Below are positions 1-64,000 of a stretch of 64,000 nt of DNA, piece after piece. The DNA is from Desulfovibrio sp. Its GTDB lineage: Bacteria > Desulfobacterota > Desulfovibrionia > Desulfovibrionales > Desulfovibrionaceae. Location: positions 256,529-320,528 of the forward strand of contig NZ_WASP01000008.1 in NCBI RefSeq assembly GCF_009712225.1, in the 5' to 3' direction. The notes under the pieces were generated by a model, which searched no databases, was not told where the DNA came from, and saw only the letters and a list, made by a program, of their open reading frames with translations. A program made the translations under genes and the position numbers. Each line of letters opens with the position of its first letter. Positions within the stretch are counted from its first letter, which is position 1.

Positions 1-61
1 CATGGAGCTGTTTGGCTTTTGACTCTCGCAGTCTGCTGCGCACTGGCTGTCAGTCTTTGCA

Positions 62-90
62 TGGACAAGCTTTGCCGAAAGCGGTATAAA
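62..90 (+). promoter_or_regulatory. Predicted sigma70-type promoter
   Basis: A TGGACA hexamer at 62-67 is followed after exactly 17 bases by TATAAA at 85-90. Each differs from consensus at one position. Transcription would begin near 97 and read into the secreted-protein gene that starts at 143. This is pattern matching only. Confidence 0.55.
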
Positions 91-142
91 TTTTTTTACA
101 GCACGTCTGTTCTCTGCAACCCTTTGTCTTGCGGGAGGATGT

Positions 143-754
143 ATGCCGCGTCATATACACTACCTATTGTTTGCCCTGTTGCTTGCCACACTCTCCTGCC
201 CTGCCAGGGCCGCTGAAAGCGAAGTGACCGCTCGCAACATTTTTGCTCTGCTGCCCGAAAGTATTTTTGAAAACACGCCAGAAGGCTTGAGCCCCCCGGA
301 AAAGCAGAAACTGCTCTCCGCCGGCCATTCGGAATTCTGGGAAGTGGCTGGCGAAACCGAAGACGTGATGGTTTTTGCCTCGCTGCCTTTCAGGGATACC
401 GCCGTGGCACTGCGCCTGTTCCGCCACAGCACCGATGGCTCAGTGCTGGCGGCCTTTGGCACCCTGGGTGGTTCTGTCTGCACTCTTGAGTTGTGGCGGG
501 TTGACGCCACAGGCCGCACGGTGCCAGTCGATACGCCGCAAGAGCCTGACATCAGTACTTTTTTTGCCCCTGGACGCAAAATGCCGCCCGATGTGAAAGC
601 CACGGTGATGATCTGCCTGGGCCTTGGAGGGCTGAAGGCCCAACCGCTCTTCTGGACAAGCACGGGCATGGCCCATGTGCCGGTAGACAACGATGTGAGC
701 TTTCAGTGGAACGGCAAGAATTTTGAAAAGCTGGTGCAGCCGCATACCGACTAG
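143..754 (+). CDS. Secreted protein of unknown function
   Basis: I do not recognise the family. The 203-residue product begins with a typical signal peptide: a basic start, a hydrophobic stretch over residues 6-18, and a likely cut after the Ala-Arg-Ala at about 21-23. That leaves a mature periplasmic or exported protein of about 180 residues with two cysteines, near residues 113 and 156, that could pair. There are no later membrane segments and no visible catalytic motif. The start is supported by GGGAGG about five bases upstream and by a good promoter at 62-90. The gene is monocistronic: a terminator hairpin follows at 797 and the next gene runs the other way. Confidence 0.8.
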   Translation: MPRHIHYLLFALLLATLSCPARAAESEVTARNIFALLPESIFENTPEGLSPPEKQKLLSAGHSEFWEVAGETEDVMVFASLPFRDTAVALRLFRHSTDGSVLAAFGTLGGSVCTLELWRVDATGRTVPVDTPQEPDISTFFAPGRKMPPDVKATVMICLGLGGLKAQPLFWTSTGMAHVPVDNDVSFQWNGKNFEKLVQPHTD

Positions 755-796
755 CCGCGCCGTGTAAAAATCAAGGGTTGGGTTCCCGAGAGGGGA

Positions 797-844
797 AAAG
801 CCCGTTGCAGCCGAAGTGTATCCAGCTGCAACGGGCTTTGTTTT
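797..844. terminator. Intrinsic terminator
   Basis: A perfect 14-bp inverted repeat (797-810 with 826-839) is followed by TTTGTTTTG. It lies between two convergent genes, the secreted-protein gene and the EamA transporter gene, and its A-rich left flank means it could act in both directions. Confidence 0.85.
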
Positions 845-916
845 GTGCAAAAAACCGTGTGGGGGCAAGCACGTTGGTATCTTCTCCGCTGACTCTGCCA
901 GAAAGCAAAGGACAGT

Positions 917-1804
917 TTATCCCCTCTTGCCCGCAAGGCTGAACAGCAACAAAGCCCCCATGATGACCGCCCCGCCCATAAAGGTCGAGGCTTCGGGCAG
1001 CCCGCCTCTCACTGCAAAATCGAGCAGCATGGCCAAAAAGGGTGTCAGAAACATGTAGTTGGTCACAAGGCTGGTGCGCGGAGTTATGGCAAGGGCTCGT
1101 GCCCAGAACAGATAGGCCGCGGCACTGGGGAAAATACCGAGAAACAGCACCAGCCACAGGGCATGTGCGGGCGCAGCCCGCAGCTCTGCCATGGTTTGCG
1201 GCAGGCAATAAAGCAAGAACAGCGTACCGGCAAAAAAACTCCACGCCGCAATCTGCAACGAGCCGTAGTGCCGCAAAAGCGTGCGCTGCACAATGTTGTA
1301 CAGGCTCAGCAAAACCGCAGCCACCAGTACCCAGCCCATGCCCGGCGCCAGCATAAAGCCGCGCCCGCCGCTATTCATCAGCACCACGCCGCCAAAGGCC
1401 AGCGCCAGCGCCATCCAGCGCAGCACAGGCAACCGCTCATCAAAAAACATGCGGGCCAGAGCTGCCGTCAAAATGGGCACGGTTGAAATAACAATGCAGT
1501 TGGTGGTGGGGTTGAGGCTGATGGAGCCTTCGTTGAATGCCAGCAGGTAAAGCGTAAAACCGCTGAGGCCAGATGCCGCGATCAGGGGCAGATGCCGCAC
1601 GGCAGGCAGAAAAAAACCGCACCGTCCCTTGCCCATGACCGGCAGAATGACAAGAAATGCAAGTGATGCCACGGCGCAACGTACAAGGCCCAGCGGGCCG
1701 GGAGTAAAAAACTCGAGCGCTACCTTGGTGTACACATAGGCTGTGGACCACAATACCACTGTTGCAAAGGCATAGGCCTGACAGACCAGGGCTGGGTTGT
1801 TCAT
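917..1804 (-). CDS. DMT-superfamily transporter (EamA family)
   Basis: The 295-residue product is almost entirely hydrophobic and fits the ten-helix, two-EamA-repeat plan of drug/metabolite exporters (amino acids, metabolites). The first helix holds the usual Trp-Ser-Thr-Ala segment near residue 20. The second repeat starts about residue 150 and ends in helices around residues 245-285, with a basic tail. Length and layout match full-length family members. The substrate cannot be read from sequence. The start is an ATG with a weak ribosome site. The neighbouring trmH gene lies upstream on the same strand with a 113-base gap, so the two may or may not be cotranscribed. Confidence 0.85.
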   Translation of the reverse strand: MNNPALVCQAYAFATVVLWSTAYVYTKVALEFFTPGPLGLVRCAVASLAFLVILPVMGKGRCGFFLPAVRHLPLIAASGLSGFTLYLLAFNEGSISLNPTTNCIVISTVPILTAALARMFFDERLPVLRWMALALAFGGVVLMNSGGRGFMLAPGMGWVLVAAVLLSLYNIVQRTLLRHYGSLQIAAWSFFAGTLFLLYCLPQTMAELRAAPAHALWLVLFLGIFPSAAAYLFWARALAITPRTSLVTNYMFLTPFLAMLLDFAVRGGLPEASTFMGGAVIMGALLLFSLAGKRG

Positions 1805-1917
1805 TACTATTCGCCGGCGGAATAGTTACACAGTGCAAAAGCCAGAAGTATCGCCCGCATACGCCGCGCGGGCGGCCCGGGCTTTTGTGGCCGGATATCG
1901 GCCAATTCGGGCTATCG

Positions 1918-2508
1918 CTACTTTTCCAACCACTCCCCAAGGCGGGTCTCAAGGGTTGCCGCGTCGTAACGGGGAGCGGCGTACATGCCTGCTGCCTCGC
2001 GCTGACGTGCTGCTTCTGCCAGAATAATGGCCGAAGCGACAGACACGTTGAAGCTCTGGATCATGCCGTACATGGGAATGTACAGCTCGCCATCGGCGGC
2101 AGCCAGAAGTTCCGGCTCCACGCCGCTGTGCTCGTTGCCCATGATAACAGCCGTGGGACGCGTAAAGTCCCAGTCACGCATGGGGCGCGCCTTTTCGGTA
2201 AAAGAGGTGGCAAGCACCTGCATGCCCTGACCGCGCAGCTCTGCCATCATGTCGTCGCAGGTCTTGTGGCGCTCGGTTTCTACCCATTTGCGGGCCGAAG
2301 CAGATGTTTTGCGCCCCAGCGCGGGAAATGCCGTGTTGGTATAATACAGGTGCACACGGCTCACGCCAAAAGCATCGCACGACCGGTAGATGGCCGAAAC
2401 ATTGTGCGGGTCGTGAATATTGGCAAGCACCAGCGTAAGGTCGGGCTGGCGGTGGCTCAGCACTTCAAGAAAACGGGCCTTGCGGCGGGCAGTGGGTTCT
2501 TTCGGCAT
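1918..2508 (-). CDS. trmH: tRNA (guanosine-2'-O-)-methyltransferase, TrmH/SpoU family
   Basis: Predicted SPOUT methyltransferase that methylates the ribose of G18 in tRNA from S-adenosylmethionine. All three SpoU motifs are visible in 196 residues: an Asn-Ile-His-Asp-Pro-His-Asn-Val-Ser block near 30-38, a Met-Gly-Asn-Glu-His-Ser-Gly block near 123, and a Pro-Met-x-Gly-Met-x-Gln-Ser-Phe-Asn-Val-Ser block near 146-158 that forms the SAM-binding knot. The similarity to E. coli TrmH runs the whole length, including the early Arg-Gln-Pro-Asp-Leu-Thr. The C-terminus is about 30 residues shorter than the E. coli enzyme. The start has an AAGG ribosome site. It diverges from the antiporter gene at 2690. 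Confidence 0.88.
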   Translation of the reverse strand: MPKEPTARRKARFLEVLSHRQPDLTLVLANIHDPHNVSAIYRSCDAFGVSRVHLYYTNTAFPALGRKTSASARKWVETERHKTCDDMMAELRGQGMQVLATSFTEKARPMRDWDFTRPTAVIMGNEHSGVEPELLAAADGELYIPMYGMIQSFNVSVASAIILAEAARQREAAGMYAAPRYDAATLETRLGEWLEK

Positions 2509-2689
2509 GGAAAATACCTTAACTTTGTAGTTGATTGCTGCCCTTGTGTGGCAGAAAATGGCCTTTCAGGCAAGTGCGGCCCCCTACGGGGCATGGACTG
2601 CCCGCGCGCCTTGGGCTATGCTTGGGGCGTCGCTTCTGGCCGGTTTTTCTTACCGGCCTGCAATCCCTTCACTTTTTTTCAGGAGCAAC

Positions 2690-4150
2690 ATGACTCTATT
2701 CCGTTTTGTCACCATCATACTGAGCGCCCTTCTGCTCGCCCCCGGTATGGCCCTTGCCGCTGCCGACCATCTTTCCGTTCCCGGCACGCTCTCCGCCTGG
2801 TGGATCATCCCCTTCGGGGGCATGCTGCTTTCCATCGCCATAATGCCACTCACGGCCCACGTTTTCTGGGAACACCACCGGGGCAAGATATCCATTTTCT
2901 GGGCGCTGGCCTTTCTGGTTCCCTGTCTGGCCATCTACGGCCCGGGCGTGACCTTTTATGAATTCTGCCACAGCATCCTGCTGGATTACATACCGTTTCT
3001 TGTACTGCTGTTTTCGCTGTACACAGTGGCCGGGGGCGTGCGCCTCAAGGGTTCGCTGGTGGGTACGCCGCCGGTAAACCTGGGCATTCTGGCGCTGGGC
3101 ACTGTGCTCGCAAGCTGGATGGGCACAACAGGTGCCGCCATGCTGCTGGTGCGCCCCATGCTGCGTGCCAATGCGCACCGCAAATACCGTGTGCATTCTG
3201 TGGTCTTTTTCATTTTTCTGGTGGCCAACATTGGCGGTTCACTTTCTCCGCTGGGCGACCCGCCGCTGTTTCTGGGTTTTCTGAAAGGCGTGGATTTTTT
3301 CTGGACAACCTCGCACCTCTTTCTGAAAACCCTGTGTCTGTCGGTCGCCCTGCTGGCGCTGTATTTCGTTGTTGATACGGTGCTCTACAACAAGGAAGGC
3401 CGCCCCCTGCCGCCCGCCGCACCCGCCCAAGAAACCGCAGGTGCAACTGCGGGGGCAAACAGCGCGGTACAGGAAAAGCTGGGGCTCGACGGCAAGATCA
3501 ACCTGCTGTTTCTGCTGGGCGTGGTGCTGTCGGTGCTGCTTTCCGGCCTGTACCCGCTGGGCACAGTGGCGAACATTGGCGGCGTGCCCATTGAGGCGCA
3601 AAACGTGCTGCGCGATACTGCCCTGCTGTTTCTTGCCTGGCTTTCACTGCGCTATACCAGCCGCAACTGCAGGGAACTCAACGGTTTTTCGTGGGGGCCC
3701 ATTGAAGAAGTGGCCCAGCTGTTCTTTGGCATTTTTGTAAGCATGATTCCGGCCATGGCCATTCTCAAGGCGGGCACATCGGGTGCGCTGGCTCCTCTGG
3801 TGGAGCTGGTTTCGCGTGACGGGCAGCCGGTCAACGCCATGTACTTCTGGCTTACGGGCATTCTCTCAAGCTTTCTCGACAATGCCCCCACCTACATGGT
3901 CTTTTTCAACACTGCCGGCGGCAACGCGCAAAACCTCATGCACCAGATGCCCGAAACACTGGCGGCCATCTCTGCCGGTGCGGTTTTTATGGGTGCATGC
4001 AGCTATATTGGCAACGCGCCAAACTTTATGGTGCGCGCCATTGCAGAAGATCAGGGCGTGCGCATGCCCGGATTTTTTGGCTATATTGCATGGTCTGTGT
4101 GCATTCTTGTGCCGATGTTCGCGCTGCTTACCTGGATATTTTTTGTGTAG
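2690..4150 (+). CDS. Putative sodium:proton antiporter (NhaD/CitM-like)
   Basis: A 486-residue polytopic membrane protein with about twelve helices. It begins with a cleavable-looking signal segment that ends in Ala-Leu-Ala-Ala-Ala around residue 22. The sequence resembles the putative Na+/H+ antiporter family of the ion-transporter superfamily (CitMHS_2 type) found in chlamydiae and deltaproteobacteria. Conserved-looking glycine and proline patches lie near residues 175-195 (Asn-Ile-Gly-Gly-Ser-Leu-Ser-Pro-Leu-Gly-Asp-Pro-Pro) and near residue 400 (Phe-Leu-Asp-Asn-Ala-Pro-Thr). A hydrophilic Ala/Pro-rich loop at about 240-265 splits the protein into two halves. I prefer the ATG at 2690 because AGGAG lies five bases upstream; a longer frame upstream lacks such a site. 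Ion specificity is inferred. Confidence 0.78.
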   Translation: MTLFRFVTIILSALLLAPGMALAAADHLSVPGTLSAWWIIPFGGMLLSIAIMPLTAHVFWEHHRGKISIFWALAFLVPCLAIYGPGVTFYEFCHSILLDYIPFLVLLFSLYTVAGGVRLKGSLVGTPPVNLGILALGTVLASWMGTTGAAMLLVRPMLRANAHRKYRVHSVVFFIFLVANIGGSLSPLGDPPLFLGFLKGVDFFWTTSHLFLKTLCLSVALLALYFVVDTVLYNKEGRPLPPAAPAQETAGATAGANSAVQEKLGLDGKINLLFLLGVVLSVLLSGLYPLGTVANIGGVPIEAQNVLRDTALLFLAWLSLRYTSRNCRELNGFSWGPIEEVAQLFFGIFVSMIPAMAILKAGTSGALAPLVELVSRDGQPVNAMYFWLTGILSSFLDNAPTYMVFFNTAGGNAQNLMHQMPETLAAISAGAVFMGACSYIGNAPNFMVRAIAEDQGVRMPGFFGYIAWSVCILVPMFALLTWIFFV

Positions 4151-4182
4151 GCTGCACGGCAACCGGGCTGACAGACGATCGG

Positions 4183-4223
4183 CAACGCAAAAAGGCGGGC
4201 ATAATGCCCGCCTTTTTGCGTTG
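4183..4223. terminator. Bidirectional intrinsic terminator
   Basis: A perfect 18-bp inverted repeat (4183-4200 with 4206-4223) with a five-base loop. The stem contains A5 on one side and T5 on the other. It sits between convergent genes, the antiporter and hydG, and can serve both. Confidence 0.9.
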
Positions 4224-4268
4224 ATCACAGAGCACGGTTGCGGCTGAGGGTTTGCCGCAAACAGTCTG

Positions 4269-5660
4269 TTAAATGAATTCGTCGATACGGCCTGCGCGCA
4301 CCTTGGAGAGCAGGCGTTTGGCAGCGCCCAGCTCCACGGTGGTCATTTTTTCCAGCTTTTCCGTCAGCAGCTGTTCACCCATCATACGGGTGTAGGGCGT
4401 TGCGTAGTGCAGCAAAAATTCCTGGAAAGACGCGGCAGAGTTGGGGCCGCACTGGTTTTTCATGCCGCATTCGCGCACCATGGATAAAAAGTCTTCACCA
4501 CGGCGGCCCAACCGGGGGCAGGCCGCACAAAAAGACGGCAGGTGACGGGCTTCCTCAAGCAGAAAACGCACAACTTCGTCCACATGGCAGTCTTCACCAA
4601 TGGGAAAGGCAACCTTTTGGTCGGCATCTTCAATCCAGTTGCCGTAGGGGTTGGCCACGCTGCCGGTGAGCAGCTGCGAACCACCGGCGCTGCATCCGTC
4701 ACGCCACAGGCCCGCAGGCTCCTTGGTAGTCAGAATGATGCCAGCGTAAGGAACAGCCAGACGCGCAATGGCCACGCAACGCAGGTATTCAGAATCGCTC
4801 ACGGGGTAGGGGGTCTGCATGTTGCTGCCAGGTGCGCAACGCATGCGGTGCAGGCTCAGGGTGCGGCAACCGGCGTTGTAGGCCCGCAACAGGTGCGCCT
4901 GGTGCTGCACAACCCCAAGCAGATCATACTGCCACGGCCCAAGCCCCAGCATCAGACCGCTGCCCACATCGGGCACACCAGCCTGAAAGGCCACATCGGG
5001 CGCATTGAGGCGCGCGTAATAGTCGCTCTTGGGGCCCGATACGTGGGCTGCGCGGTAGCTGGCCTCGTGGTAGGTGTCCTGATAGATGAGCATGGTGCCC
5101 ACATACGAATCAAGCAGGGCGGCGTATTCGTGCGATTCGAGAGCGCCCACATTGACGTTGACACTGTGCACTTCGCCCACGCCGTCAAAAGCGGTGTACA
5201 GAATGCTGATGGCTTCGGCCAGATATTCAATATCAGCATTGGGCAGCTGCCCGCTCACAAGAAAGATGCGCTTGTGCCCCTGCCGGATGAGCTTGAGGGC
5301 GGCCTGACGCATTTCAGGCGGGGTCATGTATTTGCGTTCAATGGTCTTGTTGCTCTTGCGATTCGCACAGTACAGACATTCGCTGCCGCAGTGGTTCGAG
5401 ATGTGCAGCGGGGCGGAAAGCACAATGCGGTCGCCGTAGACCTTCTGCTTTACTTCGTCGGCCACAGCCATGATGCGCCCAATGCCCACGCCATCCTGCA
5501 CGCACATGAGAGCCACTGTTTCTTCCATAGAAAGCGGTTGCAGCTCGAGCGACTTGTTGAGTATATCGCGCAGCTCTGCGTTGTCGGGCGCGGCTGCTCT
5601 TTCCAATGCTGTTTCGATGGCCTTGGGATCAAACCAGCTGGGCTGTGCATGAACAGACAT
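4269..5660 (-). CDS. hydG: [FeFe]-hydrogenase maturase HydG
   Basis: HydG is a radical SAM tyrosine lyase that makes the CO and cyanide ligands of the hydrogenase H-cluster, delivered as an iron complex. The 463-residue product has the SAM-cluster motif CX3CX2C at Cys91, Cys95 and Cys98. Near the C-terminus it has the second-cluster motif CX2CX22C (Cys-Ala-Ala-Cys, then 22 residues, then Cys), which separates HydG from ThiH and HydE. I chose the ATG at 5660, which has AAGGAAGG upstream; a TTG 27 bases earlier has no ribosome site. Neither hydE nor hydF is in this window, so the maturation genes are dispersed. A long AT-rich control region precedes it. Confidence 0.96.
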   Translation of the reverse strand: MSVHAQPSWFDPKAIETALERAAAPDNAELRDILNKSLELQPLSMEETVALMCVQDGVGIGRIMAVADEVKQKVYGDRIVLSAPLHISNHCGSECLYCANRKSNKTIERKYMTPPEMRQAALKLIRQGHKRIFLVSGQLPNADIEYLAEAISILYTAFDGVGEVHSVNVNVGALESHEYAALLDSYVGTMLIYQDTYHEASYRAAHVSGPKSDYYARLNAPDVAFQAGVPDVGSGLMLGLGPWQYDLLGVVQHQAHLLRAYNAGCRTLSLHRMRCAPGSNMQTPYPVSDSEYLRCVAIARLAVPYAGIILTTKEPAGLWRDGCSAGGSQLLTGSVANPYGNWIEDADQKVAFPIGEDCHVDEVVRFLLEEARHLPSFCAACPRLGRRGEDFLSMVRECGMKNQCGPNSAASFQEFLLHYATPYTRMMGEQLLTEKLEKMTTVELGAAKRLLSKVRAGRIDEFI

Positions 5661-6122
5661 GGGGACCTTCCTTGCAATAATTTTCAATTATTTCAGGCGA
5701 AAATGCCAACATGGCAAAACCGCACATCATGTTATTTTGTTCACAAACTGCACGTTATTTATTTCACATTTACAAGTCAAGGTATGTACGCCTTCTTGTT
5801 TGATTAATCAATGAACTTTTTCGTTAAAACTCGACCTCCACATATTAAATAATTTTAGCATATTACTATATTTCTGATGACTGCGACCATCAAATACTTA
5901 CAGAAAAAAAGTTTTTTCTGCTTTTTTTCCACACCCTAGCCCGCTTGCACCCCAATTTGCGCAGCGCTATATTGCCGCGACATATACTGCCCCGGCAGTT
6001 ATGTGCTGGGGCACCAGCCACCAGCCCCAAAAAAGCCTGTACGGTACCACCATCAGAGCCTCGCCAGAGCCTAATCAAAGCCCTGCGGCGACAGACACAC
6101 CTCTCGAATGCAAGGAAACACC
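5661..6122. promoter_or_regulatory. AT-rich divergent control region, hydG / BMP-protein gene
   Basis: No gene seen in these 462 bases. The middle (about 5740-5940) is much more AT-rich than the flanks. It holds a perfect 12-bp palindrome TTGATTAATCAA at 5800-5811, which resembles FNR/CRP-type half-sites but with two central bases instead of four. It also holds the 15-mer AATTTTAGCATATTA at 5851-5865, which recurs elsewhere in the window. On the minus strand TTGACT (5780-5775) could be a -35 element for hydG, but the -10 element is weak. Confidence 0.5.
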
Positions 6123-7208
6123 ATGCCCACACTGCGCGTTGCCAACCTCCTGCTGGCCCTTATGCTTTTTGCCTGTCTTGCGGCTTTTTTGCCCGCCACA
6201 ACCACCGCCGCCACAGATACGGACGCCAGCAAGCCGCAAGCACCGCTGCGCGTGGCCTTGCTGCTTGAAACTCCCACGGGCGACAACGACTGGAACGACA
6301 GTCTTGTGGAAGGCCTGCGGCAGGCCGAGCAGAATCTGGGCGTAAAACCCACGGTGGTGGTGGCCCAGCCGGGGCATGACGAAGCAGCCCTGCAGGAAAT
6401 GTTTCGCACAGCAGCGGCCAGCAACGATCTGGTACTGGTGGCTTCCAGCGGCCTGCACGAGGTGCTGCGCAATAATGCCGCCAACTACCGCCGCACCATG
6501 TTTGGCTGCATCGACGCAGGAGTGCGCGCCCCCAACATCATGTCAGTAACCTTTGCTGACGAGCAGGCGGCCTACCTTGCTGGTGCCGCTGCTGCCATGG
6601 CGGCCCGACAGACTGCCCTTCCTGGCATGCGCGGCGGCAAGGTGATCGGCTGGATCACCGGCGAGGACTGCCCCGCCATGCGCTCGCTGCTGGGTGGCTT
6701 TACCGAAGGTGTGCGGGTTATCGACCCCGAAATGCGCGTGGTGAATGTGGTAACCGGCTCGTTCGCCAATGCAGAGGCTGGCCGCACGGCCGCGCGCAAC
6801 CTGCTTGATCAGGGCGCGGACGTGCTGGTGCTGGCCAGCGGCATGGGCAACGGCCCTGCCCTGCAGGAAGTAAAAGCGCGCAATGCCTACGCCGTGGGCC
6901 TCAATACGAGCAAGGATGCCCAGCTGCCCGGCCATGTGATCACCTCTATCCTCAAGCATCCAGACAAGGCAGTTTATGAGATTGTGGCTGCGGCGGCTGC
7001 GGGCAAGTTTGCGGGCAAGGAAATTCTGGTGCGCGACCTGCAAAACGGCGGCGTGGATATTACAGACATGGCTGCTTTCAAGGCTGCTGCTGGCAAAAAT
7101 GCCCCTCCGGATATTGACCGCCGGCTGCGCGAGCTGCGCGGCGAAATTCTGAGCGGCGGAGTGCGCCTCAAATCACTGCGCGAACGCACACTGTGCGACT
7201 GCCTGTAA
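6123..7208 (+). CDS. BMP-family substrate-binding protein (Med/PnrA-like)
   Basis: Predicted periplasmic binding protein of the basic-membrane-protein family (PF02608), whose members bind nucleosides or related small molecules for ABC importers. The 361-residue product has a signal peptide (hydrophobic 8-26, cut near Ala-Thr-Ala-Ala). The mature part starts with the characteristic strand and Asn-Asp-Trp-Asn-Asp-Ser segment near residues 55-65, followed by an Asp-Glu-Gln-Ala-Ala-Tyr-Leu-Ala-Gly helix near 145. There is no lipobox. The start at 6123 has AAGGA seven bases upstream. No ABC permease or ATPase lies beside it, so this is an orphan binding protein here and the ligand is unknown. Confidence 0.82.
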   Translation: MPTLRVANLLLALMLFACLAAFLPATTTAATDTDASKPQAPLRVALLLETPTGDNDWNDSLVEGLRQAEQNLGVKPTVVVAQPGHDEAALQEMFRTAAASNDLVLVASSGLHEVLRNNAANYRRTMFGCIDAGVRAPNIMSVTFADEQAAYLAGAAAAMAARQTALPGMRGGKVIGWITGEDCPAMRSLLGGFTEGVRVIDPEMRVVNVVTGSFANAEAGRTAARNLLDQGADVLVLASGMGNGPALQEVKARNAYAVGLNTSKDAQLPGHVITSILKHPDKAVYEIVAAAAAGKFAGKEILVRDLQNGGVDITDMAAFKAAAGKNAPPDIDRRLRELRGEILSGGVRLKSLRERTLCDCL

Positions 7209-7346
7209 TATGTGGCCACTGGAATAATCAATTTTATTGCTGATAAACGTAAAAGAATATACGGTTTCCCATCGGGTGGTTCAGGCCAGCCCGTAAAGGC
7301 GTCATCCCCCCCTGCGCCCCAGACCATGGACAAATGCATGCAACCT

Positions 7347-7372
7347 GCGTGACCCCCAACATACGGTCACGC
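7347..7372 (+). other. Hairpin upstream of ald
   Basis: An 8-bp inverted repeat GCGTGACC/GGTCACGC with a ten-base loop lies 29 bases before the ald start. It has no T-run, so it is more likely an operator or mRNA structure than a terminator. Confidence 0.35.
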
Positions 7373-7400
7373 GCCAACCATAAGCTTGCGAGGATTATCC

Positions 7401-8519
7401 ATGATTATTGGCGTCACCAAGGAGATCAAGGCCGATGAATACCGCGTGGGCATCACCCCGGCGGGTGTGAAGGCTTTAACCGATCACGGGCACAAGGTTC
7501 TGGTGGAAAGTGGTGCGGGGCTTGGCAGCCGCATTGGTGATGACGAGTTCGCCAAGGCTGGCGCAAGCATGCTGCCCGTGGCGGAGGTATGGGCCAAGGC
7601 TGAAATGATCATGAAGGTCAAGGAGCCCCTGCCCAGCGAATACAAATATTTCCGCCCCGGCCTGCTGCTGTTTACCTACCTGCATCTGGCTGCCGACGAG
7701 GAACTGACCGACGCCCTGCTCAAGTCGGGCGTTGTGGGCCTTGCCTACGAAACCGTACAGCCGCAGGACCGCAGCCTGCCCCTGCTGGCCCCCATGTCTG
7801 AAGTGGCTGGCCGCATGGCCGTGCAGATGGGCTCGTATATTCTGACCAAACAGGCTGGCGGCGCTGGCATGCTGCTGGGCGGCGTGGCTGGCGTGCAGCG
7901 CGCCCGCGTTGCCATTGTGGGCGGCGGCACGGTGGGTACCGAAGCTGCCAAGATGGCCATGGGCCTTGGTGCCGAAGTGACCATCCTCGACAACAATCTG
8001 AACCGCCTGCGCTATCTTGGCGACATTTTTTCCTCGCGCGTGCAGACCCTTGCCTCCAACGAATACAACATCGCCGGGGCCGTCAAGGAATCCGATCTCG
8101 TGATCGGCTCCGTGCTCATTCCCGGCGCCATGGCCCCCAAACTGGTGACGGAAGCCATGATCAAGACCATGCGCCCCGGCAGCGTGGTAGTGGACGTGGC
8201 CATTGACCAGGGTGGTTCTTTTGAAACCACAGCGGGCAGGCCCACCACCCACCACGAACCCACCTTTGAAAAGTACGGCGTCATCCATTACTCCGTTGCC
8301 AACATTCCCGGGGCCGTGCCGGTTACCTCCACCTATGCCCTGACCAACGCCACCCTGCCCTTTGCGGTGGAGCTGGCGGACAAAGGCTGGAAAAACGCCT
8401 GCCGTGACAATATCGCTCTTGAGCGTGGTCTCAACACGGTCAACGGCCAGTGCACCTTTGCCGGTGTGGCCGAAGCCTTTGGCCTGCCCTGCGTTTCTAC
8501 AGCGCAGATTCTGCGCTAG
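7401..8519 (+). CDS. ald: Alanine dehydrogenase
   Basis: NAD-dependent oxidative deamination of L-alanine to pyruvate and ammonia. In sulfate reducers this lets alanine feed lactate/pyruvate metabolism. The 372-residue product is the normal length. It begins with [10 protein letters not shown] and keeps the Arg-Val-Gly-(Ile)-Thr-Pro block. His near residue 95 lies in the Tyr-Leu-His-Leu-Ala-Ala segment. The NAD-binding Gly-Gly-Gly-x-Val-Gly-x-x-Ala motif is at about 174-182. The ATG at 7401 is chosen over a TTG at 7386 because GCGAGGA precedes it and it matches the family's first residues. The gene is monocistronic, with a terminator following at 8542. Confidence 0.96.
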
Positions 8520-8541
8520 CAGCAACTGCACAATAAAAGAT

Positions 8542-8591
8542 GGCCCGTACCTGTCTGGAAGAAATCTTCCGGCAGATACGGGCCTTTTTTT
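8542..8591 (+). terminator. Intrinsic terminator of ald
   Basis: GGCCCGTA (8542-8549) pairs with TACGGGCC (8577-8584), with an inner stem of TCTGGAAGA and TCTTCCGGCAGA, followed by seven T residues. Confidence 0.88.
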
Positions 8592-8656
8592 ATTGGAGCA
8601 AGCCAGCTAGTCATACCGGCAAGTGCCGTCGGTATGAATGCATCGTGTTATGGGGC

Positions 8657-9805
8657 CTACGGCTTTTTCAAACCGCTGCCAGACTCAACGGGGGTTCCGT
8701 CTGCCCGCTGCGAAAAACGCGGCACAGACATGTGGCACGCGCCCCGGCCCGTGCGGCGGGTAAAATCCTGATGGTAATCTTCTGCCGCATAAAAAGGCCC
8801 GGCGGGCTCGATCTGGGTGACCACCTTGTAACCAAGCTCTTTAAGACGGGCCACCAGTTTTTGGGCCACAGCCTTTTGCTCGGCGTTTTCATAAAACACT
8901 GCCGAGCGATACTGCTCACCCCAGTCTGGCCCCTGCCTGTTCAACTGGGTAGGGTCGTGAATTTCAAAAAAACGCCGCAAAATCTGCTCGTACGAAACCC
9001 GGGTGGGGTCAAAACGCACCAGCACGGCCTCCGCATGGCCGGTATCACCCCGGCAGACGTCCTCGTAACTGGGATTGACCGTATGCCCGCCCGTGTAGCC
9101 CGAGACAGCCTCGCACACGCCCGCTATTTTCTGAAAAGCATCTTCCACCCCCCAAAAGCAGCCGCCCGCCACAACTGCCGTGGCAGTGCAGCCGCCCGCA
9201 GCCGAGGTTTGGGTAGCAGAGGGTGTAGTAGCGGCAGCGCCAGAACCAGCTGTACCAGAAGGAGAGACGGCAGAGGCCTTGTTTGCCAGCCGGGTCAGAG
9301 CGGCTTTTTCTTCATCGCTGCCCGCCGGGGCAAACTTCATGGAAAGCGAGTTGACGCAGTGGCGCGTGTTCCGCTCAGTAAAACCCTCGCCTTCAAATAC
9401 ATGCCCCAGATGTCCGCCGCAGTTGGCGCAGGTTATCTCTACCCTGCGACCATCGGCATCGGGCACGCGGCGCACAGCGCCTGCAACTTCCTTGTCAAAG
9501 CTGGGCCAGCCGCAGCCTGATTCAAACTTGTCATCCGAATGATAGAGCGGCATGCCGCACTGGCGGCATATATAGGTTCCTGCCGCGTGATTGTTCAGAT
9601 ATTCGCCCGTGTAGGGCGCTTCTGTGGCCTTGCGCAGCAGCACATCGGCCTCAAGACCTGAGAGCGGCGGCATGGGATAGTTTTTTTGCATCACAGTCTC
9701 CTTGGCCGCTGCCAGGGCTTCGCCCGTTACCGGGGGCAAACCAAGACACAACAGCAGCAATGGGGTGCAAACTAGGAGAAAAAAGGCCCTCGCAAATGTA
9801 TGCAT
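8657..9805 (-). CDS. msrBA: Exported bifunctional methionine sulfoxide reductase (MsrB-MsrA fusion)
   Basis: One 382-residue polypeptide repairs both epimers of methionine sulfoxide. A signal peptide or membrane anchor occupies residues 5-33. The MsrB domain follows (about 43-165) with zinc cysteines at 80/83 and 126/129 and the catalytic Cys150 in Arg-His-Cys-Val-Asn. After a Ser/Thr/Ala/Gly linker (about 175-205) comes the MsrA domain with catalytic Cys216 in Gly-Gly-Cys-Phe-Trp-Gly. The ATG at 9805 has a very good GGGAGGAG site. The order B-then-A is the reverse of the better known MsrA-MsrB fusions of Neisseria and streptococci. The export signal implies periplasmic protein repair. No thioredoxin-like partner lies beside it. 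Confidence 0.93.
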   Translation of the reverse strand: MHTFARAFFLLVCTPLLLLCLGLPPVTGEALAAAKETVMQKNYPMPPLSGLEADVLLRKATEAPYTGEYLNNHAAGTYICRQCGMPLYHSDDKFESGCGWPSFDKEVAGAVRRVPDADGRRVEITCANCGGHLGHVFEGEGFTERNTRHCVNSLSMKFAPAGSDEEKAALTRLANKASAVSPSGTAGSGAAATTPSATQTSAAGGCTATAVVAGGCFWGVEDAFQKIAGVCEAVSGYTGGHTVNPSYEDVCRGDTGHAEAVLVRFDPTRVSYEQILRRFFEIHDPTQLNRQGPDWGEQYRSAVFYENAEQKAVAQKLVARLKELGYKVVTQIEPAGPFYAAEDYHQDFTRRTGRGACHMSVPRFSQRADGTPVESGSGLKKP

Positions 9806-9925
9806 GTGCTCCTCCCGGCGCATCGGTGGGTCGTCATGGTTGAACATAAGCACCGGGCCGGAACATGTCGAGGGCGAGGCGCGGCACAAAGTTATCGTAC
9901 AACTGCAAGGGCGCGTTGCTGCAAA

Positions 9926-9959
9926 CAAAAAGCGCCCACCCGCAAGGCGGGCAGGCGCA
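9926..9959 (-). terminator. Probable terminator of galE
   Basis: Read leftward, GCGCC and CCCGC-type arms (9932-9943 with 9947-9958, two central mismatches) are followed by a run of T (A-run at 9927-9931 on the plus strand). It separates galE from msrBA. Confidence 0.65.
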
Positions 9960-9982
9960 ACTGTTTGCAACTGACGAACGTT

Positions 9983-10969
9983 CTACTCGTCAAAGCCGTC
10001 TGGGTGGCACGAATGCCACGTCCAAGCCGAGGCGATGATGCTGTCGATGTCAGCCCTGGCAGTCCACCCCAGCACATCATGGGCACGCTGGGCCGAGGCC
10101 ACGAGCCGCGCCGGATCGCCGGGGCGACGCTCGCCAATGGAAACCGAAATCTCGCGCCCGGTAACACGCTGTGCGGCTTCTACCATTTGCCGCACAGAAA
10201 AGCCCGTACCGTTGCCAAGGTTGCACACTTCGCTTGCGCCGCCAGCGCGCAGGTAATCAACCGCGCGCATGTGGGCATCGGCCAGTTCCACAACATCGAG
10301 GTAATCGCGGATACACGTGCCATCGGGCGTTGGGTAATCGTCGCCAAAAATTGTGATGTGCGGCCTTTTGCCCAGCGGAACCTGAAGAATAATGGGAATC
10401 AGGTGACTTTCCGGCCTGTGATCTTCGCCAATTTCGCCCTGCGCCCAGGCGCCAGCAACATTGAAATAGCGCAGAATAACAGACCTGATGCCGTGCGCCC
10501 TGCCCACCCAGTGCATCATGCGCTCCATGGCAAGCTTGCTTTCTCCATAGGGGTTGGTGGGCCGCAGGGGCGCGGTTTCAGGAATGGGCACGGCATCGGG
10601 TTCGCCGTATACAGAGGCGGTGGACGAAAACACGATCTTGTCCACATGATGTCGAACCATGGCCTCAAGCAGCACCATCATGCCGTGGATATTGTTCTGA
10701 AAATACCTGAGCGGCTGCTCCATGCTTTCGCCCACCAGCGAGCAGGCGGCAAAGTGCAGCACAGCCTCAATGGGCTGCTCGGTAAACACGGCATCAAGCA
10801 GGGCAGGATCGCGCATATCGCCGGTGTACAGGCGCACACCCTGCGGCACGGATGCCCGGTGGCCAGTAAGAAAATTGTCGAGCACCACCGGTATTTCGCC
10901 ACGCTCAAGCAGGGCACGCACATTGTGCGAACCGATATACCCAGCACCACCGCAAACCAGAACAGCCAT
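9983..10969 (-). CDS. galE: UDP-glucose 4-epimerase
   Basis: Interconverts UDP-glucose and UDP-galactose, supplying galactose for surface polysaccharide or LPS. The 328-residue product is a short-chain dehydrogenase of the extended type. It has an N-terminal Gly-Gly-Ala-Gly-Tyr-Ile-Gly-Ser NAD motif at 7-14, a Ser-Ser-Thr-Ala-Ser-Val-Tyr-Gly segment near 115, and the catalytic Tyr-x-x-x-Lys in Asn-Pro-Tyr-Gly-Glu-Ser-Lys near 140. Length is normal. The start has GGAGCGGAG upstream. Terminator-like structures lie on both sides, so it is probably transcribed alone. Confidence 0.94.
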   Translation of the reverse strand: MAVLVCGGAGYIGSHNVRALLERGEIPVVLDNFLTGHRASVPQGVRLYTGDMRDPALLDAVFTEQPIEAVLHFAACSLVGESMEQPLRYFQNNIHGMMVLLEAMVRHHVDKIVFSSTASVYGEPDAVPIPETAPLRPTNPYGESKLAMERMMHWVGRAHGIRSVILRYFNVAGAWAQGEIGEDHRPESHLIPIILQVPLGKRPHITIFGDDYPTPDGTCIRDYLDVVELADAHMRAVDYLRAGGASEVCNLGNGTGFSVRQMVEAAQRVTGREISVSIGERRPGDPARLVASAQRAHDVLGWTARADIDSIIASAWTWHSCHPDGFDE

Positions 10970-11050
10970 ATTCGCTCCGCTCCTTCATTTCGCCGCAATT
11001 TTGCGGATAGCAATTCTGCACTTGTAGAAATAATTTGGCAAGAGGAGATG

Positions 11051-11106
11051 AAAAGGCCCACCCAGAGCCCCATGCGAAGGCATGGCGGTTGTCTGGCGGG
11101 CCTTTG
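11051..11106 (-). terminator. Intrinsic terminator of flavodoxin gene
   Basis: AAAGGCCCACC (11052-11062) pairs with GGCGGGCCTTT (11095-11105), with an inner CATGC-GAAG-GCATG hairpin. On the minus strand the stem ends in a T-run. It follows the flavodoxin stop by about 30 bases. Confidence 0.8.
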
Positions 11107-11133
11107 GCGAAATGCGGCAACACCGCAACTTGC

Positions 11134-11601
<468 letters not shown>

Positions 11602-11609
11602 TCATATTT

Positions 11610-11661
11610 AAAAATGAAATTCATTTTCTAATCAGATAGAGATGTTCCATGCGGCTGTCAA
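11610..11661 (-). promoter_or_regulatory. Flavodoxin promoter with Fur-box-like operator
   Basis: Reading leftward, TTGACA (11661-11656) is followed after 17 bases by TATCTG (11638-11633). Just downstream, across the start site, lies AAAATGAA-A-TTCATTTT (11611-11627), a perfect inverted repeat around one central base. Extended to 19 bp, I count 14 matches to the classic Fur box. A further TTCAT half-site at 11601 is also present. Fur repression of flavodoxin is known in Desulfovibrio. Confidence 0.75.
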
Positions 11662-11810
11662 GGCAAACCCTTTGGCCTGACAAATTTTGCCGAATTTTTC
11701 AGTACGTTCCACCGGATTATTTTCGTTCTTGCGATGGCAAGTGCTCCGCGCAAGTCCACATCAGCACCACAGCCACAAAACATCTGTGCCACACATCACA
11801 AAACTGAAAA

Positions 11811-11844
11811 AAAACAAAAAAAGCCCCGCTGTGTTAACGGGGCT
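11811..11844 (-). terminator. Intrinsic terminator of radical SAM gene
   Basis: AGCCCCG (11822-11828) pairs with CGGGGCT (11838-11844). On the minus strand it runs into a long T-tract (A-run at 11811-11821). Confidence 0.85.
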
Positions 11845-11870
11845 CTGAGAAAGACATGTTCTGCGCTGGA

Positions 11871-13319
11871 CTATTCTTGGCGAAAAGCCTCCGATTCTGC
11901 CGCATCCATATCAACGGTGTCCATTTCACCATCCTCGGTGTCGTCTTCCGGAACTGCGGCTTCGCGCACACGGGGGGCTGGCATGGTCCATTCACCCGGC
12001 ATGGGCGCGGTCAGCTCGGCCTTCTCGCCAAGGTAGGGGTTAAAGTAGCCGTACCGCAGCCAGGGGCAGAGTTTTTTGAGGCGCTTCATGAACGAGGTAA
12101 GCCCCATGCTGGGTGAAAGCTCCAGCTTTTCCTGTCCTTCGCCGCCGCTCATCAGCTTGAAGTACCATTCGGGGTCAATGTTGAGATTGCGCCACTGAAT
12201 CATGCTTACGCCGTTTTCGCCCACCAGATGGGCAAGCGCGTCGAGTTCTTCTTCCGTATCCGTAACGCCGGGAAACACCAGCAGGTTGAGCGAAACCCAC
12301 ACGCCGCGGCTGCGCGCCTCGCGTATGGATGCGCGCACGTCGTCAAACGAATAGCCCGAGGGCCTGTAATAACGGTTGTACAGCTCTGCCCTTGCGCTGT
12401 TGAGGCTCACCCGCATGCTGGTGAGACCAACCTCGGCAAGGCGGATCACGGCATCGGTGCGCGAGGCGTTGGTATTGCAGTTGACCGTGCCCGGGCCATC
12501 GCCCGCGCGGAACTGCCGCACGCTCTCTACCAGCAGGTCGGGATTCATGAGAGGGTCACCCTCGCAACCCTGGCCAAAGGAATAGATGGGCGTACGGGTT
12601 TCGCGCCCGGAGTGGATGCGCATGACCTCGGCAATTTCTTCTGGGCTGGGCGTAAAGGCAAGGCGGCACTGCGGGGTTGCCTGAATGGGCGAATCCTTTT
12701 CCTGCGCAGAAATACAGCCAACACAGCTGGCATTGCACGAGCGCGACGACGGCAGCGGGGCCTCGTAACGGCCCAGGGCGAAATTGCGGGCTGCCGGGCA
12801 ATCATAGCGCGCCACGCAGTTATCCATGATGTGCCGGATAAGCCTGTTCTTGGGGTAATCGCGCAGCAGGCCGCGTGCCCCCTGCTCGATTCGCCCGCGC
12901 GAGATGTGGCTGAATATCTGGCGGGGCTCGGTGTCGACCCGGCGGGCGCAGATATAAAACCTCCCACGGGCATAGCCAACAGCCCCGTAAGCAAACAGGG
13001 GCAGCAAGGGAACCTTTTCGCCGCTCTCGTAAGCCGGGTGTGCCGATATTGTGTAGCCCGGCGCGGCAAAGGCCGCCACGGCAAGCTGGGCTTCGCCATC
13101 TGGCGGGGCTATAAGGCCGGTTTCCGGGTCAAGCCCCACGGCCTGACGACCCGGCAGCAGGAAAAATTCGCTCTCCTCCGGCAGGGGAATCAGTTCATCC
13201 GGGCGCGGCAGCCCCCACTGGGCTCCCCGTCGGCAAACCATGAGCAGATCAGGATCGTCATAAATATTGCCGCGCTCGTCTGCCATTACAAGATGCGGTT
13301 CAATGTGTTGCGCGGCCAT
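11871..13319 (-). CDS. Radical SAM protein of unknown function
   Basis: A 482-residue protein with a radical SAM core in its middle. CX3CX2C occurs as Cys-Asn-Ala-Ser-Cys-Val-Gly-Cys around residues 195-202, followed by a Gly-Gln-Gly-Cys-Glu-Gly-Asp-Pro segment near 250 that resembles the SAM-binding GGE region, and an Asn-Thr-Asn-Ala strand. The first 190 residues form a separate domain with two cysteines (near 166 and 174). The last 45 residues are acidic and low in complexity. I recognise it as a conserved deltaproteobacterial type but no reaction is known to me. AAGGAG lies upstream of the ATG, and the gene diverges from the small membrane-protein gene at 13403. Confidence 0.8.
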   Translation of the reverse strand: MAAQHIEPHLVMADERGNIYDDPDLLMVCRRGAQWGLPRPDELIPLPEESEFFLLPGRQAVGLDPETGLIAPPDGEAQLAVAAFAAPGYTISAHPAYESGEKVPLLPLFAYGAVGYARGRFYICARRVDTEPRQIFSHISRGRIEQGARGLLRDYPKNRLIRHIMDNCVARYDCPAARNFALGRYEAPLPSSRSCNASCVGCISAQEKDSPIQATPQCRLAFTPSPEEIAEVMRIHSGRETRTPIYSFGQGCEGDPLMNPDLLVESVRQFRAGDGPGTVNCNTNASRTDAVIRLAEVGLTSMRVSLNSARAELYNRYYRPSGYSFDDVRASIREARSRGVWVSLNLLVFPGVTDTEEELDALAHLVGENGVSMIQWRNLNIDPEWYFKLMSGGEGQEKLELSPSMGLTSFMKRLKKLCPWLRYGYFNPYLGEKAELTAPMPGEWTMPAPRVREAAVPEDDTEDGEMDTVDMDAAESEAFRQE

Positions 13320-13402
13320 AAAAGCTCCTTGCCCAAGTAGTGTTGAACGTATATAAAAACTGTCGGCCGGGCCTTCCCGGCCCGTATTTTTGGAGGCCTG
13401 CC

Positions 13403-13795
13403 ATGTTTTCCATCATGCTTTTCATCTTTCTGTGCTTCTTCGGAATACTGGCTGTGCTGTACCACATGCTGCGCAGCCAAGAAAAACTTTGCAAATCCCT
13501 GCACGAAGAACATGCCCAAATGCGCATGCTGCTGCGTTCGCTTGAATCACGCCTTGACGCCATGGACGTTACCGCTCCCGCAGCGGTTGCCAACGGCAAC
13601 GGCGCCACGCGTCTTGCTCCCCGCCCGGTGTCTCACGCGGCAACCCAGCCAGCGGAAGACCCCCTGCTGCGCCTGAGTTTTGACGACCCCGCACAGAGCG
13701 CAAGCCCCACCACGCCTGGCGTGGACCCGGCGCTTGATCTGCATTTTGACCCCGCCGTGGGCATCCCCGCGCCGCAACGTAACGGCAGGCACTAA
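13403..13795 (+). CDS. Small membrane-anchored protein, unknown
   Basis: A 130-residue product with one N-terminal membrane helix (about 3-21), a predicted coiled segment (25-55: many Glu, Gln, Leu, Arg), then a Pro/Ala/Asp-rich disordered tail. Topology suggests an inner-membrane anchor with a cytoplasmic coiled coil. The tail repeats a Leu-x-Leu-x-Phe-Asp-(Asp/Pro) pattern at about residues 85-92 and 111-117. I do not recognise a family. The start at 13403 is chosen for its TGGAGG site; the frame continues upstream without one. It diverges from the radical SAM gene. Confidence 0.7.
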   Translation: MFSIMLFIFLCFFGILAVLYHMLRSQEKLCKSLHEEHAQMRMLLRSLESRLDAMDVTAPAAVANGNGATRLAPRPVSHAATQPAEDPLLRLSFDDPAQSASPTTPGVDPALDLHFDPAVGIPAPQRNGRH

Positions 13796-13868
13796 GCCGG
13801 GCACATGTCCAGAATCGGCCCAGAGCCTGCCAGATTCTGCGCTGTGAAAAATGACAGCCTCGCGCCCG

Positions 13869-14921
13869 TCAGCTCTGTCCGGCCAGCCCGAATTCCCCTC
13901 TGGCCGCTGCCAGATAGGCCTCGCTTAAACCTGTAGCGCCCAACGCCTCTGCCCAGTGCAGATAGGGCAGCCGCAGGCATTCCTTGCGCACGGCCCCGGC
14001 CTTGCTGCGGCGGCGCGTCACAATATGCGGATCACGGGCCAGCAGTTCGCGCACCGCGCTGCTGAACGACCCGGCACGGTGTACCGCTCTGTGCGCATTG
14101 TCAATGCATTCCAGCGCAGCCCGCCCCATGCGCTCTGCCTCAGCGGGGTGATCAAGCAGGTGGCGCACCTGCGCCACGGCCTCGTCGGCAGCGGCCTCCA
14201 CCGAAGCGCAAGCGCCAGAATCGCACGTATCTGCCGCATAGCAACGCAGATGCTCGCCCTCACGAAAAAGATCGGTCAGCCCGTGGCCTATGCGCGGAGT
14301 GACAAGACAGCTACCGCATCCCATGGCCTCAAAGACCCTGAAATTGAGATCACCGTGCTCGCAGTGGTTCAGCACCACCCGCGCGCGGGCGTACAGCTCA
14401 CGGTACGCACCAGTGACAACCCGCAAACCCGGCAGTTGCGCGCCCACCCTTTCCAGAAAGGCGGCCCGCTGTGGCAGGTTGGCATTGACCGTGCCCACAA
14501 AAACACAGTCCATATCCTTCGCGATATCGGGTTCCGGGCCGTCATAGGGCCAGGCAAAGGCTGGCGACCACCACACCCTCTCCGCTGGCAGGTAGGCACC
14601 TGCAAAACGGTTCTGGTGGTCACGCAGCGAAACAAGACACGCATCGAATGCCTGCGCGTAATATGGCTGCCACGAATGGATGTGAGAATCCACACTGTAG
14701 AATACGGTGAGGCAGGGAAAGTCCTCTACCCCCAGCACGAAGGGGGCGCGGCTTTTATCGGCCACCACCAGCACGTCTGGCTCAAAACCGGCAATACACA
14801 CCAGATCATGCCAGCCAAATACGGCCGCATGCTCAAAATTGTGCCGGGCCACTGCATCCCAGCCGCAGGAAGAAAGGGCATCACTGAAAAAAGGACTGCC
14901 TATCCACAATAGCCGCTGCAT
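13869..14921 (-). CDS. Glycosyltransferase, CgeB/GT1-like
   Basis: A 350-residue protein with two Rossmann-like halves, of the type annotated CgeB-like glycosyltransferase. The first half opens with Arg-Leu-Leu-Trp-Ile-Gly-Ser-Pro-Phe-Phe. The second holds a Val-Phe-Val-Gly-Thr-Val-Asn strand near residue 138 and a Phe-Glu-Ala-Met-Gly-Cys-Gly-Ser segment near 195, the nucleotide-sugar end typical of GT-B enzymes. Donor and acceptor are unknown; surface glycan or protein glycosylation is likely. I chose the ATG at 14921 (AGGCAGGGG upstream); a TTG at 15023 would add 34 residues. It diverges from the AsmA gene with little space between. Confidence 0.72.
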   Translation of the reverse strand: MQRLLWIGSPFFSDALSSCGWDAVARHNFEHAAVFGWHDLVCIAGFEPDVLVVADKSRAPFVLGVEDFPCLTVFYSVDSHIHSWQPYYAQAFDACLVSLRDHQNRFAGAYLPAERVWWSPAFAWPYDGPEPDIAKDMDCVFVGTVNANLPQRAAFLERVGAQLPGLRVVTGAYRELYARARVVLNHCEHGDLNFRVFEAMGCGSCLVTPRIGHGLTDLFREGEHLRCYAADTCDSGACASVEAAADEAVAQVRHLLDHPAEAERMGRAALECIDNAHRAVHRAGSFSSAVRELLARDPHIVTRRRSKAGAVRKECLRLPYLHWAEALGATGLSEAYLAAARGEFGLAGQS

Positions 14922-15061
14922 GCGCCCCTGCCTCTGGTAATGAAGTTCCGCGCCAAACGTGCCCAAATGCTTGGCATCCCACGCCTGGCGGTTGCCAACA
15001 GGCCCGATTTGCAATAGGTTCAAAACCTAGCCTCGACGCCCCAAGGCGTCAAGACGCGAGA

Positions 15062-18000
15062 ATGTACATGCCGCTTAACTCCAGCCGATTTCGCCTGATA
15101 ACGCGCATATTACTGGCGCTCCTGCTCACCCTGTCGGCGATGTCGGCGGGGGTCTTCTGGCTGTTACAGCGCAATCCGCAGGCGCTGGCCGAACATTATA
15201 TAGAACAGATCGCCGCCAGCACAGGTCTGACCATCACGGTGGAATCGGTCAACGTGGCTCTTTTGCCTCTGCCCTCACTGGCTGTCAGCAATGCCAGCGT
15301 GCAGGGCAAGGGGTTGAGTTTTACCGTTGCCTACGCCACGCTGAGGCCCGACTTTCTGGCCCTTTTGCGCGGTGAACTTCTGCCTCGCAACATCACCCTG
15401 CTCCGTCCCCAGTTACAGGGCCAGGTTCCTGTTGCGCTGGCAAACTCCATGCTGATTCCCGACGATCCCGCGGCGGAGGCCGCCCCCGGCGCAGGCACTG
15501 GCTCAGCGGCTGAAAACGCTGCGGCCATGTCCGTTCAAACGCCAGATAAAACCACGGGCAAAACTTCGGTCAAGGCCACACCCAAACCCCAGGCAAACCA
15601 TTCGGCCACGCCGGGCCAGCCACGTTCAAATGCAGCGCAGGATTCTCTCCCGCCCCCTGCAGATGGGTCGACCGCTCCCGCGCCAACCACTGCGCCAAAC
15701 ACTGATGCAGCCCCTGCTGCCAGCTCTGCCGGGGGAGAAACGTCGCTGCATGCATGGATTGCCCAGCTTGCCTCCGGCACCGGCGCGCAGACCTCGCTGC
15801 TGCCGGGGCGTTTCCGGCTGGCCATTTCGCAGGGTGAGGTAAACCTGACCGGGTCAGACCAGACCCGCCTGACCGCCACGGGCCTGCAGTGCGATATCGA
15901 AGCAGCAGAAGCCACGCGCCTGCAAGGCAACTTTTTTTGCGCCACAGCCGTTCTACAGCCAGAGGGTCAACCCGCGTCGAGGATCGACCATCTGACCATC
16001 GAGGGCAAGACCAATATCTCCGCTCCCCTGTCCAGCACGCCCCAGCTGACAGCCAAGGGCACGCTGCAACTGCCCATCTGGCTGGCCCGTCTGAACTTTT
16101 CCCTGGGTCTCAAGGCGGACGAACGCAGCTGGAGCCTCACCAACGATCTGGAAGCAGAACTGCGCAAGGATGAAGTGTTGCTGCCTGCCCACATCATCGG
16201 CACGATGGGGGGCCGCAAGGGTGACAGCAAGACCGTCTACATTGAAAGCATGCGCCTGCTGCTTGGCCCCGACGATGTGGCCGTAAACGGCACTCTGCAG
16301 CTGGGCGGTCCAGACATGTTTCTTGTGGAAGGCCGCCTGCAAATACAACGGGCGAGCCTCACCGAATGGCTGGGCTTTGCCCGCAACCTTGCGCCGGGGC
16401 TGCAAAACGCACTCGACGAGCTGACTCTTGGCAGCCTTGATTTTTCGCTGGACGGCAAGGGCCTGCGCGTGCCGCGCATAGACGTTACCGCCGCAGGCAG
16501 CCGTTTTCTTGGAACCGGCGGCGTTGCCAGCTGGGCCAAGCCAGAACTGGTACTCGACCTCAAGGCCGAAACGGTCAATCTGGGCCGCGCCATTCCCGAA
16601 TCAGTAGGCGTGCTGCCCGCAGAACCCCGCTACGGGCATGGCCCGCTCACGCCCATGCCGGGCAAACCCGTTGTACCGGGCGAGGTGGGGCTTGATTACA
16701 ACATCCGCCTTGGTGCCACCCGCGTCAATTACGGCCCCATCGTCATCAATGACGCCCTTGTGATCATAAAACAGGGACTTGTTGACCAGGTCACACACTT
16801 TGAAGACACCCTGCTGATTGTGGACGGCACTCTCTACGGCGGCACGGTCAAGGGCGACACAATTCTGGGCGGCAGCCCCGATACTCCCTATGCCATCCGC
16901 CTGCACATGCGTGACATTAACGGTGAAAATCTGGCCAAAGACCTGCCCGTCATGCCCGTGAGCGGCGGCAAGCTGCGCGGCGATGTGGACATCATGAGCC
17001 AGGGCCGCGAACTCGACGTATTTCTGGGCAAGCTGCGCGGCACGGTAACCGCAAAAGCCGAGCGCGGCCAGTTGCGCCCACCGAGCAATGCATCACCCAA
17101 GGCATCGCTGGGTGCCGTGGGCTTTAAAACGCTTGATGTGAGCCTCAAGGCCCGCACGGCGGCATGGGATCAGGGCCGTTTGGGACTTGAGGGGCAGTGG
17201 AATGCCACCATTGCAGATGAAGGCATTGATGCCGATGTAGCTCTCAATGGCAGGCTGTGGTTCAGCGGCGACGGGTCGGGCGGCGGCAACATGGATTTTC
17301 AGAGCCTGCCCGGAACGCTCAAGGCCAACCTGAGCGCAGAAAAATCCTTCCCGCCCGAGGGCCTGCAGGCGCAGGTATCGGGCAAGTTCAGCTGTCAGGC
17401 AGCGCGCAACCAGCTTTCGGTCAGCGATGCGCGCGCCAACGTGCTGGGGGCAGATGTTTCTGGCTCTGCGCAGTTGGGCATGGGCAAGGATGGACTGGCC
17501 TGGCAGGGTAAAATTTCCGCCCTTATCCCCGATTCGACCAAATCCCTGCGACTGCTGGGCGCGGCCAGCCCCAATGTGCCGCAACCCTTACGCCGGGTGG
17601 AGCTGGACACAACTTTCAAGGGCGATACCACGTCGCTTTCGCTCACCGAATTCAACGCCAAGGTGGACCAGAACGCCGTTTCGGGTTCCATTGGGCTGGA
17701 CTGGCGCAAGGAGCTTGCGCTGCGCTTCAAGGTAAGCATGCCCCAGCTGGATCTCGACCGCTATATGGGCGACAAGGGCGGCTCTGGCGACAGCTCCAAA
17801 CCCAAGAAACCCGTTGAAGGCAAGCCCTGGGATCTGCGCTTCATGAAGGCATTTTCCGCCGAAGGCGAGGCACAGGTCGGCCAGCTTACCGTGTGGAAGC
17901 TGCACACCCAGGACCTGCGCCTCAAAGTGAAGATGGACAACGGCAACCTGCGGTTTGAAAGCCTTGGAGGCAAGTTTTACGGGTCACCGCTGAACACGCA

Positions 18001-18577
18001 CGGCGAGCTGCACTTCAACAAGGGTGTAGCCTTTGCCAGCTCTCTTACCATTGAAAACTTTGACCTTGCTGCGGCCAGCAGGGACAGGGGCGGCAGCTCG
18101 GCCCTTGGCGGTCAGGCCACCATCCACTCAGAAATGGACGCGGACGTTACGGCATCGGGGCAGATACCCGCGCGACTCAACGGCAAATGGCGTTTCAGTG
18201 TGCACAACGGTTTTTACCAGTCGCGCGAAAAAGACGGCCAGCTCAAGGGCAAACCCACACGCTTTGATGCCTCGGGCAGTTCCGGCACCGTTACCCACGG
18301 TGTAGCCAAAAGTGGTGATTTTTATCTCAAGGGCCAGGATATTACCGTTACCGGCGGTGGCTGGGTCGACCTGAACAACGACACCCTCGACTGCAATTTT
18401 ACCGTCAACATGAAGAACCTGCCCGAGTTTCCCCTGCGCATGTACGGCAGCCTCGACAACAGCAAAACATCCATAGGTGCAGGCAAGTTACTGCTCAACA
18501 CCATTGGCGGTCTCACCATGGGTGTTGTGGATGTGCTGGGCAGCGTGGTGGAAGGAACGTGGAAACTTTTTAGGTAG
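15062..18577 (+). CDS. AsmA-family envelope protein
   Basis: A 1171-residue protein anchored by one N-terminal helix (about 11-34). The rest is periplasmic and rich in alternating beta strands, as in AsmA/TamB-like proteins that form long grooves thought to move phospholipids to the outer membrane. An AsmA N-terminal domain spans about 40-135. It is followed by an Ala/Pro/Thr/Ser low-complexity insert (about 140-225), then the long repetitive beta region and an AsmA-like C-terminal domain (about 930-1140) ending near Gly-Gly-Leu-Thr-Met-Gly-Val-Val. A second ATG six bases downstream is an equally good start. The gene precedes adk but adk has its own promoter. Confidence 0.82.
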   Translation: MYMPLNSSRFRLITRILLALLLTLSAMSAGVFWLLQRNPQALAEHYIEQIAASTGLTITVESVNVALLPLPSLAVSNASVQGKGLSFTVAYATLRPDFLALLRGELLPRNITLLRPQLQGQVPVALANSMLIPDDPAAEAAPGAGTGSAAENAAAMSVQTPDKTTGKTSVKATPKPQANHSATPGQPRSNAAQDSLPPPADGSTAPAPTTAPNTDAAPAASSAGGETSLHAWIAQLASGTGAQTSLLPGRFRLAISQGEVNLTGSDQTRLTATGLQCDIEAAEATRLQGNFFCATAVLQPEGQPASRIDHLTIEGKTNISAPLSSTPQLTAKGTLQLPIWLARLNFSLGLKADERSWSLTNDLEAELRKDEVLLPAHIIGTMGGRKGDSKTVYIESMRLLLGPDDVAVNGTLQLGGPDMFLVEGRLQIQRASLTEWLGFARNLAPGLQNALDELTLGSLDFSLDGKGLRVPRIDVTAAGSRFLGTGGVASWAKPELVLDLKAETVNLGRAIPESVGVLPAEPRYGHGPLTPMPGKPVVPGEVGLDYNIRLGATRVNYGPIVINDALVIIKQGLVDQVTHFEDTLLIVDGTLYGGTVKGDTILGGSPDTPYAIRLHMRDINGENLAKDLPVMPVSGGKLRGDVDIMSQGRELDVFLGKLRGTVTAKAERGQLRPPSNASPKASLGAVGFKTLDVSLKARTAAWDQGRLGLEGQWNATIADEGIDADVALNGRLWFSGDGSGGGNMDFQSLPGTLKANLSAEKSFPPEGLQAQVSGKFSCQAARNQLSVSDARANVLGADVSGSAQLGMGKDGLAWQGKISALIPDSTKSLRLLGAASPNVPQPLRRVELDTTFKGDTTSLSLTEFNAKVDQNAVSGSIGLDWRKELALRFKVSMPQLDLDRYMGDKGGSGDSSKPKKPVEGKPWDLRFMKAFSAEGEAQVGQLTVWKLHTQDLRLKVKMDNGNLRFESLGGKFYGSPLNTHGELHFNKGVAFASSLTIENFDLAAASRDRGGSSALGGQATIHSEMDADVTASGQIPARLNGKWRFSVHNGFYQSREKDGQLKGKPTRFDASGSSGTVTHGVAKSGDFYLKGQDITVTGGGWVDLNNDTLDCNFTVNMKNLPEFPLRMYGSLDNSKTSIGAGKLLLNTIGGLTMGVVDVLGSVVEGTWKLFR

Positions 18578-18624
18578 CCAGCCCACCCAAAACGCAACTT
18601 GCCGAGCATTCTTCTGAGTACCCG

Positions 18625-18653
18625 TTGACAGGGCCAGTTTTAGGGGATAGTGT
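18625..18653 (+). promoter_or_regulatory. Predicted adk promoter
   Basis: TTGACA at 18625-18630, exactly 17 bases, then TAGTGT at 18648-18653, placed 55 bases before the adk start codon. Confidence 0.6.
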
Positions 18654-18708
18654 GCCAGTTGTGTTCTTTTTTGCACAAACTAACTCGGTTCCGGCAAGGA
18701 GAGTACCA

Positions 18709-19380
18709 GTGAACATCCTTATTTTTGGCCCCAACGGCAGCGGCAAAGGCACTCAGGGCGACCTGATCAAGCAGAAGTACAACCTCGCCCACATCGAATC
18801 CGGTGCCATCTTCCGTGAACACATCGGCGGCGGCACCGAGCTGGGCAAAAAGGCCAAGGCTTACATTGATCGCGGCGACCTCGTGCCCGACGACATCACC
18901 ATTCCCATGGTGCTCGAAACCCTGAAGACCAAGGGTCAGCAGGGCTGGTTGCTCGACGGCTTCCCCCGCAATACCGTGCAGGCCCAGAAGCTGTGGGACG
19001 CCCTTCAGAAAGAAGGCATGCAGCTTGATTACGTGGTTGAAATTCTGCTGCCCCGCGAAGTGGCCAAGAACCGCATCATGGGCCGCCGCCTCTGCAAGAA
19101 CAACAACAACCACCCCAACAATATCTTCATTGACGCCATCAAGCCCACCGGCGACGTATGCCGCGTCTGTGGCGGCGAACTCTCCTGCCGCTCTGACGAT
19201 CAGGACGAAGCCGCTATCGGCAAGCGCCACGACATTTACTACAATACCACCGACGGCACCCTGGCCGCCGCGTATTTCTACAAGGATCTGGCTGGCGCCG
19301 GCAAGACCAAGTATATCGAACTGAACGGCGAAGGCAGCATCGACTCCATCAAGGAAACCCTGCTTTCCAAGCTTGCCTAG
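18709..19380 (+). CDS. adk: Adenylate kinase, metal-binding LID type
   Basis: Catalyses ATP + AMP = 2 ADP, needed in sulfate reducers to recover the AMP released when sulfate is activated. The start is GTG at 18709, preceded by AAGGAGAG; the frame upstream of it is not coding-like. The 223-residue product has the P-loop Gly-Pro-Asn-Gly-Ser-Gly-Lys-Gly-Thr at 7-15 and an Asp-Gly-Phe-Pro-Arg segment at 83-87. The LID contains Cys129-X5-His135-X15-Cys151-X2-Cys154. That is the same spacing and numbering as the Zn/Co/Fe-binding site of D. gigas adenylate kinase, and differs from the four-cysteine sites of Gram-positive enzymes. Confidence 0.96.
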   Translation: MNILIFGPNGSGKGTQGDLIKQKYNLAHIESGAIFREHIGGGTELGKKAKAYIDRGDLVPDDITIPMVLETLKTKGQQGWLLDGFPRNTVQAQKLWDALQKEGMQLDYVVEILLPREVAKNRIMGRRLCKNNNNHPNNIFIDAIKPTGDVCRVCGGELSCRSDDQDEAAIGKRHDIYYNTTDGTLAAAYFYKDLAGAGKTKYIELNGEGSIDSIKETLLSKLA

Positions 19381-19456
19381 TCTGCTTTTTTGCGGTTGCA
19401 GCGTAGCCGTCTGCCCCTAGCGGGTTGCGGCTGGCAGCTACTGCAAACAGCCATAT

Positions 19457-19488
19457 GCAAGAGGCCCTGCCAGCGCGGGGCCTCTTGC
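19457..19488 (+). terminator. Terminator hairpin after adk
   Basis: GCAAGAGGCCC (19457-19467) pairs with GGGCCTCTTGC (19478-19488). The following sequence has only a weak T-run, so termination may be partial. Confidence 0.65.
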
Positions 19489-19929
19489 TGCATTTATAAG
19501 GGCAACAGCATCTGAGAAAAATGAATATTTACAGTCTGCAAGACGCATTTGTGAGCACAGCACATTTTAATTAAAAATTTTACCAACTAAATCATCAAGT
19601 TAAATTTATTTGCTGCACTACAGTAATTATTTGTTAATATCTATTGACAATATTTGAAAATCATTCATAAAGGCAAGAAAATTTCTTGCCACTGTTTTAG
19701 CACATTCTTTGTATTGCCATACCAATGATTCAGGCCATGCAGAAACATAATTTCAATCCCAGTTTCAGCCTGTGATGCAGATTATTGTTTTCCGCGTGCC
19801 TTGTAACAGTTCTTGTCATTTCGCAGATGCATCTTGCTATCGTGCGCACGATTGCTCTCCGGAGTATCCGGGGGGGCTTTAGCCTCAACTGCAAAGCCCT
19901 GTTCAGCACCGCACCATGGAAAATGAGAC
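19489..19929. other. AT-rich intergenic region
   Basis: No gene seen. About 19520-19680 is very AT-rich. A TGTTTTAGCACATTC element at 19693-19707 resembles the repeated AATTTTAGCATRTTA motif. This region is probably the control region for the diguanylate cyclase gene. I found no convincing promoter pair. Confidence 0.4.
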
Positions 19930-22173
19930 ATGTCAGAAATAGTCAAGCCATTGCTTTCTTTTGCAATTTTAGTGCTTCTCTTTCTTACGCCCATTTTCTT
20001 TATTCACGACTATGCTACCGACACCACATCAAACCTCTCGAGCAGCACCCTCACAAGACTGACTGAAGTCAACGCACGCGCCAGCAACAATTTTTATCAG
20101 ACCGTTCGTACCAACATGATGGAAATGAACGGCATGACAAAGTATCTGGCTCAGCAGAACGGCAGCGCCAGCAAGGAAGACGTGCTTGCCGTCGCCCCAC
20201 TTTTCTACGCGCACGGGGTACGGCGCTTCAGCATCGTTGACATTTGGGGCAAGGGCTATGACGGCAGCGGCGCGCCGGTTGATTTCAGCCAGGATACCGT
20301 TTTTCTGCTGGCCAGGGAGGGCAAGACCCACATAGACACAGCCTGTGACAACAGCAGGCAGCGGCTTTTGATCGTGGCCAACCCTCTGGTGGTGCAGGGC
20401 AGGATCAAGGCTGTCATCATCAGCGAATTTCCCGCCGAGGCCATAGAGACCAATATTGAAACCTGGGCCTTTGGCAACAATACATACAATCTGGTTATCA
20501 ATGCCGCGGGCGAGCCCGTGTTTCAGGCTCCCCCGCCTGGTAAAACCATGGAGAGCCTTTTCCCCTCCTTTTCCGCAGGAGGTCTGCCGCCTGAAGTCAC
20601 GGCCCGGCTAAAACAGGAGCTTGAGGAATCGCCGCAAACCTCCATGGCTTTTTCTGACAGCAGCCTGGGCCTGTATGTGGCGACCAGCCCAATAGAGCGG
20701 TTTGGCTGGCGCCTGGTGTCGCTTGTTCCCCAGGGCGTGGGTAATGCGGCGGTTTCCAAACAAACGCTTATCACCAACGAGCTGGTGTGGCGTCTGGCCG
20801 TGCTGGCGGGTATAATAATTACCTTTGTGCTGCTGCTTGAGCGCAACTCTTCGCGCAAACTGCGCCGTCAGCAAGAGGATTACCGCACGATCATTGCCAG
20901 CATTTCTGGCGGTGTACTCAAATTTTTTGGCCCAGACGGCACGTTTCTTTTCATCAGCCCCAACTACAAAAAAATGCTCGGCTTTACCGATGCGGAATTT
21001 GAAAAAAAATACGGCAACAGCTTTGCGGCCACCATTTATGAGCAGGATCGTGAAGCCACGCTGCGCATCATGCGCAGGCAGATTAAGAACGAGCAACCCA
21101 TTGATGTGGAATACAGAACCCGCGCCAAGTCTGGCGCCCTGATCTGGCTGTACCACAAGGGGGCCGAGGTTCGAATCGAGCACGGTCGTTCATACATCCA
21201 GAGCATTGTTTTTGATATCACCAACAACAAGGAAGCCGCGCTTTCCAAACGCATATCCGACGAGCGCCACCAGTTTATTCTGGAACAGCACGACATCAAT
21301 ATTTTTGAGCAGAATCTTGTCAGCGGCTATTTTTCCTGTTCGCCGCAGTGGCTGCGCACCTTTGGATCGGTTTTCAACATACTGGAAACAGACACGGCCA
21401 TTCCGCTGTTTCCCGATGACATGGAGCGCCTGCTTGCATTCCAGAAGGAAGTGCGGCTTGCGCCCCACCAGCACAAGTGCACGGTCGAGGTTCGCCTGCG
21501 CGCCGCCGGTGGCGAGTACCGCTGGTTTCGCGTTGAGGCCTCAAGCATTGCCAATTCACAGGGCACCCCCATCTACGCCATAGGCATCATTACCGACATA
21601 AACCAGCAAAAATCGCTGGAACTGCAACTGCGCACGCAGGCAACCCGCGACAGCGGCACGGGCATGCGAAACAAGATGAGTACCGAAAAAGCCGTTTCGC
21701 AGTTTCTGGAAACGCACGAATCTCCCCTGCCGCAAATGTACGCCATGTTCATGATCGACTTTGACAACTTCAAAGGCATCAACGACCGCTTTGGTCACGC
21801 CATGGGCGACAAGGCCATTTTTGACATGGCCCAGATCATTCGCCGGAACTTCCGTGGCGTTGATATTGTGGGCCGTGTGGGCGGCGACGAATTTCTGGTT
21901 TTCTGCACCGAAAAAATGTCACTGCACGCCATCCGTGAGCGGGCGTTCACCCTTGTGGAGCAGTTGCGCACAGAGTGCAGCGACCAGCATTCGTGCCTTA
22001 CCATCACCGCCAGTGTGGGTGTATCGTGCTGTCCCAGAGACGGCACCACCTACGAAGAACTGTTCAACAAGGCAGACAAGGCCACCTATGCGGCCAAAAA
22101 AATGGGGCGCAACAGATGCATATTTTACAGGGAAATGAACGAGAGCACCCCAAAGGACACGCCGGTTCAGTAA
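19930..22173 (+). CDS. Membrane diguanylate cyclase with sensor, PAS and GGDEF domains
   Basis: Predicted to make cyclic di-GMP in response to an extracytoplasmic signal. The 747-residue product has a membrane helix at 7-25, a periplasmic Cache-like sensor region (about 30-285), and a second helix near 286-307. Two PAS-type domains follow (about 318-435 and 445-570, each ending in a PAC-like segment), then a GGDEF domain (about 580-740). The signature Gly-Gly-Asp-Glu-Phe is intact at 651-655 and is preceded five residues earlier by Arg-Gly-Val-Asp, an RxxD product-inhibition site, so the enzyme is likely active and feedback-controlled. There is no EAL domain. A convergent serine-hydrolase gene follows across a shared terminator. 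Confidence 0.92.
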   Translation: MSEIVKPLLSFAILVLLFLTPIFFIHDYATDTTSNLSSSTLTRLTEVNARASNNFYQTVRTNMMEMNGMTKYLAQQNGSASKEDVLAVAPLFYAHGVRRFSIVDIWGKGYDGSGAPVDFSQDTVFLLAREGKTHIDTACDNSRQRLLIVANPLVVQGRIKAVIISEFPAEAIETNIETWAFGNNTYNLVINAAGEPVFQAPPPGKTMESLFPSFSAGGLPPEVTARLKQELEESPQTSMAFSDSSLGLYVATSPIERFGWRLVSLVPQGVGNAAVSKQTLITNELVWRLAVLAGIIITFVLLLERNSSRKLRRQQEDYRTIIASISGGVLKFFGPDGTFLFISPNYKKMLGFTDAEFEKKYGNSFAATIYEQDREATLRIMRRQIKNEQPIDVEYRTRAKSGALIWLYHKGAEVRIEHGRSYIQSIVFDITNNKEAALSKRISDERHQFILEQHDINIFEQNLVSGYFSCSPQWLRTFGSVFNILETDTAIPLFPDDMERLLAFQKEVRLAPHQHKCTVEVRLRAAGGEYRWFRVEASSIANSQGTPIYAIGIITDINQQKSLELQLRTQATRDSGTGMRNKMSTEKAVSQFLETHESPLPQMYAMFMIDFDNFKGINDRFGHAMGDKAIFDMAQIIRRNFRGVDIVGRVGGDEFLVFCTEKMSLHAIRERAFTLVEQLRTECSDQHSCLTITASVGVSCCPRDGTTYEELFNKADKATYAAKKMGRNRCIFYREMNESTPKDTPVQ

Positions 22174-22193
22174 CATGACCATCGCGCACACAA

Positions 22194-22226
22194 AAAAGGC
22201 GGCTGTTGCAACAACAGCCGCCTTTT
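22194..22226. terminator. Bidirectional intrinsic terminator
   Basis: A perfect 15-bp inverted repeat (22194-22208 with 22212-22226) with a three-base loop, carrying A4 and T4 at its ends, between convergent genes. Confidence 0.9.
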
Positions 22227-22271
22227 GCATTTTGGTCAGTGACTCAGAAAGTATCGTTCTGCACTTTACCC

Positions 22272-23459
22272 CTATTGGGCGCTACCCGCACCGCTCTGCC
22301 GGATTGCATTGAGAATTTCAGCTCCCAGAGCAATGGCATGCGAAATGCCCTTTTCATTGTTCACGCTGACCGCCACGGCGTAGCCTGTCTGCCGGTCATA
22401 AAAAAAGGCCGTACCAAAACCCGGGAATGAGCCAAGCTTGCCGATCAGGTCTATCCTGGGCTGGTCAAACAAAAAGAGCGTGCAGCCGTCAAGCTCGCTG
22501 CCGCGATAGTGATCGTTCTTGGATGTAGACACCGCTTCCTTGCCATCAGGCAACACCAACGGTTTGAGCGGCAGGGTTTCCAGCACATTGTTTTTCAGCA
22601 ACCGGTCAATATTCACCAGGCGCACCACATCATCGGGCGCGGCTTCCAGATTGCCCGTGCCCATGGCAATGGCAATGCTAGCGGGCATGGGCAGCTGCAT
22701 TTCGCCATTGCTGCCGCTATATCCCTCGACAAGGCGGGGCACGACAGCCCCGTCAACGCCAACAAGCAGCGTCTTCATGCCCAGACGGTCAACAAACAGC
22801 TCGCGTATCTGATCGGCAAAGGAGTTCCCGGTGATTTTTTCGGCAATGACAGCAAGCATGAGAAAGCCGGTATTGCAGTAGAGCTGCCGTGTGCCGGGGC
22901 GGAACAGGGGGGGCTGCTTTGCCACCATGCCAATCAGGTCTTCCGGTGACCAGTAGTGGGCCATATTCTGCTGTACAGCGGGCAGGGCGAGCATTTCGGG
23001 TATGCCCGAAGTGTGCTCAAGCAGATTGCGCACCGTAATGGCCTTACCATTGGGATATGTGGGGAAAAACTGGCTTATGGGCGTATCGTAGCTCAGCCTG
23101 CCCTCTTCAATAAGCCTGTGGATAAGTGTGCCAGTGAACACCTTGGTGACCGAACCAATTTTAAACCGCGATGCGGCAGTCACTGGCGTGGGGTTTTCCA
23201 GCGAGGCAGTCCCAAAGGCGGCATTTATGGGGGCATCCTGCCCATGACGCAACACCGCCACAGAAAGACCCGGAACATCCGGGCTGGCGGCCTGTTTGGC
23301 ACCAAGGTTCATCACAATGCCGCGCACGCTGCCGGTCTCGTGCTGTTTTTTACCGGCACAGGCAGTGAGCAGCAGGCATGCCATGCACAGCACAACAGCC
23401 AGATGGCCAAACCGGGGCTTGAAACCAGGGCGGATCAGAATCGGGCAGGTGCGGATCAT
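22272..23459 (-). CDS. Beta-lactamase-family serine hydrolase, lipoprotein
   Basis: A 395-residue exported serine hydrolase of the class C beta-lactamase / D-alanyl-D-alanine peptidase / esterase group. The N-terminus has a hydrophobic stretch ending in a lipobox Leu-Thr-Ala-Cys (Cys34), so it is likely lipid-anchored. The catalytic Ser-x-x-Lys appears as Ser-Val-Thr-Lys near residue 102 and the Tyr-x-Asn as Tyr-Cys-Asn near 194. The third motif is not a clear Lys-Thr-Gly or His-x-Gly. Residue patterns fit penicillin-binding-like esterases rather than a resistance enzyme. It lies 176 bases after the glycogen operon, beyond a hairpin, so it is probably separate. Confidence 0.83.
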   Translation of the reverse strand: MIRTCPILIRPGFKPRFGHLAVVLCMACLLLTACAGKKQHETGSVRGIVMNLGAKQAASPDVPGLSVAVLRHGQDAPINAAFGTASLENPTPVTAASRFKIGSVTKVFTGTLIHRLIEEGRLSYDTPISQFFPTYPNGKAITVRNLLEHTSGIPEMLALPAVQQNMAHYWSPEDLIGMVAKQPPLFRPGTRQLYCNTGFLMLAVIAEKITGNSFADQIRELFVDRLGMKTLLVGVDGAVVPRLVEGYSGSNGEMQLPMPASIAIAMGTGNLEAAPDDVVRLVNIDRLLKNNVLETLPLKPLVLPDGKEAVSTSKNDHYRGSELDGCTLFLFDQPRIDLIGKLGSFPGFGTAFFYDRQTGYAVAVSVNNEKGISHAIALGAEILNAIRQSGAGSAQ

Positions 23460-23570
23460 GCTTTTCCCCCAAAGTTGCGGTGCAGGTCGCGCAACAATTG
23501 ACGCGCCTGGTTACGGGCATATTTGGCAAGCTTATGACATGGTACAAACATTGGCAACGAGCAGGCAGGC

Positions 23571-23600
23571 AAAGCGCCCGGCATCAACGATGCCGGGCGC
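23571..23600 (-). terminator. Hairpin ending the glycogen operon
   Basis: A perfect 12-bp inverted repeat (23574-23585 with 23589-23600). Read leftward it is followed only by TTTGCC, a weak T-tract, so some read-through into the serine hydrolase gene is possible. Confidence 0.6.
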
Positions 23601-23635
23601 TGTGAAACAGGGCAGCTCCCCAGCGGGACGGGGTG

Positions 23636-26600
23636 CTACGCCCAGAGAATAAGGTCTGTCTCCAGCGGCGAAGCCTGGGCCGGATGCACGGGCATGATGC
23701 GCACGCCGTACCGGTAATGACCGCTGAATGTGGGAATGTAGGTGGCGATATAGCGCATGCCGTTCTGGTCCCTGTCGCCACCGCGTGGCTCAAGACGCAG
23801 GATTTCGGGCTTTTCGCGGAAGCTGCCATTGGGCAGCGCCCTGCCTATGACAAGCTGCACCAGCACTTCATCGGCCTGCATATCGCCAAGCTGCAGGCGC
23901 AGCTGAACGCTCACGGGTTCGCCGCAGGTCATGGTATTTCCTTCAATACCGCTGATGGCCAGCTCATCCACCTTCAGTGTGCAGAAACGTGACGGCAGGC
24001 TGTTTTGCCAGCCAGCCAGCGCGCGGCATGCCTCCCAGTTGTTTTCACGCAGCATGTTGCGCCGCTGCGCGGCCCGCAGGTAAAACTGCCGGATATAATC
24101 GGTAAGCATGCGGTTACTGCTGTACATGGCCGTAAGACTTTTGAACGACCGCTTGGAGGTGTTTATCCATTCCTGCGGCAGGTCAGACTCGTTGCGCTCA
24201 AAATACAGAGGCACCACGGCAGTCTCCAGCAGCGAATACAGCGCTTCGGCATCGGCATAGTCATTCTGCTCGCTGCTGGGCAATTCGTTGGAAACCACGG
24301 GGCCGATAGTCCAGCCGTTCTGCCGGTTGTAGCCTTCGCACCACCAGCCGTCTGAAATACTCAGGTTGATGCCGCCGTTGACCGGCAGCTTCATGCCGCT
24401 GGTGCCCGAGGCCTCGTGTGGGCGCCGTGGTGTGTTAAGCCACACGTCGCAGCCCTGGGCCATGATACGTGAGACAGACAGACTGTAGTTTTCGATAAAA
24501 AAGATACGGCCCAAAAACCGCTCGTCGCGGCACATGCGCAGCACTTCCTGAATCAGGTTGATGCCAGCCTCGTCGGCAGGGTGCGCCTTGCCCGAGAAAA
24601 CCAGCACAACCGGGCGGCTGGGGTTGTTGAGAATCTTGGCCAGCCTGTCGGGGTCTGCAAAAATGAGCGTGGCCCGCTTGTAGGGAGCAAACCGGCGGGC
24701 AAAGCCAATAATCAACGTATCTGGCCTGAGCATGGATTCCATGCGCTTGCGATCGTCTGAAGGCAACCGGTATTTCTGGATAAACTCAGGTATGCGGCGG
24801 CGCAGGTCGTCGAGCAGGGCTTCTTTCTGGTGCATACGGGCCGCCCAGTAGGCCTCGTCGGGTATCTGGTCCACCTTGTCCCATACGCCAGCGCCTGGAG
24901 GAGCCTGCATCCAGCCAGAGCCGAGATACTGGCGCAGCAGCTCGTTCATCCAGCTGCCCACATACGAGGGCACATGAATGCCGTTGGTCACGTGGCCGAT
25001 GGGGGTTTCGGCCACCGGCAGGCTCTTCCACAGGTTGTTCCACATATGGCGCGAAACAACTCCGTGCAGGCGGCTCACGCCATTGGCCCAGCACGAATGC
25101 CGCAGGGCCAGTACTGTCATTTCAAAGGCATTGCTGTTGCCGCCCTCAATCTGTCCGAGCTGCACAAACTGCTGCCACGATATGCCCAGATTGGCCGCAA
25201 TACCGCCAAAATACCGCTCCATGAGCTCAAGCGAAAAAGATTCATTGCCTGCGGGCACGGGAGTGTGGGTGGTGAACACTGTATTGGAACGCACCCGCAC
25301 CGTAGCCTCGGCATAGTTCATGCCCATGCTCAGGCATTCCTGCATGCGCTCCATGGCCATGAAGGCCGAATGCCCCTCATTCATATGGAACACACTGGGC
25401 TTTATGCGCAGTGTGCGCAGCAGGCGCATGCCGCCCATGCCCAGCAGCATTTCCTGCAGCAGGCGCACCTCGCGGTTGGCCTCATACAGTTTGTCGGTAA
25501 TACGGCGGTCTTCATCGGTATTGCGGCGCGTGTCGGTATCCATGAGGTACAGGGCTATGCGGCCCACAGCCAGCTTCCATACCCGCGCGAACAGCAGTCG
25601 CCCCGGCAGCTCAAGCTGCACATACACCGGCTGATTGTCAGCATCGTAGACCATCGAGATGGGCAGCAGCGCAAAGTTGTTTATGGGATACTGCGCCACC
25701 TGCCGCCCTTCGGAATCTATATCCTGCCGGAAGTAGCCGTTTTTGTACAAAAGTCCCACGCCCACAAGGGGTATGGCCATGTCTGAAGCCGATTTGAGAT
25801 GATCGCCCGAAAGAACGCCCAGCCCACCGGAATAAATTGGTATGGACTCGTTCAAACCGTATTCGGTAGAAAAATAGGCAATGGGCGCTTCTGGCGTCAC
25901 ATCTGCGCTCAAGGAGCGGATAGGCTCTTCCATGTAGGCGTCAAACTTGGCGACCACCTCGCGGTAAAGACTCATGTAGTCTTCGTTGTCCAGCAGGTCC
26001 TTGAAACGCTCGGGCGCGGCCTGTTCAAGCATCTGCAAGGGGTTACGCCAGGTTTCCCACTGCGCGGGGTTGAGAGCCATGAACAGGGCCTTGGCCTTGT
26101 CGTGCCAGCACCACCACACGTTGCGGGCAATGTCGCGCAACCGTGACAGCTCTTCGGGCACTTCCGCCACGGCCATGATGGGCCGCAAGAATGGCGTGGT
26201 GGAACAAGAGGTGGAAAGCACACGCGCCAGCGCCACATGTCCGGCGTCGTAATTTACCCGGCTGGCGGCCTTTTTGAGTGCCATGGTAAATGCCGTGATG
26301 TAATTCTCAAAAAAGAACTGCCACGATGTTTTTTCGGCCAGCGCACGGGCCTCTGCCCGCCACAGGGGCAGGTTGTCCACCGCGCAGGTGGCCGCCAGCA
26401 TCAGGTGGTCATGAAGCACCGTGGCGCTCTGTTCAAGATTCATGCCCCGGCGCAGCATGACGCACACGCCGTTATGCGGCGACGAGCTTTCCTTGAGCTG
26501 TTCCTTGGCCCACATGCCAAAACCGGAAAGATCGGTGGTAAGCGTGGGCACTGCCCAGGCCGCGCTTTCCTGCGGGGTATAGCCCCAGGGCTCGTACCAC

Positions 26601-27892
26601 GAGGGGAAGCAACCCACGTCACACGAAGACATGACTTCATCATACTGCATGTTCAAAAAGCCATCGTCCCCGTTGAGCATGGCAGGCACAAAGATGACCT
26701 TGATCTTGTTTTCCGGCCGGTTGTTGAGCCCCAGACGGCGACAGGCGTTGATGATGGGGTCCTGCGGGGCATTCCAGGCAAAATGGGTACAGATAAAGGG
26801 CTGACCGTTGTCGTCCGCGCCGGGTTCGCCTGAAACGGCGGCCGTGTTTACGCCCGTGTGGCCGCCCATCACAAGACACAGCGCCAGAACAGACGCATCT
26901 GTACCTGCCAGACTCTGCTCCATGCGGGCAAGGGCCTCAAGGAAGATATCAACGCCCTTGTTGTGCATTTCGTAGCGGCCAGAAATGGCAAAAATACGGG
27001 TGGTTGCGGGCAGCTCGCAACGCAGGAAGCGGTTGGCCGCCTCCATAATGCGCGCCCTGCGCGCCTCGGGTAACGCACGGTCAACCGAATAGTCGGGCAC
27101 AACCCGCATATCCAGACCGTTGGTGGTGATAACATCGGGCTGGCGGCCCAGCAAAACTGTGGATTCTTCACCGGTTATGGGGCTCACCGTGGTAAAAACG
27201 TCTGCCTCGCGCGCGGTTGCGCCCTCAAGCGACCACTTGGCCGTGATATTAAGGGCTGCGGCCTCGTTGGCCGGGTTGATGTTGCGCAGGTTTGAATAGA
27301 TGTCGCGCCCGGTACCGGCCATGGCCCGGCCAAGCATGGTGGCGTGGGTGGTAAAGACAGTGCCTATGCCGGGCGCAAGTTTTTTGAGCGCCAGCAGGCC
27401 TGCGCCGCACATCCACTCGTGGAACAGGGCCACGCTGCGCCCTTCCATGGGTTCCACGCGGCTCTCGTGTATGGCGGCAATAACCGCGCCGCAGGCCGTG
27501 GCAAACATGACAGGCTCAATGTAATCCCAGCCGCCAGAGAGCGAATCCACGCCATACCCCTTCCACAGGTCGTACAACAGCTGGTTGCTTGAATACCTTT
27601 TGGCAAAATCGACAAGAATCACCTTGGGCCTGCCGGGTATGTTCCAGCGGCCCATGCGACATTTGAGATCCCTGGTGGCAAAGGCCATTTTAAGGGAATC
27701 CCACACGCTTTCGTCCGTTTCTTCAAAACCCGGATTTTCGGCAAGGGAAGGGCCCAGAAAAAAATAATCCTCTCCAAACTGCTCCACTGCCTGCAAGGCC
27801 TTGCTGCTTACAACCGAATAGATGCCGCCCACCTTGTTGCAGACTTCCCAGCTGACCTCAAAAAGAGTGACCGTATTATTTTCAAAATTCAT
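23636..27892 (-). CDS. Fused glycogen synthase (GT3) - alpha-glucan phosphorylase (GT35)
   Basis: A single 1418-residue polypeptide joins two opposing glycogen enzymes. Residues 1-560 look like a eukaryote-type GT3 glycogen synthase: Leu-Phe-Glu-Val-Ser-Trp-Glu-Val-x-Asn-Lys-Val-Gly-Gly-Ile-Tyr at 10-25, His-Glu-Trp-Met-x-Gly-x-Gly, Thr-Thr-His-Ala-Thr-x-Leu-Gly-Arg, and Tyr-Glu-Pro-Trp-Gly-Tyr-Thr-Pro near 435. From about 580 comes a GT35 phosphorylase of the shorter Thermotoga AgpA type, with Glu-Ala-Ser-Gly-Thr-Ser-Gly-Met-Lys near 1160-1168, whose lysine would hold pyridoxal phosphate. The last 80 residues form an extra beta domain. It is the final gene of the glycogen operon, 28 bases after the GH57 gene. 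No frameshift joins the halves. Confidence 0.9.
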   Translation of the reverse strand: MNFENNTVTLFEVSWEVCNKVGGIYSVVSSKALQAVEQFGEDYFFLGPSLAENPGFEETDESVWDSLKMAFATRDLKCRMGRWNIPGRPKVILVDFAKRYSSNQLLYDLWKGYGVDSLSGGWDYIEPVMFATACGAVIAAIHESRVEPMEGRSVALFHEWMCGAGLLALKKLAPGIGTVFTTHATMLGRAMAGTGRDIYSNLRNINPANEAAALNITAKWSLEGATAREADVFTTVSPITGEESTVLLGRQPDVITTNGLDMRVVPDYSVDRALPEARRARIMEAANRFLRCELPATTRIFAISGRYEMHNKGVDIFLEALARMEQSLAGTDASVLALCLVMGGHTGVNTAAVSGEPGADDNGQPFICTHFAWNAPQDPIINACRRLGLNNRPENKIKVIFVPAMLNGDDGFLNMQYDEVMSSCDVGCFPSWYEPWGYTPQESAAWAVPTLTTDLSGFGMWAKEQLKESSSPHNGVCVMLRRGMNLEQSATVLHDHLMLAATCAVDNLPLWRAEARALAEKTSWQFFFENYITAFTMALKKAASRVNYDAGHVALARVLSTSCSTTPFLRPIMAVAEVPEELSRLRDIARNVWWCWHDKAKALFMALNPAQWETWRNPLQMLEQAAPERFKDLLDNEDYMSLYREVVAKFDAYMEEPIRSLSADVTPEAPIAYFSTEYGLNESIPIYSGGLGVLSGDHLKSASDMAIPLVGVGLLYKNGYFRQDIDSEGRQVAQYPINNFALLPISMVYDADNQPVYVQLELPGRLLFARVWKLAVGRIALYLMDTDTRRNTDEDRRITDKLYEANREVRLLQEMLLGMGGMRLLRTLRIKPSVFHMNEGHSAFMAMERMQECLSMGMNYAEATVRVRSNTVFTTHTPVPAGNESFSLELMERYFGGIAANLGISWQQFVQLGQIEGGNSNAFEMTVLALRHSCWANGVSRLHGVVSRHMWNNLWKSLPVAETPIGHVTNGIHVPSYVGSWMNELLRQYLGSGWMQAPPGAGVWDKVDQIPDEAYWAARMHQKEALLDDLRRRIPEFIQKYRLPSDDRKRMESMLRPDTLIIGFARRFAPYKRATLIFADPDRLAKILNNPSRPVVLVFSGKAHPADEAGINLIQEVLRMCRDERFLGRIFFIENYSLSVSRIMAQGCDVWLNTPRRPHEASGTSGMKLPVNGGINLSISDGWWCEGYNRQNGWTIGPVVSNELPSSEQNDYADAEALYSLLETAVVPLYFERNESDLPQEWINTSKRSFKSLTAMYSSNRMLTDYIRQFYLRAAQRRNMLRENNWEACRALAGWQNSLPSRFCTLKVDELAISGIEGNTMTCGEPVSVQLRLQLGDMQADEVLVQLVIGRALPNGSFREKPEILRLEPRGGDRDQNGMRYIATYIPTFSGHYRYGVRIMPVHPAQASPLETDLILWA

Positions 27893-27920
27893 GGTGTCTC
27901 CTTATGGAAATGCCATTCAA

Positions 27921-29177
27921 TCAGACTGAGGCTCCAGTGCCAGAACTGAGGCTGCTGCGGCTTGCCCTGCGCGCCTTGCCGGTCTTGCTGGCCAGCTCTG
28001 CGGCATCAAGACGCAATTCAAGGTCTGCCAGCACATTCATGTAGGTGATATAGGCATCGTAGGGGCTGTCGAATGGATTGGGCCTGTCCTGACGCGGACC
28101 GGTAAACCAGCGGGTGGACATGTGACGGAAATGGTCGGCAGTCTGCAGCCGCTCGTAATCGTGCAGCAGCATCCTGTCGCCGCAGGCGCGTATGCGGGCG
28201 GCAAGGCTGTAAAGGGCGTGGATGGCATCTTTTTGCATGTCGTTGCCAAGCCACGAGGTGAGGTCGTTTCCGTTGTCTTCCCAAGACATGAACTTGGGCA
28301 CGTCCACTTCTCCGGCGGGCTTGAGCTTTCCGGCAAGAGATGCGGGCGTGGCAAAGCTGAAGCGGCTGTCGGCCAGCAGGGCCTCGGGCAGGGCCGCCAT
28401 AAAGTCGAATATGCCAGAATCTGACGTGTTGCGCAGACCGAACATATGCATATCATTAAAAATATTGATGACATCAGCAGTTTCAGCCAGGCTGTGGAGC
28501 CACGAGGCATATTTGTCTGCGGTCAGGGGCCAGCCAGTCCAGGTACTGTCGCCAAAACGCAGCCCCATATCGTCTGAAAGCGCCGCATTGCGCAGCAAAA
28601 GCTGCATCTTTGGGCCGGAAACCGGGCGATATACCCAGTTTGGACTGCGCCAGCCAAGCACATGATCTGTACCCTGAGCCAGAGCGGTCTTGAAACCAAG
28701 CTGCTGCAGGGCTGTGGCAAGATCATTGTTGAAAACGCACTCTGTGTGCATGAAGGACGTGGGCTTTTTGCCAAAAAGTTTCTTGAGGCGTGCGCTCTGC
28801 GCCTTGACCTGACGGTCAAATTCCTCGCGCGAATATAGGAACGCCAGCGAATGCGCCGAGGTTTCCGCCACAAATTCCACGCAGCCGGTGGCCGCCAGCG
28901 CGCAGAGGCTTTCTGTAACTTCGGGGGCGTACTGCTCAAAAAGATCAAGAGCCGTGCCAGAAACGCACAGCGACACAACAAACGCACCGTCAAACCGACG
29001 CACAAGCCGGAGCAGCATTTCGCAGGCTGGCAGATAGCACAGGCGCGCGGCGCGCAGCAAAGCCTCGCAGTTGCGGTCATCATCTTCGTAGACAGAGCTC
29101 TGCCCCATGTCGAAAACAGTGTAGCGGCGCAGCTGATACGGCTCGTGAATAGTGAAGCACAGACATAGCGCAGGCAT
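27921..29177 (-). CDS. GH57-family alpha-glucan enzyme (alpha-amylase-like)
   Basis: A 418-residue glycoside hydrolase family 57 member, a group including alpha-amylases, 4-alpha-glucanotransferases and branching enzymes. Residues 1-20 hold the family opening (Leu-Cys-Phe-Thr-Ile-His-Glu-Pro-Tyr-Gln-Leu). A Thr-Glu-Cys-Val-Phe segment near residue 142 is where the catalytic Glu is expected, and an Asn-Asp-Met-His region near 233 follows. Which activity it has cannot be decided by eye. In this operon a branching or transferase role is plausible, because no GH13 branching enzyme is seen. GGAGG precedes the ATG at 29177, which shares one base with the stop of the preceding GT4 gene (TGATG), implying translational coupling. 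Confidence 0.85.
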   Translation of the reverse strand: MPALCLCFTIHEPYQLRRYTVFDMGQSSVYEDDDRNCEALLRAARLCYLPACEMLLRLVRRFDGAFVVSLCVSGTALDLFEQYAPEVTESLCALAATGCVEFVAETSAHSLAFLYSREEFDRQVKAQSARLKKLFGKKPTSFMHTECVFNNDLATALQQLGFKTALAQGTDHVLGWRSPNWVYRPVSGPKMQLLLRNAALSDDMGLRFGDSTWTGWPLTADKYASWLHSLAETADVINIFNDMHMFGLRNTSDSGIFDFMAALPEALLADSRFSFATPASLAGKLKPAGEVDVPKFMSWEDNGNDLTSWLGNDMQKDAIHALYSLAARIRACGDRMLLHDYERLQTADHFRHMSTRWFTGPRQDRPNPFDSPYDAYITYMNVLADLELRLDAAELASKTGKARRASRSSLSSGTGASV

Positions 29178-30538
29178 CAGTGACCTCCAAGGACATCGCG
29201 GTAAATGGTCAACAACTGGTTGGCGGCATTCTCCCATCGAATGGACTTCATTTCTTCCCGGCAATTTTTCACCAGTTCGGCGGCAAGGCAGGGGTAGCGC
29301 AGCACGGCGCAAATCTTGTCGGCCATGTCGCGTGTATCCCAAAAATCTGCTTTAAGCGCGTGCTCCAGCACTTCCGAAACACCTGATTGGCGCGAGAGCA
29401 AAACCGGCACGTCGTACAACATGGCTTCCAGCGGCGTGATGCCAAAAGGTTCGGAAACCGAGGGCATTACATACAGGTCGCTGAGGGCAAACATGCGGTC
29501 TACATCCTGCCCGCGCAAAAAACCTGCAAAATGGAAGCGCTTGCCAATGCGCAGCTGCCCCGCCCTGCGGATGAGCTCTGGCAGCATGTCGCCGCTGCCC
29601 GCCATGAAAAAGCGTACGTTGGGGATTTTTTGCAGCACCAGGCGGGCCGCTTCCATGAAATATTCCGGCCCTTTCTGGAATGTCACACGGCCAAGAAACA
29701 GCACGCGTTTTTCGTGCCGTATGCGTTGCGGCACAAGGTAGTGGCGCTGGGCCTCGTGCCGGGCCACGGCGTTATGTACCACCACGACCTTTTCAGGCGG
29801 TACGCCGTAGCGGTCAATGACTGTCTTGCGGGTCAGGCGGCTCACGGCCACCACCACATCGGCGGCGTTGAGCCCGGCGCGCTCGATACCCGCCACCTGC
29901 TCGTTGATATTCAGACCGCTGCGGTCGTATTCCGTGGCGTGGATATGTGCCACAAGAGGCTTGCCCGTAAGCGCTCTGGCCAGCATGCCCGCCGGGTAGG
30001 TCATCCAGTCGTGCACATGGATAACGTCAAACTGCTCCTGTACGGCAATGGCGGCAGCCAGCCTGCTGTAGCGGTGCACCTCGGTCATGAGGTCCGGTCC
30101 GTAGCCGCCGTGCAGTTCAAACGTCACAGATTCATTGCCAGAAATGCTCTCGGTGGGGCTGCCGGGCAGATGGCCCACCAGCCGGTTGGTGACCGTGCAC
30201 TGGGGCGCCTGCCGCAAATATTCAAGCGCCTCTGCATAGCCCTGGGGCGTCAGGTAGGGAACCAGCGGGCTTTCCACAGGCAGGCAGCGGATACTGCGGG
30301 CCCACACGTCCTGGCCGGCCGCGGCCATGATTTCGGCAACATGCGGGCTCACGGGCGTACCCGATGCCCCCCGCATGTGCAAAAATCCGTTCTGCCCTGC
30401 GCTGCCCTCCACACGGGGCAGCACAAAGATTATTTCCGCGCCTTTTTTTGCAAGGGCCTGGGTCATGCCAAAGCATGCCGTACCCAGCCCCCCGCTGATA
30501 TGGGGCGGAAATTCCCAACCAAACATAAGCACTCGCAT
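29177..30538 (-). CDS. Glycosyltransferase family 4/5, glycogen-operon associated
   Basis: A 453-residue GT-B enzyme starting Phe-Gly-Trp-Glu-Phe-Pro-Pro-His-x-Ser-Gly-Gly-Leu-Gly, the donor-binding opening seen in bacterial glycogen/starch synthases and GT4 enzymes. It has His-Val-His-Asp-Trp-Met near 170 and a C-terminal Ser-Glu-Pro-Phe-Gly-Ile-Thr-Pro-Leu-Glu-Ala-Met signature near 375. By position it could be a second synthase (ADP- or UDP-glucose) or a maltose-1-phosphate/maltosyl-type transferase; the sequence alone does not settle this. GAGGAG lies nine bases before the ATG, nine bases after the debranching-enzyme stop, and the end overlaps the GH57 start. Confidence 0.85.
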   Translation of the reverse strand: MRVLMFGWEFPPHISGGLGTACFGMTQALAKKGAEIIFVLPRVEGSAGQNGFLHMRGASGTPVSPHVAEIMAAAGQDVWARSIRCLPVESPLVPYLTPQGYAEALEYLRQAPQCTVTNRLVGHLPGSPTESISGNESVTFELHGGYGPDLMTEVHRYSRLAAAIAVQEQFDVIHVHDWMTYPAGMLARALTGKPLVAHIHATEYDRSGLNINEQVAGIERAGLNAADVVVAVSRLTRKTVIDRYGVPPEKVVVVHNAVARHEAQRHYLVPQRIRHEKRVLFLGRVTFQKGPEYFMEAARLVLQKIPNVRFFMAGSGDMLPELIRRAGQLRIGKRFHFAGFLRGQDVDRMFALSDLYVMPSVSEPFGITPLEAMLYDVPVLLSRQSGVSEVLEHALKADFWDTRDMADKICAVLRYPCLAAELVKNCREEMKSIRWENAANQLLTIYRDVLGGH

Positions 30539-30547
30539 GACGAATAC

Positions 30548-32719
30548 CTACTCCTCGCTGCCGGGTGTGGCCGATTCTACGGTTATGGTTGCCCTGCACA
30601 CGCCGGTTTTGTCGCCAGAGGGGGGATTGGCAAGGCAGTGAGCCACCCTTCGCTCCCATTGGCTGTAAATTTCTGGTGCACCTCTCTGCAGATTTTTGAG
30701 CATGCGCTGGCACTCTGCCACGCTCCAGGCCTGTGCAGTACAACCACCCGGCGCATATGGCGGGGAGCCATCAAATACCTCTGAAATACTGCCCAGCCCC
30801 GCCTCGCACAGATGCTTGCAAAACAGCGGGGTAAGCGTATCAAGCAGGCCCTGCACCGCACCGTTCAGATCCCAGGCTGTCTGCAGCAGGGCATCAGCAT
30901 AATGGCCCAGCAGCCAGGGCCACACGGTTCCCTGATGATAGGCTCCATCGCGGCTGTGGGCATTGCCGCCGTAGCGGCCCACATAGGCGGGGGCGTCGGG
31001 CGCCAGTGTGCGCAGACCGTATGGGGTGAGCAGCCTGTTGCGCACGCATTCCACAACCTGCGCGTGGCAATCGTCCACAAGCACCGCATGCGGCAGTGAA
31101 ACAGCAAATATCTGGTTGGGCCTTACGCTACGGTCAAGATGACCATCGCGCCATACATCGCCCAGATGCCCGCCCTCGTCATTTGTCCAGAAACGGCGCA
31201 AAAAAGCATCCCGCAGGGCCGCGCGCTGGCGCTCGCCCGTGATCAGCGGTTCATGAAAGGCGGCGGCAAGGCTGTCGGCAAAGGCAAGGGTGTTATACCA
31301 TAGGGCATTAACCTCAACCGGGCAGCCCTGACGAGGCGTGACAGGCTGACCGTCCACCTGGGCGTCCATCCAGGTAAGCTGGGTGTGGGCGTCGCCAGCG
31401 TGCAGCAGGCCTTCTGCATCCACAAAAATGCCCATGCCCGGCCCGCGCCGGTAGCCCTTGATTATGGATTTGAGCGCCTCCCACGCATGCTGATGCGCCC
31501 AGGCCAGACCGTCCGGAACTGTGGTCAGCATCTGTTGCAGGGCAAAGGCGTACCACAGTGAGGCATCCACCGAATTATAGGCGTGGTCGCCCGACTCCGA
31601 AAACATGTTGGGCACAAGGCCATTGCGAATATACTGCCCCAGATCGGCCAGCACGCGCAGGCCAAATTCTTCGCGCCCTGCGTGGAAGGTCAACCCCGGC
31701 AGGCTTATGAGGGTGTCGCGCCCCCAGGCGTCAAACCAGGGGTACCCGGCAAGCACGGCGGGCCTCCCCGAAGGGGTGGTTACGCAAAACTGCTCGCCAA
31801 CCTGGGCAAGATGCCCCACCAGCCCCCTGCTCTCATGCTGGGCTGCGGTGCGCGAGCGGCTCTCGGCTTCCCACTGCCGGTCAACCCCTTCACAAGGCTC
31901 CGTGCCCGCGGCCACATACACATAGCCACCCAGAGGCAATGGCGGCAGGGCTATTTCGAGCACGCCCGGCATGAAGAGGTCTTCGCTATCGTCAAATCCG
32001 CGTTCGCGCTCTTCAAAATATTCCACATTGCGGAACCAGTCCGGCGCGGGCGTAAAGCTTACCGGCAGAGCCTCTGGCTGCTGGCCGTCTGCACCGCCAC
32101 CACCGGCCATAATTCCCTGATCCAGAACCGACGAGGGTTCTGTCAGGGCAACGGCCTGCACAAACAGGGAAGGCAAGGCTTCATAGGGCCGTATGCCAAA
32201 GCCCCCTGTCACCTCTTGCGTATCGTGCCGCAGGCAGGTGTTGGCACGGGTGAGGGCATGAACATTGCGAAAGGCCAGCAGGGGCTTGATGCGCAGCACA
32301 AGATCGGGAATACCCGCGGGGCCACGCAGCTCATAGCGCAGCAGAACCCTGCTGCTATTCTTGCACAGCAATACCTCACGGCTCAGGCTTACCTCGCCCA
32401 CGCGATAAACACTCTGTGGCCACTGATCCAGATAAAAGGCCTCAAGATACTCATGCCCGTTGGGATAGAGCGTGCCGGGGTGCTGACGGCTGGAAAAGAA
32501 AAATTCCCTGCCGCCGCCGTATACGGATTCTTCAAGGGTTGAAAGCAGCACATGCCTGCCCTGCGGCGTAGAGACCGCAAGCATACCGTGGTATTTACGG
32601 GTATTGCAGCACAGTATGCTGCTGCACGAGCAGTCGCCCAGCCGGTTGGTGAGCAGCCACTCCCGGTGCAGCGCCCTGCGCGTATTCTGGCAGGCTGCTT
32701 TATCAAAGCTGAACCGCAT
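30548..32719 (-). CDS. Glycogen debranching enzyme (amylo-alpha-1,6-glucosidase)
   Basis: A 723-residue bacterial debranching enzyme with the two-part plan: GDE_N (about 15-230; Leu-Thr-Asn-Arg-Leu-Gly and Asn-Thr-Arg-Lys-Tyr-His-Gly near 26-45) and the (alpha/alpha)6 GDE_C (about 290-700; Gly-Tyr-Pro-Trp-Phe-x-x-Trp-Gly-Arg-Asp-Thr near 333-344, with the acidic Trp-Gly-Arg-Asp likely at the active site). It removes alpha-1,6 branch points so that the phosphorylase can go on. It is the first gene of the leftward glycogen operon. I chose the ATG at 32719 because AAGGAGG lies five bases upstream. The operon has no glgA/glgC of the enterobacterial type in this window. Confidence 0.9.
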   Translation of the reverse strand: MRFSFDKAACQNTRRALHREWLLTNRLGDCSCSSILCCNTRKYHGMLAVSTPQGRHVLLSTLEESVYGGGREFFFSSRQHPGTLYPNGHEYLEAFYLDQWPQSVYRVGEVSLSREVLLCKNSSRVLLRYELRGPAGIPDLVLRIKPLLAFRNVHALTRANTCLRHDTQEVTGGFGIRPYEALPSLFVQAVALTEPSSVLDQGIMAGGGGADGQQPEALPVSFTPAPDWFRNVEYFEERERGFDDSEDLFMPGVLEIALPPLPLGGYVYVAAGTEPCEGVDRQWEAESRSRTAAQHESRGLVGHLAQVGEQFCVTTPSGRPAVLAGYPWFDAWGRDTLISLPGLTFHAGREEFGLRVLADLGQYIRNGLVPNMFSESGDHAYNSVDASLWYAFALQQMLTTVPDGLAWAHQHAWEALKSIIKGYRRGPGMGIFVDAEGLLHAGDAHTQLTWMDAQVDGQPVTPRQGCPVEVNALWYNTLAFADSLAAAFHEPLITGERQRAALRDAFLRRFWTNDEGGHLGDVWRDGHLDRSVRPNQIFAVSLPHAVLVDDCHAQVVECVRNRLLTPYGLRTLAPDAPAYVGRYGGNAHSRDGAYHQGTVWPWLLGHYADALLQTAWDLNGAVQGLLDTLTPLFCKHLCEAGLGSISEVFDGSPPYAPGGCTAQAWSVAECQRMLKNLQRGAPEIYSQWERRVAHCLANPPSGDKTGVCRATITVESATPGSEE

Positions 32720-33352
32720 ACGGCCTCCTTGACGCACGGGTTAAGGCGACGGCGAAAGCTGCGGAAGGGAGGAGCGGAGCGCAACTGCCGCCATACCGCC
32801 GGGCAGACGCTGCGGCGGGTAACTTGCGGCAATATATGTGGAAGGGTTACGGCCTGAAGGGCGCAGAGAGTAACTGAAACAGCCGGAACTCTGACCACAA
32901 AAACCGCAACAGGAAGAAAACATTGGGGTAAACCCCTTTTCTACCTGCATTAACGATTCTACCGTACCCCATAAAATTTTGAATGTCGAGCCAGCGCTCT
33001 TTTGTTTTTACACAGTGCGCCAGATAATGATCGACCTTTTCATGGTGAATGCACTGCTTGCAAAGATCACAAAGACATTTGACAAATCGCCAACAGCCCG
33101 GCGACAGCATTATTACAAAAACGATTTTTATTTCAAAAACACGCGATATGGCAAATGCGTGCACAAAAAAAACCATTTAATAATGACGCTTCGCTGCCAT
33201 ACAGACTCCCCTGCATGATCGGCGGCAAAGTCTGTAACCTTCCAGCCAGCGGCAAAGCACGGCCCTGCCGCACTGGGGGCTTTTTCTTTGTTCATTTTTA
33301 GGGTAAGCTTGTTCGTTGCTCACAATCTCAGCATACCTGACGGGGGTAGTTC
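32720..33352. other. Intergenic control region, glycogen operon / liv operon
   Basis: No gene that I can support in these 633 bases. The half near the debranching gene is GC-rich; 33090-33185 is AT-rich. A 79-codon frame at 32979-33218 lacks a ribosome site and looks random. The region must hold promoters for two divergent operons, but I cannot place them with confidence. A terminator-like structure lies at 33246-33288. Confidence 0.4.
33246..33288 (+). terminator. Terminator-like hairpin upstream of livJ
   Basis: CCAG-CGGCA (33246-33254) can pair with TGCCG and CTGG (33266-33276, two-base bulge). It is followed by GGGGC and TTTTTCTTT, about 65 bases before livJ. No gene on this strand ends nearby, so it may be a leader attenuator or the end of a small RNA. 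Confidence 0.4.
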
Positions 33353-34474
33353 ATGAAAGCACTTGGTCGTTGGCTTGGGGCTCTGGCCCTTACCCTGCTT
33401 GTGCCTGTTGCGGCGCTGGCAGGTGACATCAAGGTTGGCCTCATGTGTCCGCTTACGGGCAAATGGGCGTCCGAAGGTCTGGACATGAAGAACATTGTCA
33501 CCCTGCTGGTTGACGATGTGAATGCCAAGGGTGGCATCAAGGGCAGCAAGATTCAGCTTGTGGTCGAAGACGACGCAGGCGACCCGCGCACTGCCGCTCT
33601 GGCCGCGCAGAAGCTGGCTTCTGCCGGTGTTGTGGCTGTTATCGGAACCTACGGCTCTGCCGTGACCGAAGCCAGCCAGAGCATTCTGGACGAAGCGGAA
33701 CTGGTGCAGATCGGCACCGGCTCCACCAGCGTACGCCTGACGGAAAAAGGCCTGCAGCTCTTTTTCCGCACCTGCCCGCGTGACGACGCGCAGGGCAATT
33801 CTGCCGCCGAAGCCATCAAAAAGGGTGGCTACAAGGCTGTGGCTCTGCTGCACGACAATTCTTCCTACGCCAAGGGTCTGGCAGAAGAAACCAAGGCCGT
33901 GCTCGACAAGGCCGGTGTGAAAGTGGTGTTTTACGACGCTCTTACCCCCGGAGAGCGCGACTATACCGCCATTCTGACCAAGCTCAAGGCCGCAAACCCC
34001 GACCTCGTTTTCTTTACCGGTTACTATCCTGAAACCGGCATGTTGTTGCGGCAGAAAAGGGAAATGGGCTGGAATGTTCCCATGATGGGCGGCGACGCCG
34101 CCAACCATCAGGATCTGGTCAAGATCGCCGGTAACGAGGCAGCCACCGGCTACTTCTTTATCAGCCCGCCGCTGCCTCAGGACATGGACACGCCTGAAGC
34201 CAGGGAATTCCTCAAGGCTTTCAAGGCCAAGTACAATACCGTGCCTGTTTCGGTGTGGGCCGTGCTTGCTGGCGACGCTTTCAAGGTCATTGAAGGCGCG
34301 CTTGAAGCTGGCAAGGACACACCCAAGGCCATGGCCGCCTGGCTCAAGGAGCTCAAGGGCATGCCCGGTCTTTCCGGCAGCCTTGGCTTTAACTCCAAGG
34401 GTGACCGCGTGGGTGAGTTCTACCGCACCTACAAGGTTGATGCCACTGGCAACTTTGTTTTGCAGCCCAAGTAG
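33353..34474 (+). CDS. livJ: Branched-chain amino-acid binding protein
   Basis: Periplasmic receptor for leucine, isoleucine and valine, first gene of the complete ABC operon. The 373-residue product has a signal peptide (hydrophobic 8-22, cut after Ala-Leu-Ala). The usual Leu-x-Cys-Pro-Leu-Thr-Gly-Lys opening follows at about 29-37. A Glu-Asp-Asp-Ala-Gly-Asp-Pro segment is near 75, and a Gly-Ser-Thr-Ser ligand-loop-like segment is near 122-125. There is no lipobox. GGGGGTAG precedes the ATG. A strong hairpin without a T-run lies between this gene and livH, as often seen after a binding-protein gene that must be made in excess. Confidence 0.9.
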   Translation: MKALGRWLGALALTLLVPVAALAGDIKVGLMCPLTGKWASEGLDMKNIVTLLVDDVNAKGGIKGSKIQLVVEDDAGDPRTAALAAQKLASAGVVAVIGTYGSAVTEASQSILDEAELVQIGTGSTSVRLTEKGLQLFFRTCPRDDAQGNSAAEAIKKGGYKAVALLHDNSSYAKGLAEETKAVLDKAGVKVVFYDALTPGERDYTAILTKLKAANPDLVFFTGYYPETGMLLRQKREMGWNVPMMGGDAANHQDLVKIAGNEAATGYFFISPPLPQDMDTPEAREFLKAFKAKYNTVPVSVWAVLAGDAFKVIEGALEAGKDTPKAMAAWLKELKGMPGLSGSLGFNSKGDRVGEFYRTYKVDATGNFVLQPK

Positions 34475-34577
34475 TAATACGGCGCGGCCACAGGCCGCAC
34501 CCGTGCTGCACAGATACACGCCAGGGGCACAACCGCCCCGGCGAAAAGCGTAGCCCCCCTGCGGGCGCGTTCATTAC

Positions 34578-34607
34578 GGCGGGTGACCGGTATGCCGGTC
34601 ACCCGCC
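34578..34607 (+). other. Strong intercistronic hairpin, livJ-livH
   Basis: A perfect 13-bp inverted repeat GGCGGGTGACCGG/CCGGTCACCCGCC with a four-base loop and no T-tract, 27 bases before livH. It probably protects the upstream livJ message or lowers expression of the membrane genes. Confidence 0.65.
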
Positions 34608-34634
34608 AAATGCCGAGTACCAACGCCGAACATT

Positions 34635-35540
34635 ATGGAACAATTTCTCCAACAGCTTTTGAACGGCCTGGCCGTGGGCGGCATCTATGCGCTTGTGGCG
34701 CTGGGCTACACCATGGTGTACGGCGTGCTCAAGCTCATCAATTTTGCCCACGGCGACCTGTTTACCATTGGCGCCTATCTGGGGCTTACCCTGCTTGTCA
34801 GCTGCAACATGGCCGGTGCGCTCAACCCCTTTCTGGCGGTTGCCGCCGTTTTCATCATGGTTGCGCTGCTGGTTGCGCTCATAGGCTTTTTGCTTGAACG
34901 TTCGGCATACCGCCCTCTGCGCAATGCCAACCGTCTTTCAGCCGTTGTTTCGGCTCTTGGCGCATCCATATTTTTCCAGAATGCTGTCATGCTTGTGTAC
35001 GGGGCGCGTTTTTATGTGTACCCCGACTATCTGCGCCCCGACTTTACGGTGAGAATGCTTGGCCTTGAAGTGCCCGGCGTGCGCCTGCTGGTTATTGCGG
35101 CCAGCGTGGTGCTGATGCTCGGTCTTTGGGCCTTTATCCAGCGCACTCGCACGGGTGCTGCCATTCGCGCTGTTGCCATCGACCCCGGCGCGGCCCAGCT
35201 CATGGGCATCAATGTTGACCGCATCATTTCGCTGGTATTTCTGATCGGCCCCGGCCTTGGCGGCGCGGCGGGCCTGATGGTGGGCATCTACTACGGGCAG
35301 ATCGACTTCACCATGGGCTGGACCTACGGCCTCAAGGCCTTTACCGCAGCCATCCTTGGCGGCATCGGCAATATTCCCGGTGCGATGCTGGGCGGGCTTT
35401 TGCTGGGCGTTATCGAAGCCCTGGCCGCCGGCTACATTGCCATAGCCTGGAAGGACGCCATCGCCTTTCTTGTGCTTATTCTCATTCTGATCATCCGACC
35501 CACTGGCATTCTGGGCGAACGCACGGCGGACAAACTATGA
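34635..35540 (+). CDS. livH: Branched-chain amino-acid ABC permease
   Basis: A 301-residue inner-membrane permease with about eight helices. It has the family start (Gly-Leu-Ala-Val-Gly-Gly-Ile-Tyr-Ala-Leu-Val-Ala-Leu-Gly-Tyr-Thr at about 11-26), an Ile-Asn-Phe-Ala-His-Gly-Asp motif at 37-43, and the LivH C-terminal Gly-Gly-Ile-Gly-Asn-Ile-Pro-Gly-Ala near 243. It pairs with LivM to form the channel. The ribosome site is weak. The stop overlaps the livM start as ATGA, so the two are translationally coupled. Confidence 0.94.
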   Translation: MEQFLQQLLNGLAVGGIYALVALGYTMVYGVLKLINFAHGDLFTIGAYLGLTLLVSCNMAGALNPFLAVAAVFIMVALLVALIGFLLERSAYRPLRNANRLSAVVSALGASIFFQNAVMLVYGARFYVYPDYLRPDFTVRMLGLEVPGVRLLVIAASVVLMLGLWAFIQRTRTGAAIRAVAIDPGAAQLMGINVDRIISLVFLIGPGLGGAAGLMVGIYYGQIDFTMGWTYGLKAFTAAILGGIGNIPGAMLGGLLLGVIEALAAGYIAIAWKDAIAFLVLILILIIRPTGILGERTADKL

Positions 35541-36508
35541 AAAACATTCCGTGCAATACCGTTCTTTATGTGGCGGCGGGTCTCGTACTGTGCGTCCTGC
35601 CCTTTTTCTGCAACGCCTACTGGCTTGACGTATGCGTAAGCATCGGCCTGTACGCGGTGCTGGCGCTTTCGCTCAACATCATTCTTGGGCAGGCGGGCAT
35701 ATTCCACATGGGGCATGCCGCCTTTTTTGCCGTAGGCGCATACACCACCGCCATTCTCAACACCCTGTGCCACTGGTCCGTGCTGTGGATCATGCCTCTC
35801 TCTGGCGCGGCTGCAGCGCTGTTCGCCCTTGTGGTGGCCCGCCCCATCATTCATCTGCGCGGCGACTACCTGCTCATCGTGACCATCGGCATTGTTGAAA
35901 TCGTACGTATTGCCCTGATCAACGATGTTTTTGGCCTCACAGGCGGTGCCAATGGCATATTTGGCATCAGCAGACCCATGTTTTTTGGCTTCAAGATTGT
36001 CAAAAGCATGCAGTTCTATTTTCTGGTGTGGGGCATGGTGGGCCTGAGCCTGCTGCTGTTTTACGGCCTGTGGCATTCGCGTTTTGGCCGCGCCCTCAAC
36101 TACATCAAGGAAGACGATGTGGCTGCCGAAGGCTGCGGGGTCAATGTTACCCACTACAAGCTGGCGGCCTTTGTGCTGGGAGCTTTCTGGGCGGGCATGG
36201 CGGGCACGCTGTACGCCGCCAAGATGACCACCATCGCGCCTGAATCGTTCAACTTCATGGAATCGGTAATTATTTTTGCCGTGGTCATTCTTTCTGGCGG
36301 CAGCCAGCTTGGCGTGCTTATCAGCGCATTTCTGTTCATCGGCCTGCCCGAGCTGCTGCGCGAATTTTCCAACGCGCGCATGCTCATCTTTGGCCTTGCC
36401 ATGATGGTCATGATGATCTGGCGGCCCCAGGGTTTGCTGCCCCCCCGGCAACGGCGCTACCGCGTAGACACGCCGCCCGCTGCCAGTGATGAAGGGAGGC
36501 CCGCATGA
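35537..36508 (+). CDS. livM: Branched-chain amino-acid ABC permease
   Basis: A 323-residue permease with about ten helices, partner of LivH. It has Leu-Asn-Ile-Ile-Leu-Gly-Gln-Ala-Gly-Ile-Phe-His-Met-Gly-His-Ala-Ala near residues 47-63, matching the LivM signature, and a cytoplasmic Glu-Asp-Asp-Val-Ala-Ala-Glu-Gly loop near 191-199 that would dock with the ATPases. It overlaps both livH and livG by four bases. The short basic tail after the last helix is typical. Confidence 0.94.
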   Translation: MKNIPCNTVLYVAAGLVLCVLPFFCNAYWLDVCVSIGLYAVLALSLNIILGQAGIFHMGHAAFFAVGAYTTAILNTLCHWSVLWIMPLSGAAAALFALVVARPIIHLRGDYLLIVTIGIVEIVRIALINDVFGLTGGANGIFGISRPMFFGFKIVKSMQFYFLVWGMVGLSLLLFYGLWHSRFGRALNYIKEDDVAAEGCGVNVTHYKLAAFVLGAFWAGMAGTLYAAKMTTIAPESFNFMESVIIFAVVILSGGSQLGVLISAFLFIGLPELLREFSNARMLIFGLAMMVMMIWRPQGLLPPRQRRYRVDTPPAASDEGRPA

Positions 36509-37275
36509 CCCTGCTGCGCCTTGAAGAAATGAGCAAGATGTTTGGCGGCCTTGTTGCCCTCAACGATCTTACGTTTGATGTGGATGCTGGCAGCATTGTT
36601 GGCCTTATCGGCCCCAACGGCGCAGGCAAGACCACGGTTTTCAACTGCATTACCGGCAACTACACACCGGAATCGGGCCGCATATTCTTTGACGGCAAGT
36701 CCATTGCCGGTCTGCGCCCCCACAAGGTGGTGGAGCTGGGCATTGCCCGTACCTTTCAGACCATCCGCCTGTTCGGGCGGCTCTCTGTGCTCGAAAACGT
36801 GCTGGCGGGCCGTCACTGCCGCATGAAGTCGGGGCTGCTTTCGTGCATGCTGCACACCCCGGCCCAAAAGGCGGAAGAAAAAGCCGCTGTGGCCCGCTGC
36901 ATGGAAGAACTGCAGTTTGTGGGTCTGGCCGACCGTTATACCGAGGCGGCAGGCGGGCTTTCGTACGGCAACCAGCGACTGCTTGAAATAGCCCGCGCGC
37001 TGGCGTCCGACCCGCGTCTGGTGATTCTGGACGAACCCGCAGGCGGCATGAACGATCAGGAAACCGCCGCCCTGGTGGATACCATACGCGCCATACGCGA
37101 CCGGGGCATCACCGTGCTGCTTATCGAGCACGACATGCGCCTTGTGATGAAGATTTGCGAAAAACTGGTGGTGCTGGAACACGGCACCATGATTGCCCAG
37201 GGCAAGCCCGAAGACGTGCGCCAGGATCCCGCCGTTATCGAAGCCTATCTGGGCGCAGACGACGAAAAGTGGTAA
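36505..37275 (+). CDS. livG: Branched-chain amino-acid ABC ATPase
   Basis: A 256-residue ABC ATPase. The Walker A is Gly-Pro-Asn-Gly-Ala-Gly-Lys-Thr-Thr at 35-43. The Gln-Thr-Ile-Arg-Leu-Phe Q-loop is near 84, and the signature region is Gly-Gly-Leu-Ser-Tyr-Gly-Asn-Gln-Arg near 150-158. The Walker B Leu-Val-Ile-Leu-Asp-Glu-Pro is near 171-178, and the switch His is in Ile-Glu-His-Asp-Met near 209. The signature Leu-Ser-Tyr-Gly-Asn-Gln is the usual LivG variant of LSGGQ. Starts at an ATGA overlap with livM. Confidence 0.94.
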   Translation: MTLLRLEEMSKMFGGLVALNDLTFDVDAGSIVGLIGPNGAGKTTVFNCITGNYTPESGRIFFDGKSIAGLRPHKVVELGIARTFQTIRLFGRLSVLENVLAGRHCRMKSGLLSCMLHTPAQKAEEKAAVARCMEELQFVGLADRYTEAAGGLSYGNQRLLEIARALASDPRLVILDEPAGGMNDQETAALVDTIRAIRDRGITVLLIEHDMRLVMKICEKLVVLEHGTMIAQGKPEDVRQDPAVIEAYLGADDEKW

Positions 37276-37278
37276 GCC

Positions 37279-37989
37279 ATGTCCCTGTTGCAATTGTCTA
37301 ATGTGCGCGTGCGTTACGGCAGCGTTGAAGTGCTGCACGGCATCGACCTGAGAGTGGAAGAAGGCGAAATCGTCACCATTCTTGGGGCCAACGGCGCGGG
37401 CAAAAGCACTACCCTGCTGTCCATCAGCGGGCTGGTGCGCCCTTTCGAGGGCGAAGTCCTTTTTGAAGGGCAAAACCTGCTGCGCCTGCCAAGCCACAAG
37501 GTTGTAGGTCTTGGTATTGCCCAGTCGCCCGAAGGCCGCCGTGTTTTCGGCATCATGAGCGTGCTTGAAAACCTGCGCCTCGGGGCCTTTTGCATAGAAG
37601 ACAAGGCCCGCAGGGAACGCACGCTTGAATGGATATTCGACCTGTTTCCACGTTTGCAGGAACGCAAGGACCAGCTGGCGGGCACACTCTCAGGTGGCGA
37701 GCAGCAGATGCTGGCCATTGGCCGCGCGCTTATGGCCGAACCCCGTCTGCTGCTGCTGGACGAACCTTCGCTGGGCCTTGCCCCTCTGCTGGTGCGCTCC
37801 ATCTTTGAAACCGTGCGCGCCATCAACAAGCGTGGGGTTACCGTACTGCTGGTCGAGCAGAACGCCCGCGCGGCTCTCAAGCTGGCCACGCGCGGCTATG
37901 TACTTGAGGTTGGCAGCGTGGTGATGGAAGACAAGGCCGAAAATCTTTTGGCCAATGCCAGCGTTCGCGAGGCTTATCTGGGTGGTTAG
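37279..37989 (+). CDS. livF: Branched-chain amino-acid ABC ATPase
   Basis: A 236-residue second ATPase of the LIV transporter, three bases after livG. Walker A is Gly-Ala-Asn-Gly-Ala-Gly-Lys-Ser-Thr near 36-44. The signature is Leu-Ser-Gly-Gly-Glu-Gln-Gln near 137-143, and the Walker B Leu-Leu-Leu-Leu-Asp-Glu-Pro is near 157-163. A Gln-Ser-Pro-Glu-Gly-Arg-Arg-Val-Phe Q-loop segment marks it as LivF. Last gene of the operon. Confidence 0.94.
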   Translation: MSLLQLSNVRVRYGSVEVLHGIDLRVEEGEIVTILGANGAGKSTTLLSISGLVRPFEGEVLFEGQNLLRLPSHKVVGLGIAQSPEGRRVFGIMSVLENLRLGAFCIEDKARRERTLEWIFDLFPRLQERKDQLAGTLSGGEQQMLAIGRALMAEPRLLLLDEPSLGLAPLLVRSIFETVRAINKRGVTVLLVEQNARAALKLATRGYVLEVGSVVMEDKAENLLANASVREAYLGG

Positions 37990-38082
37990 CCGGGACTGCG
38001 CGCAACAAGTATCAGCAATACCGGGCAGTAAGGCAAAGCCTTGCGGCCAGCTGCTGACAAAAAAAATTCCTGCGCGTTTTAC

Positions 38083-38110
38083 TTGACAGAAATTTGCTTT
38101 CAACTATATT
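38083..38110 (+). promoter_or_regulatory. Strong sigma70-type promoter
   Basis: A perfect TTGACA at 38083-38088, a 16-base spacer, then TATATT at 38105-38110 (five of six consensus bases), 73 bases before the PxxKW gene. It is the closest to consensus that I found in the window. Confidence 0.75.
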
Positions 38111-38183
38111 TTTCCATTCCAACGCGGCGGCTCTTCCGCCGTTATTTTAGCAATACGGCGCTGCTGCGCATGGAGGTTTTGCT

Positions 38184-38450
38184 ATGACCCCTCTGGAAAA
38201 AGCCACCAAAACCGCTGAAGGCGTGGTGGTCAACGGTTTTGTTCTTTCCCCGGTGGTGGAACAGTGTTCTGGCTGTGACCGCGTGCGCGAGTTCGAAGGC
38301 GAGCAGTTCTGCTCCAGCTACCCTGTCCCCGCCAAAAAGTGGACTGCCGGACGCTGCAACTTTGCCACCCACGTGAAGGCCACTGTTGCTGCCGCCGCCA
38401 AGGTCAACCCTTTGAAGGCGTCCAAGCGCGCCGCCAAGGGTGGCCGCTAG
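38184..38450 (+). CDS. PxxKW-family cysteine-rich small protein
   Basis: An 88-residue protein with four cysteines in about 30 residues (Cys-Ser-Gly-Cys near 28-31, then Cys43 and Cys57) and the motif Pro-Ala-Lys-Lys-Trp at about 49-53, which gives this deltaproteobacterial family its name. The cysteines could bind zinc or an iron-sulfur cluster. The basic Lys/Ala-rich tail could touch nucleic acid; that is inference. Function is unknown. It has a near-consensus promoter at 38083 and TGGAGG before the ATG, so it should be well expressed. It appears monocistronic. Confidence 0.78.
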   Translation: MTPLEKATKTAEGVVVNGFVLSPVVEQCSGCDRVREFEGEQFCSSYPVPAKKWTAGRCNFATHVKATVAAAAKVNPLKASKRAAKGGR

Positions 38451-38556
38451 GCGACCAAGGCTTACATCGGTTCCGATACGCCGCTGGCGGCCTGCATGCG
38501 CACCATGCGCAAACGGGCCGCTGGACTATGGCTGTGCCGGAGCTGAAGACTTTTTC

Positions 38557-38580
38557 AAGGGGCTGCGCAAGCAGCCTCTT
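38557..38580 (+). other. Hairpin between the PxxKW and M20 genes
   Basis: AAGGGGCTGC (38557-38566) pairs with GCAGCCTCTT (38571-38580), one G-T pair, with a GCAA loop. No T-run follows, so termination is uncertain. Confidence 0.4.
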
Positions 38581-38609
38581 GCGCGTTGTAACGCCATACG
38601 GGAAACACC

Positions 38610-39851
38610 ATGTCCAAGATACTCGACACGCTGCTGCGGGGGCTTGCAGGTCGCGAAGACCGCGTGGCCGAATTGCAGGCAGTTCTTACTGCCTGCCATG
38701 CTCTGGGGCCGGACAACGGCGGCCAGGGCGAGATGGAGAAGGTGCGCTGCATCACCAACTGGCTCAAGGCCTGCGGGGTCACCGCCCTTTCACGCGTAGA
38801 CGCACCCGACCCCCGCGTGAGCGAAGGCCAGCGCCCCAACCTTGTGGCGCGCATTCCCGGCAAAAGCAGCCGCACCCTGTGGCTTTTTGGCCACACCGAT
38901 GTGGTGCCTCCGGGCGATCTTGACGCATGGACCAGCAACCCCTGGCAGGTGCGCCGCGAAGGCGATTTTCTGTATGGCCGTGGTGTGGAAGACAACCAGC
39001 AGGCCATCGTAAGCATGCTGCTGCTGGCTGAGGAAGTACTGGCCCACAACGTTACCCCCGAACTTTCGCTGGGCCTTGTCTTTATGGCCGACGAGGAAAC
39101 GGGCAGTCTGTTTGGCCTGGAGCATCTGCTCAACACGGCCCCGCACTTTTTCAACCCCGACGATCTCTACATCGTACCCGACGCCGGTTCGACCAAGGGC
39201 GATGTGATTGAAATCGCAGAAAAAAGCCAGTTGTGGCTCAAGGTGCAGACAACGGGCATCCAGTGCCACGCCTCTACCCCGCAAAAAGGTCGCAATGCCT
39301 TTCTTGCCGCGGCAGACATGGCCCTTTCGTGCCACAATGCCCTGCGTGCGGCCTTTGGCGATGCCAACCCGCTGTTTGATCCGCCGCATTCCACCTTTGT
39401 GCCGGGCAAGCACGAGGCCAACGTGCCCAACATCAACACGGTGCCCGGCAACGACGTCTTTTACGTCGACTGCCGCCTGCTGCCCCATGTTGAAATGGAC
39501 AACGTGCTGGCAAAGATGCGCGAAGTGGCCGCCGAGGTGGCCGCGCGCCACTGCGTGCAGATCAACGTAAGCGTTGTGCAACGGCAAAACGCCACGGCCA
39601 TTCCGCAGACCTGCACGGTGGTTACCGCGCTCAAGTCTGCCATTGCCAGCATTTACGGCGAAAAGGCCCAGGCTGTGGGCATTGGCGGCGCCACGGTTGC
39701 CTCGTTTTTGCGGCACAAGGGGCTGCCCGCCGCTGTGTGGGCCTGCCTTGAAAACACCTGCCATCAACCGGACGAACGCTCATCCATCACCGCCACCATC
39801 AAGGACGCGCAGGTGTTCGCCCATATTCTCATGAACACATCCCATGTCTGA
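38610..39851 (+). CDS. M20-family metallopeptidase / deacylase
   Basis: A 413-residue zinc hydrolase of the ArgE/DapE/carboxypeptidase G2 group. Metal-binding motifs are in order: Gly-His-Thr-Asp-Val-Val-Pro near 93-99, Gly-Arg-Gly-Val-Glu-Asp near 121-127 (bridging Asp), and Asp-Glu-Glu-Thr-Gly near 158-162 (general-base Glu and ligand). A His-Ala-Ser-Thr-Pro segment near 220 belongs to the dimerisation domain and a C-terminal His near 390 completes the site. The substrate is not clear; a peptide or an acylated amino acid is likely. Its end overlaps the mnmG start by eight bases, which implies cotranscription. Confidence 0.88.
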
Positions 39852-41790
39852 TTCCACATTTGACTGCATTGTCGCTGGCGGCGGCCACGCTGGCAGCGAA
39901 GCTGCCGTGGCCCTTGCCCGCATGGGCCACAGCGTGCTGCTCATCAGCGGCAATCTTGACCGCCTTGGCTATCTTTCGTGCAATCCCGCCATCGGCGGTC
40001 TGGCCAAGGGGCACATGGTGCGCGAAATAGATGCCCTTGGCGGCATGATGGGCCTGTGGGCCGACGCTGCCGGCATACAGTTTCGCGTTCTGAACATGAG
40101 CAAGGGCCCCGCGGTGCGCGCCACCCGAGCCCAGATAGACCGCGAGGCCTATCAGCGCGTGCTCAAAAAGACCCTGTACAACACGCCCGGCCTGCGCATC
40201 TGGCAGGATTCCGTCATTGACGTGACCACAGACGATGGCCGCGTTACCGGCGTGCGCACCGCCCAGGGCCTTGAATTTGCCGCGCGCCATGTGCTGCTGA
40301 CCACGGGCACGTTTCTGGACGGGCGCATCCACATGGGCCTTACAAATCTGCCGGGCGGCCGCCTTGGCGACGCCCCGGCGCTGGGCCTTTCCGACAGCCT
40401 CCGCAAGCTCGGCCTGACCCTGGGCCGCCTGAAAACAGGCACGACTCCGCGCATTCTCAAGTCGTCCATCGACTATTCAAAACTCGAAGAACAGCCAGGC
40501 GACAAGCCGCCCCCCGGTTTCAGCTTTCGCGGCCCCGGCCCGGTGCTGGAACAGGTTTCGTGCCACGTTACGTGGACAAATGAGCGCGCCCACGAGATCA
40601 TCCGCAGCGGTTTTGACCGTTCGCCCATGTTTATGGGCGTCATCAAGGGAACCGGCGCGCGCTACTGCCCCTCCATCGAAGACAAGGTTGCCCGTTTTCC
40701 GCACCGCGAACGCCACCAGATTTTTCTGGAGCCAGAAGGCCTCAACAGCGCTGAGGTATACGCCAACGGCATTCCCACCAGCCTGCCCCTTGATGTGCAG
40801 CTGGACATGGTGCACGCCCTGCTGGGCCTGGAAAACGCCGTGGTGCTGCGCCCCGGCTACGCCATTGAATACGATTATGCCAACCCCATCCAGCTGCGCC
40901 CCACACTCGAGACCAAGGCTGTACCCGGCCTGTGGCTGGCGGGGCAGATCAACGGAACCTCCGGTTATGAAGAAGCAGCAGCCCAGGGCCTGTGGGCCGC
41001 GCTCAACATATCGTGCAGCATGCGCGGGCTTGGCCCCTTTGCACCGGGGCGCGATCAAGCATACATGGCTGTTCTTGTTGATGATCTTGTGACACTGGGA
41101 ACCCAGGAACCCTACCGCATGTTTACCTCGCGCGCCGAGCACAGGCTGCTGCTGCGCGAGGACAACGCCGATACGCGCCTGACCCCCATAGGCCGCGAAC
41201 TGGGCCTCGTACGTGATGAACAGTGGCGCATGTTTTGCATAAAAACGGAATCTGCCGAACGTTTCAGGGATTACCTAGGCAAAAAACGCATACCCGGGCA
41301 CAAGCTGCCCGATGATGCGTCAGAAACCCGCCTGCCAGCGGGCAAGACCCTTGCCGAAGCCCTGAAGCGTCCCGACGTGGACCTTGATCTGCTTGAGTCC
41401 ATGCTGGCAGAAGCGCAGCACGGGGCGCTGACCGAGGTCGGAGCCGAGCTGGCCGCCGCCAGGGCAACAGCCGGTGCTGGCGCGTGTGAAAGTGTGCAGA
41501 TTGAGATCAAGTACGAAGGCTATCTGGTACGGCAGCGCGAGCTGATTGCCCGCTCGGCGCGGCTGGAGGCAACAGCCTTGCCCCCGCAACTCGATTATGC
41601 GAAAGTAGCGGGGTTATCCCATGAGGTGGTGGAAAAACTCAACCGGGTACGTCCCTGCAGCCTCGGCCAGGCCGGGCGCATATCGGGCGTAACCCCAGCG
41701 GCAGTTGCCTGCCTTGAGGTTCATCTCCACAAACTCGGGCTGTTGCGTCCAGAGAAGCATGCCAGCGCCGCCGCGGCATCCCTGCCGTGA
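39844..41790 (+). CDS. mnmG: tRNA uridine-5-carboxymethylaminomethyl modification enzyme
   Basis: MnmG (GidA), the FAD-dependent partner of MnmE in modifying the wobble uridine of several tRNAs. The 648-residue product has the Rossmann FAD motif Gly-Gly-Gly-His-Ala-Gly-Ser-Glu near 11-18. It also has the GidA signatures Gly-x-Pro-Arg-Ile near 205, Asn-Gly-Thr-Ser-Gly-Tyr-Glu-Glu-Ala near 371-379, and Thr-Ser-Arg-Ala-Glu-His-Arg-Leu near 428-435. The C-terminal helical domain, which binds MnmE and tRNA, spans about 470-630. Length is normal. No mnmE lies in the window. Confidence 0.96.
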
Positions 41791-41827
41791 TGGACAACGA
41801 CATATAACTGGTGACACCGGTGGACTT

Positions 41828-42760
41828 ATGACGGGCACAGAGCTTCTTATTGTTGTCGTCTTATTGCTTGTGGCGCTCAGCGTCACGCTCGTCGTTGTCA
41901 AGGGCCGGTTGCAGAGCATTCGGCACGAGGCCAAGCGCGCGGACATGATCCGTCACATGCTCGAGACAGCCCAGATACAAAACGAGATATTCGATCTCAA
42001 TGTCGAAGAGAGGCACAGCCACAAGGGCATGGCTGGCACACTCACCAAGATACTGCCCACCATACTCGAGCTGGAAGTTCTTTCCTACGTTTCGCGCGAG
42101 TTCGAGGGGGCGCGGGCAGAAGTCTATTTTCGGGCCATGCTGCCTGAAGGCCCCGCATTCTTCAAATTCTACGCCACTATACAGCAGGTGAAGGGCAGCT
42201 ACGAAAAATCGTTCCTGACGCTCTCAATGCCCAAGGAAATAGACGCCGGGCAAAAGCGTCATTTCATTCGCGTCAAGCCGCCCAAAGACCTGGTACGCGT
42301 CATCGGCGTGTGGGAAATGGACCCTGCCAAACCCATACCCCGCAATACCAGCGAAATTGGCAAGCCCCTGCTGCACTACAAGGCAGGCATGGAAAACGAG
42401 CTTGTACAGGTGGCAGACATTTCAGCCACGGGCATGGCCCTGAGTTTTCCCGCTGAATCGCTTGACGACAAGCCAGTTGACCTTAATAAAGGTTCACAGT
42501 TACTTTGTCTCATCATCTATCAGGTGAGCAAGGAGGAACGGGTCGTTACCTTCTGGTGCACATGCGATGTACTCAATATCCGCATGCAGACAGGCCCCGT
42601 TCCCGCTCTGGTTCTGGGTACGGAATTCAGCAACTGGGCTATCCTCGAGCAGGGCAAGAGCGACATCAACTGGTTTCACAGCACCCCCAAAAGCGGTGTT
42701 TCGCCCATCACCCAATGGGTTATGCAAATGGATATCCAGCAGCGCAAGCTGACAGGATAG
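41828..42760 (+). CDS. Membrane-anchored PilZ-domain protein
   Basis: A 310-residue protein with one N-terminal helix (4-24), a coiled segment, an unknown middle domain (about 55-145), and a PilZ-like domain from about 150. The c-di-GMP-binding signatures are visible: Arg-His-Phe-Ile-Arg (RxxxR) near 140-144, and later Asp-Ile-Ser-Ala-Thr-Gly (DxSxxG) near 199-204. This architecture resembles YcgR-like effector proteins, here tethered to the membrane. The start at 41828 follows GGTGGA. It is 37 bases after mnmG. The window also encodes a diguanylate cyclase (19930) that could supply the ligand. Confidence 0.75.
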   Translation: MTGTELLIVVVLLLVALSVTLVVVKGRLQSIRHEAKRADMIRHMLETAQIQNEIFDLNVEERHSHKGMAGTLTKILPTILELEVLSYVSREFEGARAEVYFRAMLPEGPAFFKFYATIQQVKGSYEKSFLTLSMPKEIDAGQKRHFIRVKPPKDLVRVIGVWEMDPAKPIPRNTSEIGKPLLHYKAGMENELVQVADISATGMALSFPAESLDDKPVDLNKGSQLLCLIIYQVSKEERVVTFWCTCDVLNIRMQTGPVPALVLGTEFSNWAILEQGKSDINWFHSTPKSGVSPITQWVMQMDIQQRKLTG

Positions 42761-42840
42761 CAGGAAATTTATGCCGGTCGGCCACGCCCCCCGGCAAACG
42801 CGCACTGCGCAAATTCGGCACGCCAACCTAGGAGGTTATT

Positions 42841-43704
42841 TTGGACGGCGGCACGGAAGGTCACAGTACCATCTGGTCGCGCCTGAGCAGGCTGTTTGGG
42901 CACGACGATCAGGAATCTCTCGAAAAAGCAATTCTGGAAGCACGAGCCGAAGGCGAGGTGGAACCCTACGAGGAATCCATGCTCCTTGGCATTCTGCGCT
43001 TCAACGATCTACAGGTGCAGGACACAATGATCCCCCGCACCGACATAGATTGTGTTCCCGACGACATGCCGCTGCAGGAAGTGGCACGCATCATTGTGCG
43101 ATCCGGGCATTCACGCATTCCCGTATACAAGGACACCCGCGACAACATCGTGGGCATTCTGCACGCCAAGGACGTTCTCAGCAGCCTGCTTGATCAGGGC
43201 GACGACGTGCCTGCCGTGTCTACCGTCATGCGCGAACCCTTCTTTGTGCCCGAAACAAAATCCATACGCACCCTGCTGCAGGAATTTCGCGCCCGCAAGC
43301 AGCACATTGCCATTGCCCTTGACGAATACGGCGGCACTTCTGGTCTCATCACCATTGAAGATGTGCTGGAAGAGATTGTGGGTGACATTGAAGACGAACA
43401 CGATGCGCCGCGTCAGGAAGACATTCGCCCCCTGGGCGAAAATGTTTACGAGCTCACCGGTCGCGCCCTGCTGGAAGACCTGGAAGATCTTGGCGTAGAC
43501 CTGGATTCGGACGAGGTCGATACCATCGGCGGCTACCTGAGCATGGAGGCGGGGCATGTGCCCGGCCCCGGCGAAAGGTTCACGCTGCGTGGATGGACCT
43601 TTACCGTGCTTGAAGCAGACAGGAAGCTCATCATCCGCCTGCGCATGGAGCCAGCCGACCACGCCGCCCCCGCCATACAAGAGGAAGAAGCGGCCAAAGC
43701 ATGA
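42841..43704 (+). CDS. corC: CorC/HlyC-type CBS-domain protein
   Basis: A 287-residue soluble CorC-like protein: an N-terminal acidic helix region, a CBS pair (about 60-185; Met-Ile-Pro-Arg-Thr-Asp near 62-67 and Asp-Glu-Tyr-Gly-Gly-Thr near 160-165), and a C-terminal CorC/HlyC domain (about 200-278). It has no DUF21 membrane part. In E. coli corC (ybeX) also precedes lnt, and its role is tied to Mg2+/Co2+ homeostasis or ribosome function. The start is TTG at 42841, supported by a perfect AGGAGG at 42830-42835. The stop overlaps the lnt start (ATGA). Confidence 0.88.
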   Translation: MDGGTEGHSTIWSRLSRLFGHDDQESLEKAILEARAEGEVEPYEESMLLGILRFNDLQVQDTMIPRTDIDCVPDDMPLQEVARIIVRSGHSRIPVYKDTRDNIVGILHAKDVLSSLLDQGDDVPAVSTVMREPFFVPETKSIRTLLQEFRARKQHIAIALDEYGGTSGLITIEDVLEEIVGDIEDEHDAPRQEDIRPLGENVYELTGRALLEDLEDLGVDLDSDEVDTIGGYLSMEAGHVPGPGERFTLRGWTFTVLEADRKLIIRLRMEPADHAAPAIQEEEAAKA

Positions 43705-45296
43705 AGCTATCCCACCTTGAAGCCTCAAGGACCTCACTGCGCAGCTGGCTGTTGTGCCTTGCTGCCGCCGTGGGCTTGTGGCTGGGCTTTCCCAATGATT
43801 TCATAAGTTTTCCGCCACTGGTACTTGCATGGCCAGCGGCGCTGACCCTGCTTGGGCGCGAAGCTTCGAGCCGGGTCTCGGCATTGCGCATTGGCTGGCT
43901 TGCCACCATTGCCGGGGGCATTGCAGCCCTCTACTGGCTTACACTGCCTGTGCACAACGTGGGCGGCCTGCCCTGGCTGCTGGCCATCCCCTGCGCGCTG
44001 TTCATTGTTACCTGCATTGGCAGTGTTGGCGGCGTGTTTGCCGTGGCGGCCCACATGTTGCGCTCGCGCCCAGCCTGGGTTCAGGCCGTGCTGCTGGGGC
44101 TGTTGTGGTACGTGCTGCAAACCCTGTACGCCCGCGCCCTGGGCTTTCCCTGGCTGGACATGGCGGGCGCGCTTTCGCCCTGGCCAGTGCTGGTGCAGGC
44201 TGCGGATGTGGTGGGCGGCTATGCCCTTACCGGCCTGTGGACCATGGCGGCCCTGCTGTGCTGCCTTGGCTTTGCCGATTCGGCGCAGCGGTTTTGCCCC
44301 AACAGGGCAAGCCTGATACCCGGCCTGATGCTGGCGACGGTGCTTTTGTGCTATGGCGGCTGGCGGCTGCACGCCACCCCGCTCGACAGTAATCCCACCG
44401 GCCCCCAGAGCATTGACGTGCTCTATGTTGAAGGCAACGTGGACCAGAACCAGAAGTGGGTTCCGGCCTTTCAGAGGCAGACGGTTGACCTGTACCTTGG
44501 CCTTACCTATCAGGGCCTGGCCGAAAAACCGGGCATCAATCCCCTCATTATCTGGCCCGAAACGGCCCTGCCCTTCTTTTTTGAGGTCAACGGCCTGCAT
44601 GCGCCGCGCATACGCGAGCTTGCGGCACATACCCGCAACCTGCTGCTTTTCGGCGCTCCCGGCCTGGAGCGTCGCCCCGGCAAGCGCGAACCGGACGTTT
44701 TCAACCGCGCCTTTCTGCTGGGGCCCAACGGCGACACCGTGGGCTATTACGACAAGGAACATCTGGTTCCATTTGGTGAATACCTGCCAGAATGGCTCAA
44801 CTGGGGTTTTCTTGAAGCCCTTCTGCAAGGGGTGGGAGTGTACCAGACAGGCACTGCCGTCGCGCCCCTGCGCCATGACAATCTTGCTCTGGGAATGCTC
44901 ATCTGCTATGAGGGAATATTCCCTTGGCTTGCCCAGAACCGCGTGGCGGACGGGGCCAATATTCTTGTAGATATCAGCAATGACGGATGGTTCGGCAATA
45001 CCCCGGCTGCCCGCCAGCATCTCTATCTCACGGCCCTGCGGGCTGTGGAGCAGAACCGCTGGATACTGCGCGGAACCAACACGGGTATTTCCGTGGTGAT
45101 AGACCCGCGTGGGCGACTTGCCATGCAGGGGGGCCAGTTCAAGGCTCAGGCCGTATGGGGCAAAGCCGCGCTGGAATCCACGCCCAGCGTGTTCCATGTT
45201 CTCGCGCCCTGGCTTTTGCCACTGGCTGTTGCGGCCTTCATGGGCCTGCTGCTGTTTGGCCCCGGTGGCCGCTTTGCACGGCGCACAGCCGTGTAG
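43701..45296 (+). CDS. lnt: Apolipoprotein N-acyltransferase
   Basis: Transfers the third acyl chain to the N-terminal cysteine of lipoproteins in the inner membrane. The 531-residue product has about seven N-terminal helices (to about 225) followed by a nitrilase-like periplasmic domain. The catalytic triad is visible: Glu in Trp-Pro-Glu-Thr-Ala near 290, Lys in Tyr-Asp-Lys-Glu-His-Leu-Val-Pro-Phe-Gly near 351, and Cys in Ile-Cys-Tyr-Glu-Gly near 402. A last helix near 505-522 anchors the C-terminus. Coupled to corC by an ATGA overlap, the same pairing as in E. coli. Confidence 0.95.
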   Translation: MKLSHLEASRTSLRSWLLCLAAAVGLWLGFPNDFISFPPLVLAWPAALTLLGREASSRVSALRIGWLATIAGGIAALYWLTLPVHNVGGLPWLLAIPCALFIVTCIGSVGGVFAVAAHMLRSRPAWVQAVLLGLLWYVLQTLYARALGFPWLDMAGALSPWPVLVQAADVVGGYALTGLWTMAALLCCLGFADSAQRFCPNRASLIPGLMLATVLLCYGGWRLHATPLDSNPTGPQSIDVLYVEGNVDQNQKWVPAFQRQTVDLYLGLTYQGLAEKPGINPLIIWPETALPFFFEVNGLHAPRIRELAAHTRNLLLFGAPGLERRPGKREPDVFNRAFLLGPNGDTVGYYDKEHLVPFGEYLPEWLNWGFLEALLQGVGVYQTGTAVAPLRHDNLALGMLICYEGIFPWLAQNRVADGANILVDISNDGWFGNTPAARQHLYLTALRAVEQNRWILRGTNTGISVVIDPRGRLAMQGGQFKAQAVWGKAALESTPSVFHVLAPWLLPLAVAAFMGLLLFGPGGRFARRTAV

Positions 45297-45402
45297 CGCC
45301 CTTTCGGACATGCGCAGACGCAGCCCTCATGCAAGCCGTGTCAGTTGCGTTGACAGACCCGCAACTCCGTAAACCTTCACATTTAACCCCCTAGTATCAA
45401 CA

Positions 45403-46516
45403 ATGCTGCAACTCAGTGATCTGCGCGCTACCTGCCAGCCCCTTTCTCAACGTTTTGCCACCCTTTGGGGGCGTCTTTGACGTTGCGGCCAGCCAGAAGC
45501 GCCTGCAGGATATAGAACACGAGATTTCGCGCCCCGGCGCGTGGGACAATCCCGAGGCCCTGACCCCAGTTTTGCAGGAAAAGCGCCGTCTTGAAGAAGA
45601 AATAGAGCGCCTTTCGCGGCTCAAAACCAGCCACGACGACATGAACGAGTGGCTTGCTCTTGCCTCTGAAAGCGAAGACCCCGAAGCCATGGAGTCCCTC
45701 GACCAGCAAACCCGCGATCTTGCCGCGCTGCTGGACGAAACGGAACTTGTGATGCTGCTCTCTGCCGAAGAGGACAATCAGGACGCCATCCTTGAAATCC
45801 ACCCCGGCGCTGGCGGCACGGAATCTCAGGACTGGGCCGAAATGCTGCTGCGCATGTATACCCGCTGGGCCGCGCGCCACAAGTACAGCGTTGAAGAGCT
45901 GGACTACCTGCCCGGCGACGAAGCCGGGGTCAAGAGCGTGACCCTGCGCATTGCGGGCCCCCACGCTTTTGGCTTTCTCAAGAGCGAGCGAGGCATCCAC
46001 CGGCTTATCCGCATTTCGCCCTTTGACTCCTCTGGCCGCCGCCATACCTCGTTTGCCTCGGTGGACGTGATCCCCGACGTGGGCAACGACATTGAACTGG
46101 ACATCAAGGAATCAGATATCCGGGTGGACATTTTCCGCTCCAGCGGCCCCGGCGGGCAGAGCGTCAACACCACCAGTTCTGCGGTGCGCGTAACCCACAT
46201 TCCCACAGGTGTTTCGGCCCAGTGCCAGAATGAAAAATCGCAGCACCACAATAAGGATACCGCCATGCGCGTACTGCGTGCGCGCCTCTACAACATCGAG
46301 CTGCAAAAGCGCGAGGCCGAACGTCAGGCAGAATATGCCGGCAAGGACGCCATTGCCTTTGGCAGCCAGATACGCACCTATACCCTTCAGCCCTACAGAC
46401 TGGTCAAGGACCACCGTACAGGGTCTGAAGCTGGTGATGTGGAAGCGGTTTTGAACGGACAGATCGACCAGTTCCAGCACGACTACCTGCTGCACCGCCA
46501 TGAGCAACAACGCTGA
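45403..46516 (+). CDS. prfB: Peptide chain release factor 2, with programmed +1 frameshift
   Basis: RF2 ends translation at TGA and TAA codons. The gene starts at ATG 45403, reads 25 codons to an in-frame TGA (45478-45480), and continues only if the ribosome slips +1 at CTT-TGA-C. Skipping the T at 45478 gives a 370-residue protein. The Ser-Pro-Phe tripeptide that reads the stop codon is in Arg-Ile-Ser-Pro-Phe-Asp-Ser-Ser-Gly. The catalytic Gly-Gly-Gln is in Gly-Pro-Gly-Gly-Gln-Ser-Val-Asn. An annotation starting at 45416 in the shifted frame would give the wrong N-terminus. It overlaps the next gene by 17 bases. Confidence 0.96.
45466..45481 (+). promoter_or_regulatory. RF2 frameshift signal
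   Basis: TGG-GGG-CGT-CTT-TGA-C has the same layout as the E. coli prfB site (AGG-GGG-TAT-CTT-TGA-C). A G-rich Shine-Dalgarno-like stretch lies three bases before the slippery CTT, then the poorly recognised TGA followed by C. Low RF2 makes the ribosome pause and shift, so RF2 controls its own synthesis. Confidence 0.95.
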
Positions 46517-47312
46517 TTTTGACGCCCTGGCCAACGAACTGCGCGCCCTGCGACAGGCAGACGGCGCAGCTTCGCGTTCCGGCACGGAATCCGTGCTGGT
46601 GGCCCGTCTGTTGCCGGGTTTCAGCGTGAACAGGTGGCGCGAATTTTTGCGCCGCTACCCCACAGGCCGCTGGTGTGCCCTGCCTGCCGGGCCGGGCCTG
46701 CTGCCCGACATGGGCGGCGGTACTGGCAACGCGCCAGACCACCTTGCCCACCTGCTTATGGCAGAAATGTTCACTGTGCAAATACAGCGCGAGCTACTGC
46801 GTCTTTCACGCACGGGAGGCGACCTCGCCCTCGTAGAAGCTGGCCTGTATGACCGCAGCAATCTCGAAGCCAAACTGGGCCTGCAGGGGGTTCTGGCTCT
46901 GGAAGCCCACCTTGTAGAGTGCCTGCGACAATGTCGCGAAGAATGCGACACCCTGGGCTGCACGGGCGTGGGCCGCTATGCCCTGCTACTGCCGGGCGTG
47001 GGAGTGTTGCGCGCCCGACTTATGGCCGAACAGATACAAAAGATATTTGCCGTACATGCCGCAGAAATTACCGCGGCCTCGGGCAAGGGCAAGCATGCGG
47101 CCAGGGCCGTGTGCGCCATAGGTATTGCCTGCGCCGACCAGGGGGGCCGACCAACCCCCGAAAGCCTGCAGGGCAAAGCCGTGCAGGCCATTAATGAGGC
47201 CCTTGCGCAAAAGCACGGCCACATTAGCGTTGCGGGCGGGTCTGCCCTTGAATCCAGAAACACGCTTGTACAATCCAGCGAAAAACGCTTTCTCTTCTTT
47301 GGGGGAAACTGA
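46500..47312 (+). CDS. Degenerate GGDEF-domain protein
   Basis: A 270-residue cytoplasmic protein. From about residue 95 on it follows the GGDEF fold: a Leu-Tyr-Asp-Arg-Ser-Asn-Leu segment near 117-123, then a Gly-Val-Gly-Arg-Tyr-Ala-Leu-Leu-Leu-Pro stretch near 158-167 where active enzymes have Gly-Gly-Asp-Glu-Phe, and an Ala-Ile-Gly-Ile-Ala strand near 205. The catalytic residues are lost, so it should not make c-di-GMP but might bind a nucleotide or a protein partner. The first 90 residues are of unknown type. The ATG lies inside the prfB end and the stop overlaps the start of the ParA-like gene (TGATG), so its product probably works with that ATPase. Confidence 0.7.
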   Translation: MSNNADFDALANELRALRQADGAASRSGTESVLVARLLPGFSVNRWREFLRRYPTGRWCALPAGPGLLPDMGGGTGNAPDHLAHLLMAEMFTVQIQRELLRLSRTGGDLALVEAGLYDRSNLEAKLGLQGVLALEAHLVECLRQCREECDTLGCTGVGRYALLLPGVGVLRARLMAEQIQKIFAVHAAEITAASGKGKHAARAVCAIGIACADQGGRPTPESLQGKAVQAINEALAQKHGHISVAGGSALESRNTLVQSSEKRFLFFGGN

Positions 47313-48124
47313 TGGCCAATACGACATTGAGCATTGCCCTGCTGAGCGGCAAAGGCGGCGTGGGCAAAACAAACATGTCGCTCAATATAGCCTGCGCGCT
47401 GCACCAGATGGGCTTCAAAACCCTGCTGATGGACTGCGACCTTGGCCTTGCCAATCTTGATGTGCTGCTTGGCATCACGCCCGAGGGCAACCTGCAGACC
47501 GCCCTTCTGGGCGAGGCTGATATAACCGATGTGCTCTGCGAGATAGATGGTCAGGATTTTGCCGTTCTGCCCGCCGCATCGGGGGTTCCGGAACTTACCG
47601 AACTGCAGCCTGAAGCGCGCGACCTTTTGCTCGCTCGCCTTGAACCCGTGCTGCACAAGTATGATTTTGTATTCATGGATATTGGCGCGGGCATTTCCGG
47701 CACGGTGCAGACCTTTGCCGCCATGGCCTCGGTGCGCATTGTTGTCATTACCCCCGAGCCCACCTCGCTCACCGACAGCTACGCGCTCATCAAGGTGCTC
47801 AACAGCCGCTACGGCCTGCGCGACTTCATGGTGCTGGTCAACCAGGCAACCTCGCAGGCAGAGGCAAAATCTTCGTTCGACAAACTGGCTGGCGCGTGCA
47901 AACATTTTCTGCACATCGAACCGGTGCTGCTTGGGCACGTGCGCTCCGACAAAAAATTGCCAGAGGCCGTATGTCTGCAAAAACCGCTGATGGTGCACGC
48001 CCCGGGCAGCCCTGCTGCGCAAGACTTACAGACTCTTGCCGGGCGGTTACAGCGTATTCGCCTGGGAATGCTTGACTGGCTTGGGCCGCGTAATATCTTG
48101 CAACCCATGCCGATTCAGGAGTAG
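47312..48124 (+). CDS. MinD/ParA-family ATPase (FlhG-like)
   Basis: A 270-residue P-loop ATPase with the deviant Walker A Lys-Gly-Gly-Val-Gly-Lys-Thr near 14-20, switch I Asp-Cys-Asp-Leu-Gly-Leu-Ala-Asn near 42-49, and Walker B Phe-Met-Asp-Ile-Gly-Ala-Gly near 120-126. The Asp-Leu-Gly-Leu-Ala-Asn-Leu-Asp pattern is characteristic of FlhG/FleN, which sets flagellar number, and of MinD. It lacks an obvious C-terminal membrane helix with the MinD sequence. No flhF or flagellar gene is in the window, so the cellular target is open. Coupled to the degenerate GGDEF gene. Confidence 0.85.
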   Translation: MANTTLSIALLSGKGGVGKTNMSLNIACALHQMGFKTLLMDCDLGLANLDVLLGITPEGNLQTALLGEADITDVLCEIDGQDFAVLPAASGVPELTELQPEARDLLLARLEPVLHKYDFVFMDIGAGISGTVQTFAAMASVRIVVITPEPTSLTDSYALIKVLNSRYGLRDFMVLVNQATSQAEAKSSFDKLAGACKHFLHIEPVLLGHVRSDKKLPEAVCLQKPLMVHAPGSPAAQDLQTLAGRLQRIRLGMLDWLGPRNILQPMPIQE

Positions 48125-48237
48125 AATTTAATCCAAACAGTTTACCTTGTCCGAAAAAAGGTATAGGGTTGAATTACTAATAAATGCCCCAGCTTGTCCC
48201 CAATTGGGCAAACATGTAACGCGGTCACGGAGGCATG

Positions 48238-48513
48238 ATGAACAAGAGCGAGCTTATCAAGGCACTGGCCGACGAAACCAACATCCCTCTTGACGATGCG
48301 TCGCTGGTGGTAACCACCTTTTTTGACGCCATGAAAAAATCGCTGCTTTCTGGAGAGCGTATCGAGATACGCGGCTTCGGCAGCTTCAAGATCAAGGAGT
48401 ACGAAGGCTACGCCGGCCGCAATCCTAAAACCGGCGAAAGCGTCGTAGTTGCCTCCAAACGCCTGCCCTTTTTCCGTGCTGGCAAGGAATTGAAAGAATT
48501 TATCAATCAGTAA
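48238..48513 (+). CDS. HU/IHF-family DNA-binding protein
   Basis: A 91-residue nucleoid protein: helical dimerisation core (1-40), then beta arms with Gly-Phe-Gly-Ser-Phe near 46-50 and Arg-Asn-Pro-Lys-Thr-Gly near 60-65. The proline in the arm tip intercalates into DNA. Two ATGs lie in tandem. I choose the second (48238) because CGGAGG ends only one base before the first. HU and IHF subunits cannot be told apart safely by eye. It stands alone between a ParA-like gene and dapA, with a terminator behind it. Confidence 0.92.
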   Translation: MNKSELIKALADETNIPLDDASLVVTTFFDAMKKSLLSGERIEIRGFGSFKIKEYEGYAGRNPKTGESVVVASKRLPFFRAGKELKEFINQ

Positions 48514-48554
48514 GGCCTTAGCGCTGCCGAACTGAGGTTCTGAGGAACCGCCCT

Positions 48555-48590
48555 GCCTGCGAAGGCCAAACCTTCGCGCGGGCTTTTGTT
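48555..48590 (+). terminator. Intrinsic terminator of the HU gene
   Basis: GCGAAGG (48559-48565) pairs with CCTTCGC (48571-48577), extended by GCC/GGC across a bulge and followed by TTTTGTT. Confidence 0.7.
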
Positions 48591-48626
48591 CGCTTTTTGC
48601 AGCGCGTGGACACACAGGAGCATGTA

Positions 48627-49505
48627 ATGCAATTCTCAGGTGCATTGACCGCGCTTGTAACACCGTTCAGGAATAATGAACTGGACGAAGAAGCTTACCG
48701 CGCATTTATTGAACACCAGATCACCGAAGGCATTCACGGTCTCGTTCCCTGCGGAACCACCGGCGAATCTGCTACCCTGACCCACGAAGAACACGAAAGG
48801 GTTATTGAAATCTGCATCGACCAGGTCAAGGGCCGCGTGCCCGTACTGGCTGGCGCGGGTTCCAACAACACGACCGAGGCCATCCGCCTGACCAAGTTTG
48901 CGAAAAAGGCGGGCGCCGACGGCGCGCTGCTCATCACGCCCTATTACAACAAGCCCACCCAGGAGGGCATGTACCAGCACTTCAAGGCCATTGCCCAGGC
49001 AGTGGACATGCCGCTGGTTCCCTACAACGTGCCTGGCCGTACGGGCTGCAACCTGCTGCCCGCCACCCTGGCCCGTCTGGCCCACGATTTTTCCAACATC
49101 GTGGGCGTCAAGGAAGCCACTGGCGATATGATGCAGGGCAGCCGCGTGCTTGAATGCTGCCCCGAAAAATTCAGCGTGCTTTCCGGCGACGACCTTACTG
49201 CCCTTTCCCTCATGGCTCTTGGCGGCACGGGTGTGATCTCCGTTACCTCCAACCTTGTGCCTGGCCGCGTGGCTGCCATGTGCAACGCTTTCAACAAGGG
49301 CGACCTCAAGGAAGCGGCGCGCATCCACCATTCGCTCTTTCCCCTGCACGAGGCCCTCTTCTTCGAGAGCAACCCCATTCCGGCCAAGACCGCCCTGGCG
49401 CTCATGGGCCGCATGGAAGCTGAAGTTCGCCTGCCCCTCTGGTCCATGGGTCAGGACACCAAGCAAAAGCTCATTGAAGTGCTGCGCCAGCAAAACCTTA
49501 TCTAG
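48627..49505 (+). CDS. dapA: 4-hydroxy-tetrahydrodipicolinate synthase
   Basis: Condenses pyruvate with aspartate semialdehyde, the first committed step toward lysine and diaminopimelate. The 292-residue TIM barrel has Cys-Gly-Thr-Thr-Gly-Glu-Ser near 43-49, Pro-Tyr-Tyr-Asn-Lys-Pro near 107-112 (Tyr of the proton relay), Arg near 138 in Pro-Gly-Arg-Thr, and the Schiff-base Lys in Val-Lys-Glu-Ala-Thr-Gly near 161-166. The ATG at 48627 has AGGAG upstream; the frame before it is not conserved. Ends in a strong terminator. Confidence 0.96.
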   Translation: MQFSGALTALVTPFRNNELDEEAYRAFIEHQITEGIHGLVPCGTTGESATLTHEEHERVIEICIDQVKGRVPVLAGAGSNNTTEAIRLTKFAKKAGADGALLITPYYNKPTQEGMYQHFKAIAQAVDMPLVPYNVPGRTGCNLLPATLARLAHDFSNIVGVKEATGDMMQGSRVLECCPEKFSVLSGDDLTALSLMALGGTGVISVTSNLVPGRVAAMCNAFNKGDLKEAARIHHSLFPLHEALFFESNPIPAKTALALMGRMEAEVRLPLWSMGQDTKQKLIEVLRQQNLI

Positions 49506-49528
49506 CGCCCAGCCTTCTGCACAAAATC

Positions 49529-49565
49529 AAAGCCCCCGAGCCTCTGAGGTTCGGGGGCTTTTTGC
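49529..49565. terminator. Bidirectional intrinsic terminator
   Basis: AAAGCCCCCGAGCCT (49529-49543) pairs with AGGTTCGGGGGCTTT (49547-49561) and runs on into TT. It separates convergent dapA and phoU. Confidence 0.92.
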
Positions 49566-49597
49566 ATCAGCTGTCAGGCACATACCGGAGGAATTGA

Positions 49598-50389
49598 TCA
49601 GTTACGCCCTTCCTGCTCCACATCGGGGGCATCGTCGTCATCCACATTGCTGCCATGGATGGATTCGTGCGGCACGCTGGCAAATTTTGAGGCGGCAAGC
49701 CGGGCTTCTTCGACGCGTTCATCACCCTTGTGCTTCAGGCTTTCGCCCTGATTGATAAAGTAAACCTGTTCTGCAATATTGATGGAGCGCCGCCACACCC
49801 GCGTGAGCGAGCGGGCCACCAGAATGATGTGCATGGCCTGATAGGGATCAAGGCTTGATTCCGAATCAGACAGGCCTTCCATGATTTCCTGAATGATGCG
49901 CACTTCGCTCTGCACGGCTTCTTCATCGCCGCGCAGCATGAGCCGGGCTTCCTCGGCATTGTTCTCACGAAAAACGCGCACGGCCCGGTCAAAAGCTTCG
50001 CTCGCTTTATAAAACATTTCACGCACATGCGATATAACACCAAAACCGGGTTTGTCCTGCATCAGTATGGCCTGCTCGGCCATGCTCACGGCTTCATCGC
50101 CAATGCGCTCAAGGTCAACCACCATACGCAGCGCGCTGACCACAAAACGCAGGTCTCTGGCCACGGGCTGGGTGCGGGCCAGCAGTTGCAGGGCCATTTC
50201 GTCTATTTCGTTTTCAAGGGCATCAATGGCCGCGTCATTTTCTATGACAGAGGCGGCCCTGCCCGGGTCGCCAGCGGCCATGGCCTTACCGGCGTCTTCA
50301 AGGGCAATGCCCACGCTGGCGCACATGACCAGCAGCCTGGTACGCAGTGACACGAGCAGTTGTTGCAGATAATTGGCCTGTTGCTGCAT
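49598..50389 (-). CDS. phoU: Phosphate signalling protein PhoU
   Basis: PhoU links the state of the Pst transporter to PhoR and restrains the phosphate-starvation response. The 263-residue product has the two three-helix PhoU repeats (about 15-110 and 120-215) with acidic metal-binding motifs such as Glu-Asn-Glu-Ile-Asp-Glu near 58-63 and Asp-Leu-Glu-Arg-Ile-Gly-Asp-Glu-Ala near 91-99. The last 25 residues form an unusual acidic tail (Asp-Asp-Asp-Asp plus Glu) that standard PhoU proteins lack. GGGAGA precedes the ATG. It is the last gene of the leftward phoB-phoR-pstB-phoU cluster. Confidence 0.94.
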   Translation of the reverse strand: MQQQANYLQQLLVSLRTRLLVMCASVGIALEDAGKAMAAGDPGRAASVIENDAAIDALENEIDEMALQLLARTQPVARDLRFVVSALRMVVDLERIGDEAVSMAEQAILMQDKPGFGVISHVREMFYKASEAFDRAVRVFRENNAEEARLMLRGDEEAVQSEVRIIQEIMEGLSDSESSLDPYQAMHIILVARSLTRVWRRSINIAEQVYFINQGESLKHKGDERVEEARLAASKFASVPHESIHGSNVDDDDAPDVEQEGRN

Positions 50390-50485
50390 GATCGTTCTCC
50401 CGGAACAGCTACGCTTTAATGTGAAATTTCCGTTGCGCTGCCATTGCGCGGCACGCGCAGTGTAGCCCGCACAGATGCGGCGCGT

Positions 50486-51241
50486 TTAGCCAAAGCGGCC
50501 GGTGATGTAGTCTTCGGTCTGCTTTTTGGCTGGCCGGGTAAACATGACATCGGTGGCATTGTGCTCGATGAGTCTGCCCATGTAGAAAAATGCCGTGTAG
50601 TCCGACACGCGGGCCGCCTGCTGCATGTTGTGCGTAACAATGATGATGGAAAGCGACTCGCGCAGCTCTCTTATGCTTTCTTCGATCTTTTGCGTGGCAA
50701 TGGGGTCAAGGGCGCTGGCAGGTTCGTCCATCAGCAGCACCTCTGGCTCAACCGCCAGGGCTCGGGCTATGCACAGGCGCTGCTGTTGCCCGCCCGAAAG
50801 ACCAAGGGCCGGGCTTTGCAGACGGTCCTTCACTTCTTCAAATATGGCCGCGCGGCGCAGCGAAAGCTCAACCTTTTCGGCAATGAGGCTTTCGTCGCGC
50901 AGGCCGTTGACCCGCAGGCCGTAGGCCACGTTTTCGTAAATGGTTTTGGGAAAGGGATTGGGCTTCTGAAAAACCATTCCCACACGGCAGCGTAGCGAAA
51001 CCACGTCCGTATCAGGGCGGTTGACGTCCTGCCCGTCCAGCAGAATCTCGCCTTCCACGCGCGCGCCGGGAACCAGATCATTCATACGGTTGAGGCAGCG
51101 CAAAAAGGTTGATTTACCGCAGCCCGAAGGCCCGATGAGGGCCGTGACCCTGCGCGGCTCAAAATTGAGGCTCACCTCGTGCAGGGCCTTGTTTTGCCCG
51201 TAGTACACACTGACGTTGCGTGCCAGCAGATGCTCGTTCAT
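50486..51241 (-). CDS. pstB: Phosphate ABC transporter ATPase
   Basis: A 251-residue ATPase of the high-affinity phosphate importer. Walker A is Gly-Pro-Ser-Gly-Cys-Gly-Lys-Ser-Thr near 37-45. The PstB-specific Phe-Gln-Lys-Pro-Asn-Pro-Phe-Pro Q-loop is near 91-98. The signature is Leu-Ser-Gly-Gly-Gln-Gln-Gln near 149-155 and the Walker B Leu-Leu-Met-Asp-Glu-Pro near 169-174. It lies apart from pstSCA, on the opposite strand, and its start overlaps the phoR stop by four bases (ATGA), so it is coupled to the sensor kinase gene. Confidence 0.95.
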
Positions 51242-53091
51242 GAAAGTGCCGCTCCGTGGACGGAAGAAAGGGTGAAAACAAGGGCCGTGCTGCCATCCTG
51301 CGTGGGGCTTTCCGCCCGTATGCGGCCGCCGTGCCGTTCAACAATGTGCTTGCAGATGGCCAGGCCAAGGCCGGTGGTCGCCTGCCCCCTGTGCCGCTCT
51401 ACCTGATAGAAGCGTTCAAAAACCCGTTCCAGGTCAGCCTTGGGAATACCGGGGCCGTCGTCTACCACGCGGATGACAACATCCGGGCCGCTCTCGCGCG
51501 CACTGATGCGCACACTGCTGCCCTCTGGCGCATAACGCCCCGCATTTTCTATAAGATTTCTGAATACCTGGGCCAGGTGCGGCAGACTTGCGCGCACACG
51601 ACAGGTTTCCGGAATGTCTACAACAACCGAACACCTGCGGCGCTCAAGGGCCTCGCGGCACATGCCCACCGCCTGAGATACAGCCTCACGCGGGTCAGTA
51701 GGGCTGAGCTCCAGACTGCCGGTCTTGCCCTCAAGCCGGGCTAGGGTAAGTAGGTCTTCCACCATACGGCTGAGACTGACGCCGTGCTTAAGAATGATCT
51801 CGCCAAACCGGCGGCATTCGGGCGATGCATCTAGGCTGATAAGGGTTTCGGCATAGCCCTGAATGGCCGTAAGCGGAGTGCGCAGCTCGTGGGAAACATT
51901 GGCCACAAAGTCGCGCCGCACGCGCTCAAGCCGCATGAGTTCCGTGATGTCGTGGAAAACGGCCACCGCGCCGATGCCTGTCTGACCAAGATGCTCCAGC
52001 CCGGTGGGGCGTGATATGCAGACCGACATGACCTGACCGGATGAAAGCTCCAGTTGCAGGTAGCGCTGCTGCCTGCAGTTTGCGGCATCGTCGGCAGCGG
52101 CATGCGCCTCGACCTCGGCAGAGCCTTCCACCTGTCCGCTGGCGGCTTCCTTCTGGCCCGGTATGGGGCATGCTGCCATGGCGGCATCCACCGCAGCCTG
52201 AAGCTGCGGCGAGGGAATGACTTCCACCACCTGCGCGCCCAGAGCCGATGCCGCAGCAGGAAATTCCCGCGCCAACGCGCGGTTGCACCTGCGTATGCGC
52301 CCGTGTGGGCCCAGCACCAGTACACCGTCGCTCATGGTTTCGAGTATGCTTTCAAGCTGCGCGGTCTGCTCTGCCGCCGTGCGCACATGGTCTTCAATAT
52401 TTTCGGCCATACGGTTAACGGCTTCAGCCAGAGGCGCAAATTCCCTGCCAGGAATGCGCCGCAGGCGGCGCTGGAAATTGCCCAGCGATATGGCCTCAAC
52501 AACAGAGACCATCTGCGAAAGCGAATTGCGCAAAGCGCCAGAAAGCAGCCCCGCGAGCACCAGCGAAAGCACCAGTGTAACAATGCCTATTCTGGTAAAA
52601 ACCGCCACGCGGCTTTCTATTTCCTGCTGCAAACTGGCGAGTGGCAGGGCGATACGCAACAGATAACTGTCGTTTATGCGCACAGAGGCATAGGCCATAT
52701 CAGTGCCAAGCGTGCCGCTTGAACGTATGGAAAAACCCTGCCCTTCCTGCATGGCAGCCCGCACTTCGGGCCGGTCGGCATGGTTGTCGAGCTTTGACAC
52801 GGGCTGCGCGCCGGGAGCTGTGTCTGCCAGCACGTTGCCACTGTTGTCGAGCAGCGAAAGACGCTCTTGCGGCATGCGCAGTATGATCGCCAACTCGCGA
52901 ACGCCAGCCGGGCTCGGCCCAATTTTGTCGAGAATTGCAGCCGACAGCGTGGTTTCGCGCAGCAGCCTTTCACGCGCGGCATCAACCTGGCTTTGCTCAA
53001 AGGAAGACCTGCCGTAGTAAACGGCAATTCCCGAAGCGATGAGCGCGGCCACAAGGACGCTGCAAAAAATTCGTGTTCTGAAGGAAAGCAT
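51238..53091 (-). CDS. phoR: Phosphate-regulon sensor histidine kinase
   Basis: A 617-residue PhoR-type kinase with an N-terminal helix (about 4-24), an extracytoplasmic region (25-160), a second helix (about 160-185), a HAMP segment, and a PAS domain (about 245-385, with a low-complexity Ala/Glu insert near 315-335). HisKA follows with Ser-His-Glu-Leu-Arg-Thr-Pro near 400. The ATPase domain has Asn-Leu-Ile-Glu-Asn-Ala (N box), Asp-Asp-Gly-Pro-Gly-Ile-Pro (G1), Phe-Glu-Arg-Phe-Tyr and Gly-Leu-Gly-Leu. An extracytoplasmic loop of this size is larger than in E. coli PhoR. An ATG 21 bases upstream is an alternative start. It overlaps pstB. Confidence 0.92.
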
Positions 53092-53188
53092 GGTTTCTCT
53101 CACTCGTAACATGCTGTCATGGCCGTCACACCGCAGGCATACACTCTGCCCGGGCCCTAGCCCTTACACCCGTGTACAGGTTTGCCGT

Positions 53189-53866
53189 CTATTCCTTGAT
53201 GCGGTAGCCCACTCCACGAACTGTTTCCAGCATGGGGGCCGCCTCGCCCAGCTTGGCCCGCAGCCTGCGCACGTGCGTGTCCACGGTTCGGGCGTAGCCT
53301 TCAAAGGAATACCCCCACACGTTGTTGAGCAGCTGCTCGCGTGTACGCACTGAGCCTGCGTGACGCAGCAGGTCTTCGAGCAGGCGAAATTCCGTGGCGG
53401 TGAGGTTGAGCATTTCGCCGCCCACCTCTGCGGAATGCGCCTCGGTGCGCACACGAATGCCGTGCCGCTCAAGCACCGGGCTTTCGGCTGTGCGCCCACC
53501 GCGCCGTAGCACGGCCTTTACCCGCAGCATGAGCTCGCGCACGCTGAAAGGTTTGACCACGTAGTCATCGGCTCCAAGGCTCAAACCCACAACGCGGTCC
53601 ACTTCTTCGCCTCTGGCCGTGAGCATGAGCACGGGAATGTGCGAGGTTTCGGACTGCGCGCCAAGACGGCGACACACTTCAAAACCGTCCACCCCGGGCA
53701 GCATCACATCCAGAATAACCAGATCGGGCGTGTACTGCCGTGCCAGGGCCAATCCCTGCGTACCGTCGGCAGCTTCATGCACCGTGAACCCCTCGCGCTC
53801 CAGATTGAAACGCAAAAGTTCGCGAATGTCGGCTTCATCTTCTACAATCAATATTTGCTGGCTCAT
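53189..53866 (-). CDS. phoB: Phosphate-regulon response regulator
   Basis: An OmpR/PhoB-type regulator of 225 residues. The receiver domain has acidic Asp-Glu near 9-10, phosphorylated Asp52 in Val-Ile-Leu-Asp-Val-Met-Leu-Pro-Gly, and Lys near 104 in Val-Lys-Pro-Phe. The C-terminal winged helix (about 130-222) has Leu-Thr-Ala-Thr-Glu-Phe-Arg-Leu-Leu and Arg-Thr-Val-Asp-Thr-His-Val-Arg-Arg-Leu-Arg, the DNA-recognition helix. The ATG at 53866 has AGAGGTG upstream. Divergent from pstS, with Pho-box-like sites in the shared region. Confidence 0.95.
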   Translation of the reverse strand: MSQQILIVEDEADIRELLRFNLEREGFTVHEAADGTQGLALARQYTPDLVILDVMLPGVDGFEVCRRLGAQSETSHIPVLMLTARGEEVDRVVGLSLGADDYVVKPFSVRELMLRVKAVLRRGGRTAESPVLERHGIRVRTEAHSAEVGGEMLNLTATEFRLLEDLLRHAGSVRTREQLLNNVWGYSFEGYARTVDTHVRRLRAKLGEAAPMLETVRGVGYRIKE

Positions 53867-53930
53867 ATGTTTCACCTCTATGACGCAAGCAGAGTAAAAC
53901 GACTTTGTGCGCCAAACTCATGGAGGGCAT

Positions 53931-53948
53931 GTTACAATTGCGTGACGA
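53931..53948 (-). promoter_or_regulatory. Pho-box-like site facing phoB
   Basis: Read on the minus strand: TCGTCAC-GCAA-TTGTAAC, two seven-base half-sites with a four-base spacer as in PhoB boxes. It lies 65 bases before phoB and shares its half-site pattern with the site facing pstS. Confidence 0.6.
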
Positions 53949-54023
53949 AAATTCTTTTAAATTTTCATTTTAATTTCAGCATGTTAGTTGCGCAACCTCC
54001 AGCTTCACGCAGTCTTCTTCGTT

Positions 54024-54041
54024 TCGTCATATTTCTGTAAC
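54024..54041 (+). promoter_or_regulatory. Pho-box-like site facing pstS
   Basis: TCGTCAT-ATTT-CTGTAAC: against the E. coli Pho box (CTGTCAT-N4-CTGTCAC) the half-sites match at five and six of seven positions with exact spacing. It lies 72 bases before pstS. No clear -10 element follows. Confidence 0.7.
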
Positions 54042-54113
54042 AGAGGAGGGCAAAAAGGGAAACGTACCGGGAAGCACCCCGGTATCAACCACGACAAATA
54101 GAGGAGAATCTCC

Positions 54114-54932
54114 ATGACTATCGGAAAATTGTTCGCCACCGCCCTTACGGTTCTGAGCCTCAGCGCTCCCGCCATGGCCGCCCAGCAGGTTGTCATCAAC
54201 GGCTCAACCACGGTGCTGCCTGTGGTGCAGAAGGCTGGCGAATCCTTTATGGCCTCGCACCCCGATGTGGAACTGAGCATCTCCGGCGGCGGTTCCGGCA
54301 ACGGCATCAAGGCCCTGATCGAAAAGCAGTGCGACATCGCCATGAGCTCGCGCGACATCAAGGAAAAGGAAGTTGAAGCCGCAAAGAAAAACGGCGTGAC
54401 TCCCAACCGCATCACCATCGCTGTTGACGCCATCGTGCCTGTGGTCAACCCTGCCAACCCCGTTACGGCCCTTACCTCTGCCCAGCTGCGCGACATATAC
54501 AGCGGCAAGGTTACCAACTGGAAGGATGTGGGCGGCGCCGACGGCAAGATCGTGGTTATCTCGCGCGACACCTCTTCCGGCACCTTTGAATGCTGGCAGG
54601 AACTGATCATGAAGGAAGAACGCGTGAGCCCCGCGGCCCTGATGCAGGCCTCCAACGGCGCAGTGGTGCAGACCATTTCCAAAAACAAGAACGCCATCGG
54701 TTATGTGGGCCTTGGCTACATGGACAAGTCCACCAAGGGTCTCAAGGTCAATGACGTAACCGCCAGCGCCCAGACCGCTCTTTCCAAGCAGTGGCCCATC
54801 GCCCGCGAACTCTTTGTGTTCACCAACGGTGCTCCTGCCGGCGGCGCCAAGGCCTTTGTGGAATACCTGCTGGATCCCGGCAAAGGCCAGAAGGACGTGC
54901 TTGAAGTGGGTTATGTGCCCCTGGGCAAGTAG
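54114..54932 (+). CDS. pstS: Phosphate-binding protein PstS
   Basis: Periplasmic phosphate receptor. The 272-residue product has a signal peptide (hydrophobic 7-21, cut after Ala-Met-Ala). Phosphate-contacting segments are visible: Asn-Gly-Ser-Thr-Thr-Val near 29-34, Gly-Gly-Gly-Ser-Gly-Asn-Gly near 58-64, Ser-Ser-Arg-Asp near 78-81, and Arg-Asp-Thr-Ser-Ser-Gly-Thr near 149-155. It is shorter than E. coli PstS, as is usual for this subfamily. GAGGAG precedes the ATG. It starts the rightward pstSCA operon behind a Pho-box-like site. Confidence 0.95.
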   Translation: MTIGKLFATALTVLSLSAPAMAAQQVVINGSTTVLPVVQKAGESFMASHPDVELSISGGGSGNGIKALIEKQCDIAMSSRDIKEKEVEAAKKNGVTPNRITIAVDAIVPVVNPANPVTALTSAQLRDIYSGKVTNWKDVGGADGKIVVISRDTSSGTFECWQELIMKEERVSPAALMQASNGAVVQTISKNKNAIGYVGLGYMDKSTKGLKVNDVTASAQTALSKQWPIARELFVFTNGAPAGGAKAFVEYLLDPGKGQKDVLEVGYVPLGK

Positions 54933-55013
54933 GTAGCTGACTACCGCGAACACCCACAGCATCGGCGGAGCGGGCCGCCCCGGGCCCCCCCCCACCGCCG
55001 GCGAGAAGGCGCA

Positions 55014-55904
55014 ATGCGCTCCAGAGACATCAAGGAAAAATCGGTGCGGGTCACCCTTACCGCCCTGGCAGGCAGCTCTTTGCTGGCTCTGGCAGGCATT
55101 GTCATTTTTCTCTTCATGGAAGGTCTGCCGCTGTTCAGCGAATATTCCTTCTTCAATTTTCTGTTCGGCAGCCTGTGGTACCCCACCGAAGAGCCGGGCC
55201 TGTTTGGCATTTTTCCGCTGCTGATAGCCTCGCTGGCGGTTACGGTGCTCTCATCGCTGCTGGCTGTGCCCATGGGCGTGCTGACAGCGGTTTATCTGAC
55301 AGAAATTGCCCACCCCACCGTGCGGCGTGTCATCAAGCCCTTTGTGGAATTGCTGGCCGCGCTGCCTTCGGTTGTGCTGGGCTTTTTGGGCATGGTGGTG
55401 CTTGCGCCATTTTTGCAGGATTTTCTGGATGCCGACACAGGGCTTAATCTGCTGAATGCCTCGCTCGTGCTGGCTCTCATGAGCGTGCCAACCATATGCT
55501 CTGTCTCGGAAGACGCCCTGTTTGGCGTGCCGCGCGACCTGCGTGAAGCCTCGCTGGCTTTGGGCGCAACACGCTGGCAGACCACGGTACGCGTGGTTAT
55601 TCCCGCTGCGCTTTCCGGCATTGGTACGGCTGTGATGCTGGGCATGTCGCGCGCCATTGGCGAAACCATGGTCGTGCTCATGGTTGCTGGCGGGGCGGGC
55701 ATCATACCCACATCGCTGCTCTCTCCAGTGCGCCCCATGCCTGCGAGCATTGCCGCGGAAATGGCCGAAGCGGCCTTTCGCAGCGAACACTACCACGCCC
55801 TGTTTGCCATCGGCATTGTGCTCTTTTTCCTGACGCTGGCTTTTAACCTGGCCGCCGGGTACATCGCCGAAAAGCACCGTCAGGTGGGGACGTCCAGTCT
55901 GTAG
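55014..55904 (+). CDS. pstC: Phosphate ABC transporter permease PstC
   Basis: A 296-residue permease with six helices. The cytoplasmic EAA-like loop is Glu-Ala-Ser-Leu-Ala-Leu-Gly-Ala-Thr-Arg-Trp-Gln-Thr near 177-189, where PstB docks. Pro-Ser-Val-Val-Leu-Gly-Phe-Leu-Gly near 119-127 is the usual PstC signature. The start has GAGAAGG upstream. The 81-base gap after pstS holds a very GC-rich stretch with ten consecutive C residues, possibly a hairpin that lowers permease expression relative to PstS. Confidence 0.93.
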   Translation: MRSRDIKEKSVRVTLTALAGSSLLALAGIVIFLFMEGLPLFSEYSFFNFLFGSLWYPTEEPGLFGIFPLLIASLAVTVLSSLLAVPMGVLTAVYLTEIAHPTVRRVIKPFVELLAALPSVVLGFLGMVVLAPFLQDFLDADTGLNLLNASLVLALMSVPTICSVSEDALFGVPRDLREASLALGATRWQTTVRVVIPAALSGIGTAVMLGMSRAIGETMVVLMVAGGAGIIPTSLLSPVRPMPASIAAEMAEAAFRSEHYHALFAIGIVLFFLTLAFNLAAGYIAEKHRQVGTSSL

Positions 55905-55973
55905 GCTGCCCTTGGGCAACCAGCAGACAGGCCGCTGCACGCAGTTTTAAGCCAGTTCACACGAGGAACATTC

Positions 55974-56963
55974 ATGTCAGCCACAACTCGCCTCACCCCA
56001 GTTACTTCCGATGGGCCCAGCATCAAGCTGGAACCGCGCCCGCTGGAGGAAGACCTCATGAACCACGACGTGGAACCACCCGTGAAAGACGGCGTGCGTT
56101 TGCAGTTTGCCAGCGGCAAGGGTCGCGGCCAGTATCAGACATTCATGTTCTGGCTGCTGAGGGCCGTGGCCGCCTGCAACGTGATGGCGTTGCTGGCCGT
56201 ATGCGCGTTTCTGTTCCAGAACGGCCTGCCTGCCATGAGCTGGACATTTCTTACAGAAGCGCCGCGTCAGATGATGACCAAAGGCGGCATATTGCCCTGC
56301 ATTATCGGCACGGCAATCCTGTCGCTGGGTTCGCTGCTCATTGCCTTTCCTCTGGGTGTGGCCTCTGCCGTGTACCTGAATGAATACGCCAAGCGCAATG
56401 CCTTTGCCCGCTTTGTGCGCCTTGGCGTCAACAATCTGGCTGGCGTGCCCTCCGTAGTATTTGGCCTGTTCGGACTTTCATTTTTCGTAACATTTTGCGG
56501 ATTTGGGGTGAGCATCCTTTCTGGCGTGCTCACTCTTGCGGTGCTGACACTGCCGGTGATCATCGGCACGGCCGAGGAATCGCTGCGCAACGTGCCCGAT
56601 ACCTACCGCGAAGCCTCGCTGGCCCTTGGCGCAACCAAGTCGCAGACCATTGCCCGGGTTATACTGCCCTGCGCATTGCCCGGTATGCTTACCGGGGCCA
56701 TTCTTGGCGTGGCGCGCGCAGCGGGCGAGACTGCCGCCATCATGTTCACGGCCTCCGTGTTCTACACCCCAAAAACTCCGGATTCCATTTTCAGCCCGGT
56801 CATGGCCCTGCCCTACCACATGTACGTGCTCGCCACCGCCGGTACGGAAATCGACAAGACGCGCCCCCTGCAATACGGCACAGGCCTTGTGCTGCTGTTG
56901 CTGGTACTGGGCATGAACCTCATCGCTATCATCCTGCGCGACAGGTTGCAGAAACGTCGCTGA
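55974..56963 (+). CDS. pstA: Phosphate ABC transporter permease PstA
   Basis: A 329-residue permease with six helices and the docking loop Glu-Ala-Ser-Leu-Ala-Leu-Gly-Ala-Thr-Lys-Ser-Gln-Thr near 211-223. Pro-Ser-Val-Val-Phe-Gly-Leu-Phe-Gly near 159-167 matches PstA. The first 55 residues are a hydrophilic extension before the first helix; a later ATG at 56058 would remove half of it. GAGGAA supports the upstream start. PstB, the ATPase partner, is encoded in the divergent cluster. Confidence 0.93.
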   Translation: MSATTRLTPVTSDGPSIKLEPRPLEEDLMNHDVEPPVKDGVRLQFASGKGRGQYQTFMFWLLRAVAACNVMALLAVCAFLFQNGLPAMSWTFLTEAPRQMMTKGGILPCIIGTAILSLGSLLIAFPLGVASAVYLNEYAKRNAFARFVRLGVNNLAGVPSVVFGLFGLSFFVTFCGFGVSILSGVLTLAVLTLPVIIGTAEESLRNVPDTYREASLALGATKSQTIARVILPCALPGMLTGAILGVARAAGETAAIMFTASVFYTPKTPDSIFSPVMALPYHMYVLATAGTEIDKTRPLQYGTGLVLLLLVLGMNLIAIILRDRLQKRR

Positions 56964-57020
56964 TCTCTCAACACCCTCCTGCCTCATTCTCCAAACACCG
57001 CCTTCCTTCCTTTCTCCGCC

Positions 57021-57042
57021 AGAGCCCGCGCAAGCGGGCTCT
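57021..57042 (+). terminator. Hairpin after pstA
   Basis: AGAGCCCGC/GCGGGCTCT, nine perfect pairs with a GCAA loop. The T-run behind it is weak. Confidence 0.6.
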
Positions 57043-57128
57043 GCCTGTCTGTGCGGTCTGCACTCGCAAAACCTACCCACCTGCCCGCCTCCTGCGCCCC
57101 ATACACACGGGCTTCTGGTTTACAGGCG

Positions 57129-57156
57129 TAAAAAAAGGGAGGCCCGAAGGCCCCCC
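57129..57156 (-). terminator. Intrinsic terminator of porin gene
   Basis: Read leftward, a G-rich arm, a short loop and a C-rich arm (GGGAGGCCC with GGCCCCCC on the plus strand) lead into a run of T, 40 bases after the porin stop. Confidence 0.75.
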
Positions 57157-57198
57157 CTTGAATGCGTATCCTGTCGTGCGAAACGACCGGCGCTTGAA

Positions 57199-58728
57199 TT
57201 AGAAGCTGTACGCGAAGACCACTTTGGCCTGGTACATGTCCTGCTTCTGGAAGGAGCTGGCGGTGTTGGCCTTCTTCCAGGTGCTGTTGTCCATGCAGTT
57301 GACCATGTAGTCGAGTTCGACGTTCATCTGCAGGTTCTGGTAGATCTGGTAGGTGTTAACCAGGTTGAATTCCACCAGACCGTCGTTGGTGGTCAGGTAA
57401 GGAGCGATGTTGCTGCTCAGGCCGGTGTTGAAGGCGTAAGCATTGGGCATGAACTTAACCATGCCGGTGCTGTTGGTGCCGCCCCAGTAAGCAACACGGA
57501 AGGTGTGCTTCAGGTCCTGCAGGAAGCTCATGTCCTTCAACTGAGCGCCGATACCCCAAGTGCCGGAGTAGTCAACGCCGTAGTCCTGACGCAGCCAGCC
57601 AAGGTTGCCGTCGCCCATGTAGGAGGTCATGTTGCCGGTGGGCACCAGGGAAGGCATGCGTTCGGAGCCGTTCTTCACGCTGTTGTCGTCACCGGAGGCG
57701 TACCAACCGAACAGACCGGGGGTGGCCCAATCCATCTTGTATTCAACAAGAGCCTTGGCCAACCAGCCCTGACGCTGGGTGTCGCCGCGCACGGTGGGAC
57801 CATTCTGGCCCTTCACCACGTCGTAACGGCCCATGGCTTCCACGAAGCCGTAGTTGATGTCGAGTTCGATGTTCAGGGGATCGAACGCGGTAACGGCGAT
57901 GGGCAGACCGGCCCAGAACATGGAGCCGTATGCCTTGGAGGTACCGGTGGTGGCGAGGTCGTTACCCTGGACAGCCAAGGGGTAAGGACGCAGGGTCAAC
58001 GGCGGGTTGCCGTCGGTCACGCGCCAGTTGTTGCGGGTGTAACCGGTCAGGGTGTTGCGGCCCTGCATGCCGTACATCACCCAGGGGGTGGTGCTGACGC
58101 CGTCAAACGTCAGGGGGGCCATCAGACCGAACAGATCCATGTTGTCCAGATAGTTCTGGGGATTGCCGTTGTAACGGGCGTCGGTGCCGTTGAAGTTGTC
58201 GTTGAAGGGGCGAGCCCAGAACGCGGTCATGCTGACGTTGTCGTTGAACTTGTAGGTGCCAACCACAGCGGCCACGTCGGTATCAAGAATAGCAGAGCCA
58301 CCGGCAACGGTGTTGGGCAGGGCAAGACCCTGAATACCCATGCGGATCTTGGCATCGGTCTGGGGGATGGCCCAGTCGATGTAGGCGTTCTTCACTTCAA
58401 CGACCTGGCCGTCAGCACCAAGGGCGGCGCCGCTGCTGGACTGGCCCCACTTCTGGTCGCCGATTTCGAAATACACGGTGCCGGACAGGGCTTCGGAAGC
58501 CACGGCGTCCAACTGCAGGCGCACGCGCTGCTGGGCAGCAAAGGTGTCGCTGGTGTCGGCCTTGACCTTGCCGTTGTTGCCAAGGCGGGTCTTGCTCACC
58601 AGGCTTTCGTTACCAGCGCTGAAGCCCACGAGCCACTGGCCCTTGGCCTTGAAATCAATGGCGCTGGCACCGGTGGCCGCGCCGAACACCAGGCCAGCGG
58701 CCAGGATGAGCGTACAAATGCGTTTCAT
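57199..58728 (-). CDS. Outer-membrane porin (Desulfovibrio homotrimeric type)
   Basis: A 509-residue beta-barrel protein with a signal peptide (hydrophobic 5-22, cut after Ala-Ser-Ala). Long runs of alternating residues follow, and the protein ends in the Tyr-Ser-Phe C-terminal phenylalanine that marks outer-membrane proteins. It resembles the abundant Desulfovibrio porins. I chose the ATG at 58728 because GGAAGGGA lies five bases upstream. A weak Pho-box-like site lies about 115 bases upstream, and the pst operon ends next door, so a phosphate-regulated porin is possible but unproven. Confidence 0.88.
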   Translation of the reverse strand: MKRICTLILAAGLVFGAATGASAIDFKAKGQWLVGFSAGNESLVSKTRLGNNGKVKADTSDTFAAQQRVRLQLDAVASEALSGTVYFEIGDQKWGQSSSGAALGADGQVVEVKNAYIDWAIPQTDAKIRMGIQGLALPNTVAGGSAILDTDVAAVVGTYKFNDNVSMTAFWARPFNDNFNGTDARYNGNPQNYLDNMDLFGLMAPLTFDGVSTTPWVMYGMQGRNTLTGYTRNNWRVTDGNPPLTLRPYPLAVQGNDLATTGTSKAYGSMFWAGLPIAVTAFDPLNIELDINYGFVEAMGRYDVVKGQNGPTVRGDTQRQGWLAKALVEYKMDWATPGLFGWYASGDDNSVKNGSERMPSLVPTGNMTSYMGDGNLGWLRQDYGVDYSGTWGIGAQLKDMSFLQDLKHTFRVAYWGGTNSTGMVKFMPNAYAFNTGLSSNIAPYLTTNDGLVEFNLVNTYQIYQNLQMNVELDYMVNCMDNSTWKKANTASSFQKQDMYQAKVVFAYSF

Positions 58729-58841
58729 AAATCCCTTCCTCTCTAGTTTTTCCCACAGGGTTAACACAGGCCTGCTCCAACACAGGCGAAGAAAAGATAC
58801 CTGCGTTTTGTGTCGAAGGCAACCGTTTTCGTCAAAAAATT

Positions 58842-58859
58842 TTTACCAGTCTGTGACAA
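58842..58859 (-). promoter_or_regulatory. Weak Pho-box-like site upstream of the porin
   Basis: On the minus strand: TTGTCAC-AGAC-TGGTAAA, the same half-site spacing as the two sites in the phoB-pstS region, but the second half is poor. Confidence 0.3.
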
Positions 58860-59038
58860 CGGCATGATTCTGACACCTCGCCGACACATCTACTGAAGAC
58901 CCAAACTTGCCATCAAGGCTCACACAGCCAGTTGCAGCCCACATATTTCGCAATGACTGCTTACTTGGGGATACGGCGCCCACCCTGATAGAGTACAATT
59001 TTTTTGCGGCTACTCTGCGGCATACCGCGTTAGGCAAC

Positions 59039-59096
59039 AAAAAAAGGCCCACTTCCAGCAGGTGCTGCACGCAGCACAAAACCGGAAGCGGGCCGT
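59039..59096 (-). terminator. Intrinsic terminator of the rsfS-gpmI operon
   Basis: GGCCCACTTCCAG (59046-59058) pairs with CCGGAAGCGGGCC (59083-59095), with an inner GTGCTGC/GCAGCAC stem. On the minus strand it enters a seven-base T-run. Confidence 0.88.
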
Positions 59097-59121
59097 TGAT
59101 TCGAACAGGAACAAGCTGAAA

Positions 59122-59364
59122 CTACAGGAAGTCCGGGTCCGCCGCAGCCTTACCCTCTGCCAGCATGATGCGCACATAGTGCAGACTGTGCTCGTCAACC
59201 GGAATGATGGGAAACGTTTGCGAGCATCCCGGGCAGCGTACCATGCGCGGCTCTGTGGGGCTGGCCTGTGGCACATGCTTGCCGCAGTTGGGGCACTGGT
59301 AAAAAAACAGTATCTCCATGCCGTCGGGTGCAACGGGCTGGATGGGACGCTTACGCTCAGCCAC
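59122..59364 (-). CDS. Small zinc-ribbon protein
   Basis: An 80-residue protein with two Cys-Pro-x-Cys knuckles (Cys-Pro-Asn-Cys near 24-27 and Cys-Pro-Gly-Cys near 44-47), 16 residues apart, which should bind one zinc. The C-terminal part is helical and acidic. I know no function; such proteins often touch RNA or other proteins. The ATG overlaps the end of gpmI by eight bases, so it is the last gene of the rsfS-gpmI operon. Confidence 0.72.
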   Translation of the reverse strand: MAERKRPIQPVAPDGMEILFFYQCPNCGKHVPQASPTEPRMVRCPGCSQTFPIIPVDEHSLHYVRIMLAEGKAAADPDFL

Positions 59365-60910
59365 GGTTGGCCTCCCCCTCGGTTTGGGGCGCGGCCAGAT
59401 TGCGCCCGGTCATAAGCTCGGAGGGTTGCATTCCCCAGAGGCCAAGAATAGTGGTGGCCACGTCGGCCAGTCTGCCGTCCTGCAATGCATGCACCTTGCC
59501 ATCGGATTCCAGCAGAATACACGGCACGGGATTGGTGGTGTGGGCCGTATGCGGCTGCCCCTCGGGGGTGAGCATCTTCTCGCAGTTGCCGTGGTCGGCA
59601 ATGATAATCATACGCCCACCGCGCGCCTCAACGGCAGCGGTCATGCGGCCGACACAGGTGTCCACCACCTCGCAGGCATGCACCGCGGCCTCAAGTATGC
59701 CTGTGTGACCGACCATGTCGCCGTTGGCGAGATTGCAGACCACCAGATCATATACGCCAGAATTCCAGGCTTCCACAAACCTGTCTGTCACTTCCGGCGC
59801 GCTCATGGCAGGTTTCTGGTCATAAGTTTTCACCTCGCGCGGCGAAGGCACCAGGATGCGGTCTTCTCCGGCAAAGGGTTCCTCAACCCCACCATTAAAG
59901 AAATACGTAACGTGGGCGTACTTTTCCGTTTCTGCCAGGCGCAGCTGACGCAGCCCATGACGCGAAACAACCTCGCCAAGCCCCATGCTCACGGCCTCTT
60001 TGGGAAATGCCACGGGAATGTTGAAGCTCGACTCGTAGGCGGTCATGGAAGCCACGCTCGCAAGGGCAGGCACACGGCCACGGTCAAAACCGTCGAACCC
60101 AGGCTGGATAAAGGCCTGCGTAAACTGGCGCATGCGGTCAGCTCGGAAGTTGAACAGGAACAGCCCGTCGCCGTCGGCCATGCCAAGGGGCTCGCCCCCG
60201 GCCTCAAAGCATACGGGCTTGATAAATTCATCGGTCACGCCTGCGGCATATGAAGCCTCTATGGCCTCTATGGGCGAGATGGCAGCAGCAGGAACCCCGT
60301 GAACAATCACTTTCCAGGCTTCCTGGAGGCGTTCCCAGTGCTTGTCCCGGTCCATGGCAAAAAAACGGCCCACCATGCTGGTAACGCGGGTCTGGCCCTG
60401 CCCCTCGATGCTCTGCAAAAGCGCGCGCATAAAATCCACGCCGCTGTGCGGGTCGCGGTCGCGCCCGTCCATGAGACAGTGGATGCGCACAGGCACGCCA
60501 GCCTTGTGAGCCATGGCGCACAGGGCTTCGAGATGATGGATGTGGCTGTGCACGCCGCCATCGGAGAGCAGACCTGCCAGATGCAGCTTGCCTCCGCTTT
60601 GCCTTACCGATTCAATCAGGCCGTTGAGCACCGGGTTGGCGGCAAAACTGCCGTCTTCCAGGGCAACGTCAATGCGCGTCATGTCCTGATACACCACGCG
60701 GCCCGCGCCGATGTTCAGGTGCCCCACCTCAGAGTTGCCCATGTAACCGCGCGGCAACCCCACATCGCGGCCAGAGGCCACAAGGCGGGAATGCGGACAG
60801 CGGGCGTTGAGCGCGTCCATATTGGGTGTTGCAGCCACAAAGGGCGCGTTGCCGGGCCCCGGCTCGGCGAGGCCCCAGCCATCAAGAATCAGCAAGAGCG
60901 TGGGCGTCAT
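59357..60910 (-). CDS. gpmI: 2,3-bisphosphoglycerate-independent phosphoglycerate mutase
   Basis: Glycolytic/gluconeogenic mutase (3-phosphoglycerate to 2-phosphoglycerate), manganese-dependent, of the alkaline-phosphatase fold. The 517-residue product is normal. Asp in Leu-Ile-Leu-Asp-Gly-Trp-Gly near 9 and the catalytic Ser in Met-Gly-Asn-Ser-Glu-Val-Gly-His-Leu-Asn near 57-66 are visible. Asp-Gly-Arg-Asp near 152-155 and Ala-Asp-His-Gly-Asn near 450 are metal ligands. The ATG at 60910 has GGGGAA upstream and lies only two bases after the rsfS stop. Confidence 0.95.
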   Translation of the reverse strand: MTPTLLLILDGWGLAEPGPGNAPFVAATPNMDALNARCPHSRLVASGRDVGLPRGYMGNSEVGHLNIGAGRVVYQDMTRIDVALEDGSFAANPVLNGLIESVRQSGGKLHLAGLLSDGGVHSHIHHLEALCAMAHKAGVPVRIHCLMDGRDRDPHSGVDFMRALLQSIEGQGQTRVTSMVGRFFAMDRDKHWERLQEAWKVIVHGVPAAAISPIEAIEASYAAGVTDEFIKPVCFEAGGEPLGMADGDGLFLFNFRADRMRQFTQAFIQPGFDGFDRGRVPALASVASMTAYESSFNIPVAFPKEAVSMGLGEVVSRHGLRQLRLAETEKYAHVTYFFNGGVEEPFAGEDRILVPSPREVKTYDQKPAMSAPEVTDRFVEAWNSGVYDLVVCNLANGDMVGHTGILEAAVHACEVVDTCVGRMTAAVEARGGRMIIIADHGNCEKMLTPEGQPHTAHTTNPVPCILLESDGKVHALQDGRLADVATTILGLWGMQPSELMTGRNLAAPQTEGEANRG

Positions 60911-60912
60911 GA

Positions 60913-61326
60913 TTATTCCCCGGTACGGGCGCTTGCCAACGAGGCAGCCTTGCCCCACAGGGCTTCAAGACCGTAGAGCTCGCGCACAGGTTCCAGAAAA
61001 ACGTTGACGACTATGTCGTTCATGTCCACCAGAATCCACTGCCCGGCGGTGTAGCCTTCCATGCGCAGGTATTCATAGTTGCTGGCACGGCACAGCTCGC
61101 CCACGCCGTCGGCAAGGCTCTGGGCGTGGCGCACTGAACCGGCGCTGGCAATAACCAGAGCCTCGGCAAAGCCGCCCTGTTCAGCCATGTCTATTCTGAC
61201 AACGCGCGCGGCCTTATGCTCTTCAAGCCAGGTCATCACGGCCGCCAGTTTTTCTTCCAGGGGAACATCCGCAAAACGCTTGGGGGCAGCGCCCCCTGCA
61301 GGTGATAAAGGAGTATTGTTTTCCAT
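60913..61326 (-). CDS. rsfS: Ribosomal silencing factor RsfS
   Basis: A 137-residue Iojap/RsfS-family protein that binds uL14 and blocks joining of the ribosomal subunits when nutrients are low. The family core is visible from about 25: Glu-Glu-His-Lys-Ala-x-Arg-Val-Val-x-Ile-Asp-Met and Arg-His-Ala-Gln-Ser-Leu-Ala-Asp-Gly-Val, with Trp-Ile-Leu-Val-Asp-Met-Asn-Asp-Ile-Val-Val-Asn-Val-Phe near 95-108. The ATG at 61326 is preceded by GTGGAG. First gene of a three-gene operon with gpmI and a zinc-ribbon gene. It diverges from paaK. Confidence 0.93.
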   Translation of the reverse strand: MENNTPLSPAGGAAPKRFADVPLEEKLAAVMTWLEEHKAARVVRIDMAEQGGFAEALVIASAGSVRHAQSLADGVGELCRASNYEYLRMEGYTAGQWILVDMNDIVVNVFLEPVRELYGLEALWGKAASLASARTGE

Positions 61327-61536
61327 ACGCTCCACATAACGTAAAGCCGGGCCAAGGGCAATGCCGCCAGCGGCCCGTGGTGCTGCAAACCCCATTGGGG
61401 GCCGCTGCGTGCGCAGAATCGCCGCAACCCGTATTGACCGCGCCCGCGCATTGCGGCATACCCAAACGAAGCTTTTATCTAGGGATCAGTGTAGCGCCAA
61501 TGCGCCGCCAAACGCCAGCCGCAGAAGGAGAGGGCC

Positions 61537-62841
61537 GTGCTTTTCAACATCAAACAGGAAACTCTGCCACGCGAAGACATGGAGGCGCTGCAGCTGCGCC
61601 GCCTGCGTGATTTGTGCAACCGCGTCTACGCCAACGTGCCCTTTTATCGCAAGCGCTTCGACGAAGCGGGCATCACCCCTGCCGACATCAAGTCTCTGGC
61701 AGACCTCAAGCTACTGCCCTTTACGGAAAAACAGGATCTGCGCAACAACTACCCCTATGGCCTGTTTGCGGTTCCCAAGGACCACATCGTGCGCCTGCAC
61801 GCCTCAAGCGGAACCACCGGCAAGGCCGTTGTGGTGGGATACACCCAGCGCGACCTTGAAACCTGGGCAGAGCTGATGGCCCGCAGCCTCTCCGCGGCCG
61901 GTGTTGTGCGCTCTGACGTTGTGCACGTGGCATACGGTTACGGCCTTTTCACCGGCGGCCTGGGTGCGCACTACGGTGCCGAACGCCTTGGCGCAACGGT
62001 TGTGCCCGCTTCGGGCGGTGCCACACGCCGCCAGGCTGGCCTGCTGCGCGACTTTGGCGCAACAGTGCTGTGCGCCACCCCCTCCTACGGGCTGCACCTG
62101 TGGGAAGCATCAATGGAAGTGGGCGTGAACTTTCGCGAGCTGCCTCTGCGCATCGGCATCTTTGGCGCAGAGCCCTGGTCCGAAGCCATGCGCCGCGACA
62201 TTGAAGACAAGATGGACATCAATGCCCTCAATATTTACGGCCTCTCTGAAATCATGGGCCCCGGCGTGGCCATGGAATGCGAAGAAGCCAAGTGCGGCAT
62301 GCACCTGTGGGAAGACCACATTTTGCCCGAAATCATCGATCCGATCACGGGCGACCAGCTGCCCCCCGGTGAAGTGGGCGAACTGGTGCTGACCACTCTG
62401 ACCAAGGAAGGCATCCCGATGTTGCGCTACCGCACGCGCGACCTCACAAGCCTTGACTACACGCCCTGCCGCTGCGGGCGTACCCACGTGCGCATCTCGC
62501 GCCTGCAGGGTCGTAGTGATGACATGCTCATCATCCGCGGCGTCAACGTGTTCCCGCAGCAGATTGAGGGCATTCTTATGGAAAGCAACGGACTTTCCCC
62601 CAACTACCAGATTATCGTCGACCGCGTGCACAACCTCGACACCCTCGAAGTGCGCGTGGAGATGAACGAAAATCTCTTTGCCGACGAAATCCGCAAGCTG
62701 CAGATGCTCGAAGGGCACCTGCAAAAGGCCATCAAGGAATATCTGGGCGTTTCCGCCAAGGTGCGCCTGATGGAACCCCGCTCCATCGAACGCTCAGAAG
62801 GCAAGGCCAAGCGCATCGTGGACAACCGCCCCAAGGACTAG
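61537..62841 (+). CDS. paaK: Phenylacetate-CoA ligase homologue
   Basis: An adenylate-forming enzyme of 434 residues that makes an aryl-acetyl-CoA from the acid, ATP and CoA. The ATP-binding Ser-Ser-Gly-Thr-Thr-Gly-Lys is near 89-95. A Tyr-Gly-Leu-Ser-Glu-Ile segment is near 235-240, and a Tyr-Arg-Thr-Arg-Asp-Leu segment is near 297. A zinc-like Cys-Arg-Cys-Gly lies near 311. The final Arg-Ser-Glu-Gly-Lys-Ala-Lys-Arg holds the lysine used in adenylation. The start is GTG with AAGGAGAGG upstream. In anaerobes such ligases can handle arylacetates from amino-acid breakdown. No aromatic-degradation genes surround it. Confidence 0.9.
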
Positions 62842-62899
62842 GGCAAGAAAACAGCCATATCAAATTGGCACAGACATTTGGCTGTGCCTGTGCATATTG

Positions 62900-62930
62900 C
62901 AGGGGCTGCCGGTGATGCCGGTGGCCCCTG
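62900..62930 (+). other. Hairpin after paaK
   Basis: CAGGGGC and CCGG (62900-62912) pair with CCGG and GCCCCTG (62918-62930) across a small mismatch. No T-run follows. Confidence 0.45.
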
Positions 62931-63033
62931 AGCATGACTTGATACCGCCGCCTAGCCTTACACGAATTTCAATAGTAATTTTAGCATGTTATGCGTGTTT
63001 ACAAATTTGTTGCGGAAAAAAGTTCAGCAATGC

Positions 63034-63062
63034 TTGACACCTCAGGCCAGTCAGCGTACAAC
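63034..63062 (+). promoter_or_regulatory. Predicted promoter of tRNA cluster
   Basis: TTGACA at 63034-63039, 17 bases, then TACAAC at 63057-63062. The first tRNA starts 13 bases later. Confidence 0.65.
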
Positions 63063-63075
63063 CCTTCTTCGTTGA

Positions 63076-63150
<75 letters not shown>

Positions 63151-63161
63151 CTTTTTTTGCT

Positions 63162-63235
<74 letters not shown>

Positions 63236-63272
63236 AACAGCATCCTTTACGCTTCGCCGTTTCGCATACCAT

Positions 63273-63347
<75 letters not shown>

Positions 63348-63352
63348 CTTTT

Positions 63353-63427
63353 GCGGGAATAACTCAACGGTAGAGTGTCAGCTTCCCAAGCTGAAGGTTG
63401 CGGGTTCAAATCCCGTTTCCCGCTCCA
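63353..63427 (+). tRNA. tRNA-Gly (CCC)
   Basis: Acceptor GCGGGAA pairs with TTCCCGC. The anticodon loop TTCCCAA gives CCC. CCA is encoded. It lies five bases after the preceding tRNA and resembles it closely, as if derived from it. Confidence 0.96.
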
Positions 63428-63444
63428 AAAAAGCTTGCAATATT

Positions 63445-63480
63445 AGGCTCTTGCAGAACATCTCTGTAAGAGCCTTTTTT
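63445..63480 (+). terminator. Terminator of the tRNA cluster
   Basis: AGGCTCTTGCAGA (63445-63457) pairs with TCTGTAAGAGCCT (about 63462-63474) and is followed by a T-run. Confidence 0.85.
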
Positions 63481-63560
63481 GTTGCCCCAATTTTGGTCGC
63501 CCCTCGAACAACGTTCAGCAAACATCCACAAAACTGTCACCTGATGTCCTCATTCTTACG

Positions 63561-63589
63561 TTGACTCCTCACCATTTGGGGCGTAGGTG
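63561..63589 (+). promoter_or_regulatory. Possible promoter of the M-box leader
   Basis: TTGACT at 63561-63566, 17 bases, then TAGGTG at 63584-63589. The -10 element is weak, but the position, just ahead of the riboswitch, is right. Confidence 0.4.
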
Positions 63590-63594
63590 TCTTC

Positions 63595-63745
63595 TAGCTT
63601 ATCGGTAGGCGAGGCTACCTCAGGGATATGGGTTACTGCCGCGGAGTAGTGGAGACACTATGAGAAGGCCAACAGTCGATGTCGCATAAGGCATGGACTA
63701 TGTAACTTCACCGCCCTGGGGAGCTAAAACTTGAACGATGCGAAT
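63595..63745 (+). ncRNA. M-box (ykoK) Mg2+ riboswitch
   Basis: The conserved islands of the M-box appear in order: GGTAGGCGAGGCTACC (63604-63619), TACTGCC (63634-63640), GGCCAACAG (63667-63675), GCATAAGG (63684-63691), and GAGCTAAAAC (63721-63730), followed by CGATGCGAA, which can close the first stem with ATCG at 63601. Bacillus subtilis mgtE carries the same set. The RNA folds compactly when Mg2+ is plentiful and then favours termination. The gene it controls, expected to be a Mg2+ transporter, lies to the right of the window. Confidence 0.92.
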
Positions 63746-63810
63746 GCCCCGCTTGGGGCTTTGGGTACGTCCCTGTCATCGTTTTGCGCCATGACCGGGG
63801 CGATTTTTTT
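63746..63810 (+). terminator. Riboswitch expression platform / terminator
   Basis: GCCCCG (63746-63751) can pair with CGGGGC (63796-63801), next to GTCAT/ATGAC (63775-63779 with 63791-63795), immediately before a run of seven T (63804-63810). The same GCCCC can instead pair locally with GGGGC (63755-63759). Two exclusive folds are expected of a riboswitch-controlled terminator. Confidence 0.65.
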
Positions 63811-63865
63811 ATCACAACTGGCAATTCTGCCTAAACAGGGAAATTCCCAAACTCAGAGGACAAAA

Positions 63866-63958
63866 ATGGAACCGGACAGTAGATACAGCCCAAATTCTGA
63901 TTTCGTACCGCGAAGGTGCGTGACGGAAGGGATGTTCATGTCCGTTCCGCCACGATAG
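63866..63958 (+). CDS. Putative leader peptide with MgtL-like start
   Basis: A 30-codon reading frame between the M-box terminator and the window end. AGAGGA lies five bases before the ATG. It begins Met-Glu-Pro-Asp, as does the enterobacterial MgtL leader peptide, and has five Pro (3, 9, 15, 28, 29) and four Arg codons, including Pro-Arg-Arg at 15-17 (MgtL has Pro-Arg-Arg-Arg). In MgtL the acidic/proline start destabilises the ribosome when Mg2+ is low, and its proline codons also matter. Most of the frame lies inside nested inverted repeats (63885-63985). I infer a regulatory leader; the resemblance is short and homology is not shown. Confidence 0.5.
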   Translation: MEPDSRYSPNSDFVPRRCVTEGMFMSVPPR

Positions 63959-63985
63959 CTCTGGGTTCATCAGATTATGGGCTGT
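63885..63985 (+). other. Nested inverted repeats over the leader peptide
   Basis: The outer arms 63885-63901 (ACAGCCCAAATTCTGAT) and 63969-63985 (ATCAGATTATGGGCTGT) pair at about 14 of 17 positions. Inside, CGTGACGGAA (63919-63928) pairs with TTCCGCCACG (63945-63954) at nine of ten. The left outer arm lies in codons 7-12 of the leader frame and the right arm lies after its stop, so translation would open the structure. Confidence 0.6.
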
Positions 63986-64000
63986 GCTTCCATCAGTTTT

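Follow-up and report, generated by a model that had tools for sequence, protein, structure and literature searches.

The last few hundred nucleotides of a 64,000-nt stretch of Desulfovibrio sp. DNA (hereafter the window) raise the question of whether a single transcript can consult Mg2+ twice. A sequence-only reading had proposed that an M-box riboswitch is followed here by an MgtL-like leader peptide, with a first decision made by RNA folding and a second by translation of the leader. We consider it probable that this stretch is the 5' leader of mgtA and carries two stacked controls, an M-box and then a translated-leader switch; the best reading of the second is a translation-monitoring leader of the MgtL/mgtQ kind stacked under the M-box. 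The features to which the text refers are the following:

63594..63746, forward strand: M-box aptamer (RF00380; cmscan 96.6 bits, whole model 1-169)
63734..63740, forward strand: AACGATG, the aptamer 3' end and also the antiterminator 5' strand, within an 8-bp helix
63768..63810, forward strand: intrinsic terminator of the M-box, a stem plus seven T (-17.1 kcal/mol)
63777..63783, forward strand: CATCGTT, the antiterminator 3' strand, inside the terminator and pairing with AACGATG
63855..63860, forward strand: Shine-Dalgarno (SD) sequence AGAGGA of the leader ORF, read from the sequence
63866..63958, forward strand: leader ORF from ATG to stop, 30 codons, MEPDSRYSPNSDFVPRRCVTEGMFMSVPPR; conserved in two relatives (G040 and G054), with a frame-specific purifying bias, and a member of the leader family described below
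63874..63901, forward strand: S1, running from the last part of codon 3 through codon 12 and forming the 5' arm of the long inverted repeat; it pairs with S3
63969..63991, forward strand: S3, the anti-ribosome-site strand ATCAGATTATGGGCTGTGCTTCC, whose partner is either S1 or the ribosome site of mgtA immediately past the window edge

The islands of M-box sequence seen in the letters alone proved to be a full-length RF00380 match (E 5.8e-21) that exceeds the gathering score of 44 bits, and it is the sole M-box in its own genome at E 0.001. Likewise, the T7 terminator with an alternative hairpin resolved into a terminator and an antiterminator that are mutually exclusive in this genome and in both relatives, with antiterminator helices of 8 bp (own), 11 bp (G040) and 10 bp (G054) and terminators of -17.1, -19.0 and -17.3 kcal/mol, respectively; the sequence of the terminator stem differs among the three genomes while the stem itself is kept. 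Plentiful Mg2+ would fold the M-box, allow the terminator to form and stop transcription. Aptamer, terminator and antiterminator are common to this locus and the standard M-box (the ykoK leader). The standard M-box makes a single decision, to which this locus adds a leader ORF and a second switch. To our knowledge, the enterobacterial mgtL locus carries no M-box, and RF00380 had no match in the E. coli control genome. Since four tRNA genes and then a terminator-like site (63445-63475) lie upstream, the M-box, leader and mgtA probably form a cassette driven by its own promoter; a promoter scan upstream of the cassette found none, the sole hint upstream of the M-box being TTGACT at 63561.

Past the terminator, the 30-codon frame with its own ribosome site held up as originally read, with its ATG at 63866, its stop at 63958 and AGAGGA from 63855. 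It starts MEPDS, with early acidic codons at Glu2 and Asp4, and is set in the nested inverted repeats that had been described around it: ACAGCCCAAATTCTGAT (63885-63901) faces ATCAGATTATGGGCTGT (from 63969), and the inner repeat CGTGACGGAA/TTCCGCCACG lies within the long one. A Mg2+ transporter does follow, a point that the sequence-only reading had set as a check: the mgtA start is the equivalent of window position 64020, 20 bases past the window edge, and the gene encodes a TIGR01524 magnesium-translocating P-type ATPase (1125.7 bits against a cut-off of 610.75).

We then considered whether the frame is merely incidental to a second riboswitch or a long expression platform after the M-box, that is, an RNA-only switch, which we regard as quite unlikely. 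An SD sequence before the leader start speaks against it, as does the pattern of substitution in relatives. Among 288 family genomes, RF00380 matched in six, although the genome-wide RNA searches scored 6 or 9 candidates per genome and may miss weak matches. Three of the 288, all of the same genus (own, G040 and G054), combine the M-box with a 30-aa MEPD leader and mgtA, so the search for an M-box followed by an MEPD frame in relatives succeeded in two of them; these three are also all of the same-genus genomes with a detected M-box. The relatives' leaders read MEPDSRYSPNSDFVPRRCVTEGMSMSVPPR and MEPDSRHGPRSDAPPRRRVTETKTISDPPP, start and stop are kept, and pN/pS in frame 0 was 0.07 for own-G040 and 0.63 and 0.53 against G054, whereas frames 1 and 2 gave 1.0 to 2.3 (three genomes, small counts throughout). 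The synonymous bias is thus specific to frame 0, the only frame with values clearly below 1, which argues for translation of the window leader and its two relatives.

Beyond the genus, we surveyed the best 80 of 578 confirmed MgtA matches in genome contigs, which are mostly from Bacillota; some locus labels from metagenome-assembled genomes (MAGs) may be wrong (Burkholderiales, Rikenellaceae, Holophagaceae), and mgtA starts were picked by an SD-based script. The leader pattern (SD-preceded, M[DE][ASPTG][GDEQS], 15-60 aa, at -240..-60 of mgtA) was chosen after a first look at the loci, hence the use of antisense, far-upstream, downstream and shuffled controls. It was present on the sense strand in 44 of these 80 loci, compared with 1/80 antisense, 3/77 far upstream, 0/80 downstream and 4/800 mononucleotide shuffles. 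M-boxes were detected in 33/80 (12, 13, 4 and 4 per successive 20), a count that may miss some where the contig stops near mgtA (e.g. L041, L064 and L082). The pattern occurred in 24 of the 33 M-box loci and in 20 of the 47 others, so the pairing of M-box and leader turned out to be far wider among these best 80 of 578 than had been supposed. Conversely, the fixed interval lacked the pattern in 36/80 loci, including nine of the 33 with an M-box. Three of the nine (L044, L071 and L074) have leaders that are off in length, position or letters, among them the 65-aa MEPGSSHSPDPDGRHRS... of L044, located by covariance model; no second leader was matched in the other six M-box loci (L050, L059, L066, L072, L078 and L088). 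Examples from the survey include Lactococcus cremoris (L062), with M-box, MESQSINSPEPERPQ leader and mgtA, and the leaders METGSQCGPDPDGRNRRPEP... of Lacrimispora and MESDSNSSPEPDGSRRRE... of a Holophagaceae MAG. Apart from the M-box, no Rfam match overlapped a leader element in the 80 loci. Separately, L052 carries a NiCo riboswitch (1121-1221) and no M-box match 5' of an MgtA-like gene that also has a leader, MESGSICSPEFDG..., downstream of the riboswitch. A shorter class of leader (MDSDGSPRRQR... and alike) lies 103-123 nt before mgtA at ten loci without an M-box match (L073, L077, L079, L086, L089, L092, L095, L101, L103 and L113).

The composition of these leaders bears on what the frame does. 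In 33 leaders selected for a length of at least 15 aa, codons 16-26 contained no stop in frame 0 (0/363), while the two remaining frames held 21 and 22, and an acidic codon 2 was found in 51/90 sense SD-ORFs against 3/21 antisense and 36/310 shuffled ones, bearing in mind that acidic codon 2 also served as a filter for the sets of 33 and 34 leaders. Codon 3, which lies outside the counted helix, is written with at least 12 different codons and is nonetheless NCN (Ala/Ser/Thr/Pro) in 32/33. All three observations count against an RNA-only switch, whereas codon 5, which is AGT in 19/33 leaders and TCN in none, suggests that the RNA sequence itself is also constrained, as such a switch would have it.

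A translated leader could instead sense another signal, such as a charged tRNA, the general translation rate or an antibiotic, and couple mgtA to that; we consider this unlikely. Codon 4 lacks an acidic residue in 23/33 leaders (it is Gly in 18), so the leaders do not generally follow a strict acidic-x-acidic motif; many leaders are rich in Ser and Pro, and in the mgtC operon of Salmonella ATP or charged tRNA-Pro is the signal for other leaders (PMC8092293). Set against this are the Mg2+ pump gene downstream, the enrichment of acidic codon 2, with the filter just mentioned, and the lack of any conserved run of one amino acid across the leaders, a run of codons for the regulated amino acid being the mark of a trp/his-type attenuator. 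It is very improbable that the ORF encodes a functional small protein (e.g. a pump regulator) rather than a cis-acting leader: start, stop and a length of about 30 codons do recur (27-33 codons in 23/33), but the peptide end is weakly conserved, with C-terminal halves that diverge freely, codons 4-9 are tied up in RNA pairing, and none of the four peptides scanned (that of the window and three relatives) had a Pfam or NCBIfam match above cut-off.

RNAalifold predicted no pairs on the MAFFT alignment A1, so the two helices that the repeats can form were assigned manually, on the basis of pairings at individual loci, and then tested with slide and shuffle controls. A1 holds 28 of 34 elements, the window's being row 1; L061, L068, L070, L082, L100 and L071 were left out as near-duplicates or hard to align. 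S1 comprises leader codons from 4 on, and the distance from the end of S3 to the mgtA start is mostly 26-48 nt (full range 18 to 104 nt in 34 loci). The S1:S3 pairing score was 29.5 for own partners, compared with 21.2 for swapped partners (1056 pairs) and 21.0 for shuffled S1, although in only 14/33 loci did it rank above 95% of the swapped pairings; for pairing between the S3 region and the SD, the score was 22.5, compared with 19.7 swapped and 17.0 shuffled. In the 28 aligned elements, 78.8% of S1:S3 cells were paired against 36-48.5% when slid, with 38 two-sided changes against 16.4 in shuffles (reached in 0/500), and 82.1% of S3:SD cells were paired against 40-49% when slid, with 12 two-sided changes against 5.7 (reached in 1/500). 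The inverted repeats to which the sequence-only reading had pointed therefore covary across the 28 elements, an outcome that an RNA-only switch would share, and the covariation of S1:S3 and S3:SD throughout the family amounts to a stem alternation of the mgtQ type. Most S3 bases are common to S1:S3 and S3:SD, and the two are therefore mutually exclusive as full helices. Judged from sequence comparison, the M-box and its switch, the ORF, the transporter, their conservation and, family-wide, both alternative helices are established.

For the direction of the switch, we infer the following. Once transcription had passed the M-box, the 30-codon leader would be translated, and S1 could pair with S3, which could instead hide the mgtA ribosome site. 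Ribosomes running through the leader would keep S1 open, so that S3 would hide the mgtA ribosome site (off); drop-off in the first codons (Met-acidic-small-acidic/Gly) at low Mg2+ would let S1 capture S3, and mgtA would be translated (on). That ribosome drop-off at low Mg2+ is the leader's signal is suggested by analogy to mgtL and mgtQ. Folding predictions for the 28 elements point the same way overall: mean predicted access of the mgtA SD was 0.35 when S1 was free, fell to 0.12 when it was masked (Wilcoxon p 5e-7) and was 0.14 when it was shuffled, and access with S1 free rather than masked was more than 0.05 higher in 16 elements, lower in one and changed by 0.05 or less in 11.

The window's own element departs from this: masking S1 moves its predicted access from 0.03 to 0.01, and G054 stays at 0.04 either way. 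In these two, the SD is predicted to be paired in both states; one half of S3 can engage S1 while the other engages the SD, or the SD pairs into mgtA. Equilibrium folding of the window's copy thus does not predict a leader-driven release of the mgtA ribosome site, and this modelled outcome is the main result against a simple switch model at the window locus. The layered control originally proposed stands for the window as an arrangement of sequence elements, while the release of the ribosome site does not follow from equilibrium folding of that copy, in which the leader may instead work kinetically during transcription, or via Rho.

The closest counterpart is Salmonella mgtQ, a uORF before mgtB whose acidic codons 2 and 5 affect mgtB translation (PMC8092293). 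Like the window leader, mgtQ is a short ORF with acidic codons near its start; alternative stems span the ORF, one of them hiding the ribosome site of a Mg2+ pump gene, and impaired ORF translation favours pump expression, as we propose here. It differs in having eight codons and in lying between mgtC and mgtB, and the accessible parts of the report describe no riboswitch there; when a ribosome sits on region 1 of mgtQ, stem 2:3 is favoured, while in the window the anti-SD would be captured by the strand of the ORF itself. Enterobacterial mgtL likewise shares a leader peptide gene before mgtA, the MEPD start, PRR and early acidic residues, which cause ribosome drop-off in MgtL, according to the part of the EttA and MgtL report available to us (PMC11282234), where the output of mgtL is Rho-dependent termination. 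The likeness of MgtL (17 aa) to the window leader is one of a few residues by eye (MEPD and PRR): MgtL has EPDP where the window leader has EPDS, without the second proline, and the distance from leader start to mgtA start is 194 nt in E. coli K-12 mgtL compared with 154 in the window.

In M. tuberculosis, an M-box controls the conserved uORF2/Rv1805A and alternative anti-SD pairing occurs, an order of M-box then conserved uORF that resembles the one here; as far as the accessible text goes (PMC12810186), that M-box governs whether the uORF itself is translated, Rho termination being involved as well, and the uORF2 peptide is described as specific to mycobacteria. The same text does not contain the terms 'MgtL', 'leader peptide' or 'destabili', and the accessible text on uORFs in ncRNA screens does not contain 'mgtA' (PMC6429828). 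No description of an M-box with an MgtL-like leader before mgtA was found among the open-access titles and abstract openings searched.

Several M-box loci carry an additional, earlier leader (e.g. MDSGNCHSCMKR..., MDPDSSHRHRSND..., MDGDSRHRTRMD...), here leader 1, followed by an intrinsic terminator. The 5' arm of this terminator (CCATCGTTT type) can pair with leader-1 codons ending mostly at 12-16 (8 to 26), and this pairing beat that of shuffled ORFs in 13 loci (mean z 3.7, combined z 13.2) that, like their terminator arms, were chosen by hand and include one (L047) without an M-box match. L059 failed (z 0.2), and L054 and L100 were weak; the test did not include L108 (a 9-codon ORF with weak pairing), nor L042 and L055, where the terminator is of this kind and no leader had been scored. 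Leader 1 is likely an attenuator in series with the M-box, in which a ribosome reaching the pairing codons would prevent the antiterminator. Leader 1 was not seen in the window. The loci with such an additional leader and its own terminator are L038, L047, L054, L061, L063, L065, L067, L072, L078, L080, L090 and L100, of which L072 and L078 have leader 1 and no recognised leader 2.

We lean towards the view that translation-monitoring Mg2+ leaders form a widespread, undescribed class beneath M-boxes and that Bacillota mgtA may pass up to three serial decisions (the M-box terminator, leader 1 with its intrinsic terminator, and leader 2 with a ribosome-site switch), Mg2+ being read by both RNA folding and ribosome stability. 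The data suggest that many bacteria control their Mg2+ pumps through leader peptides. If this view is correct, control of the MgtL/mgtQ type would be a general bacterial principle rather than an enterobacterial peculiarity, and two Mg2+ senses first met in different bacteria, one an aptamer in the RNA and the other the stability of ribosomes during translation, would act on one transcript. Why cells need both would then be testable; perhaps one reads free and the other ribosome-available Mg2+.

How the cassette reached this genus was addressed with a covariance model of the leader element (R1), which matched 3/288 family and 3/395 phylum genomes, the identical three, in searches whose stricter filters may miss weak relatives. 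A quick tree was built from 99 MgtA proteins; in it, those of the window's genome and G054 join with a support of 98 and adjoin that of Lacrimispora celerecrescens (79.7% identical; support 82) in a Bacillota-dominated group, while other same-genus MgtA in the tree are 49-59% identical and branch elsewhere. The simplest explanation is that the cassette was acquired laterally, and the leader probably came with mgtA from Bacillota.

Elsewhere in the family, mgtA was found at E 1e-200 in 50/288 genomes. Another short SD-preceded ORF lies upstream in 10 of the 11 same-genus mgtA loci read without an M-box, the exception being L034; these ORFs start MDHPPSS/R... or MSSDS... (L008-L012, L017-L019, L021 and L022). 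Eight such loci were tested for a ribosome-site hairpin, which scored above shuffles in seven, with z of about 1.8 to 7, and failed to do so at L008; purifying selection over the whole peptide was not seen by pN/pS in the MDHPPSS class. Both types were dropped as members of the leader family, their S1 pairing not being clearly above shuffles. Also within the window's family, L003 and L004 have an M-box, a MDAGPTHPSSDCEH... leader and an Nramp gene, with neither pairing clearly above shuffles at these two Nramp loci, and L005 has an M-box, MRRKDDPPPSSKGK... and a P-type ATPase gene.

Across the phylum, M-box matches occurred in 18/395 genomes, of which three are of the window's type and 15 are others (L122-L136). 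Seven of the 15 (L123-L129) have the M-box before MgtE genes (7/7 by Pfam), and in none of the eight loci L122-L129 was there a short acidic-start ORF between M-box and gene, whatever the ribosome site. All seven of L130-L136 have acidic/proline leaders (e.g. METDTQEPPGKGD..., MEIDTQEPPGNRD..., MKENDDKPPS... and MKENEGQPPS...), those of L135 and L136 having been missed by the script and identified by eye. Genes could be resolved at six of the seven, namely four P-type ATPases (L130, L133, L134 and L136) and two Nramp genes (L131 and L135), the L132 sequence being cut short with its gene unread; TIGR01524 was the best NCBIfam match in the three P-type ATPases scanned, below the whole-protein cut-off since the proteins are truncated. 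In this small sample, the leader accompanies pump and Nramp genes, not MgtE. At L122, the M-box precedes by 151 nt a gene resembling an ABC-type permease, an unusual M-box target. The acidic/proline short ORFs directly 3' of M-boxes (L130-L136, L003, L004 and L005) fall into families such as xDDxPPS and EIDTQEPPG.
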